DNA from: Streptococcaceae bacterium
GTDB taxonomy: Bacteria; Bacillota; Bacilli; Lactobacillales; Streptococcaceae
NCBI GenBank assembly: GCA_031270325.1
Contig: JAISXW010000031.1
Span: 1-34,974 of the forward strand
DNA length: 34,974 nucleotides
Reading direction: 5' to 3'
The notes below the pieces were generated by a model. That model saw only the letters and a program-made list of their open reading frames with translations, had not been told where the DNA came from and did no database searches. Of this stretch, positions 1 to 34,974 are shown one piece after another (position 1 is the stretch's first letter; each line of letters starts with the position of its first letter). Made by a program: the position numbers and the translations under genes.

Positions 1-38
1 AAATAATACCAGAACAATACTAAAAACAGATTAATAAA

Positions 39-75
39 AAGAATTTCAAAACTAAATCGTCTTGAAATTCTTTTT
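39..75 (+). terminator. Rho-independent terminator-like hairpin before malE
   Basis: An 11-bp inverted repeat (arms at 39-49 and 63-73, starting AAGAATTTC and ending GAAATTCTT) with a 13-nt loop is followed by a T-rich run. It would end transcripts entering from the left edge. It lies directly before the broken malE, so the sequence to its left belongs to another transcription unit and not to a normal mal promoter. Confidence 0.6.
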
Positions 76-95
76 TCTTTGATTCTATTTTTAAA

Positions 96-1106
96 ATGAG
101 CTACTTTTTCAGCAGGCTCAAAGCTGCCGATGTGTTCACAATGCCCCACGATCAACTCGGTCAACTCGTAGATTCTGGTGTGATTCAAGAAATTCCTGAA
201 CAATATGTCAGCAAAATTACTAGCGAAGACGCAGAAAATGCGGTATCTGGTGCTGAATACAAAGGTAAAATGTATGCCTTCCCTTACGGGATTGAATCAC
301 AAGTTCTCTACTATAACAAAGAAAAATTATCTGATGCTGACATCAAATCATACGAAGGCATCACTTCAAAAGCAACATTTGGCGCTAACTTAAAAGCTGT
401 CAATGCTTACCATATCGCACCTTTGTTTATGTCAGTCGGCGATACCCTTTTCGGTGCTAATGGCGAAACAGTTGATGGCACAGATTGGAACAATGAAGCC
501 GGTGTGAATGTCCTCAAATGGATTGCTGATCAAAAAAATAATAAAGGCTTTGTCAATGTTGGCGACGATACCTTATCAAAATTTGCAGCAGGTACAATCG
601 CTTCATTTGAATCTGGTCCGTGGGACAAAGACAAGGCTGTCGAAGCCATTGGTAAAGATAACCTCGGCATTGCTGTTTATCCTACAATCAACATTGGTGG
701 CCAAGATGTTCAACAAAAATCATTCCTCGGTGTTAAACTTTATGCCGTTAACCAAGCAGCCGCTAACAATAATCCTAAACAAATCGCTGCAGCTTACAAA
801 CTAGCTGATTACTTATCAAGCGAAAAAGTTCAAGAGCTACAATTTAAAGACAAAACACGTAACATCATCCCAGCTAACAAAAAAATTCAAGAAGCTGATT
901 ATGTGAAATCAGATACATTAGCACAAGCCGTTGTTACAATGAGTGAGCCTAATTACAGTGTCGTAATGCCTAAGATTCCACAAATGACTAACTTCTGGAC
1001 TTCTTCTGCTGCTGTCCTGTCAGATGCTTATAATGGTAAAATCCAGCCTGATCAATACCAAGCTAAACTTGACCAACTCGTAAAAGACATCTCAGGTGTT
1101 AAATAA
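96..1106 (+). pseudogene. malE: 5'-truncated maltodextrin-binding protein MalE
   Basis: This is the substrate-binding subunit of a maltose/maltodextrin ABC importer, normally a lipoprotein of a little over 400 residues. Family-like sequence begins near residue 9 (KAADVF, then a MPHDQLGQLV stretch) and continues to a normal C-terminus just before malF. The signal peptide, the lipobox Cys and roughly the first 80-100 residues are absent. The ATG at 96 has no Shine-Dalgarno, and the preceding bases hold a terminator-like hairpin instead of MalE codons, so a simple frameshift does not explain the loss; a deletion or rearrangement with its junction near position 100-120 does. Without a signal peptide the product could not serve the importer. 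A misassembly at the contig end is possible, because the window starts only 95 bases upstream. Confidence 0.75.
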
Positions 1107-1119
1107 AACATATCATTCT

Positions 1120-1144
1120 AAAATAAGGGGATAACCCTTATTTT
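1120..1144 (+). terminator. malE-malF intergenic hairpin
   Basis: A perfect 10-bp stem (AAAATAAGGG at 1120-1129 and CCCTTATTTT at 1135-1144) with a 5-nt loop sits between malE and malF. Such hairpins in binding-protein operons commonly cause partial termination or 3'-end stabilisation, giving more binding protein than permease. That role is inferred here. The T run is short, so some read-through is likely. Confidence 0.55.
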
Positions 1145-1190
1145 ATGGCATTATTTCCTATTTCTATCTTTAAAAAAGAAAGGAGCAAGA

Positions 1191-2552
1191 ATGGAAAATC
1201 TAATACTTGAAGCACAATATTCGATGAAAGATGTCTTTCTAAAAGGCGATCTTATCACCAAACTGTCCTTTCTATTCAGTGGTTTAAATAATCTTCGCAA
1301 CAAACAATTCATTAAAGGCTTTGCCTTTCTCATTGCTGAGATTCTTTTCCTTCTTACTTTTGTCGTTCAGGTCATCCCAGCAGTTGGGGGCTTGATTTCA
1401 CTCGGTACGCAAACACAAGGCATCAAGACCATCACACATGACGGCATTCAAATGCAGGTCGCAACTAAAGGTGATAACTCGATGTTGATGATGATTTTTG
1501 GGCTCGCCTCTCTCATCTTTGTTGCTGTCTACTGCTACGTTTTCTGGTGTGGACTCAAATCCAACCGGAAACTCTTTGCCATGCAGGTCTTACACCTCAA
1601 ACCTGCGACTTTCATCGAAGATTTCAAAACATTGGCAGACGGTCGTTTCCATATGACCCTTATGTCAATCCCTCTAATCGGTGTCCTCATCTTTACAGTA
1701 TTACCGCTGATTTATATGATTTTGTTGGCATTCACCAATTACGACCACAATCACCTGCCGCCCAAACACTTATTTAGCTGGGTGGGACTCAGTACCTTTG
1801 CTGACATTTTCAGCGGTCGCATGGCAGGTACTTTCTTACCGCTTTTGACTTGGACGTTGATCTGGGCTGTCGCTGCAACGGTGACTAACTTCTTCTTCGG
1901 CATCATCTTGGCTCTGTTAATCAATACAAAAGGCTTGAAATTCAAAAAAGTTTGGCGGACCCTGTTTGTCATTACGATGGCAGTGCCACAATTCGTCTCT
2001 CTTTTAACCATGAAGAATTTGCTAAGCGACTGGGGACCTGTCAATCAACTGCTACAAAATTGGGGTATCATTTCTCAACCGCTGCCTTTCCTCACTGATG
2101 GGATCTGGGCTAAGTTCTCGATTATCTTTGTCAACATGTGGGTCGGGATTCCCGTGACCATGCTAATTTCGACAGGTATCATCTTAAACCTGCCTGCTGA
2201 ACAGATTGAGGCGGCAGAGATTGACGGTGCTAATAAACTACAAATCTTCAAATCAATCACATTCCCACAGATTTTATTGATCATGACACCAACACTTATC
2301 CAACAGTTTATTGGGAATATCAATAACTTCAACGTCATTTACTTGCTGACAGGTGGGGCGCCGACTAACAGTAGCTATTATCAAGCTGGCGAAACAGACT
2401 TACTCGTGACTTGGCTCTACAAATTAACCGTAGAGGCTGCGGATTATAATCTCGCCTCGGTCATTGGGATTATCATCTTCGCCCTCTCAGCTGTCTTTAG
2501 CTTACTGGCTTACACTCGGACCAAATCTTACAAGGAAGGTGGTGCAATCTAA
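1191..2552 (+). CDS. malF: Maltodextrin ABC transporter permease MalF
   Basis: The 453-residue integral membrane permease pairs with MalG to form the transport channel for maltose/maltodextrins. Hydrophobic segments run from about residue 43 through the C-terminus. An N-terminal extracytoplasmic insertion (around residues 70-95) precedes the permease core, as in MalF. The cytoplasmic EAA loop that docks the ATPase is visible near residue 343 (EAAEIDGANKLQIFKSITFP). The ATG at 1191 has a clear Shine-Dalgarno (AAGGAG at 1179-1184). It follows the truncated malE and overlaps malG by one base, so malF and malG are translationally coupled. No ATPase gene (MsmK/MalK type) is in the window; such operons often use a shared ATPase encoded elsewhere. 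Confidence 0.93.
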   Translation: MENLILEAQYSMKDVFLKGDLITKLSFLFSGLNNLRNKQFIKGFAFLIAEILFLLTFVVQVIPAVGGLISLGTQTQGIKTITHDGIQMQVATKGDNSMLMMIFGLASLIFVAVYCYVFWCGLKSNRKLFAMQVLHLKPATFIEDFKTLADGRFHMTLMSIPLIGVLIFTVLPLIYMILLAFTNYDHNHLPPKHLFSWVGLSTFADIFSGRMAGTFLPLLTWTLIWAVAATVTNFFFGIILALLINTKGLKFKKVWRTLFVITMAVPQFVSLLTMKNLLSDWGPVNQLLQNWGIISQPLPFLTDGIWAKFSIIFVNMWVGIPVTMLISTGIILNLPAEQIEAAEIDGANKLQIFKSITFPQILLIMTPTLIQQFIGNINNFNVIYLLTGGAPTNSSYYQAGETDLLVTWLYKLTVEAADYNLASVIGIIIFALSAVFSLLAYTRTKSYKEGGAI

Positions 2553-3391
2553 TGAAAAGACAAAAAACACTCAATTTAGCGATTGTCTATGTCCTCCTTG
2601 CCGTCCTTGCGATTGTCTGGCTTTTCCCAATTTTCTGGATTGTGATGACAAGTTTTCGTGGCGAGGGCGCTATGGCAGTGCCTTATATCATTCCCAAACA
2701 CCTCACGCTGGCAAACTATGCCAAACTCTTTACCAATGAGTCCTTCCCCTTTGCCAGATGGTTTGGTAATACCTTGATTGTGGCCATCTTTACCACGATC
2801 ATCTCGACCTTCATCACGGTTGCCATGGCTTACTCACTGAGCCGTATCAAATTCAAGTTTCGGAATCGCTTCTTGAAACTCGCACTCGTCCTCAATATGT
2901 TCCCTGGGTTCATGAGCATGATTGCCATCTATTATATTTTAAAAGCGATGGGACTGGATCAAACCTTGACCGCCTTGGTGATTGTCTACTCAGCAGGTGC
3001 TGCGCTCGGCTTCTATATTGCCAAAGGGTTCTTTGATACGATTCCCTATTCGCTTGATGAATCTGCCATGATTGATGGTGCGACACGGGCAGAGATCTTC
3101 TTCAAGATTACCCTGCCCCTTTCTAAACCGATTATTGTCTATACGGCGCTGATGGCTTTCATGGCACCCTGGATGGACTTCATCTTTGCCAAAGTCATTC
3201 TCGGCGACCAAACACAAAAGTACACGGTTGCCATCGGTCTCTTTTCAATGACAAGCGTTGATAAAATCAATAATTGGTTTATGACCTTTACTGCAGGCTG
3301 TGTGCTCATCGCCATTCCAATTACGATCCTCTTCATCTTCATGCAAAAATATTATGTAGAAGGTGTCACAGCCGGTGGGGTCAAGGGTTAA
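2552..3391 (+). CDS. malG: Maltodextrin ABC transporter permease MalG
   Basis: The second inner permease subunit, 279 residues, the usual length for MalG. It has about six membrane segments and the EAA motif near residue 170 (DESAMIDGATRAEIFFKITLP). The C-terminus YYVEGVTAGGVKG is typical of the family. The start codon shares its A with the malF stop codon, and a strong ribosome site (AAGGAAGG) lies inside the malF end. The gene is intact, so the operon has lost only its binding protein end. A strong terminator follows at 3476-3513. Confidence 0.93.
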   Translation: MKRQKTLNLAIVYVLLAVLAIVWLFPIFWIVMTSFRGEGAMAVPYIIPKHLTLANYAKLFTNESFPFARWFGNTLIVAIFTTIISTFITVAMAYSLSRIKFKFRNRFLKLALVLNMFPGFMSMIAIYYILKAMGLDQTLTALVIVYSAGAALGFYIAKGFFDTIPYSLDESAMIDGATRAEIFFKITLPLSKPIIVYTALMAFMAPWMDFIFAKVILGDQTQKYTVAIGLFSMTSVDKINNWFMTFTAGCVLIAIPITILFIFMQKYYVEGVTAGGVKG

Positions 3392-3475
3392 GCAATCCCT
3401 GAACAATACGACCATTATTGACAACATCACCGTCACGCCAGACTGGAAGGCAACGGCAACCACAGACTCTCAACC

Positions 3476-3513
3476 AAAAGACGATTGATTCAAACTAGAA
3501 TCAATCGTCTTTT
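3476..3513 (+). terminator. mal operon terminator
   Basis: A 15-bp stem (3476-3490 with 3499-3513; arms begin AAAAGACGATTG and end CAATCGTCTTTT) closes an 8-nt loop and is followed by one more T. It is the evident end of the malEFG transcript. The arms are symmetric enough that it could also stop antisense transcription. Confidence 0.9.
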
Positions 3514-3531
3514 TCAGTGTGGCCTCACATC

Positions 3532-3817
3532 AACGCTAGCCCCTAGAAATTTTAACGCTAGCTCCTAGCGTTTTTAACGCTAGCCCCTAGAGATTTTAGC
3601 GCTAGCTCCTAGCGTTTTCAGCGCTAGCTCCTAGAGATTTTAGCGCTAGCTCCTAGCGTTTTTAGCGCTAGCCCCTAGAAATTTTAACGCTAGCTCCTAG
3701 CGTTTTCAGCGCTAGCGCCTAGCGTTTTCAGCGCTAGCCCCTAGAGATTTTAGCGCTAGCCCCTAGCGTTTTCAGCGCTAGCCCCTAGCGTTTTTTACGC
3801 TAGCGCCTAGAGATTGC
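3532..3817. repeat. Array A: thirteen 22-bp tandem units
   Basis: Thirteen contiguous units of exactly 22 bp run from the mal terminator to the stop codon of the LCP gene. Each holds GCTAG-N3-CTAG. In seven units (ending CGTTTT) the core is the dyad CGCTAG-N3-CTAGCG, alternating irregularly with units ending AGATTTT or AAATTTT. There are no spacers, so it is not CRISPR. It lies between convergent genes and has no coding signal. A single related dyad (CGCTAG-N7... CTAGCG) occurs at 13139-13158. The function is unknown. Confidence 0.92.
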
Positions 3818-3820
3818 CTT

Positions 3821-5098
3821 TTAACCTAACAAGTCTTTCAGCTTAGCCTGATACTTATTAAAATCGATTTGCAGGCCCAGACCGCCATATTGGTCATAGG
3901 CATCATCCCAGTCTCCTAATTCAGGGACGGTGTAGCTTTCGATCCCTTTGGCAGCATCTAAAGCCAACCCCGGTGCATGAGTCAAGATAAACAAATCACT
4001 GACATCGGTTGAGGTCACACCTTTGATTGTCCCAAGTGCCGAACTACCCGTGAACAAGGTCAAAGGATTCTTAACCCCTGACATAATCGCCTGCATTACC
4101 TGTTGTTGCCGCTTGGTTCGACCGAAGTCCCCCTCGTCATCTTTGCGGAAACGGGCATAGTTGAGCAAGGTTCTGCCGTCCATCCGCTGCTTACCCGTTT
4201 TGATTGTCTGAACCGGATCTTGATGCTCAGGTGTCCAATTCAAATCATCCGGCACATCAACTGAACTGACTTTCTGATGATTAATCGTTGAAAACTTAGC
4301 ATCTATCTTGACCCCCATCGGATACAAGGAATCAATCACGGTCGCAAAGCTATTGAAATTGACCAAGACATAGTAGCGGATATCAATATTAAAGTTCTCT
4401 TTTAGGACTTGGCGCATGTACTCCGCACCTTGATGATGGTCTTGTTCGCCGATATTGTAAGCAACATTGATCTTGGTATCTGCGCCATATTGACTGACAC
4501 CCGGCTGATAAACCAAGGTATCGCGCATAAAGCTGACCAGCTTGACTTTCTTGTCCTTACTGCCAATCTGCATGACCATAATCGAGTCACTACGCGCATC
4601 ACCCGTCGTTTGAAAATCGCGCTGATCCGTGCCCAGTATGAGAATGTTGGTCGCCCCTGAGGCTGACTTGACACCGTTAAAGGTCTCAGTCTTCAAGCCT
4701 TCCGGTGCCTTACTTTTACCACGATGATAGCCATAAATGAAAAAACCAATCATCAGAACAAGCACTAACACTAGCAGGCGGCCTAATTTCTTCCAAAAGC
4801 CGACTTTCTTGCCTTTCTTCTTTTTAGTCGCTTTGGTCGCTTGCTGTTTCGGCTGCTTGCTCTTCGCCTTCTTGGACTTCTTGCCATGACGTGCTTGCTT
4901 TTTGGCATAGACTGTATCATCACTAGCACGACTTTGATTTGACTCGGTTTGATAAGTCTGTTGCGCTTGTCGCTGCTCCTGATTCTGATGCGTCAACCGT
5001 TGCCCAGTTAGTCGATTGTATTCAGCTAACTCAGCGTCATTGAGATACTTGAGATTGGTACGTAAATAGTCAATTCTTAGTTTTATTCGTTGATCCAT
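3821..5098 (-). CDS. LytR-CpsA-Psr (LCP) family cell-wall glycopolymer ligase
   Basis: A 425-residue type II membrane protein of the family that transfers lipid-linked teichoic acid or capsule-type polymers to peptidoglycan. It has a short helical N-terminal segment (residues 1-35), a Lys-rich linker, one membrane helix at about 108-125, and an extracellular LCP domain from about 150. Family landmarks include ILGTDQR, DARSDSIMVMQI, SFMRDT (conserved Arg), and the closing LNYARFRKDDEGDFGRTKRQ segment. The start at 5098 lacks a Shine-Dalgarno and sits six bases after a TG-T-TAAACT extended -10, so the mRNA may be leaderless. Which polymer it attaches cannot be told from sequence alone. Confidence 0.92.
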   Translation of the reverse strand: MDQRIKLRIDYLRTNLKYLNDAELAEYNRLTGQRLTHQNQEQRQAQQTYQTESNQSRASDDTVYAKKQARHGKKSKKAKSKQPKQQATKATKKKKGKKVGFWKKLGRLLVLVLVLMIGFFIYGYHRGKSKAPEGLKTETFNGVKSASGATNILILGTDQRDFQTTGDARSDSIMVMQIGSKDKKVKLVSFMRDTLVYQPGVSQYGADTKINVAYNIGEQDHHQGAEYMRQVLKENFNIDIRYYVLVNFNSFATVIDSLYPMGVKIDAKFSTINHQKVSSVDVPDDLNWTPEHQDPVQTIKTGKQRMDGRTLLNYARFRKDDEGDFGRTKRQQQVMQAIMSGVKNPLTLFTGSSALGTIKGVTSTDVSDLFILTHAPGLALDAAKGIESYTVPELGDWDDAYDQYGGLGLQIDFNKYQAKLKDLLG

Positions 5099-5113
5099 TC
5101 CCTAAGTTTAACA
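5099..5113 (-). promoter_or_regulatory. Candidate leaderless extended -10 promoter of the LCP gene
   Basis: Read on the minus strand: TG-T-TAAACT followed by six bases (TAGGGA) and the ATG. The spacing equals that of the five stronger cases in this window, but TAAACT is a weaker -10. The GGGA is too close to the ATG to act as a normal Shine-Dalgarno. Confidence 0.45.
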
Positions 5114-5152
5114 AATTTGCTATAAAATGTAAAAAAAAATCTGAACCGAGGC

Positions 5153-5821
5153 TCAAACTTCTTTAGCATAACTTTCAATCTTAGCTACGACTGCCGCAAT
5201 GCCTATCCCAGTCGTATCGAGCAAGATGGCATCATCAGCTTGTTTCAAGGGACTCACTTGACGAGTTGAATCCTTGCGATCACGCTCAGCAATCTCGACC
5301 TTTAATTGCTCAAAATCCGTTTCAATCCCTTTTTGCAAATTCTCTTTAAAGCGCCGTTCAGCACGTTCTTCGACAGAGGCAACGAGAAAGATTTTAAGCT
5401 CCGCATCTGGCAAGACGACCGTTCCAATGTCCCGACCATCCATGACAATTCCGCCATGACTAGCAATTTGACGTTGGGCGTCAACTAAATACTCCCGAAT
5501 CTCAGGTATCGCTGAAATTCCAGACACGGCATTGGTCACATCGTTTTGACGAATGGCGTGTGTCACATCGACTTCTCCCGTATAAACCAACTGTCCTTCA
5601 GAAGATGTCCCAAATGAAATCGGGTTCTCTTTCAAGAGGGCAATGAGTTGAGCCGCATCATCCCCCAGATTATTTGATAAGGCGATATAAGTTGCCGCAC
5701 GGTACATTGCGCCGGTGTCAAGATAGATAAGATCAAAATCTTTGGCAATGAGTTTGGCAACGGTTGATTTCCCACTTGATGCTGGCCCGTCAATGGCGAT
5801 TCGAATGTCTTTTAAGTTCAT
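5153..5821 (-). CDS. cmk: Cytidylate kinase
   Basis: (d)CMP kinase: phosphorylates CMP and dCMP with ATP in pyrimidine nucleotide metabolism; cytoplasmic. 222 residues, the normal length. The P-loop GPASSGKST is at residues 12-20, followed by [10 protein letters not shown], the [12 protein letters not shown] segment that binds the nucleobase, and the lid [13 protein letters not shown]. The ATG overlaps the stop of the upstream LysM gene by four bases (ATGA), so the two are translationally coupled. The downstream LCP gene starts about 55 bases away from its own promoter-like element. Confidence 0.96.
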
Positions 5822-6288
5822 TTTAGTTTAATCACATCTCCCGGATTGGCATACCAATTTTGGACGGTCATGCCGTTAGCTTTGGCAATTGTTTCAGCAG
5901 CTACGCCAGTTCTAGCAGCGATAGAATAAAGTCCCTCTCCTGCGATAACCGTTGTCGTCTCTCCTGTTGCAGTCGAGCTGGCGACAGAAGTTGATGATTC
6001 AGCCGGTTTCTCTGACGTGGCAGCGCTGCTGGACACTGTTGATTTGGCAAGGCTCGACTTGCTCGTGTAAAAGCTGGTTGAAATCTTAGTATTATCGACC
6101 AATCGATTATTCCAGACAATCATCACCACTATACCGCCGATAATCACAAATAAAAGGACAACCAAAAAAGTTAAAAAATTCGTTGATGCCTCAGCCTCTT
6201 TGCCCGCACGTCTAGGTGGCAAGTCGTTCCGCGATTCTTGCATGGCACCGTAAATTTCATTATTCCATGGTTCGTTTTTCTTAGCCAT
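5818..6288 (-). CDS. Single-pass membrane protein with extracellular LysM domain
   Basis: 156 residues. A charged cytoplasmic segment (1-36) is followed by one membrane helix (about 37-60), a Ser/Thr/Ala-rich linker (about 70-110), and one LysM module at the C-terminus (about 112-156, [15 protein letters not shown] ... [10 protein letters not shown]), which in this family binds peptidoglycan. The ATG at 6288 has AAAGGA upstream. It is the first gene of a pair with cmk (ATGA overlap); a LysM-cmk pair beside a ferredoxin gene is a common streptococcal arrangement. Its ATG is only 28 bases from the divergent ferredoxin ATG, so its own promoter must lie within the ferredoxin coding sequence. Confidence 0.88.
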
Positions 6289-6301
6289 GATGTCCTTTCT
6301 T

Positions 6302-6316
6302 TGCTATACTGATAAT
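6302..6316 (+). promoter_or_regulatory. Leaderless extended -10 promoter of the ferredoxin gene
   Basis: TG-C-TATACT followed by six bases and the ATG at 6317. There is no Shine-Dalgarno and no convincing -35. The +1 position expected from the -10 coincides with the start codon. Confidence 0.7.
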
Positions 6317-6526
6317 ATGATAATTCAAATTTATCCCCAACACTGTATTGCCTGTGGCCTTTGCCACACCTACAACACACTTTTTGATTATGATGAAGAT
6401 GGCTTAGTTTGCTTCGAAGGTGGCGGCACTCAACGCACGCTACCAACTGACGCTAGTCTCCTACAAGCTGCCAAAGAATGCCCAACCAAAGCGATTCAAC
6501 TCACAGCCTCTCAAGATCAAGACTAA
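6317..6526 (+). CDS. Small ferredoxin, single [4Fe-4S]-type site
   Basis: 69 residues from the ATG at 6317, an electron carrier. The cluster ligands are CIACGLC near the N-terminus and a later C-P motif (KECPTKAIQL), the pattern of monocluster ferredoxins with CxxCxxC and CP. An upstream in-frame ATG at 6287 would add ten residues unlike ferredoxin, and it lies upstream of the promoter, so it was rejected. The gene diverges from the LysM-cmk pair and is followed by a terminator at 6704-6728. The partner reductase is not in the window. Confidence 0.88.
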   Translation: MIIQIYPQHCIACGLCHTYNTLFDYDEDGLVCFEGGGTQRTLPTDASLLQAAKECPTKAIQLTASQDQD

Positions 6527-6703
6527 AACAAGGCGACAACTGTTCAAGAGGATACGTGGTCCTCTTGTCAAACTAAGGGCAGCTCTCATCACTCATAATC
6601 CGATGCCTCGTCTAAAGTCGTGAAACGCCTCAGCCTATGAACGATATAGGGTGTGTCGCTTGCCTATTCAGACGAAAATCCAGTTATTAGAGGCGCCCTT
6701 AAC

Positions 6704-6728
6704 AAAGATGCAAGCCGCATCTTTTTAT
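6704..6728 (+). terminator. Terminator between ferredoxin and ebsA (convergent)
   Basis: Stem AAAGATGC (6704-6711) with GCATCTTT (6717-6724), a 5-nt loop and following Ts. It overlaps the stop codon of ebsA on the other strand and may serve both convergent genes. The 180 bases before it (6527-6703) hold another short hairpin (AAGAGGA ... TCCTCTT near 6547-6567) and no gene. Confidence 0.75.
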
Positions 6729-7219
6729 ATTTGGCTGAGTTTGCTCTTTTTATCTTCCGAGTAAATCTCGAAATAATGATCAATATGACCAATCAAGACC
6801 ACTTCTCCTTGAAAATATTGATTGGTCACCAAGGCATCTACAAAATATTTTTTAGGCCATTTCCGCATATAAAATATCTTCCCCTTGGGATTACGTTCGC
6901 TATAAATGATAAGCCCTCGCTTGCTGATAGCAATCTTAGAAATGGTTGAAATCACAGTTTTACCCGCATAACCCGGTACTACTCCTCGTGAAATCAATAA
7001 ATCCTGATCCTCAGAAATCTCAAAGTACCGCTGAAAGCCAAACCAAACCAAGACAATAAAGATAATAAACGATGAAAACGAAGAAGAGGAGATATTCGTG
7101 TTCTCATACAACAATGCCAAGCTGATAAAAACCGGAGAAATCGCCAGACACCAATAAATGATTGCGAAAGACAACTCTGGTTGCCAATGATAGCGCAACT
7201 TACCAAATACTTTAATCAC
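6725..7219 (-). CDS. ebsA: EbsA-like membrane protein
   Basis: 164 residues starting at a GTG (7219) with GAGGTG about ten bases upstream. The N-terminus (MIKVFGKLRYHWQPELS) precedes two membrane helices (about 18-39 and 46-66), followed by a cytoplasmic or extracellular beta-rich domain. The layout matches the EbsA family, first named for an enterococcal surface/pore-related gene; its molecular role is not settled. EbsA genes are often near cmk and ferredoxin in streptococci and enterococci, as here. The C-terminus ends inside the shared terminator. The name rests on recalled resemblance. Confidence 0.78.
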   Translation of the reverse strand: MIKVFGKLRYHWQPELSFAIIYWCLAISPVFISLALLYENTNISSSSFSSFIIFIVLVWFGFQRYFEISEDQDLLISRGVVPGYAGKTVISTISKIAISKRGLIIYSERNPKGKIFYMRKWPKKYFVDALVTNQYFQGEVVLIGHIDHYFEIYSEDKKSKLSQI

Positions 7220-7304
7220 AGCTCAACACCTCATCTCTCTTCATACTCTGTTTCAATTTTATCATATTTTCTCAAATAAACCATATCAAAAACCAGAAAG
7301 ACTG

Positions 7305-7590
7305 GACAAAGGCATGAAGCAAACACGAGGTATCAGTGACTTTAAAAGGATCAAGCTATCCTGACAACTTAGATGCCGTTCCAATCTTTATCTCAAAACA
7401 AGGTGGTCACACGCTCTCCAAAAATAAGTTTAAAACTGTGACAAGGATGGACTTGCCGAGGAAACGAAGCGCCGCTTTTCCAGCTAACTGCCGAGCCTAT
7501 GGTCTCGCTCTTGTCTATACACCACAGTCGTTTTGAGCTACCCCTCTCCACTGCACAACAAATTCGTCTTACTGAGAGGGGGCGGCGTGT
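7305..7590. repeat. Dispersed repeat element, copy 1 (degenerate, longest)
   Basis: This stretch shares blocks with 8805-8905, 13905-14056 and 25598-25735: a GCATGAAGCA / CACGAG start, CTGACAAC, a CCGTTCC-to-TCTCAAAAC segment, CACGCTCTCC, and a closing CTGCACAACAAATTCG also seen in copy 4. TCTCAAAAC (7391-7399) and GTTTTGAG (7530-7537) form an inverted pair also present in copy 3. It has no transposase and no convincing reading frame. Confidence 0.6.
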
Positions 7591-7611
7591 GGTTAAGTTT
7601 TAGTAAGGATG

Positions 7612-7863
7612 GTCTCACTTTTTGTGAGGATGGTTCTATTATTTGTAGAACACGTTCTATTTTTTGTAGAACTCGTTCTATTTTTTATAGAACTGGTTCT
7701 ATTTTTTGTAGAACTCGTTCTATTATTTGCAGAACTCGTTCTATTATTTATAGAACTCATTCTATTTTTTATAGAACTCGTTCTATTATTTATAGAACTC
7801 GTTCTATTATTTATAGAACTCATTCTATTATTTATAGAACTCGTGCCGCTTTTGTAGAACTGG
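7612..7863. repeat. Array B: about twelve 21-bp tandem dyad units
   Basis: Ten full 21-bp units (7633-7842) have the form GTTCTA-N7-TAGAAC plus two bases, each able to fold as a 6-bp hairpin with a 7-nt loop. Divergent edge units follow the same period; the left one (7612-7632) has CTCAC-N5-GTGAG, a different sequence that keeps the dyad. It lies between the convergent-side end of the ebsA region and the TMEM175 gene. All reading frames through it stay open because 21 is a multiple of three, so the open frames are not evidence of coding. Confidence 0.92.
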
Positions 7864-8120
7864 TTTCAGCTTTAGAACACCTCAAACAACTGGATCTTTG
7901 CTCTGTGAGACAGATTTTTTGTCTGACCGCTCAACGCCTAAACGGCAAGTCCAAAGCCATATCCTACATGGGACGAGAAATCTGACCGCAGGCGGTTCAT
8001 GAGTGATTAGGGGTGCCCTTAGGTTCATCATTGCGCTTCGGAAGTCCGTATTGTAAGGATTTTGTTCAGACTGTGCAATGTGTCACGTTAACTTTCAGCT
8101 CTGATAGCAGATGAAAACGC
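7864..8120. other. Intergenic stretch without a recognisable gene
   Basis: Between Array B and the TMEM175 gene. A short hairpin-like sequence (AGACAG ... TGTCT near 7905-7924) and a CCGC-AGG-CGG dyad near 7985 are visible. No start codon with a ribosome site leads into a plausible protein. No known element was recognised. Confidence 0.4.
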
Positions 8121-8717
8121 TCAATCTTTGCTGGGGTTCTTTAGTTTTTCGATTTGCTTGTTGGGGATAACCCAGAGCAAAAATGAACAGCCATTGACAA
8201 TGAGACCGCCAGTCGGAAAGCAAAAAGCGAAAATCATAGCCAGCACATTGAGCCCTAAGGTCAGGTAGGATTTTTTATAATCTCCCAAAATTTCGCTAAC
8301 CTCTGGCTTGTGACCATTGACTTTGACCAAATTTTTCACCATCAATAACCACATCATGTTGATCAATAAAAACAAGGTGGCATAAAGGATTTCCGGATCC
8401 CGCGCCCAGATACTATCCCCCAGCCAACTCGTTGCAAAAGGTAACAAGGTAATCAAAAAAATAAAAGCGTTATTCAGCCAAAGCGTTTGACCATTGACGA
8501 TATCAATCAGCTGAAAGATATGATGATGGTTGTGCCAGTAAATGACCAAAAAGATAAAGCTCATGACATAAGCTAAAAAAATCTCTTTCATGACAAGTAA
8601 ATCTGCAAACGTATGACCATGAATTTTTGGAAAGTCCAAGACCAAAATGGTCATCACAATTGCGATAACTGCATCTGTAAAAGCTTCCGTCCGTGATTTA
8701 TTCATTTCTTCCTTCAT
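8121..8717 (-). CDS. TMEM175/DUF1211-family membrane protein (predicted K+ channel)
   Basis: 198 residues, with several hydrophobic helices from about residue 10. The N-terminal signature of the family is present: R-x-EAFTDAVIAIVMTILVLDF (family pattern RxxxFSDxVxAIxxTLLxL). Bacterial members form potassium-permeable channels; selectivity here is inferred from the family. The start is uncertain between ATGs at 8717 and 8705: a purine-rich AAGGAAG lies between them, too close to the second and behind the first. The gene is monocistronic between repeat regions, and the upstream 90 bases hold part of dispersed element copy 2. Confidence 0.82.
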   Translation of the reverse strand: MKEEMNKSRTEAFTDAVIAIVMTILVLDFPKIHGHTFADLLVMKEIFLAYVMSFIFLVIYWHNHHHIFQLIDIVNGQTLWLNNAFIFLITLLPFATSWLGDSIWARDPEILYATLFLLINMMWLLMVKNLVKVNGHKPEVSEILGDYKKSYLTLGLNVLAMIFAFCFPTGGLIVNGCSFLLWVIPNKQIEKLKNPSKD

Positions 8718-8804
8718 TTCTAGTCAGCATCGGCTGACTTGCTCAGTAATGACTTGCCCTTACGCCACCTCTCATCACCGCTTTCCCTGTCTCAACACGA
8801 CAAG

Positions 8805-8905
8805 CGCATGAAGCAATCACGAGATAGCAGTGGCTTTCAAAGGGGCAAACTTTTCTGACAACCTAGGTTCTCAAGATAGTTTCAGGCATTTATCGTGCTG
8901 TCTCA
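8805..8905. repeat. Dispersed repeat element, copy 2
   Basis: Shares a near-identical core with copy 4 (CACGAGATAGC, then CTTTCAAAGGGGCAAAC, then CTGA-AAC) and ends in GTCTCAAA-GTGCGACA, matching GTCTCAAAACGGCGACA of copy 4. Its right end overlaps the last codons and stop of the LysR gene. Confidence 0.65.
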
Positions 8906-9805
8906 AAGTGCGACATTCGCTTTTAATTCTTTCAAAAAACGCTGACCCAGATCAGACAGTAGGCCTTTTTTATGCGTGATATAGCCAATCTCAATCGTCT
9001 CGTCAACAGTCAAAGGCACACTGACAATCTCATCGCCATTCAAGTCACTGTTTAAAATCCCTGTTGAAATGGTGTAGCCATCCAGTCCAATCAAGAGATT
9101 AAACAAGGTCGCACGATCTGATACAACGATCGATTTATCATGTCTGACCGTAGATAAAATCTCCTCTGAAAAATAAAATGAATTGCGCTCCCCCTGTTCA
9201 TAGCTTAAATAAGGAAAGACTGCCATTTCCTCAAAACTGACCGACTTTTGATGAGCCAGAGGATGTTGTTTGGAGATAAAGACATGGGGTGTCGTCTTGA
9301 ATAATGAGGTAAATTCAAGTTGATTGTCCACAAAAAGTTTGGTCAGGACTTCACGGTTAAACTCATTAAGGTATAAGACTCCGATTTCTGAGCGAAACTC
9401 TCGCACATCATCAATCACTTCGTGTGTTCGGGTTTCTCGCAAGATTAATTCATAATTTCTCATATCATGCTCGTGTAAAATACTGGCAAAGCTTTCGACA
9501 ACAAAAGCATAATGCTGCGATGATACTGCAAATAATTCCCGTTTTTCTCTATTATATTTGTACCGTGCTTCCAAAAGTTCTGTCTGCTCGACAATCTGTC
9601 TGGCATAGGACAAAAACTCTGCTCCATCAGAGGTCAAGGTAATCCCCCGACTTGAGCGGATGAAAATTTTGATGCCCATCTCTTCTTCTAATTCACGAAT
9701 CGCGTGAGATAAAGAAGGCTGCGACACAAATAAATGCTTGGCGGCCTCATTCATTGACCCCGTTTCAACGATTTTAATCATATAGTTTAATTGCTGAATT
9801 CTCAT
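8903..9805 (-). CDS. LysR-family transcriptional regulator
   Basis: 300 residues from the ATG at 9805, which has AGAAAGG upstream; an in-frame start at 9832 adds residues without a ribosome site. The N-terminal winged helix-turn-helix (about residues 1-60) includes GSMNEAAKHLFVSQPSLSHAIRELEEEMG, the LysR DNA-binding signature. Residues from about 90 form the effector-binding domain. It is transcribed away from the ptn PTS operon, with 491 bases between start codons, so it may control that operon or only itself; the ligand is unknown. The last residues (NVAL) and stop come from a dispersed repeat, suggesting the original end was replaced. Confidence 0.9.
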   Translation of the reverse strand: MRIQQLNYMIKIVETGSMNEAAKHLFVSQPSLSHAIRELEEEMGIKIFIRSSRGITLTSDGAEFLSYARQIVEQTELLEARYKYNREKRELFAVSSQHYAFVVESFASILHEHDMRNYELILRETRTHEVIDDVREFRSEIGVLYLNEFNREVLTKLFVDNQLEFTSLFKTTPHVFISKQHPLAHQKSVSFEEMAVFPYLSYEQGERNSFYFSEEILSTVRHDKSIVVSDRATLFNLLIGLDGYTISTGILNSDLNGDEIVSVPLTVDETIEIGYITHKKGLLSDLGQRFLKELKANVAL

Positions 9806-9880
9806 AAATGCCTTTCTAACTGTCTTGCTCAACTCAACGATCTCAACTACTTGATCGCCTAAGGGAGAAAAATGATGATA

Positions 9881-9895
9881 GTTATATTCTATAAC
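9881..9895. promoter_or_regulatory. Perfect dyad, candidate LysR operator
   Basis: GTTATA-TTC-TATAAC is a perfect 6+3+6 dyad that includes the T-N11-A pattern bound by LysR proteins (TTATATTCTATAA). It sits about 76 bases upstream of the LysR ATG, where an autoregulatory site is expected. Confidence 0.5.
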
Positions 9896-9991
9896 AATTT
9901 CTCCAATATTCCCATCGCATTTTAAAAAATAAACCCCACCGTTTGCTCTGTCGGCTTAACTGTTGACCAACCGACTTGGTGACAGTCTAAG

Positions 9992-10016
9992 ATTCTTGCT
10001 AATAATCAAGAATTTT
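9992..10016. terminator. Hairpin in the LysR-ptn intergenic region
   Basis: ATTCTTG (9992-9998) pairs with CAAGAAT (10007-10013), followed by TTT. It could be a weak terminator or attenuator. The rest of 9806-10166 contains another dyad (GTCGG ... CCGAC near 9949-9974) and no gene that I can support. Confidence 0.35.
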
Positions 10017-10166
10017 CAATGTCAGGTGTCGCTTCCTTTTTCAGCTTCATCAAGCTGTCCTATCAAACAAATAACGAAACAGAAAAACCGCCGTAACGCA
10101 GATAACAACAGGAATCCTACACCTTTTGATTCTGGGCGTCCAACGCAAGCCATGCCAGTTAAAATA

Positions 10167-10213
10167 TAAAACGTTTTCTGAAATCGGTGCTATTTTTTAT
10201 GAAATCGTTTTAT
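10167..10213 (+). promoter_or_regulatory. Two cre-like (CcpA) sites upstream of ptnAB
   Basis: TAAAACGTTTTCTG (10167-10180) and TGAAATCGTTTTAT (10200-10213) resemble the catabolite-responsive consensus (TGWAARCGYTWNCW), each with one or two mismatches and a central CG. They lie just upstream of the -35 of ptnAB, a position compatible with activation or repression by CcpA. Confidence 0.5.
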
Positions 10214-10219
10214 TTTTCC

Positions 10220-10248
10220 TTGCATTATTCAAAATATAAGTGTAAAAT
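10220..10248 (+). promoter_or_regulatory. ptnABCD promoter
   Basis: TTGCAT (-35, 10220-10225), 17-bp spacer, TAAAAT (-10, 10243-10248). It gives a leader of about 40 nt ending in the strong site AAGGAGG (10282-10288) before the TTG start of ptnAB. Confidence 0.7.
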
Positions 10249-10296
10249 GGCGGAGTAATCATTTTTACACCCACTATTTTTAAGGAGGAACTCAAT

Positions 10297-11286
10297 TTGA
10301 GTATCGGAATCGTAATTGCGAGCCACGGTGAATTCGCTGAAGGAATCCATCAATCAGGCTCAATGATTTTCGGTGAGCAAGAAAAAGTCCAAACGGTCGC
10401 TTTCTTACCCAACGAAGGTCCTGATGACTTGCGCGCCAAGCTCGACGCAGCCATCGCAACGTTTGATGCTGATGATGACGTTTTAGTTCTTGCTGATTTA
10501 TGGAGCGGTTCGCCGTTTAATCAAGCAAGTGCTATTTTAGGTGAAAACCCTGATCGCAACATTGCTATCATCACTGGTTTGAATTTGCCAATGCTAATTC
10601 AAGCCTACACCGAACGTATGATGGATGCAACTGCTGGTGTCGAACAAGTTGTTGCCAACATTTTGAAAGAAGCTAAAGATGGCATCAAAGTCTTGCCAGA
10701 AGCGCTTCAGCCAGCAGAAACTGCACCCCAACCAGCTGCGGCAGCTGCCGCAGCTACGGCTATTCCTGAAGGAACAGTCCTCGGGGATGGTAAGCTCAAA
10801 ATCAATCTTGCCCGTCTTGACTCACGTCTACTTCACGGTCAAGTCGCAACAGCTTGGACACCAGACTCAAAAGCGGATCGCATCATCGTCGTTTCTGATG
10901 CAGTAGCTGCTGACGATATGCGTAAAAAGCTAATCGAACAAGCTGCCCCTGGTAATGTTAAGGCAAATGTTGTGCCAATTGACAAAATGATTGAAGTGGC
11001 TAAGGATCCTCGATTCGGAAACACGCATGCCCTTCTCTTATTTGAAACACCTGATGATGTCCTTCGTGCCGTCCAAGGTGGTGTGCCAATTCAAACTCTT
11101 AACGTTGGTTCAATGAGCCACTCAACTGGTAAAACAATGATCAACAAAGTCTTGTCGGTAGACAAGAAAGACATTGAGACTTTTGAGCAATTAAAAGCAC
11201 TCGGTCTCGAATTTGATGTTCGTAAAGTACCAAACGACTCAAAAGCTGACTTATTTGACTTAATCAAAAAAGCTGACGTGAAATAA
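10297..11286 (+). CDS. ptnAB: Mannose/glucose PTS enzyme IIAB
   Basis: Cytoplasmic phosphotransfer subunit of the mannose-family (man) PTS, taking phosphate from HPr and passing it to sugar entering through IIC/IID. 329 residues. The IIA domain (about 1-130) has the phosphorylated His10 (IVIASH10GEF) and the conserved DLWSGSPFN. An Ala/Pro-rich linker (about 139-157) joins the IIB domain, whose active His is H180 (RLDSRLLH180GQV). Translation starts at a TTG with a very strong AAGGAGG. It is first in the operon with ptnC and ptnD. In streptococci the orthologue is called ManL. Two cre-like sites upstream suggest CcpA control. Confidence 0.95.
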
Positions 11287-11338
11287 TTTCACACGACTGT
11301 GTATCCTAACTATTAAAATTTGAAAGGGACTAATAAAA

Positions 11339-12136
11339 ATGTCTATTATTTCTATTATCTTGGTCCTCGTCGTAGCCTTCCTCGCAGGTTTGGATGGTAT
11401 CCTCGATGAGTTTCAATTTCATCAACCCCTTGTTGCGTGTACTTTGATCGGTCTCGTAACAGGTAACTTAGAAGCTGGTATCATTCTTGGGGGATCACTC
11501 CAAATGATCGCACTTGGTTGGGCAAATATCGGTGCTGCTGTGGCACCCGATGCTGCCCTTGCCTCTGTCGCTTCTGCTATCGTCCTTGTCCTCGGCGGTA
11601 AGGGAAAAGCTGGTGTTTCTGATGCCATTGCTATTGCCCTACCACTTGCCGTAGCTGGTCTTTTCTTAACAATGCTTGTCCGGACTATCTCTGTTGGTAT
11701 CGTTCACGGTGCGGATGCTGAAGCCGCTAAAGGTAATATGGCTGGCGTTCAACTCTTCCACTTTATCGCACTTGGGCTTCAAGGTCTGCGGATTGCAATC
11801 CCTGCTGGTCTGATTCTTGCAATTGGTACAGATCGTGTGACATCTATCCTAAACGCTATGCCTGCTTGGTTATCACAAGGTATGGCAATTGGTGGTGGTA
11901 TGGTCGTAGCCGTTGGTTATGCGCTTGTCATTAATATGATGGCAACGCGTGAAGTTTGGCCTTTCTTCTTCATCGGTTTTGCGCTTGCTGCTGTCTCATC
12001 ATTAACATTGATCGCCCTCGGTATGATCGGTCTTGCACTTGCTTTCATCTACCTCAACCTCTCTAAACAAGGTGGCTCTGGTAATGGTAATGCAGGTTCT
12101 AGTGATCCTATCGGCGACATCTTGAACGACTACTAA
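11339..12136 (+). CDS. ptnC: Mannose/glucose PTS enzyme IIC
   Basis: Membrane subunit of the man-PTS sugar channel, 265 residues, almost wholly hydrophobic. It begins SIISIILVLVVAFLAGLDGILDEFQFHQPLVACTLIGLVTG, typical of ManY/ManM-type IIC, with the substrate-region GGSLQMIALGWANIGAAVAPDAA. The ATG at 11339 has GAAAGGGA upstream, 52 bases after ptnAB. In lactococci the IIC/IID pair is also the receptor of class IIa and lactococcin A-type bacteriocins; that is family knowledge and was not tested here. Confidence 0.95.
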   Translation: MSIISIILVLVVAFLAGLDGILDEFQFHQPLVACTLIGLVTGNLEAGIILGGSLQMIALGWANIGAAVAPDAALASVASAIVLVLGGKGKAGVSDAIAIALPLAVAGLFLTMLVRTISVGIVHGADAEAAKGNMAGVQLFHFIALGLQGLRIAIPAGLILAIGTDRVTSILNAMPAWLSQGMAIGGGMVVAVGYALVINMMATREVWPFFFIGFALAAVSSLTLIALGMIGLALAFIYLNLSKQGGSGNGNAGSSDPIGDILNDY

Positions 12137-12152
12137 GAAAGGAAACGTGACA

Positions 12153-13064
12153 ATGTCTGAAAAAATTACATTAACAAAATCTGACCGTTTGGCAGTTGCA
12201 TGGCGTTCTACTTTCCTTCAAGGTTCATGGAACTACGAACGGATGCAAAACTTGGGCTGGGCATTTGCCATGATCCCAGCAATCAAAAAACTTTACAAAT
12301 CTAAAGAAGAACGTACTGAAGCCTTGAAACGCCACCTTGAGTTCTTCAATACGCACCCTTATGTGGCTTCTCCAATCCTCGGCGTAACACTCGCTCTGGA
12401 AGAAGACAAAGCCAATGGTGCGCCCGTTGAAGACGTGGCAATCCAAGGGGTTAAAGTCGGTATGATGGGACCTCTTGCTGGTATCGGTGACCCAGTGTTC
12501 TGGTTTACAGCACGTCCTATCCTCGGTGCTCTCGGTGCTTCACTTGCCTTATCTGGTAATATCTTAGGACCAATCATCTTCTTCCTAGCGTGGAACTTGC
12601 TCCGTTGGGCCTTCATGTATTACACACAAGAATTTGGCTACAAAGCTGGTGCTGCGATCACTAAAGACCTCTCAGGCGGTCTCCTCAAAGACATCACTAA
12701 AGGCGCTTCAATCCTCGGGATGTTCGTCTTAGGCTCACTCGTGGCCCGTTGGGTATCCATCACCTGGACGCCTATCGTTTCAAAGGTAACACTGGACAAA
12801 GGTGCTTACATTGACTGGGGTAACCTCGGCACAGGTTCAAAAGCTATCCAATCAGCTCTTCAACAACACGTTGCGGGCCTCTCATTAACACCTGAAAAAG
12901 TCACTACTTTACAAAACAACTTGGATTCCCTAGTGCCTGGTCTCTCCGCACTTGGTCTGACATTCCTTTGTATGTGGCTCCTCAAGAAAAAAATATCACC
13001 AATCGTGATTATCATCGCTACCTTCATCGTAGGTATCGTCTTCCATCTTCTTAATTTGATGTAA
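12153..13064 (+). CDS. ptnD: Mannose/glucose PTS enzyme IID
   Basis: 303-residue partner of IIC. The N-terminal half is cytoplasmic and includes WNYERMQNLGWAFAMIPAIKKLY, EFFNTHPYVASPILGV and the conserved GPLAGIGDPVFWFTARPILGALGASLA; the C-terminus has membrane segments. The ATG at 12153 is chosen over a GTG at 12147 because AGAAAGGA lies about ten bases before it. It is separated from ptnC by 16 bases and followed by a strong terminator, closing the operon. Confidence 0.95.
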   Translation: MSEKITLTKSDRLAVAWRSTFLQGSWNYERMQNLGWAFAMIPAIKKLYKSKEERTEALKRHLEFFNTHPYVASPILGVTLALEEDKANGAPVEDVAIQGVKVGMMGPLAGIGDPVFWFTARPILGALGASLALSGNILGPIIFFLAWNLLRWAFMYYTQEFGYKAGAAITKDLSGGLLKDITKGASILGMFVLGSLVARWVSITWTPIVSKVTLDKGAYIDWGNLGTGSKAIQSALQQHVAGLSLTPEKVTTLQNNLDSLVPGLSALGLTFLCMWLLKKKISPIVIIIATFIVGIVFHLLNLM

Positions 13065-13077
13065 GCAGCACCAAAAG

Positions 13078-13109
13078 ACGTGGTTGCCATTAGGCACCAT
13101 GTTTTTTTT
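13078..13109 (+). terminator. ptnABCD terminator
   Basis: Stem ACGTGGTTGCC / GGCACCATGT with a 4-nt loop, followed by eight Ts. The 194 bases from here to manO otherwise hold one CGCTAG ... CTAGCG dyad (13139-13158) resembling Array A units. Confidence 0.85.
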
Positions 13110-13288
13110 GTCTGCTGAGACACTAGAACTGTCTTTAAACGCTAGCCAACCACTAGCGTGATCACATGGGTGCCATTGTAATGTTTGTCCCCTAAACGCA
13201 GAAGCTCCAGTTTATCAAACATTGCCGGCAAATTTGATGCTTTGCCCTAGTGCTGATACAGCTCTCGCCCCTATATTTTCCGATACTA

Positions 13289-13303
13289 TGGTATAATAAA
13301 CAC
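13289..13303 (+). promoter_or_regulatory. Leaderless extended -10 promoter of manO
   Basis: TG-G-TATAAT followed by six bases (AAACAC) and the ATG at 13304. There is no Shine-Dalgarno and no recognisable -35. Confidence 0.8.
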
Positions 13304-13672
13304 ATGGCTAATTCACTTAATACACAGGTTACACTGACTTCTCATGCGATTTCTTTTCTTTCATCTATTGCCGGAAATTACGGGCAAGTGCTGGTCGGCG
13401 ATCAGGCTTTCGAGTTTTTCAATGACAAGAACGTGGAAGATTTTATTCAGATTCCATGGACTGAAGTCCGCTATGTCGAAGGACAGGTGCTCTTTGGCAA
13501 GATTGGTCGCCAGTTTGTCTTTCATACAAGCGCTGGTAGATTCCGCTTTGCCTCAAAAGATGCCGGACAAATTCTCAAAGTCGTCCGCCAACAACTCGGC
13601 AACGATAAGGTCGTCAAGGCCGCAAGTTTTTGGTCGACCATCCGCAAACCTTTTCGCAAAAAGAAAAAATAA
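13304..13672 (+). CDS. manO: DUF956 protein (ManO), man-PTS-associated
   Basis: 122 residues, a small basic cytoplasmic protein rich in beta structure, ending FRKKKK. It belongs to DUF956, found next to mannose-family PTS operons in Lactobacillales and called ManO; a regulatory role in PTS expression has been proposed but the mechanism is not visible here. The start at 13304 follows the leaderless promoter; an upstream in-frame ATG at 13250 lies before the promoter and was rejected. The order ptnABCD-manO-serS is the streptococcal one. Confidence 0.85.
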   Translation: MANSLNTQVTLTSHAISFLSSIAGNYGQVLVGDQAFEFFNDKNVEDFIQIPWTEVRYVEGQVLFGKIGRQFVFHTSAGRFRFASKDAGQILKVVRQQLGNDKVVKAASFWSTIRKPFRKKKK

Positions 13673-13693
13673 GGCAACCCATTCAAACAACCA

Positions 13694-13727
13694 CCCCACT
13701 AGCACACTCAGCTGCTAGTGGGGTTTT
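13694..13727 (+). terminator. manO terminator
   Basis: An 11-bp stem (CCCCACTAGCA at 13694-13704 with TGCTAGTGGGG at 13713-13723), an 8-nt loop and TTTT. Confidence 0.9.
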
Positions 13728-13740
13728 CTCTAGTCGGCTG

Positions 13741-13878
13741 TCGCTTGGGCAAGTGCTGGGCAGTACTTTGGTAAATGCAGGCCTACACTTTGCTAAATGC
13801 AGGCCTACACTTTGGTAAATGCAGGCCTACACTTTGGTAAGTCACGGTCAACACTTGGACAAGTCACGAGCATGACTT
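13741..13878. repeat. Array C: about six 22-bp tandem units
   Basis: Three nearly identical 22-bp units (each containing GGTAAATGCAGGCCTAC) are flanked by diverged units in the same 22-bp phase, marked by ACTT(T)GG. The diverged units keep short dyads such as AAGTCA-N6-TGACTT and AAGT-N10-ACTT. It lies between the manO terminator and a dispersed element. No coding signal was seen. Confidence 0.85.
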
Positions 13879-13904
13879 CGGTCGGGTGAGGTTGGGGTGG
13901 ACGA

Positions 13905-14056
13905 GCGTTTCGTTCTGGGCTTGGTCTCAAAACTGCGTAGCGACACGCTCTCCAATCTGTGATTTCCGAGCTAACTGGCGTTCCTGAGTCTCGCAGCTTA
14001 GTCGGAAAAGCGAAGCTTTGGAGGCGGGTCCCCACGCTCTTTTGAGACAACCCTCG
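13905..14056. repeat. Dispersed repeat element, copy 3, with terminal inverted repeats
   Basis: GTCTCAAAA (13924-13932) and TTTTGAGAC (14040-14048) form perfect inverted ends about 125 bp apart. Internal blocks match copy 1 (CACGCTCTCC; GCTAACTG) and copy 4 (GTTC, TCTCAAAAC, GCGACACGCT). It is small, has no reading frame, and resembles a non-autonomous MITE-like element. The rest of 14057-14202 contains nothing I recognise. Confidence 0.6.
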
Positions 14057-14202
14057 CAATGCAACGGTTAAGCCACACTATTTTCAGCCAAAGCACGCAA
14101 GAAAACGGTTCAGCACACAGCAAGAATTGGGCCAAAACTCCCCTGCCTTTTGGCAACTTCCAAATAGCCTGTCGACTTTTGTCACGCCCCATGCCATTCC
14201 AG

Positions 14203-14231
14203 TTGCTTATTGTCGGCCGACTTGTTATAAT
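14203..14231 (+). promoter_or_regulatory. serS promoter
   Basis: TTGCTT (14203-14208), 17-bp spacer, TATAAT (14226-14231). It is about 195 bases from the serS ATG, leaving room for a T-box leader. Confidence 0.7.
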
Positions 14232-14237
14232 GTAACT

Positions 14238-14412
14238 AACGGATAAGTAAGTTGACTTAATGTTTAGAAAGGTTGCGGGTGTTGCAAGCAACTCTTTGAG
14301 TCATCTGAAATTCTACCGTGATTAACAATGCAAACAAGTAAATGAGATACCGTCAAGGTAAAGTAGGTGGAACCGTGCATGAGGCGCCCTACTCTACTTT
14401 GATGGTATTTTT
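14238..14412 (+). promoter_or_regulatory. T-box leader of serS (tRNA-Ser sensing)
   Basis: The hallmark T-box sequence AGGTGGAACCGTGC (14365-14378) is present, with flanking AGTAGG/CCCTACT arms of the antiterminator. An AGTA near 14251 and a GAAATTCTA segment at 14307-14315 fit the specifier loop, where TCT (14312-14314) would be a serine codon; this assignment is tentative. ATACCGTCAAGG and GATGGTAT can pair in a longer stem ending in a T run (14407-14412), the likely terminator. Uncharged tRNA-Ser would stabilise the antiterminator and turn serS on. Confidence 0.88.
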
Positions 14413-14425
14413 AGGAGGAACGATT

Positions 14426-15694
14426 ATGTTAGACATTAAACAAATTCGCACCAACTTTGACGAGGTCTCAACCAAACTCAAGACACGGGGTGTCGCAGCT
14501 GAGAAACTCTATGAACTTCGTGATTTCGATATCAAAAGACGTGAGCTGATTATTGAGACAGAAGCCCTGAAAAAGCAACGCAATCAAGCGTCAGAAGCTA
14601 TTGGCCTTGCCAAACGGCAAAAAGAAGACGCCAGTCACGCTATTGCTCAAATGCAAGAAGTGTCCAGTCAGATCAAGGCATTGGATGCTGAACTGGCTGT
14701 GTTTGACGACAAGGTCACAGGCATTCTCGAGACCTTGCCCAATCTCCCAGCAGCTGATGTGCCGATCGGTGCTGATGAAGCAGACAATGTCGAAGTCAAA
14801 CGTGTTGGGACGGTGCCGACCTTTGACTTTGAACCGCAAGCCCACTGGGACTTAGGCGAAAAACTAGGGATTTTAGACTGGGAACGCGGTGCTAAGGTGA
14901 CGGGGTCACGCTTCTTGTTTTACAAGGGACTCGGTGCTCGTCTGGAGCGCGCCCTCTATAACTTCATGCTCGATGAACACGCCAAAGAAGGCTATACGGA
15001 AATGATCACACCCTACATGGTCAACCACGACTCCATGTATGGCACGGGGCAATACCCTAAATTCAAAGAAGATACCTTTGAACTGGCTGATAGCGACTTT
15101 GTCCTCATTCCGACTGCTGAAGTCCCCTTGACCAACTACTATCGGGATGAGATTATTGACGGTGCTGACTTGCCGATTTATTTCACTGCCATGAGTCCGT
15201 CATTCCGATCGGAAGCGGGTTCTGCCGGCCGTGACACTCGTGGGCTGATTCGCCTGCACCAGTTCCACAAGGTTGAAATGGTCAAATTTGCCAAACCAGA
15301 GGAATCTTATCAAGAACTTGAAAAGATGGTCGAAAACGCTGGCAACATCCTCGAAAAACTTGGCCTTGCCTATCGCATTGTCGCTTTATCAACCGGAGAC
15401 ATGGGCTTTTCGGCAGCCAAAACCTATGACTTGGAAGTCTGGATACCAGCCCAAGACACCTACCGTGAAATCTCTAGTTGCTCCAATACCGAAGATTTCC
15501 AAGCCCGCCGCGCCCAAATCCGTTATCGTGACGAAGCGGGTAAAACGCAGCTCCTCCACACCTTAAACGGATCAGGTTTAGCTGTCGGCAGAACTGTTGC
15601 CGCCATCCTAGAAAACTATCAAAACGCTGATGGCTCTGTCACGATTCCAGAAGTCCTCCGCCCCTATCTTGGCGGTGTGACTGTGATTCAATAA
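14426..15694 (+). CDS. serS: Seryl-tRNA synthetase
   Basis: Class II aminoacyl-tRNA synthetase charging tRNA-Ser, 422 residues, normal length. The N-terminal antiparallel coiled coil (about 25-100) binds the tRNA long arm. The catalytic core shows motif 2 ([26 protein letters not shown]), [16 protein letters not shown], and motif 3 ([17 protein letters not shown]). The ATG at 14426 has TAGGAGGAA upstream; an in-frame start at 14342 lies inside the T-box leader and was rejected. A terminator follows at 15748-15780. Confidence 0.97.
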
Positions 15695-15747
15695 ATCAGA
15701 GACTAGCCTGCGACTTGTCTCATTTCCCGTGTTTTGAAAACCAAAAT

Positions 15748-15780
15748 GCAGTCGATGCCCGTTGACATCGACTGCCTTTT
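15748..15780 (+). terminator. serS terminator
   Basis: A 10-bp stem (GCAGTCGATG at 15748-15757, CATCGACTGC at 15766-15775) and TTTT. Confidence 0.88.
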
Positions 15781-15836
15781 GATTGAGCTTCCCTGATCAT
15801 GCGGCCATAAGCAATTACGCCACCTAGCATTGGTCT

Positions 15837-16328
15837 TCAAAGCTTCTTCTCCATCCAATAATCTGTCAAAAGAAAGCTGCCTAAAGGTGTATCAACAGCT
15901 TGAATGATCTCAAATCCTAGCTGTTGATAGATTGCCACCGCTTTCGTATTATCACGATTGACATGCAGCTGAAGTTTGTCTTTATCGTGGGCAAGGGCAA
16001 TATTTGTCAACCACTTAAAGACTTGTCGTGAAATCCCTCGGCCACGCCACGCCTTTAAGAGATAGACCTTGCTAATGAATAATTGCTGGTCTTGAGGTTC
16101 ATAAGCCAGATAACCACAGACCTGACCATCAGATTCAATCAGATAATAGGCAACACCTGCCGCAATCTCTTCCTGTATTTTGTCGATTGATTGATAGTTC
16201 TCAAGCATATAAGCCACCTGTGCCTGCCCAATAATCGGAATAAATACTTCCGGCCAGATGACCTGAATCATCTTAAATAATTGCTCAACCTCTACTTCTG
16301 TTTTAATCGCTTGATAGTTTATTGTCAT
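15837..16328 (-). CDS. GNAT-family N-acetyltransferase
   Basis: 163 residues. The acetyl-CoA-binding motif A is visible (LFISKVYLLKAWRGRGISRQVFKWL, with the R/Q-G-x-G loop), followed by the motif B region (LHVNRDNTKAVAIYQQLGFEI). This is the single-domain GNAT fold; the substrate (amine, protein or small molecule) cannot be inferred. The start at 16328 has GGAGG five bases upstream. It is convergent with serS and stands alone, with a bidirectional hairpin at 16370-16396 separating it from the next gene upstream. Confidence 0.88.
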   Translation of the reverse strand: MTINYQAIKTEVEVEQLFKMIQVIWPEVFIPIIGQAQVAYMLENYQSIDKIQEEIAAGVAYYLIESDGQVCGYLAYEPQDQQLFISKVYLLKAWRGRGISRQVFKWLTNIALAHDKDKLQLHVNRDNTKAVAIYQQLGFEIIQAVDTPLGSFLLTDYWMEKKL

Positions 16329-16369
16329 CTCCGCCTCCTATCCCTAAGCTTCATCTTCAGTGTAAAATA

Positions 16370-16396
16370 AGAAGCCATCTCATTCGGATGGCTTCT
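16370..16396 (-). terminator. Terminator of the BI-1-like gene
   Basis: A 10-bp stem AGAAGCCATC / GATGGCTTCT with a 7-nt loop and T-rich sequence on the minus strand (TTCTTATTTT), 23 bases past the stop of the BI-1-like gene. Confidence 0.8.
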
Positions 16397-16418
16397 TTCA
16401 GTTCATAGCGCCTAACGC

Positions 16419-17126
16419 TTAATCACGATCTTCGCCGATACCAACCAGTCTCAAAATCGAGATAAAGAGGTTGATAAAGTCTAAATAAAGACTTAAGGCC
16501 ATGCTGACAGCCCAGCCGTCAGACACATTGCCATTGGCTTGACGATAAATCATTTCGATTTTTTTGTTATCCCAAGCAATCAAGCCTGAGAAAACAATCA
16601 CTGAAAGAATCGAAATCATAAAGTCCATACCCGAAGACCCGACAAATAGGTTGACAACACTGGCAATCACAATCCCTATCAAGCCCGCAAACATTGCTTT
16701 CCCCATACCTGATAAATCACGGTTGGTCGTCTTACCAAAAAGCGATAGCCCAAAGAACATTCCCGCTGTAATCGCAAAAGCAAGCGCAATGCTAGACAGA
16801 TTGAAGTAAGCCAAGGTAAAGGTCAAGGTAAAGCCATTCAATGCTGAAAAAGCAAGAAAGGCTGGCAAGACCATCGGTGAATTTTTCATTGCCATCGGTG
16901 TGACAGCAACGACTAGCACCATCTCTAAAATCCAAGAGACGATTAAAACCCACGGGCTACTTGTCAAAATCGTTGCAATATTATCTGCAAACATGGTCAA
17001 GGTCAGAAAGGCAACTACTGCACTCACTGCAATGCCCATGCCGACAAGTGCATAAATTCGTGCAAAGAAGTCTGCAAGCGAAAATCGACCTGTCTGCTGA
17101 TTCGTTTCAAAAATTTGATTGTTCAT
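16419..17126 (-). CDS. Bax inhibitor-1/YccA-family membrane protein
   Basis: 235 residues with about seven membrane helices and little extramembrane sequence. It has the family layout: a short N-terminal tail, seven helices, and the C-terminal region LIAWDNKKIEMIYRQ ... ALSLYLDFINLFISILRLVG, where conserved Asp residues (AWDNK and LYLDF) lie. Bacterial members have been described as pH-sensitive Ca2+ leak channels; that function is inferred. The ATG at 17126 has AAAGGAAAA upstream and is preferred over an in-frame start at 17159. It lies 70 bases after the MaoC-like gene and is possibly co-transcribed with it. Confidence 0.9.
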   Translation of the reverse strand: MNNQIFETNQQTGRFSLADFFARIYALVGMGIAVSAVVAFLTLTMFADNIATILTSSPWVLIVSWILEMVLVVAVTPMAMKNSPMVLPAFLAFSALNGFTLTFTLAYFNLSSIALAFAITAGMFFGLSLFGKTTNRDLSGMGKAMFAGLIGIVIASVVNLFVGSSGMDFMISILSVIVFSGLIAWDNKKIEMIYRQANGNVSDGWAVSMALSLYLDFINLFISILRLVGIGEDRD

Positions 17127-17196
17127 ACCATTTTCCTTTATTAAATTGAGTTGTCGCATCTGCTAGACTAGTAGCTAAAAGTCAATTATCACCTGT

Positions 17197-17658
17197 CTAA
17201 TCGTCTATTTTCACTGACTCTTGCAATGGTGGCTGAACCAATACAATGGCATCTGCCACACGTTCATCATGGCGCACAATTTCGATATTGATTGTAATCA
17301 AATCTTTATTGGTATCAATTTTGATGATTTCAAAATTGAAACTTAGCAAGTCATTTCGAAAAATCTTTTCAATTAGATTGAGATTGACATTGACCACATG
17401 GCTACCCGGTCCCGGCAAATGCTTGTTAATCGTTGATGTGATGATACCAAAAATTAACGCTGTCGGAACAACTGGTTTGGTCAGCCCGAGTTCCTTGACA
17501 TAATCATACTGCGAATAAAGGGGATTGTCATCATTCGTAAGACCGAGATAGAGCAAAATTTCTTGATTTTTAATCGTTTCTGACAGGCTAAACGTTTCAC
17601 CCTCGACTAATTGTTCAATTGTTTTACCAATTTTGATGTCTTGATTTTTCAATTTCAT
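17197..17658 (-). CDS. MaoC-like hot-dog domain protein
   Basis: 153 residues. A hot-dog fold of the MaoC/(R)-hydratase type is suggested by TNDDNPLYSQYDYVKELGLTKPVVPTALIFGIIT, equivalent to the D-x-N-P-x-H hydratase motif with the His replaced by Tyr, then GPGSHVVNVNLNLIEKIF. Loss of the motif His argues against, but does not exclude, hydratase activity. The ATG overlaps the stop of the HD gene (ATGA), so the two are coupled. The neighbouring YtoI-type regulator also ends in a hot-dog domain, so a shared acyl-CoA-type ligand is conceivable. Confidence 0.75.
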   Translation of the reverse strand: MKLKNQDIKIGKTIEQLVEGETFSLSETIKNQEILLYLGLTNDDNPLYSQYDYVKELGLTKPVVPTALIFGIITSTINKHLPGPGSHVVNVNLNLIEKIFRNDLLSFNFEIIKIDTNKDLITINIEIVRHDERVADAIVLVQPPLQESVKIDD

Positions 17659-18164
17659 TGACTCATTTTTTCTTTTCTATGTAGTCTGCTGTGTTTCCAC
17701 TTCATCTTCATCAGCTGTGACCATTCCTTGATCGCCACATAATCATCCACAAATGTCACAACAAAACTTTCCTTGTAACGTGGTGGCGCAAGCGTTGCGC
17801 CCCACATATGCTTGATGATAATATCTTTTTCCAACTTAGAAATCGTGGTCAACTTTTTAGCATTTTGATAGGCAATCCTCGGATGAACGTAGGCATGACT
17901 GCCTTCATCAAACTTCGTCTCACGCCAATCATAATAAAACAGATCGTGCAGTAATCCAGCACGAGCTGTTGCTTTTTTCTTCCAACCTAATTTTTTAGAA
18001 ATTTTGTAAGCGGTGTAACTGACATTGAGAGAATGCAGCAAACGCGTTGAGATGTAATGATGTGTAAACTCACCTAATTTTTGAACTTCTGGTGTGTCTA
18101 ATAGCCCGCCCACGTAGGACATGTACTCGGCATCATAAAGCCATGGGAAATCTTTTTTTGTCAT
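17655..18164 (-). CDS. HD-domain phosphohydrolase
   Basis: 169 residues with an HD metal site: H44 (LLHSLNVSYTAYKI), the HD doublet at 73-74 (LLHDLFYYD), HPRIAYQNA, KHMWG, and a later Asp pair (FVDDYVAI near 141). This is the compact one-domain form found in streptococci; the substrate is unknown. The gene starts from a leaderless promoter immediately after the DHH gene stop codon, 15 bases upstream, so it can be expressed apart from the operon while also being inside it. Confidence 0.88.
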   Translation of the reverse strand: MTKKDFPWLYDAEYMSYVGGLLDTPEVQKLGEFTHHYISTRLLHSLNVSYTAYKISKKLGWKKKATARAGLLHDLFYYDWRETKFDEGSHAYVHPRIAYQNAKKLTTISKLEKDIIIKHMWGATLAPPRYKESFVVTFVDDYVAIKEWSQLMKMKWKHSRLHRKEKMSQ

Positions 18165-18179
18165 AAATGTATTATACCA
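18165..18179 (-). promoter_or_regulatory. Leaderless extended -10 promoter of the HD gene
   Basis: On the minus strand TGG-TATAAT, then six bases (ACATTT), then the ATG at 18164. It directly follows the TAG of the DHH gene. There is no Shine-Dalgarno. Confidence 0.8.
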
Positions 18180-19115
18180 CTATTTTTTAAACGAAACTAG
18201 ATTATTTCGCAGTTGCTGAAAAATATCATTGTTTTCTTCTGTTGAATAACTGTTCGCACCACTAGCTAGGGGATGACCACCGCCCGCATGCAACTTGGCA
18301 ATTTCATTGATTGGGGCTTGTTTAGAACGCATCCTGACCCGATAATGGCCATCTGCTTGCTCAACAAATATCGCCCAAGATTGAATTGCTTTGATTTTCC
18401 CCGGTGCTGAAACAATGGCAGACGTTTCTGAATCAGAAATTTGATAAGCCTTCATGATTGCTTGCGAAATCACAACACGCGCCACACCTTCTGATGAAAT
18501 CTCTAAGTTTTCATAGACATAGCCCTGCAATCTTGCGATTTTGATGTCAAAACTATCCATCTCACGCATCAAACCCGTCCGGTCAAAATGATACGCCGCT
18601 AACTTAGCAGCGGTATAGAGTGTTTTGGCAGTCGTTGCAGGGTAAAGAAACCGGCCTGTATCGCCAACAATCCCCGCATATAAAAACCTTGCGGCTGTGT
18701 CCGAAAGCTGTAACCCATGTTCAAAAGCAAAATTCGCAATCATCTCTGATGCCGAACTCGCTGTCGGGTCGACATCACGCAAATCCCCATAAGGATCATC
18801 ATTCGGATGATGATCAATTTTAATCAAAAAGTCCCCCGTTTGATAGCGGTCATCATCAATCCGAGCTGTATTGGCAGTATCTGTCACAATGACTAGCTTG
18901 CCTTTAAAGGTCTCATCTGGCAAATGATCCATCTGCCCAATAAAAGCTAGACTCGGTTCATCATAGCCAACGGCTGAAATCGTTTTGTCCGGAAAATTAT
19001 ATCGGAGTATGTCACGCAAACCCAGTTGACTACCGAGGGCATCAGGGTCGGGGTTTTTGTGGCGATGAATGACAATCTCATCATAGGCGATAATTTTTTG
19101 CAGCATCTCAGGCAT
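18180..19115 (-). CDS. DHH/DHHA1 phosphoesterase (NrnA-like)
   Basis: 311 residues. The DHH domain shows HRHKNPDPDALGSQ (residues 17-30), DTANTARIDD (near 78-87), and the DHH triad in IKIDHHPNDDPYGD; the DHHA1 domain near the C-terminus has the substrate-binding GGGHPLASGA. NrnA-type enzymes degrade nano-RNA and dephosphorylate pAp; others cleave cyclic dinucleotide products (pApA). Which of these applies is not decided by the motifs. ATG at 19115 with AAGGAAG upstream, 16 bases after the YtoI-like gene: an operon pair widely kept in Lactobacillales. Confidence 0.9.
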   Translation of the reverse strand: MPEMLQKIIAYDEIVIHRHKNPDPDALGSQLGLRDILRYNFPDKTISAVGYDEPSLAFIGQMDHLPDETFKGKLVIVTDTANTARIDDDRYQTGDFLIKIDHHPNDDPYGDLRDVDPTASSASEMIANFAFEHGLQLSDTAARFLYAGIVGDTGRFLYPATTAKTLYTAAKLAAYHFDRTGLMREMDSFDIKIARLQGYVYENLEISSEGVARVVISQAIMKAYQISDSETSAIVSAPGKIKAIQSWAIFVEQADGHYRVRMRSKQAPINEIAKLHAGGGHPLASGANSYSTEENNDIFQQLRNNLVSFKK

Positions 19116-19131
19116 GTCTGACTTCCTTTTC

Positions 19132-20415
19132 TTAATTGATTTGTACGGTGACTAAAATCTTGCTGATGATCTGATAATCCAAGTAAAACTCAAAATCAAT
19201 CGTTGCGCCTAAGCGGGTCTCGCTAATAATCTTAGGATAGACTTCAAGCTCATCATCAATGGCAACAGCCCCCATAAAATAAATGGCCATAGATTCAATG
19301 ATAATATTTTTATTCTTCGTTTTCGTCATCACACGATCCGCAATATTGCTAACGATTTCAACCATCATCCCATTGGCAATATTCCCGACATTATTCATCA
19401 TAAAGGGTTCGACCGTAAAGGTATAATACGACTGAACTTCTTTGACCGACCGCGCGACGTCATCTGTCAAGGTATGTGAAAATTGGCTCTGCTCAGAGGA
19501 GGCTTGCATACTCCGCAACATATCAGATTTACTGACGATACCGGCATAGGTACTGTCCGAATTGACCACAGGCATCATATCATAGCCATCAAAAATCATC
19601 TTCTGACTGGTCGAGGCAACCGTCATCTCAAACTTGGCAAGCTTTGGATGACGTGTCATGACCTTGTCAATCGTTGTACTATTTTTTTTACCCGTGACAT
19701 CTCGCATACTGACAACACCGACGACCAACTTGTGTTGGTTAATCACGGCAAATCTGGATTCATTCGTCTTTTTGACCAAATCCAAATAGTCTTTAACCGT
19801 TGACACTTCAAAAAGCGTTGGGGCTTGACTCTGATAGACATCTGCAACTGTTGTGATTTCCTTTTTGATCAGCTCATTTGAAAGGGCGCGATTGATCCGA
19901 CTGGCAACGGTAAAGGTATCAAAGTCAGTCCTAAGGACTGGAATATTATGTTGGTTGGCGTAGTCCAACACCTCCCATGAAATGTCGACACCACCCGTAA
20001 TCAAAACCGCATTGCCCTCGTGGAGCGCAAGTAACTGAATATCGGTCCGATCTCCAACAATGACCAAGCCACCGTGCGTCAAGTATTTCAGAATGTTTTC
20101 CTTGGTCATGGCCGCAATCGCAAATTTGCTGAAGGCACGTGATAGACCGGTTTCGCCTGCCACGACTTCCGCACTGGCAATTTTGGCAATCTCCCCGAAG
20201 GTCAACGTCTCAATCACCCGCTGCTCTTGAGTCGCAATCCGTGTCGTCCCAGAACGGTCGTTAATTGAGACCAAACCTCGTGCCTGAGCTTCTTTGATGG
20301 CACGATAAGCTGTCCCATCTGAGACCTTGAGCCGATTGGCAAGGCCACGGACACTGACTTTTTTGCCAACTTCCAAGTCATCAATGTAATCCAATAAATC
20401 TTGATGTTTCGTCAT
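19132..20415 (-). CDS. ytoI: YtoI-like regulator: HTH, DRTGG, two CBS, hot-dog
   Basis: 427 residues with four parts in order: an N-terminal winged HTH (about 1-60, VRGLANRLKVSDGTAYRAIKEA), a DRTGG domain (about 70-180, GGLVIVGDR ... ALLITGGVDISWEV), two CBS motifs (about 190-310, RFAVINQHKLVVGVVSMRDVTG and MMPVVNSDSTYAGIVSKSDML), and a C-terminal hot-dog domain. CBS pairs usually sense adenine nucleotides, so it may be a ligand-controlled DNA-binding protein. The ATG overlaps the stop of the upstream GNAT by four bases, with AAAGG before it. The DHH phosphoesterase follows. Confidence 0.88.
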   Translation of the reverse strand: MTKHQDLLDYIDDLEVGKKVSVRGLANRLKVSDGTAYRAIKEAQARGLVSINDRSGTTRIATQEQRVIETLTFGEIAKIASAEVVAGETGLSRAFSKFAIAAMTKENILKYLTHGGLVIVGDRTDIQLLALHEGNAVLITGGVDISWEVLDYANQHNIPVLRTDFDTFTVASRINRALSNELIKKEITTVADVYQSQAPTLFEVSTVKDYLDLVKKTNESRFAVINQHKLVVGVVSMRDVTGKKNSTTIDKVMTRHPKLAKFEMTVASTSQKMIFDGYDMMPVVNSDSTYAGIVSKSDMLRSMQASSEQSQFSHTLTDDVARSVKEVQSYYTFTVEPFMMNNVGNIANGMMVEIVSNIADRVMTKTKNKNIIIESMAIYFMGAVAIDDELEVYPKIISETRLGATIDFEFYLDYQIISKILVTVQIN

Positions 20416-21044
20416 CTTTTACCTTTCTGCGAGATGACTTTGTCATCTCTTGAAACTTGACCTACGCTGACGCTGCGTCCAAGCGGGGTCATGAACGACC
20501 TGTGCCCGTTCAAAGTCTTTCGATAGCGTTTAAATTTCCTGAGAACTTTAGTGTAAGGATTGAGCGCCTTATAGCTTTCCTGCAATCTGAACCCTGATTT
20601 TTCAGCCACTTGTTGCGAGCCAATATTGTCAACATCCACAACAATGTCAACTTGATACAAACCGAAGGTCGTCAGGCTCATCTCTGCCAAAGTTCTAACC
20701 GCCTCGGTCATCAGCCCCTGACCCCAATACATTTGGTTCAAGACATAGCCGATTTCGACAGCCCTTTTTTTGTCGTCTCGTTTCCCAAACCCAATCGTGC
20801 CAATCATGCGACCATCCGCCTTATGCTCGATCGCCCATTTGCCTAAAGGTGCCTTCATAAATAAGGTCGCAATAGCTGTTCTCGTTTCTGCCAAAGTTTG
20901 ATGGGCTGGAAAGACATAGACCAAATTCTCAGGACGACTGGCATAGGCAAACATATCTGGTGCATCTGTCATTAAAAACGGTCGTAAAAGCAACCGTTCC
21001 GTTTCAATTATATTAAAAGTTGCAAGTTGTTCATCAAGTGTCAT
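20412..21044 (-). CDS. RimJ/RimL-type GNAT acetyltransferase
   Basis: 210 residues from the ATG at 21044; an in-frame start at 21062 would lie upstream of the promoter. The core is typical of RimJ/RimL enzymes (FNIIETERLLLRPF; RAVEIGYVLNQMYWGQGLMTEAVRTL; VDVDNIGSQQVAEKSGFRLQESY). The last 35 or so residues do not look like the GNAT fold and cover a perfect hairpin at 20431-20449, so the gene may carry an appended or frameshifted tail. It begins the operon with ytoI (ATGA overlap) and starts from a leaderless promoter. Confidence 0.85.
   Translation of the reverse strand: MTLDEQLATFNIIETERLLLRPFLMTDAPDMFAYASRPENLVYVFPAHQTLAETRTAIATLFMKAPLGKWAIEHKADGRMIGTIGFGKRDDKKRAVEIGYVLNQMYWGQGLMTEAVRTLAEMSLTTFGLYQVDIVVDVDNIGSQQVAEKSGFRLQESYKALNPYTKVLRKFKRYRKTLNGHRSFMTPLGRSVSVGQVSRDDKVISQKGKR
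20431..20449. other. Hairpin in the GNAT 3' end
   Basis: GAGATGAC-TTT-GTCATCTC is a perfect 8-bp stem with a 3-nt loop, within the last codons of the GNAT and just upstream of ytoI. There is no T run, so it is more likely a processing or stability element than a terminator. Confidence 0.5.
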
Positions 21045-21059
21045 AATTGTATTATAGCA
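21045..21059 (-). promoter_or_regulatory. Leaderless extended -10 promoter of the RimJ/RimL GNAT operon
   Basis: On the minus strand TGC-TATAAT, six bases (ACAATT), then the ATG at 21044. No Shine-Dalgarno and no -35 at 17 bp. Confidence 0.8.
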
Positions 21060-21118
21060 CAAAAGACAGCGGCCGCAGCCAAACTGAACTCATTTCCCGA
21101 TAAGATAACGACATTTTG

Positions 21119-21133
21119 TGCTAGAATAAAGTT
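21119..21133 (+). promoter_or_regulatory. Leaderless extended -10 promoter of yueI
   Basis: TG-C-TAGAAT, six bases (AAAGTT), then the ATG at 21134. It diverges from the GNAT promoter 60 bases away. Confidence 0.7.
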
Positions 21134-21583
21134 ATGAGCGATTTAGAAAACAGGCTTGACCGCGCCTCAAGTGGTGAATATCGACTAAACCCTGACCAAC
21201 AAAAATTGTACCTGAACACCTTTCGAGAACGTGTCCTACTCGCCATCACCTTTTCTGATGCTGAGAACAGGCAGCTCAAAACCCATTTTGATGCCATTTT
21301 AGCCACTTTTGACGGACAGTATGATCACGTCTTTGTCAAAATTTGTGGTGACTTGCCCAGTGACTTGATTGGTTTTTACCTCAAACACACCACCGACCAT
21401 CACTTTGACGGGCAAATTTTAACAGAAGGTATCCCAGAGGTCTATGGCATCGTGATTCATACTGATCATGCCATCAACCTTGAACAGATCGAACTCGCTG
21501 ATGTCTTCCCAGAAATCAACCTAACAGACACTGCCAGCCAAGACACTCACAAAAAGGGATTCTTAGCCAAACTCTTTGACTAA
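21134..21583 (+). CDS. yueI: YueI-family (DUF1694) protein
   Basis: 149 residues, a small cytoplasmic protein with the conserved NPDQQKLYLNTFRERVLLAITFSDAEN segment of the YueI family; its fold is related to small alpha/beta proteins and the function is unknown. It starts from the leaderless promoter. It is divergent from the GNAT-ytoI operon and ends in its own terminator at 21610-21646, so it is monocistronic. Confidence 0.85.
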   Translation: MSDLENRLDRASSGEYRLNPDQQKLYLNTFRERVLLAITFSDAENRQLKTHFDAILATFDGQYDHVFVKICGDLPSDLIGFYLKHTTDHHFDGQILTEGIPEVYGIVIHTDHAINLEQIELADVFPEINLTDTASQDTHKKGFLAKLFD

Positions 21584-21609
21584 GCAACTCACTAACCGAC
21601 CCTTTCATA

Positions 21610-21646
21610 AAAAAGCAATTCGCACATTGGCGAGTTGCTTTTTTAG
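21610..21646 (+). terminator. yueI terminator
   Basis: AAAAAAGCAATTCGC pairs with GCGAGTTGCTTTTTT (one mismatch, 6-nt loop). The U-rich 3' arm suits yueI; on the other strand it may also end the secreted-protein gene. Confidence 0.88.
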
Positions 21647-21660
21647 CTGCTTATTATGAG

Positions 21661-21677
21661 AGCGCGTAAGAAAACAG
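21661..21677 (+). repeat. Left copy of a direct repeat flanking the secreted-protein gene
   Basis: AGCGCGTAAGAAAACAG is repeated, with three additional A's, at 24138-24157. The two copies bracket about 2.46 kb holding exactly one gene and its control region. Confidence 0.65.
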
Positions 21678-21709
21678 CCCGAGTTTCCTCCGACTGTCTG
21701 TCCTCCCTT

Positions 21710-23956
21710 TTAATCGAAACCTTTGGCATAGGTACTATTAGGGTCATACGTATTGCCATCAAACACAGCTACTTTCACGCCATCATTATAAACAATGTTC
21801 CCATCCTTATTTTGCATGAAACGATTCGCATATGGGAAATCCTCCACGAAAGTCGTGTCTTTAGCAAGGAGAGGAGCCTCCTCACTGCTGCTATCGCTAT
21901 CATGACGAGGTAAATGGCATGAACTCGCAAAGTAGACTCGCCCATTAATCGCCGTTATCTCCCAGTCCCCATGCCCTTCACTCTTCTTGCTGTGAATAAA
22001 AGATTCCATCTCATCTGATAAAGGACCTAGCTTTTCTAAATCACTCTGCTTGATCGTGACGCCATGGGTAAGTGCCGTCACTTTAAGCTTATTTACCGCT
22101 GCATTAACATTAGAGTCCTTTCCTAATGGATAATTGGCTGTTTCAAAGCTTGTATTGGGTTGCCAATAGCTCATCACGCCCAAGGTCGTGGCTTTATTGT
22201 TCCGTTGATAAGTATCCGTCCAAGTACTTCCAGATCGTGACGCGTGCAACTCTTTGTTTTCCGCCACTTTATTGAGACTAGGGGCATCATTATTATCTGC
22301 CAAAGACGTATCATACAAATCAATTTCCCCTTTACCTACACCTCCAATATCATCCCGACGTCCTTGACCTGTCCATAATTCATCATAGCTATCCAGATTA
22401 AAACCAGCATCTGTTAGATCAGTCCGGAGTTTTCGCTGCCATATAGATGAAAACGATCCTAGGTTAGAAAGTTCTCCCGGCGTCACCTTATGATGCACAG
22501 CATCCGATTGTTCTGAGGTCAATGAAGGGAAAGTCTTCTCTTCCCCTTTATCAATGTTGTAACTAAATACTGTCCGCATCAGACTTGGGGCAGGAGCAGC
22601 CACAATGTGTTTATTGAGGGCTGTTGGACCTTGCCCACCGCTTGCGTTATAGGCTAAAATTTTCCCTTCTTTTAGAGAATCAACCATTTCTATTTTGACT
22701 TGCTTATACTCTTGTTGCAAGACGTGTTCGACTCTTCGCTGCATGACCACCACGGAATTAACGGGATCCGTCTCACTGAGTCGCACCTTGTCTAAGTCGA
22801 TATTCGCCGTTGCTTCAGCAATATTCCCCTGTGCCTCAGCTCGAGTGAAGACCTTATCCTGAACCATTTTTTCCAAACTCGCCTTATAGGTCTCATTTTT
22901 CGCTAAATCATAAGCGATAGTCTCTTGAAGGATTGAAAAAAGAGAGGTCACACTGTCATCAATGGATTGATAAAATGCCAGTTTCAGATCAAATAAAGAT
23001 TTCCCACCCAGCTTTGATGTATTGAAACTTGCTTTTGAGGCACAATATTCATCAAATAATTTAGTAATGGTCGCTTGACCGCCATTGCTATTCGTTTGCA
23101 AACAAATATCATTTGTTAGCGTGATAAAATCTGATACCAAGTCTTCATTTGCTTTTCCTCCGTTGATCTTATTTGTTAAATCACTTGGCTGATAATTCCC
23201 AGCAGGAAAACGCGGCACAGCTCTTGTCGCATATTCATCTTGCAACAAACTATCCAAACGTGCAAATTCACTTTGATATTGCATTGTCCCAGTCTGAAGT
23301 TGATTCAATGCGGTTAAAATATTTTTAAACGAGCTATAATACTTCGTATGCATTGCAAGCAACTTTTGCTTCATATTTGTAATGTTACTTAAATAGCTAC
23401 GCACATCGCTGACCAAATTTCCTGTGCCAACCAAATTAGTCACGCTAGCTTGAAAAGAAGAAACCTGAGTTGTCAACGCATCCAGTTTCTCCATTACCGG
23501 ATCTTTTTCGGGGGCCTTAAACAAGTCAAAGAGGAAAAAAATTGTTGGGCAAATAGAGCCACCCATACGCAAGAAATTCGCTGCACGGTGTTTCTTGCCC
23601 TCTCCGTCTTCTTTAAACCAGTCTGAAGCTGTCTTAAAGGCATTTGTCACAAAATTATCAACAAACGTTTCCACTGCCGACTTATTGTCTTGTTGAAACT
23701 GCGTAGAAAAAACATCTATTTTTCCCTGTACTTGTCCTGGGATAGTAGCAGTTCCTGCTCCTATTGCTGCTCCTATTTTTGTTCCTGTTTCTTCTTGTGC
23801 CTGTTCTGATGGCGTCGCTACTGTTGGCGAGGCTGTTAACAATTCCGATTGTTGTTTTGTCTGATTAGACACCGACAATGCCAACACTTTCGTAAGTCCA
23901 ACATTTCCAAAAATCATACTGACCAAAACAAGCAAGGTCATTCCTTTTTTAAACAT
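21710..23956 (-). CDS. Large secreted protein of unknown function
   Basis: 748 residues from the ATG at 23956 (AAGGAGA upstream; an in-frame start 50 codons earlier has none). Residues 1-28 form a signal peptide (KK, then a hydrophobic core ending LTKVLALS). An Ala/Gly/Ser/Thr-rich stretch follows, then a hydrophobic patch (GGSICPTIFFLFDLF, near 132-146) and a long helical region (about 155-420) with heptad-like spacing (KLDALTTQVSSFQASV). The C-terminal third (about 470-748) is Asp/Ser-rich and mixed. No anchor motif or catalytic motif was recognised. A hydrophobic segment followed by a helical bundle recalls alpha-helical pore-forming toxins, but that is only a resemblance in layout. It is flanked by direct repeats and has phased repeats upstream. 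Confidence 0.8.
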   Translation of the reverse strand: MFKKGMTLLVLVSMIFGNVGLTKVLALSVSNQTKQQSELLTASPTVATPSEQAQEETGTKIGAAIGAGTATIPGQVQGKIDVFSTQFQQDNKSAVETFVDNFVTNAFKTASDWFKEDGEGKKHRAANFLRMGGSICPTIFFLFDLFKAPEKDPVMEKLDALTTQVSSFQASVTNLVGTGNLVSDVRSYLSNITNMKQKLLAMHTKYYSSFKNILTALNQLQTGTMQYQSEFARLDSLLQDEYATRAVPRFPAGNYQPSDLTNKINGGKANEDLVSDFITLTNDICLQTNSNGGQATITKLFDEYCASKASFNTSKLGGKSLFDLKLAFYQSIDDSVTSLFSILQETIAYDLAKNETYKASLEKMVQDKVFTRAEAQGNIAEATANIDLDKVRLSETDPVNSVVVMQRRVEHVLQQEYKQVKIEMVDSLKEGKILAYNASGGQGPTALNKHIVAAPAPSLMRTVFSYNIDKGEEKTFPSLTSEQSDAVHHKVTPGELSNLGSFSSIWQRKLRTDLTDAGFNLDSYDELWTGQGRRDDIGGVGKGEIDLYDTSLADNNDAPSLNKVAENKELHASRSGSTWTDTYQRNNKATTLGVMSYWQPNTSFETANYPLGKDSNVNAAVNKLKVTALTHGVTIKQSDLEKLGPLSDEMESFIHSKKSEGHGDWEITAINGRVYFASSCHLPRHDSDSSSEEAPLLAKDTTFVEDFPYANRFMQNKDGNIVYNDGVKVAVFDGNTYDPNSTYAKGFD

Positions 23957-24059
23957 TTCTTTTTTCTCCTTAGTTGATCTCAAAATAATCATCAAAAAGT
24001 TCAATGGTTTTTGTACCGTATTCAGTTTAACATGGATTAAAGTCCTGAAATGTAAAAGT

Positions 24060-24092
24060 TTTGTCAGTATTTTGTAAATCTTTTGTAAAGCC
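24060..24092 (-). promoter_or_regulatory. Three 11-bp direct repeats upstream of the secreted-protein gene
   Basis: TTTTGTCAGTA, TTTTGTAAATC and TTTTGTAAAGC occur back to back (plus strand), exactly 11 bp apart, 104-136 bases upstream of the start codon and beside a weak promoter (TGT-TAAACT at 24025-24033 on the minus strand). One helical turn of spacing suggests cooperative binding of an activator on one DNA face. Confidence 0.55.
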
Positions 24093-24137
24093 CACAAGCC
24101 TGACACGCATCATTTTTAAATACCAGTGGCATGAAAT

Positions 24138-24157
24138 AGCGCGTAAGAAAAAAACAG
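24138..24157 (+). repeat. Right copy of the direct repeat
   Basis: AGCGCGTAAGAAAAAAACAG matches 21661-21677 apart from a longer A run. The stretch 24158-24301 beyond it holds no gene that I can support. Confidence 0.65.
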
Positions 24158-24301
24158 TGGCGACATGACTGCCCCCCTATTGATGAGTTCAAAAAACAAA
24201 ACAAAAAAGGCACATAGCACGCTGACTTAGGGCTGCTTGCTTCCGCACCTGACCCACTTCATTAGCTTACTATTGCCTCGTCTATTAGTATATCACAAAA
24301 T

Positions 24302-24769
24302 CTACTGTTTGCGCCGGTTTTTAAAAAAATTTTGCATCATGTCGGCACATTCTCTTTCTAAAATCCCTGATTCAACATGGAGGCGATGATTGAGCCGCTC
24401 ATCTTGAAGGATTTGATAGAGGGAAACAGCCCCACCAAACTTAGGATTGGCCGCGCCAAAATAAACCTGAGAGAGACGCGCCAAGGAAATCGCACCCGAA
24501 CACATGACACAAGGCTCAATCGTCACAAATAGCGCACACTCAAGCAAGCGCCAATTGCCGACGACCTCATTTGCCTGATCAATGGCACAAATTTCGGCAT
24601 GGTGCGTCGCCTTGTGATGTGCTTCTCTGGCATTAAAGCCCCGCCCAATAATCTGCCCATCTTTGACAACGACAGCACCAATCGGCACTTCATCATGATC
24701 GGCTGCTTTTTGCGCTTCGATCAGCGCCTGCCTCATGTAATAGGCTTTTTCTGCTTCTGTAAATGTCAT
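24302..24769 (-). CDS. tadA: tRNA-specific adenosine deaminase TadA
   Basis: 155 residues. It converts A34 to inosine in tRNA-Arg(ACG), an essential step in most bacteria. The zinc site is complete: H57-A-E59 (catalytic Glu) and P86-C87-V-M-C90, followed by SGAISLARL and the FGAANPKFGGAVSL loop. The ATG at 24769 shares one base with the stop of the upstream metallo-hydrolase gene, so translation is coupled; an in-frame GTG at 24772 is less likely. Confidence 0.95.
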   Translation of the reverse strand: MTFTEAEKAYYMRQALIEAQKAADHDEVPIGAVVVKDGQIIGRGFNAREAHHKATHHAEICAIDQANEVVGNWRLLECALFVTIEPCVMCSGAISLARLSQVYFGAANPKFGGAVSLYQILQDERLNHRLHVESGILERECADMMQNFFKNRRKQ

Positions 24770-25527
24770 CACAATAGATTAAAATCCCACTGTTGATGAG
24801 GCACTGCAAGCTCCGTTGGAATGTCCTGTGCCTCAGATTCTGCCTCTTGTCGCAACTGTTCCAAGTCTCCAAATTGTGGCAAGTGGGTCAGCAGCAATCT
24901 TTTGACAGCTGCTTGTCTGGCGATGCGACCGGCTTCCACGCTTGACAAATGATTGGGCATCTGTGACTTATCGGCAAAGAAGTAAACATCTGCCAAGAAC
25001 ATATCCGCCCCTTGGGCAAAGTCGCCCAATCCCTCAAACCAGCCCGTATCCCCTGTAAAGACTAGGGTCTGCCCCGTCTTTCGCTCCGTGATCCGCATGG
25101 CATAGCAGATTACTGGATGAACTGTCCGCTGGAAAGTCACGTCAAAGGGACCAATCTTCTGCACGCCAGTCACATCATAGGCGATACCTTGCGAGACCCC
25201 CTCAAGCGTCAACTTTGCAAAGGCCTCGGGGTCTTCGTCATGACCGTAAATTTTCAGCACGGCACTATCCCAGTCGGGATCATCCTTTGGCCAGAGCTGC
25301 CGATACTGGCGCAAGACACCTAAGTCTGCGATATGATCTTCGTGATAATGACTGACGATGACCGCATCCAGACAAAGTGGCGATAGCTCATGCTCCAACT
25401 CCGTCACCGCACGACTGCCAGCTTCAATCAACAGATTGAAGCCAGAATTACTGGTCAATAAATACGCTGTCGTCCCCGCATCACGATAGGGATAGCCTCC
25501 CCAAACACCCAAAGCTGTTAATTTCAT
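24769..25527 (-). CDS. Metallo-beta-lactamase fold hydrolase (YhfI-like)
   Basis: 252 residues from the ATG at 25527, with AGGAAG upstream; an in-frame start at 25551 adds eight residues without a ribosome site. The metal motif SH60YH62ED64H65 is intact, with a later His (near HPVICY), the Asp of FTGDTG, and the final His of LLTHLPQFGD. This resembles the RNase Z-like/YhfI group of MBL proteins; the substrate is not known. It forms a two-gene operon with tadA. Confidence 0.88.
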   Translation of the reverse strand: MKLTALGVWGGYPYRDAGTTAYLLTSNSGFNLLIEAGSRAVTELEHELSPLCLDAVIVSHYHEDHIADLGVLRQYRQLWPKDDPDWDSAVLKIYGHDEDPEAFAKLTLEGVSQGIAYDVTGVQKIGPFDVTFQRTVHPVICYAMRITERKTGQTLVFTGDTGWFEGLGDFAQGADMFLADVYFFADKSQMPNHLSSVEAGRIARQAAVKRLLLTHLPQFGDLEQLRQEAESEAQDIPTELAVPHQQWDFNLL

Positions 25528-25597
25528 AGTCTTCCTTTCTTTTGACAACACTTTCTTACTGCCATTTTAACACAATTCCTGACAGTTTACTTTGCGG

Positions 25598-25735
25598 ACT
25601 TTGGCAAGCACGAGATAGCCGTGCTTTCAAAGGGGCAAACTCTCCTGATAACGGAAGTTCCGTTCCGAGCTTTGTCTCAAAACGGCGACACGCTTTCAAA
25701 GCTCTCCCCTGCACAACAAATTCAGTTAAATCAAA
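25598..25735. repeat. Dispersed repeat element, copy 4
   Basis: Its left part is almost the same as copy 2 (CACGAGATAGC ... CTTTCAAAGGGGCAAAC ... CTGA-AAC), and its right part has blocks of copies 1 and 3 (GTTCCG, GTCTCAAAAC, GCGACACGCT, CTGCACAACAAATTC). It is the best link between the four copies. It lies directly before the long 21-bp array. Confidence 0.65.
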
Positions 25736-25794
25736 ATAAACGTAGCATCTCCGGTTTGTCAAACGTTGTCTGTCAGCCTGACGGCAACAACATT

Positions 25795-26369
25795 GGTTCT
25801 CAGACAAGGAACGTTAGGTCTTAAAGCACTAACATTATCTCTCGGACAAGTAACGTTGCCTATAAAAGTACTAACGTTAGTACTCGGACAAGGAACGTTA
25901 GGTCTAAAACTACTAACGTTACCTCTCGGACAAGTAACGTTGATTCTAAAAGTCCTAACGTTTCTTCTCGGACAAGGAACGTTACTTCTAAAACAAGTAA
26001 CATCAGTTCTAAAAGTCTTAACGTTTCTTCTCAGACAAGGAAGGTTACCTATAAAAGTAATGCCCTTTCGTCTCAAACAGGCATCATGACTGCTCAGACA
26101 GGGAAAATTAGCACCCTCAAAGGACTAACGTTACTGCTCAGACAGGGAACGTTACTTCTTAAAGCAGTAACGTTACCCTTAATACAAGTCACGTTACTGC
26201 TCGGACAGGCAAAATTGGCAGGCTCGGAGCAGTAACGAGCGCTCTTAAACGAGTAATGTCCGCTCTCAAAGTAGTAATGCGCGCTTTCAGACAAGTAACG
26301 TCCGCTCTCAAACTAGTAATGCGCGCGCTTAGACAAGTAACGTCCGCTCTCAAAGTAGTAACGTTCACG
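25795..26369. repeat. Array D: 21-bp tandem units (AACGTTA type, diverging)
   Basis: A run of 21-bp units in a 42-bp alternation (CTCGGACAAG-type and TCTAAAA-type) joined by AACGTTA-like blocks. Many are dyads with matched arms, for example GTTACTT-N7-AAGTAAC, GTTAC...GTAAC, GTTAG...CTAAC, and GTTTCTT/AAGGAAC with one G-T pair. From about 26100 the units diverge, keep the period, and grade into Array E. Both strands have open frames, as expected of a period divisible by three. Confidence 0.9.
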
Positions 26370-26825
26370 CTCTGAGCTCCGATGTTCTCGCTCCGAGATC
26401 GGAGAGTTCTGCTCCGAGCCCGAGTAATCCTGCTCTAACCTCCGATGTTCCTCCTCCGAGCTCGAGTAATCCTGCTCTGACCTCCGATAGGCCCGCTCCA
26501 AGCTCGAGTAATCCTGCTCCGACCCCCGATAGGCCCGCTCCAAGCTCGAGTAGGCCTGCTCTGACCCCCGATAGGCCTGCTCCGAGATCGAGTAATCCTG
26601 CTCTGACCTCCGTTAGGCCTGCTCCGAGATCGAGTAATCCTGCTCTGACCTCCGATAGGCCTCCTCCGAGCTCGAGTAATCCTGCTCTGACCTCCGATAG
26701 GCCCGCTCCGAGATCGAGTAATCCTGCTCTGAGCTCCGATAATCCTGCTCTGAGCTCCGATAATCCCGCTCTGAGCTCCGATAATCCCGCTCCGAGCTCC
26801 GATAGCCCTGCTCTGAGCTCCCTTG
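26370..26825. repeat. Array E: 21-bp tandem units (GCTC/GAGC type)
   Basis: About 21 units of 21 bp with the alternating cores CTCGAGTAATCCTGCTC and CCTCCGATAGGCC(C/T)GCTC, becoming a simpler repeat (GAGCTCCGATAATCC) near the right end. GAGC...GCTC arms recur. It continues Array D in the same phase with a different, GC-richer sequence. The open frames give heptad peptides such as LRAGLSE; no frame has a ribosome site. Confidence 0.9.
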
Positions 26826-26856
26826 TCGCACCAGTAACATCAAAAAGAAAGCATAC

Positions 26857-26892
26857 AAAAACCCATAGGACTGAACCGTCTCTATGGGTTTT
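26857..26892. terminator. Bidirectional terminator between array E and the surface module
   Basis: AAAAACCCATA (26857-26867) pairs with TATGGGTTTT (26883-26892). On the minus strand it ends the surface-module transcript with a TTTTT run. The 140 bases from here to 27034 hold no recognisable gene. Confidence 0.8.
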
Positions 26893-27034
26893 CAAATGAG
26901 TGATAACAGTCGCGTAGGGCGATAGGCTTTTTTGATGGTCGAGCGTGAGGGTTCTTGGCTTGAGGGTTACCCTTTACGCCGCCTGCTCCTTTGAGCACTT
27001 GCCTGTCACTCTAGCGGGTGACTGTTTCATGCGC

Positions 27035-27596
27035 TTACGATATATTGACAGCAGGGTCAACCGTGAAAGTTAGCGTGCCTTCGTACGTGCCTGCCAGTTT
27101 TGGTGCGCCAGTTTTAATAAAGAGATTTTGCGTTTGATTAGTCGTCTCACCAGTGACTGCTTCAACAAAGGCACCGCTTGATGGTGTCACTTGGTCTCCT
27201 GAATCAGCCGAATAGGCAGTTCCCTTATTAACCGTGTAGTTCAAGCCAGTGCCAGTGTCTGAACCGTCTGCAACATCTCCAGTTGTTCCCAACTCTAAAA
27301 ATGTACCAGTCTTGATAGCAACCGTCAACTTCTTGGCATTTGGAAGTTTCAAGGCATCGCTCGCTGCATTGATTGTGACAGCAAAACCACCATCCCCATA
27401 GGCACCAGATTGATTCGTTAACGTAATCACGTCCGGAATGACCACGGTGTATTTTTGACCGACATCATACGTCACATCTGAGTAACCTTCTGTATTAGGT
27501 GATTCAATCTCTTTGGGGCCCGCTGCAAAGATTGTCCCCCCCCCCCACAAGTAGCGTGGCAGAAAATACCACGGCGCTTAATAGTCTTTTTTTCAT
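27035..27596 (-). pseudogene. Small exported surface protein, out of frame at a G11 tract (possibly phase-off)
   Basis: A start ATG at 27596 (AGAAAGGAAA upstream) opens a signal-peptide sequence, MKKRLLSAVVFSATLLV, which runs into eleven G (27546 to 27536). With 11 G the frame shifts and stops after about a dozen codons; with 10 G it would continue GGG-TIFAAGPKEIES and give a 186-residue exported protein. The mature part is a beta-rich domain (YTVVIPDVITL ... LTVAIKTG ... GTYEGTLTFTV) that resembles residues about 1557-1669 of the giant protein encoded upstream. There is no LPxTG and no WxL motif. It is either a phase-variable gene caught off or a homopolymer sequencing error. Confidence 0.7.
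27536..27546 (-). repeat. G11 homopolymer in the signal-peptide region
   Basis: Eleven consecutive C on the plus strand, 50 bases after the ATG of the small surface gene. Length 10 (or 7, 13) is in frame; 11 is not. Confidence 0.9.
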
Positions 27597-27899
27597 AACA
27601 TTTTCCTTTCTTGTTTGTGCGCGATTTGTTCGTTACCTTTGTTCATTTACAAGGGAGTTTGTTTGCCCTTGGTCTTAGCCCGTCAGTCCTCTTAGGCGCT
27701 GATGAGCCGAGTCGTTGATTTGATGCTGACTGGCACCACCTCCTGAAAAGGTTGAGACGACTGCTAAGACCCGTCGCCAGTTAGGGATTATGCCTAAGTG
27801 TGCGCAACCCTTTAGCACGTCCCGAGTGCAGTGGCGCAGGTTGGCGCTTAGCAGGATTTGCCCGTCCGCACCTGAGTCCTCGTGCGAGTGACTCGCACC
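27597..27899 (-). other. Intergenic region with structured leader-like sequence
   Basis: GGTCTTAGC (27671-27679) pairs with GCTAAGACC (27763-27771), enclosing a GGCACCACCTCCT box (27732-27744), which reads AGGAGGTGGTGCC on the coding strand. GTGCGAGT-G-ACTCGCAC (27882-27898) is a perfect dyad right after the stop of the upstream gene and may terminate or process the transcript. No gene was found. Confidence 0.45.
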
Positions 27900-28457
27900 T
27901 TATTTGACCACTATTTTTGTCTTCAAGTCTGCACCATTCATGGCGACATGTGGTTCTGCTAGGCTGAGCGTTCGGACTTCAAAAACGGCATTGTATTCGC
28001 CAGGTTCTAGGCCGCGGCTAAGGGTTTCGGCATTGACCGTCTTGCCGGGTGGGATGTCCTCTGAGGTATAGAGGACTTCGCCGGTATCAACCAGCTTCAG
28101 CGTGTACTTGAAGTAACACGGGTTGCTGGCTGGATTTTCCAATGGCACTTCGACCGTCGTGGCACCTGCTGGGAAATGCAGCTCAGGATAGCCCGGAATC
28201 TCGATCCCCTTGCTGGCAGCCTCGTTCGCCTTTTTCTTCTTATCGCCCGCATTGGGATCGACCTTGACTGATCGACCACCTGTCATCGGCAAGATGAAGT
28301 CTTCTGTCAGTTTGTAAGCGCCGAATAATAGGATCAGGCCGCCTCCAGCTAGTACAAAAAACCAAATCCAGAATTTACGCTTTTTCTTCTTCTCTTCTTC
28401 TTCAACTGCTGTCGTTTCGGCGACATCTACCGTTTTTTCTTCTTCGATGATACTCAT
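27900..28457 (-). CDS. Single-pass membrane protein with extracellular Ig-like domain
   Basis: 185 residues: an acidic then Lys-rich cytoplasmic segment (1-27), one membrane helix (about 28-48), a Lys-rich linker, and an extracellular beta-sandwich-like domain (about 85-185; ENPASNPCYFKYTLKL, SEDIPPGKTV, LEPGEYNAVFEV). It is not a family I can name. It lies between the giant exported protein and the small surface protein, so an anchoring or assembly role in that module is a reasonable guess. The AAAGGAG upstream touches the ATG, an unusually short spacing, so translation may be weak or the start uncertain. Confidence 0.75.
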   Translation of the reverse strand: MSIIEEEKTVDVAETTAVEEEEKKKKRKFWIWFFVLAGGGLILLFGAYKLTEDFILPMTGGRSVKVDPNAGDKKKKANEAASKGIEIPGYPELHFPAGATTVEVPLENPASNPCYFKYTLKLVDTGEVLYTSEDIPPGKTVNAETLSRGLEPGEYNAVFEVRTLSLAEPHVAMNGADLKTKIVVK

Positions 28458-28741
28458 CTCCTTTCTCTGTGTCCAATAGGTTGACTAACCAAGCCCTCTC
28501 AGCCTCCGTGGGCGCTTGGTTGCTTGCTCATTTATCGTGATGATTGGCACCACCTCCTTTAAAGTCAGATCTTTGCTGCTGAGCAGCGAGGGTTTTCGTG
28601 TCGTTTTTGGCAAACTGCCTTTGTGTGCTGCGCCCAATCTCAAGCGGTACATAGGTGGGCGTATCGGTAAGGGAAACCCCATTTTGCTCCCAATTGGGAC
28701 AGCACCTCCGCTATCTTGTGATTGCGCCATGCCTTTGTCGC
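28458..28741 (-). other. Intergenic region with a second AGGAGGTGGTGCC box
   Basis: The coding-strand box AGGAGGTGGTGCC (plus 28546-28558) lies about 100 bases before the 185-residue gene, as in the next intergenic region. AACCAAGC (28487-28494) pairs with GCTTGGTT (28514-28521). An 81-codon open frame (28485-28730) lacks a properly spaced ribosome site and looks unlike a protein. Confidence 0.4.
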
Positions 28742-31700
28742 TTAGCGTTTAAAGGTAATTCTGGCGTGGCCGTTGCCGGCGTTACCGGTCACCTGTGTCC
28801 CAGCGATTTGCCAGCTAGGGATCGTGGCGTTACCGGCAATCATGCTGGTGCTAGTGAAGACATAGTCACGGCCACCAAGCGTCATCACACTGCTATTATC
28901 ACCTGTTTTGTGTGTCCGTGGATTAGCAGTGTCATTGCTAGGATCGGCGATCGCCACACAGCCTGAATAACCAGAGATGAAGGACGATCCACCACCACCG
29001 GTCGTGACAGCGCCGGTGCCACTCGTACGTGCGCCACTTGAGCCGCCGTACCAGCCGCCACCACCACCTGAGACGTTGGCGTTAGTCGCAATACCACCTG
29101 TGCCAAAAGCGCCTGCCGTAGAAGTATTGACAGTTGCGTAAGTGGTCGTGACAGCAGCACCACCAGCAGTTTGCCCCCCCCCAAGACCAGCAACTCCAGC
29201 TCCAGTTTTATTGGTATCTTCATAGTAGCTCCCGTTGATACCCGTCAGTCCACCACCGGCACCACCGATGATTTCGGAAACAGTCGCATTCGTCGAACCA
29301 TCGTAGGCACTACCGCCGCCGCCGCCTGCCACCATGATTCTGGAATTGAGCGACAGGTTTTTGTTCCAGTCAGCAGTATTATCACCTTGAGTTATGCGGA
29401 AGTCAGTCGCACCGCCACCGGCAGTCCAACGGTCTGTATTGGAGCCAGTCGTACCCGTCGCGCCACCATTAAAAGCGACACGTTTCTCAGCCGTGGATTC
29501 GCCGACATAGATGTAGACGATTTGACCTGCCTCCAGAGTGATCTCACCTTTGGTGTAGGCACCTTTACTTCTCTTTTCTGAGTTATTCAAGTACTGAGCG
29601 CCTGCGCCCCATGCCTCGAACTGATAGGTCCCCGCCCGCAGTGCGGTAAAGGACTGCACCTCGCCGGTGTAGTAGAAGTCCTGCTCTATATCTGATGTGC
29701 CGGGCATGACAACATCATCAACAGCAAAGTTAAAGTTGAGGGTGCCAGTATAGGCGCCTGATTTCGTTGGTGTTGTGGTCGCTCGATTGATGGTCAGCTT
29801 GGCGACATCCTCGACATCGGTATCGAGCGTAAAGCTGGTCGCACTCGCGCCGTCTGCCCCTTTGCTGTCAAAGCTCGTAGCGAGCTCAAGCGTTTCACCG
29901 CTATTCGTGACGGCGACCTTGTCGGCAGTCGAGACTGTGAGTGATCTCTCGTTTTCCGGCATATACTCGGTTTTGACCGTGATATCCGCCTTGGTGCTGG
30001 CGTCATAATGACTAGCGGTAATCGACTCGGGGATCGTGACCGTGTAGGCCGGCAGATGAACCCACTTGACCCCATACCTGATGACCCCGTCAGATGGATC
30101 GACATAGTCTTTCATTCGGTCTTGTGACAGGTCAGCGGCAATCAAGAGACCTGTTTCAAGGGTCGTGGTCGCGGTCCCGCTCGTGTGTGTCAAGAAGCCA
30201 CGATAGAGGCTCCGTTGCGGACCCGTATTGGCATAAGTCGCGGGGGCGCTACTCGATTGTACTCGGCTATATCTGGAGCCGTTCTGGGTCCAGACTCCTG
30301 TCGCCCCTGGCATCGTCACCTGTTCACCGTCTGTATCGCCGACATCAACTTCGATCATATAGCCTCCGAACTCGACTACCACATCTTTTGAGAGAGAGGC
30401 AAACTGGTCCGCTGTTGGTATTTTGCGGACAGTGTACTCCCCACTTGCGAGGTTATTAGCCTCGTGTCCATGATTGGCTGGGATGGCAACACTTGAACCT
30501 TTGACCGCAATATCAATCGCCTCAGTGTCGCCAGTGTTTGTGATGATACCGTCTGATGTGCTTTGGTAGGCAGTCGCTGGCGTCGTAGTTAGGGTCGGTA
30601 CCCCTCGGCGATACATGTTCGTGCCACGTTCATTTGTACTTCCTTCAGTATCTTGTTGTGTCTGAAATGTCGCACTGGCTGGGATGATGACGATCCCACT
30701 TCCATCTGTGTAGGCATTATGGGTCAATTTGATTGCAATGCCCCAGCGGACATTATCATTCAAGAGCTCTGTCAAACTACCGCTTGAGTTCATAGCTGTA
30801 AAGGTATTACCATTATTTTTGCCGGGTTCAGCGATTTGGAAAGTATAGCCGCCATTCTCAGTCGGCAGATCATAGATCTCCGTCACATAGTTGATCCGGA
30901 GGTCACTAAAGTCCGGGGTCTTGAAGCGGGTGTAGTAGGTATTGCTGACGATCGTCGAGACGTGGTGATTCTGGTCTGCAGCGACTCTGACCTCGACCAG
31001 TTCTGAACTGGCAGGGTGAAGGTCGGTCAAGGCGAGGGTTGACGTCCCAATGGTAACTGCCCCGAGTGTCGTCCACGCGCTGTTATTGAGCCGATATTCC
31101 AGATTTGCCCCTGTTAGCTGGGTATAGTTAGTCAGGGTCAGGGTCAGGGTCAGGGTCGTGTCGGTCACGCTACCAGCCGTACCAGCTTCAACATTGGCTT
31201 TGGTCGGTAGGGTAACAGGATTCTCCCCCCAAGTCGCTAGCCCGATCGTTGTTTTCATCATTGCAGTGGCTTTGTATTCCGTTGTGGTGTCGTCACCTAC
31301 TTTATAGGTGACTTGCAAGTTCGCGGTATAGGCACCAGCATCGAGGGCACCATTGCTCCACACCGTAAAGTTTTTACTCTCACCAGCGGCGAGACTATCT
31401 GATCCAGTGGATAAACCACTGTTAGAAAAGGCGGTGGAAGTGTCGTTAATAATGTTAATACCACCTTGATTAGCTGCTTGAGTCGTACTCCGGTTGACGA
31501 GTATGATCTTTCCCATACCACCCTGATTACTAGTCTGATCAGTCTGGCCATAGATCGCAGTCATGTTTTCAACCCATTGGACCGAGATGATCCCACCTTC
31601 CTCGGTCATCCGCATGCTCGCTGGTGCATTGTCTGTGGCTTTCTCACGGATATAGTAGCTGTTACCTTTGACAAAGGGGTTAATCGTGGCAGTTCCGCCA

Positions 31701-34700
31701 CTTGCAACAGTCAGAGAATACCAGGTGCCCGTACCGTTTATCTGGTATTCGTAGTTTCCTGAGACGAGGGTATCGCCACGTTTGATGGTCGTCAGATTGA
31801 GCTTCTGACCACCGTCACCTACATCTATGACCTCAACACCCCCGATCGTCACCGCTTCGGCTTTGGCCACGATTGTATAGGCTGTTTTGGCTGAGGTAAA
31901 GGCAGTGTCACTGGCTTTGATACCGAACTCGACCGCATGGGATTTGATTTCCTGCCAACCGATTCTGGTATCATTGAGCTTTGTCGTACCAGTCGGTAAG
32001 TCGTGTTTCTCACTACCGACAGTGTTGACCGTGAGGTCATCCCTCGCTGTCGTCAGTTGCTCGTTTGGATAGTCGATCTTAACATCTGGACTACCTGTTG
32101 TTAAGACTGTCGGTCCAGCAGGTCGTGCTGGGACGACCAGTGTGCTGACTTCGCCGACTGCTGTGGCGTGGTCGAAGTGCTTGGTGTAGTGGAAGGTTCG
32201 TGCTGTCTCGCTCGGACTTGTATTCAAGAGCGCCGTCAGGCTGTAGGGTTGCACACCAGTCCCTTGTTCAAAGGTTGTGCCGTTGCCCATGTGATAGTCA
32301 ATGTCCGTTGGGATGACCTTTAGGGTATTTTCCCCTTCCTGACGCGTTGTGTAGATTATTTCATTGCCATAATCGATCAACAGAGTTTCTGGTGCGGCAT
32401 AGGCATTGACTGCCTTGGCGACATTATCATAGGCAGATAGGCAGACGACGAGGTCATGGCCTTGGTTCGCAGTCGGGATCGTCAGGGTGTAGATATTGCT
32501 TGACCCCTTAGTCGCCGCTCCGAGATGCTGACCAGTGATCAGGTCATAGATGTCGACCTTGCCCTTGCCATGATCCGTGTTCGTTAGCGGCTTGTCGAGG
32601 GTGATCTTCATCTGATTACTTGTCCGCACGACTTGATTAGCCTTGATCTCCCAGCTGGAGTTGCTCGGAGTTTCTTGATTGAAAGGATTGATGAAGCTGA
32701 CCTTGACTCCAGAAGCGATGGCATCTTGGTAAGTGATCTCGGTATAGGGCGCGGGTCTTGACACGACCAGATAGTCGGTCGGATCGCTGCCGAGCGAGAG
32801 GTTGAGTTCGTCCCATTTGATACTATGGTTGTCGACTGAGCCAGTCATCCAGTCTTTCACGGGGGTAGTGGTATCCCATTTGCCATCTGTTTTCTTGAGG
32901 AGGGCGTACTGGGTATTGGGTTCACACTTGTCGATTTCGATCTGACCGGTTGCTGATGATTCGCCGACCTTGACCCCACTGGTGATCGTCCCAAGGGTCG
33001 TGCTGGTGGTCAGCGTGCCAGCTGGGATCGTCAGGTCTTTGTAGTTGGCATCATCTAGGACGAGGGTTGGCGAGTCATTGGTGCCGAAAGCTTTGGAGAT
33101 AACGCCGACCGGCACGGAGACGACACGGTAGGTCTTCCCGCTCTCGAGGCCGTTAAAGCTCAGCTCACCGGCACTGTTGGGATAGAACCATGTGCCATCA
33201 CCTAGGGTGGCATAGGTCGGATCGTCAGCATTGGTCGTATTGGCAGGGATCGGTGTGATCTGGCTGCCCGCAAAGGTCGTCTGATTGAGCAGATCTGATG
33301 CTAGGTTGGTCACAATCGTCCCACGGACTTCGGCTAAGGCATAGGCACGGCCCGCCTGAGCCTGAATTTTGATGTGCTTGGCACCTGAGTAGTCGAGGGT
33401 CGGAGAGACCTCCAGTTCTGGCGAGGAGGTCACACTAAAGCCACCGACATTGGCACTGCCTCCTTGCGCTGCAACCGTCGTAACACCGACAATCGTCCGC
33501 CCCTGTCCCTCAGGGATCGTACCGCTCCCGCTATGCGCCGCAAAAGCAGTCCCAGTACTAGCCGTGAGTGCCACACTGTAAGTATGACCGAGATAGGTCA
33601 CGGCAAACTGTCGATCATTCAGCGCTGCCCATGCGTCGTAGTCGGTATCAGATACACTATCGCCCGTGGTTGCCGTGAGCCCATTGTCCGTTTTCAGCTG
33701 GTCGATAATCTTGCTAAAGGTATTGTCCTGAGTGGTCAATGCCTCAGCCGGATGAGCTGGATCGTCACTGCCATCTACTCCGTACGGCCAGATGGTCGTC
33801 GTATCGACACTGGCTGGCCCGATAATCACGGCGCAGATGTTCTTGGCACTGCTAGCAGTGCCACCTTGTTGGAACTGCCAGTTATAGATTCTACCCGGTT
33901 GGGTTGCGACTTCTTGGTAGATCGTCGTATTGGCGATTGTCGCATAGCCGAGGGTAGACCCACTGCCTTTTGTGATGGTCAGCATTTTGATGTCATCAGA
34001 CCCCACTGCCCCACGTGTCGTATCCCAGTAAGCTACCGTATTGCTTGCCCCAGCCTTTCTGGCGTATGAATTTCCCGTTGTGCCGCTCTCAAAGTTCCCA
34101 TTGAGCAGGGTCGGATAGAGTTGGTTAAATGCTTTTGTACCATTATAGTATTGGAGATCATCAGCAGTGTAGGCAGTCCCGTTGGTTTTTTTACCATTAC
34201 TTGTATCATAGGTCGCCGCCGCGATTTCATCAATGACTGTGACACTTGTTTCTGCGGTGTAGACATGGGCAGAGTTGCCACTCAGCGTGTTGGTCACTTT
34301 ACACCGATAGCTGTAGGTGCCGACTTGCTCAGGGGTAAAGACTTTATTGAGGATCGCTGTTTTACCGATCGTGTCATCATCACTGCCCACAGCACCATCT
34401 GGCTCATCAGCGACATCACGCCATTCAGTCTCTGAGGCTGCCTTAGTCTCCCATTGATAGGTCAAATGCCCCGCATCATCGGAATGCGCCTGCACAATGA
34501 GCCGCAAGGGCGCACCCTTGGCGAAAGTCCCACCAACTGGTTGGTGATCGATGACTGGACTTTGAACCTCTGTCGCCGCCACGATCCGATCAGGAAAGAG
34601 CAGCAAAAGCGGCACAGCAGCCGTCAACAGCTGACCAGCCACCAGCAAAAAGATACTCGCCAAAGCCAAGACCCGACTGCGAATGCGTTTTTTATGTTCA

Positions 34701-34723
34701 TGTGTGTTGTTTTGATCTCTCAT
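28742..34723 (-). CDS. Giant exported multidomain protein, C-terminal glycine-rich domain
   Basis: 1993 residues from the ATG at 34723 (AGAGGTAG upstream; an in-frame start at 34882 has no such signal). A basic tail (1-17) and a long hydrophobic stretch (18-43, then VAA near 48-50) form a signal peptide or signal anchor. Residues about 54-164 are Ig-like (YQWE ... GTYSYRCKVTN). A long middle of repeated beta-sandwich segments follows (recurring IDY-x-NE motifs). Residues about 1557-1669 share a domain with the small surface protein (YTVTIPESIT ... GAYTGTLNFNF). Residues about 1680-1993 are a glycine-rich domain (FEAWGAGAQ, YIYVGES, GGGATDFR, IMVAGGGGGSA, GGGLTG), like those of ALK/LTK receptors and their bacterial relatives. 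There is no LPxTG. Probably a surface adhesin or filament; GC content is visibly higher than in the neighbours. Confidence 0.88.
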   Translation of the reverse strand: MRDQNNTHEHKKRIRSRVLALASIFLLVAGQLLTAAVPLLLLFPDRIVAATEVQSPVIDHQPVGGTFAKGAPLRLIVQAHSDDAGHLTYQWETKAASETEWRDVADEPDGAVGSDDDTIGKTAILNKVFTPEQVGTYSYRCKVTNTLSGNSAHVYTAETSVTVIDEIAAATYDTSNGKKTNGTAYTADDLQYYNGTKAFNQLYPTLLNGNFESGTTGNSYARKAGASNTVAYWDTTRGAVGSDDIKMLTITKGSGSTLGYATIANTTIYQEVATQPGRIYNWQFQQGGTASSAKNICAVIIGPASVDTTTIWPYGVDGSDDPAHPAEALTTQDNTFSKIIDQLKTDNGLTATTGDSVSDTDYDAWAALNDRQFAVTYLGHTYSVALTASTGTAFAAHSGSGTIPEGQGRTIVGVTTVAAQGGSANVGGFSVTSSPELEVSPTLDYSGAKHIKIQAQAGRAYALAEVRGTIVTNLASDLLNQTTFAGSQITPIPANTTNADDPTYATLGDGTWFYPNSAGELSFNGLESGKTYRVVSVPVGVISKAFGTNDSPTLVLDDANYKDLTIPAGTLTTSTTLGTITSGVKVGESSATGQIEIDKCEPNTQYALLKKTDGKWDTTTPVKDWMTGSVDNHSIKWDELNLSLGSDPTDYLVVSRPAPYTEITYQDAIASGVKVSFINPFNQETPSNSSWEIKANQVVRTSNQMKITLDKPLTNTDHGKGKVDIYDLITGQHLGAATKGSSNIYTLTIPTANQGHDLVVCLSAYDNVAKAVNAYAAPETLLIDYGNEIIYTTRQEGENTLKVIPTDIDYHMGNGTTFEQGTGVQPYSLTALLNTSPSETARTFHYTKHFDHATAVGEVSTLVVPARPAGPTVLTTGSPDVKIDYPNEQLTTARDDLTVNTVGSEKHDLPTGTTKLNDTRIGWQEIKSHAVEFGIKASDTAFTSAKTAYTIVAKAEAVTIGGVEVIDVGDGGQKLNLTTIKRGDTLVSGNYEYQINGTGTWYSLTVASGGTATINPFVKGNSYYIREKATDNAPASMRMTEEGGIISVQWVENMTAIYGQTDQTSNQGGMGKIILVNRSTTQAANQGGINIINDTSTAFSNSGLSTGSDSLAAGESKNFTVWSNGALDAGAYTANLQVTYKVGDDTTTEYKATAMMKTTIGLATWGENPVTLPTKANVEAGTAGSVTDTTLTLTLTLTNYTQLTGANLEYRLNNSAWTTLGAVTIGTSTLALTDLHPASSELVEVRVAADQNHHVSTIVSNTYYTRFKTPDFSDLRINYVTEIYDLPTENGGYTFQIAEPGKNNGNTFTAMNSSGSLTELLNDNVRWGIAIKLTHNAYTDGSGIVIIPASATFQTQQDTEGSTNERGTNMYRRGVPTLTTTPATAYQSTSDGIITNTGDTEAIDIAVKGSSVAIPANHGHEANNLASGEYTVRKIPTADQFASLSKDVVVEFGGYMIEVDVGDTDGEQVTMPGATGVWTQNGSRYSRVQSSSAPATYANTGPQRSLYRGFLTHTSGTATTTLETGLLIAADLSQDRMKDYVDPSDGVIRYGVKWVHLPAYTVTIPESITASHYDASTKADITVKTEYMPENERSLTVSTADKVAVTNSGETLELATSFDSKGADGASATSFTLDTDVEDVAKLTINRATTTPTKSGAYTGTLNFNFAVDDVVMPGTSDIEQDFYYTGEVQSFTALRAGTYQFEAWGAGAQYLNNSEKRSKGAYTKGEITLEAGQIVYIYVGESTAEKRVAFNGGATGTTGSNTDRWTAGGGATDFRITQGDNTADWNKNLSLNSRIMVAGGGGGSAYDGSTNATVSEIIGGAGGGLTGINGSYYEDTNKTGAGVAGLGGGQTAGGAAVTTTYATVNTSTAGAFGTGGIATNANVSGGGGGWYGGSSGARTSGTGAVTTGGGGSSFISGYSGCVAIADPSNDTANPRTHKTGDNSSVMTLGGRDYVFTSTSMIAGNATIPSWQIAGTQVTGNAGNGHARITFKR
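29174..29182 (-). repeat. G9 homopolymer in the glycine-rich domain of the giant gene
   Basis: Nine C on the plus strand encode GGG at about residue 1847 (GLGGGQT). The tract is in frame as sequenced. Gain or loss of one base would cut off about 145 C-terminal residues. Confidence 0.85.
31131..31157 (-). repeat. In-frame hexanucleotide repeat (Thr-Leu)
   Basis: Four or so tandem GTCAGG units encode TLTLTLTL near residue 1193 of the giant protein. Slippage by one unit would alter length by two residues without a frameshift. Confidence 0.75.
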
Positions 34724-34946
34724 GACACTACCTCTTGTTTCACAAAGGCACAACCGGCCCTCTGTGACTGTCGTCTGCACGGCAGATACGCTACCGCCCC
34801 AACGACACCTCCCTTGTAAAAATTGATCGCCAGCTCCTGCTTCTTCATTGCTAACAAAGCCAACAAGCTGAACCCAAACCAAACGTCGCCTTCTGCCTCA
34901 GCAAGTTCGGTTTTCGATCACTTACCCAGCGAACAAGCTTACCATT
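34724..34946 (-). other. Upstream region of the giant surface gene
   Basis: Holds the leader of the giant gene. A GGAGGTG (plus CACCTCC near 34807-34813) about 90 bases before the ATG recalls the boxes before the two downstream genes. I could not identify a convincing promoter, and no gene is supported. Confidence 0.35.
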
Positions 34947-34974
34947 GTCTGTCTGTCTGTCTGTCTGTCTGTCT
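34947..34974. repeat. GTCT tetranucleotide repeat at the window edge
   Basis: Seven perfect GTCT copies run to the last base, so the true length is unknown. On the minus strand it is (AGAC)n. Slippage here would shift any frame that crosses it, and the window may end here because the repeat broke the assembly. Confidence 0.9.

Follow-up and report, generated by a model that had tools for sequence, protein, structure and literature searches.

The stretch of DNA analyzed here, referred to as the window, comprises the 34,974 nucleotides of contig JAISXW010000031.1, one contig of a single MAG assigned to a Streptococcaceae bacterium (1.47 Mb assembly, 70.6% complete). Three of its genes are considered here, all of them encoded on the minus strand, and the positions of their features are collected in Table 1. 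As a first-pass annotation of the window had it, the gene for a membrane protein lies between the genes for a giant secreted protein and a small protein. Sequence and alignment give the membrane protein a basic N-terminal end and a single helix near the N-terminus, followed by a presumably extracellular part. In the assembled sequence of the small gene, the 11-G tract places the frame of the ATG out of register with that of the domain, and the product is a 30-residue peptide. Reading of the C-termini in sequence revealed no LPxTG-type C-terminal signal in any of the three window proteins, in agreement with the annotation, and four sortase-like genes are present in the genome. The relatives used for comparison include Lactococcus reticulitermitis Rs-Y01 at the level of the genus (G006, locus L059), the MAG Nc350_bin205 at the level of the family (G032, locus L058) and Dorea sp. 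D27 (locus L060), which we take to belong to the Lachnospiraceae. Rs-Y01 is reported to come from a termite gut; Nc350 presumably represents a termite sample, and the window is likewise presumed to be of termite origin.

Table 1 Features of the three-gene locus, in positions of the window
Feature	Position	Strand	Description
Small protein gene	27035..27596 (about)	-	ATG at 27596 with ribosome site; codes for signal peptide, then shared domain; frame changes at G tract as assembled
Shared domain, small protein (YTVVIP ... GTYEGTLTFTV)	27059..27451	-	
Homopolymer of 11 G (C on + strand)	27536..27546	-	In signal-peptide coding region of small gene
Membrane protein gene	27900..28457	-	185 aa; single match in genome
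Giant secreted protein gene	28742..34723	-	1993 aa from ATG of MRDQNN; signal-peptide-like N-terminus
C-terminal glycine-rich domain of giant	28751..29644	-	Pfam PF12810 ALK_LTK_GRD, E=6.8e-39
Shared domain, giant (YTVTIPESIT ... GAYTGTLNFNF)	29726..30046	-	
Leader of giant	34724..34945	-	Resembles C17 giant leader (by eye)
(AGAC)7 tetranucleotide tract 5' of giant	34946..34974	-	Truncated at contig end

Inspection by eye of the intergenic gaps at 28485-28730 and 27600-27900 reveals a common ribosome-site-like element, GGAGGTGGTGCCA. Elsewhere in the window, a 798-aa frame at 21710-24106 contains a secretion-signal-like stretch past about residue 50 and has no NCBIfam match at E≤1. Tandem arrays with units of ~21-22 bp occupy intergenic positions 3534-3815, 7633-7865, 13765-13856, 25798-26056, 26231-26373 and 26409-26821 and are accompanied by spurious-looking repetitive ORFs at 7533-7985 and 26365-26895; repetitive ORFs of like kind are found elsewhere in the genome (L052, 6012-6437; L012, 11027-11395).

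The GC contents of the small, membrane and giant genes are 0.476, 0.501 and 0.531, respectively, as compared to 0.437 for window positions 1-26000. This elevation had been taken as consistent with transfer, and the elevation itself is borne out; the codon positions, however, do not support transfer. The giant gene has a GC of 0.50 at codon position 2 versus 0.34-0.44 in 14 neighboring genes, and its GC3 of 0.567 falls just above the neighbor range of 0.33-0.563. The excess resides mostly at codon position 2 because the protein is rich in Ala, Gly, Pro, Ser and Thr, and transfer as read from GC was set aside as weakly evidenced.

The domain that is common to the giant and the small protein begins with YTV.IP and ends with G.Y.GTL.F. 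In the giant, YTVTIPESIT starts at residue 1560 counted from MRDQNN (1613 in the longer ORF) and GAYTGTLNFNF starts at residue 1656, which fits the range of 1557-1669 assigned earlier. Direct comparison of the two proteins yields a marginal BLASTP match (E=5e-4 for the single pair). The giant domain scores z=4.5 against the small protein, a score that was reached by 1 of 2000 shuffles and by 0 of 2000 in a separate shuffle run, and the score of the whole giant was reached by 19 of 300 shuffles. A search with a profile built from the small protein and eight paralogues from the same genome did not report the giant. Two further proteins encoded in the genome match both ends of the comparison: the C14 protein matches the giant domain with z=13.0 and the small protein with z=19.0, and the corresponding values for the C28 protein are 10.9 and 17.9, with 0 of 1000 shuffles reaching the score in each case. 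The C14-giant match moreover continues through the glycine-rich domain with 48% identity over residues 1611-2046. The shared domain is therefore accepted: judged from sequence, the homology is secure through these two intermediates, weak as the direct match is. No solved relative was found for the domain at E≤1 or for the giant at E≤0.1, and the membrane protein gave eight weak matches to solved structures, most of which involved its helix or were Ig-like designs.

Thirteen carriers of the domain are present in the assembly, comprising 11 matches to the small protein (itself included) and two giants; a partial match on C24 (E=9e-5) was left out of this count. The ten paralogues of the small protein, all of which were read, have open frames of 423-536 aa. 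Eight of them end in a region with the look of DUF6273, which in a check on two paralogues gave E=0.031 (below cut-off) for one and no match for the other, and the remaining two have glycine-rich ends. The C14 and C28 proteins align with the PF12810 region of the giant. The second giant, on C17, carries the domain at its end. When nine of the ten paralogue loci and that of the C17 giant were read with their neighbors, all were solitary amid housekeeping-looking genes (by eye), and the paralogue genes are far from the membrane protein gene. A search of the genome with the membrane protein returned one match, such that the simplest reading is one dock serving many carriers, in an assembly from which some 30% of the genome is missing. 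A diversity-generating retroelement was considered as the source of the variable C-termini and rejected, as 0 PF00078 matches were obtained in this 70.6% complete genome and 3 of 14 control genomes matched.

Is this arrangement found in other genomes? In L058, a giant with the domain at its end is accompanied by the membrane protein and four small domain proteins, and L059 contains a giant, a membrane protein and four small proteins. Thus, a small and a large protein with a common domain occur in one cluster with the membrane protein in the window, L058 and L059. Using the membrane protein as query, matches were obtained in 13 of 59 genomes at E≤0.001 and in 7 of 398 genomes of a phylum sample at E≤1e-8, the genome of the window being included in both counts. 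Nine loci outside the window were inspected (six from the phylum search, L058, L059 and the Dorea locus), and a small domain gene adjoins the membrane gene in all of these except that of G229. By a loose pattern for the domain motif, as opposed to a profile, 13 of the 105 small ORFs in the nine loci bear the motif; 11 lie ≤700 bp from the membrane gene and two are in the same run. In 12 more distant Lactobacillales loci, relatives of the membrane protein adjoin other large and small surface proteins, and a motif-bearing gene, encoding an 821-aa protein, is present in one of the 12. The expectation that the genes occur together elsewhere is therefore borne out for close relatives and some distant Firmicutes (8/9 loci) and fails for most of the more distant Lactobacillales loci. 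In the former groups the membrane protein is a likely partner.

A further question is how the expression of these carriers might be controlled. A non-triplet repeat, a feature that the first-pass annotation does not mention, is located at the 5' end of every carrier (13/13), consisting of (AACG)n after the ATG in nine, poly-G in one, (CAGCA)15 in one and (AGAC)n in two. In the nine AACG paralogues, a ribosome site and ATG are followed, some nine bases further on, by (AACG)n with n=7-26 inside the reading frame, the C29 locus having lost the first base of its ATG at the contig edge. Read from the ATG, one of the nine is in frame and eight are out of frame, ending within 14-53 codons. Both wrong frames are represented among the paralogues, on which ground a single fixed alternative frame, as in programmed frameshifting, was rejected. 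The in-frame locus, at the end of C8, continues without a stop as far as the contig end, reaching into the signal peptide, and its sequence identifies it as the upstream half of C11b. Between the AACG tract and the signal core the paralogues are alike in the domain frame, and no conserved start codon is apparent by eye; with eight of nine genes out of frame, the ATG could perhaps not be the working start. These lengths derive from the one assembly that was read; a MAG can misrepresent the length of a repeat, and several of the tracts are located at contig ends. In L058, G8 occurs in the signal-peptide region of two small genes, of which one is in frame and the other out, and (CACAG)24 is located upstream of the giant. 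In the Dorea locus, (GACA)n stands upstream of the membrane gene and of a large gene, most of which is masked. In L. reticulitermitis the module is present and no tract was found in the 20.5-kb locus, nor was one found near the membrane gene in the six phylum-search loci; switching would therefore be an addition in some lineages and not everywhere part of the module. Long GACA tracts, partly masked, occupy positions 2403-2502 and 9038-9740 of the Dorea locus, and tracts also accompany acetyltransferase-like and glycosyltransferase-like genes on C2 of the window's own genome.

Upstream of the C7 paralogue, a leader ORF that has a ribosome site of its own contains the (CAGCA)15 tract; a hairpin of -38.1 kcal/mol with a T-rich tail comes next, and then the gene. 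The C17 giant is preceded by (AGAC)22 at the contig edge and a hairpin of -43.7 kcal/mol with a T tail. A giant adhesin on C4 (L120, G000:C4, 2185-8000), which is matched by neither the small protein nor the giant, has a leader with (GACA)24 and a hairpin of -23.7 kcal/mol with a T-rich tail. A leader ORF that contains the tract and has its own ribosome site and ATG is seen in C7 and C4; C16 carries the upstream half of a leader like that of the window giant, and the C17 leader begins beyond the contig edge. Stops in the three frames downstream of the tract are located at 5, 22 and 162 nt in C17, 2, 57 and 115 nt in C7, 3, 28 and 53 nt in C4 and 5, 22 and 93 nt at the window giant. The longest frame ends beyond the hairpin in C17, deep inside the hairpin in C7 and within the first hairpin arm in C4. 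In these three cases, the tract sets through the frame whether the leader stops before the hairpin or in or after it; the assembled tract lengths of C7 and C4 lead to the short leader. At the window giant, one of the three frames passes the hairpin region, where the hairpin is weaker (-21.6 kcal/mol) with an interrupted T run and the leader ATG is off the contig. A simple terminator scan listed none in this leader, nor did it list the C7 hairpin, which folding showed. By folding, no convincing terminator was obtained in the L058 and Dorea leaders (-16.0 and -11.8).

How common are such tracts? In themselves they are not rare, as one published survey counted 153 genera with long simple repeats (PMC11868660, excerpt). 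Genomes were searched with a degenerate pattern, (GAMM)6, that fits tracts of GAAC or GACA and misses other units. Among 59 relatives, six genomes match, with overlapping matches numbering 174 in the genome of the window, 180 in G032, 57 in G025, 38 in G011, 14 in G018 and 5 in G006. In the phylum sample, 10 of 398 genomes match (own included), with a maximum of 14 matches in any other genome of the sample. Control patterns read backwards also match the window's genome (41 and 25), because reversed GACA tracts fit the control pattern. In G025 and G032, 4- or 5-base tracts directly follow the ATG of glycosyltransferase-, acyltransferase- and polymerase-like genes (by eye).

We hypothesize, with moderate confidence, a phase-variable system of surface proteins that has the three genes as its core. 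Its YTVTIP domain would most likely be a docking domain: the small protein consists of little beyond it, and the giant and ten paralogues would join it to varied outer parts, namely glycine-rich domains, DUF6273-like domains and a long multidomain arm. The membrane protein would most likely retain the carriers at the cell surface, in the manner proposed for WxLIP and the WxL proteins, a docking predicted from the gene neighborhood and the likeness to WxL clusters. Expression would be switched at random through slipped-strand changes in repeat length, which are presumed to take place in vivo. The (AACG)n just 3' of the start codon would set the frame of nine paralogues, the G run within the signal peptide would set that of the small protein, and the AGAC or CAGCA leader repeats would decide whether the ribosome enters the hairpin before the giants and the C7 paralogue, as in Streptococcus gallolyticus Pil1. 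Display of the carriers at the surface is likewise predicted. More tentatively, and with odds that we would put below even, one membrane dock may hold a switchable set of at least 13 ligands with a plug domain, of which each cell would show a random selection, so that the surface of a gut commensal would vary combinatorially, with the same system and the same repeat places occurring in two Firmicute families.

An alternative hypothesis is that of a surface complex without switching. The tracts would then be artefacts of assembly or neutral microsatellites, the small gene would be a pseudogene or contain an error of sequencing, and other start sites would serve for constitutive synthesis of the proteins. 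In favor of this, 8/9 AACG genes are out of frame, several tracts are located at contig ends of a single MAG of 70.6% completeness, and intergenic 21-bp tandem arrays are found as well, so repeats may simply build up in this genome. We nevertheless regard this hypothesis as unlikely, since a 5' tract in all 13 carriers, with a ribosome site and ATG just 5' of the AACG tracts, argues against neutral scatter. Moreover, G tracts recur in the signal peptides of small genes in another genus, in related genomes the ATG of polysaccharide-type genes is likewise followed by 4- and 5-base tracts, and no alternative start is conserved between tract and signal core (by eye).

Could the module instead be a diverged WxL (csc or elr) cluster, in which a large protein, a small protein and a membrane partner bind peptidoglycan through the domain? 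The division of labor is as in described WxL clusters (PMC10599100, excerpt), those with WxLIP likewise pairing a single-domain small protein with a large protein of the same domain and a membrane protein. The Dorea locus adds a small LPXTG-like protein with a weak match (E=1.5e-5, 25.4 bits, cut-off 47) to the sortase-dependent EF2685/EF0750 family. However, none of the three window proteins matches Pfam WxL, DUF916 or DUF3324 at E≤1, on which ground WxL membership was rejected. The helix of the membrane protein is near the N-terminus rather than C-terminal, and its length of 185 aa compares with 337-365 aa for all WxLIP but one in the excerpt of PMC10599100. The repeat tracts constitute another difference, as does the position of the domain in the window giant, where it precedes a glycine-rich domain instead of standing at the protein end. 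A WxL origin is accordingly judged improbable. The FILTED domain was also considered for the membrane protein and rejected (E=0.042, 14.2 bits versus a cut-off of 40), and the term was not found in the open-license PMC literature. By sequence, the system belongs to no family tested.

Less probable still is the idea of the first-pass annotation that the domain is a polymerizing, pilin-like subunit, with the giant and small proteins forming a filament anchored by the membrane protein: four domain-only small proteins stand together in L058 and four in L059, as subunits might, but ten paralogues have other C-terminal domains and the nine read with their surroundings are solitary, the domain has no solved relative, and no pilin family scored above cut-off in the proteins scanned, where weak sub-cut-off matches were to Mfa1 fimbria and a pilin-like conjugation family. 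No evidence for polymerization through the shared domain was obtained. Docking to a common partner fits better than a two-protein polymer because the membrane protein is single-copy and the domain occurs in 13 mostly solitary proteins.

Simple-repeat contingency loci are best known from host-adapted Gram-negative bacteria, for example disease bacteria such as Haemophilus. The phase-variable system proposed above shares with the loci of Haemophilus and Neisseria a tetranucleotide tract directly after the ATG or a homopolymer in the ORF, as well as many loci per genome (PMC11868660, excerpt), and differs in occurring in a Gram-positive member of the Streptococcaceae and in one paralogous family with a common domain. 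For S. gallolyticus Pil1, a GCAGA leader-peptide attenuator has been shown experimentally (PMC3894217, in the excerpted part). A non-triplet repeat in a short leader ORF, a hairpin terminator before the gene and a frame-set leader length are common to Pil1 and to C7, C17 and C4; here, in contrast, the units are AGAC/GACA or CAGCA, several loci are present per genome, the arrangement is known from sequence, and the window case precedes surface proteins without a sorting signal. ALK/LTK glycine-rich proteins (PF12810) resemble the C-terminal domain of the giant, which is just one part of it and is silent on attachment. The module is real, and in it a WxL-like division of labor, on unrelated domains, would be combined with Haemophilus-type and Pil1-type repeat switching, docking and switching being the predicted elements.

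The Gram-positive cases encountered in the literature searched, as far as its excerpts extend, are single systems, S. gallolyticus Pil1 and Staphylococcus aureus PNAG, and no report of the present system was found in the open-license PMC literature. If the hypothesis is true, a relative of Lactococcus would possess a whole paralogous family of switchable surface proteins, and polysaccharide-type genes would stand under like tracts in its relatives. This would amount to combinatorial bet-hedging at a commensal surface, perhaps versus phages, insect immunity or changing attachment sites. The module also suggests a sortase-independent dock.

Related Streptococcaceae hold further tracts of this kind. 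Polysaccharide-type genes whose start codon is followed at once, or nearly so, by 4- or 5-base repeats are located at L092 (G025:C7, 1072-9274) and at L097 and L095 (both G032), and represent a candidate phase-variable capsule locus. One tract in G018 directly follows an ATG. GACA-type tracts near genes that by eye resemble restriction-modification genes, as in phasevarions, are found in G011 (L099, 9826-9878; L100, 9722-9821) and G018 (L098, 8063-8140). Finally, a GAAC leader tract at L096 (G032:C45, 7006-8007) precedes a gene whose product has, by eye, a TasA/camelysin-like look.
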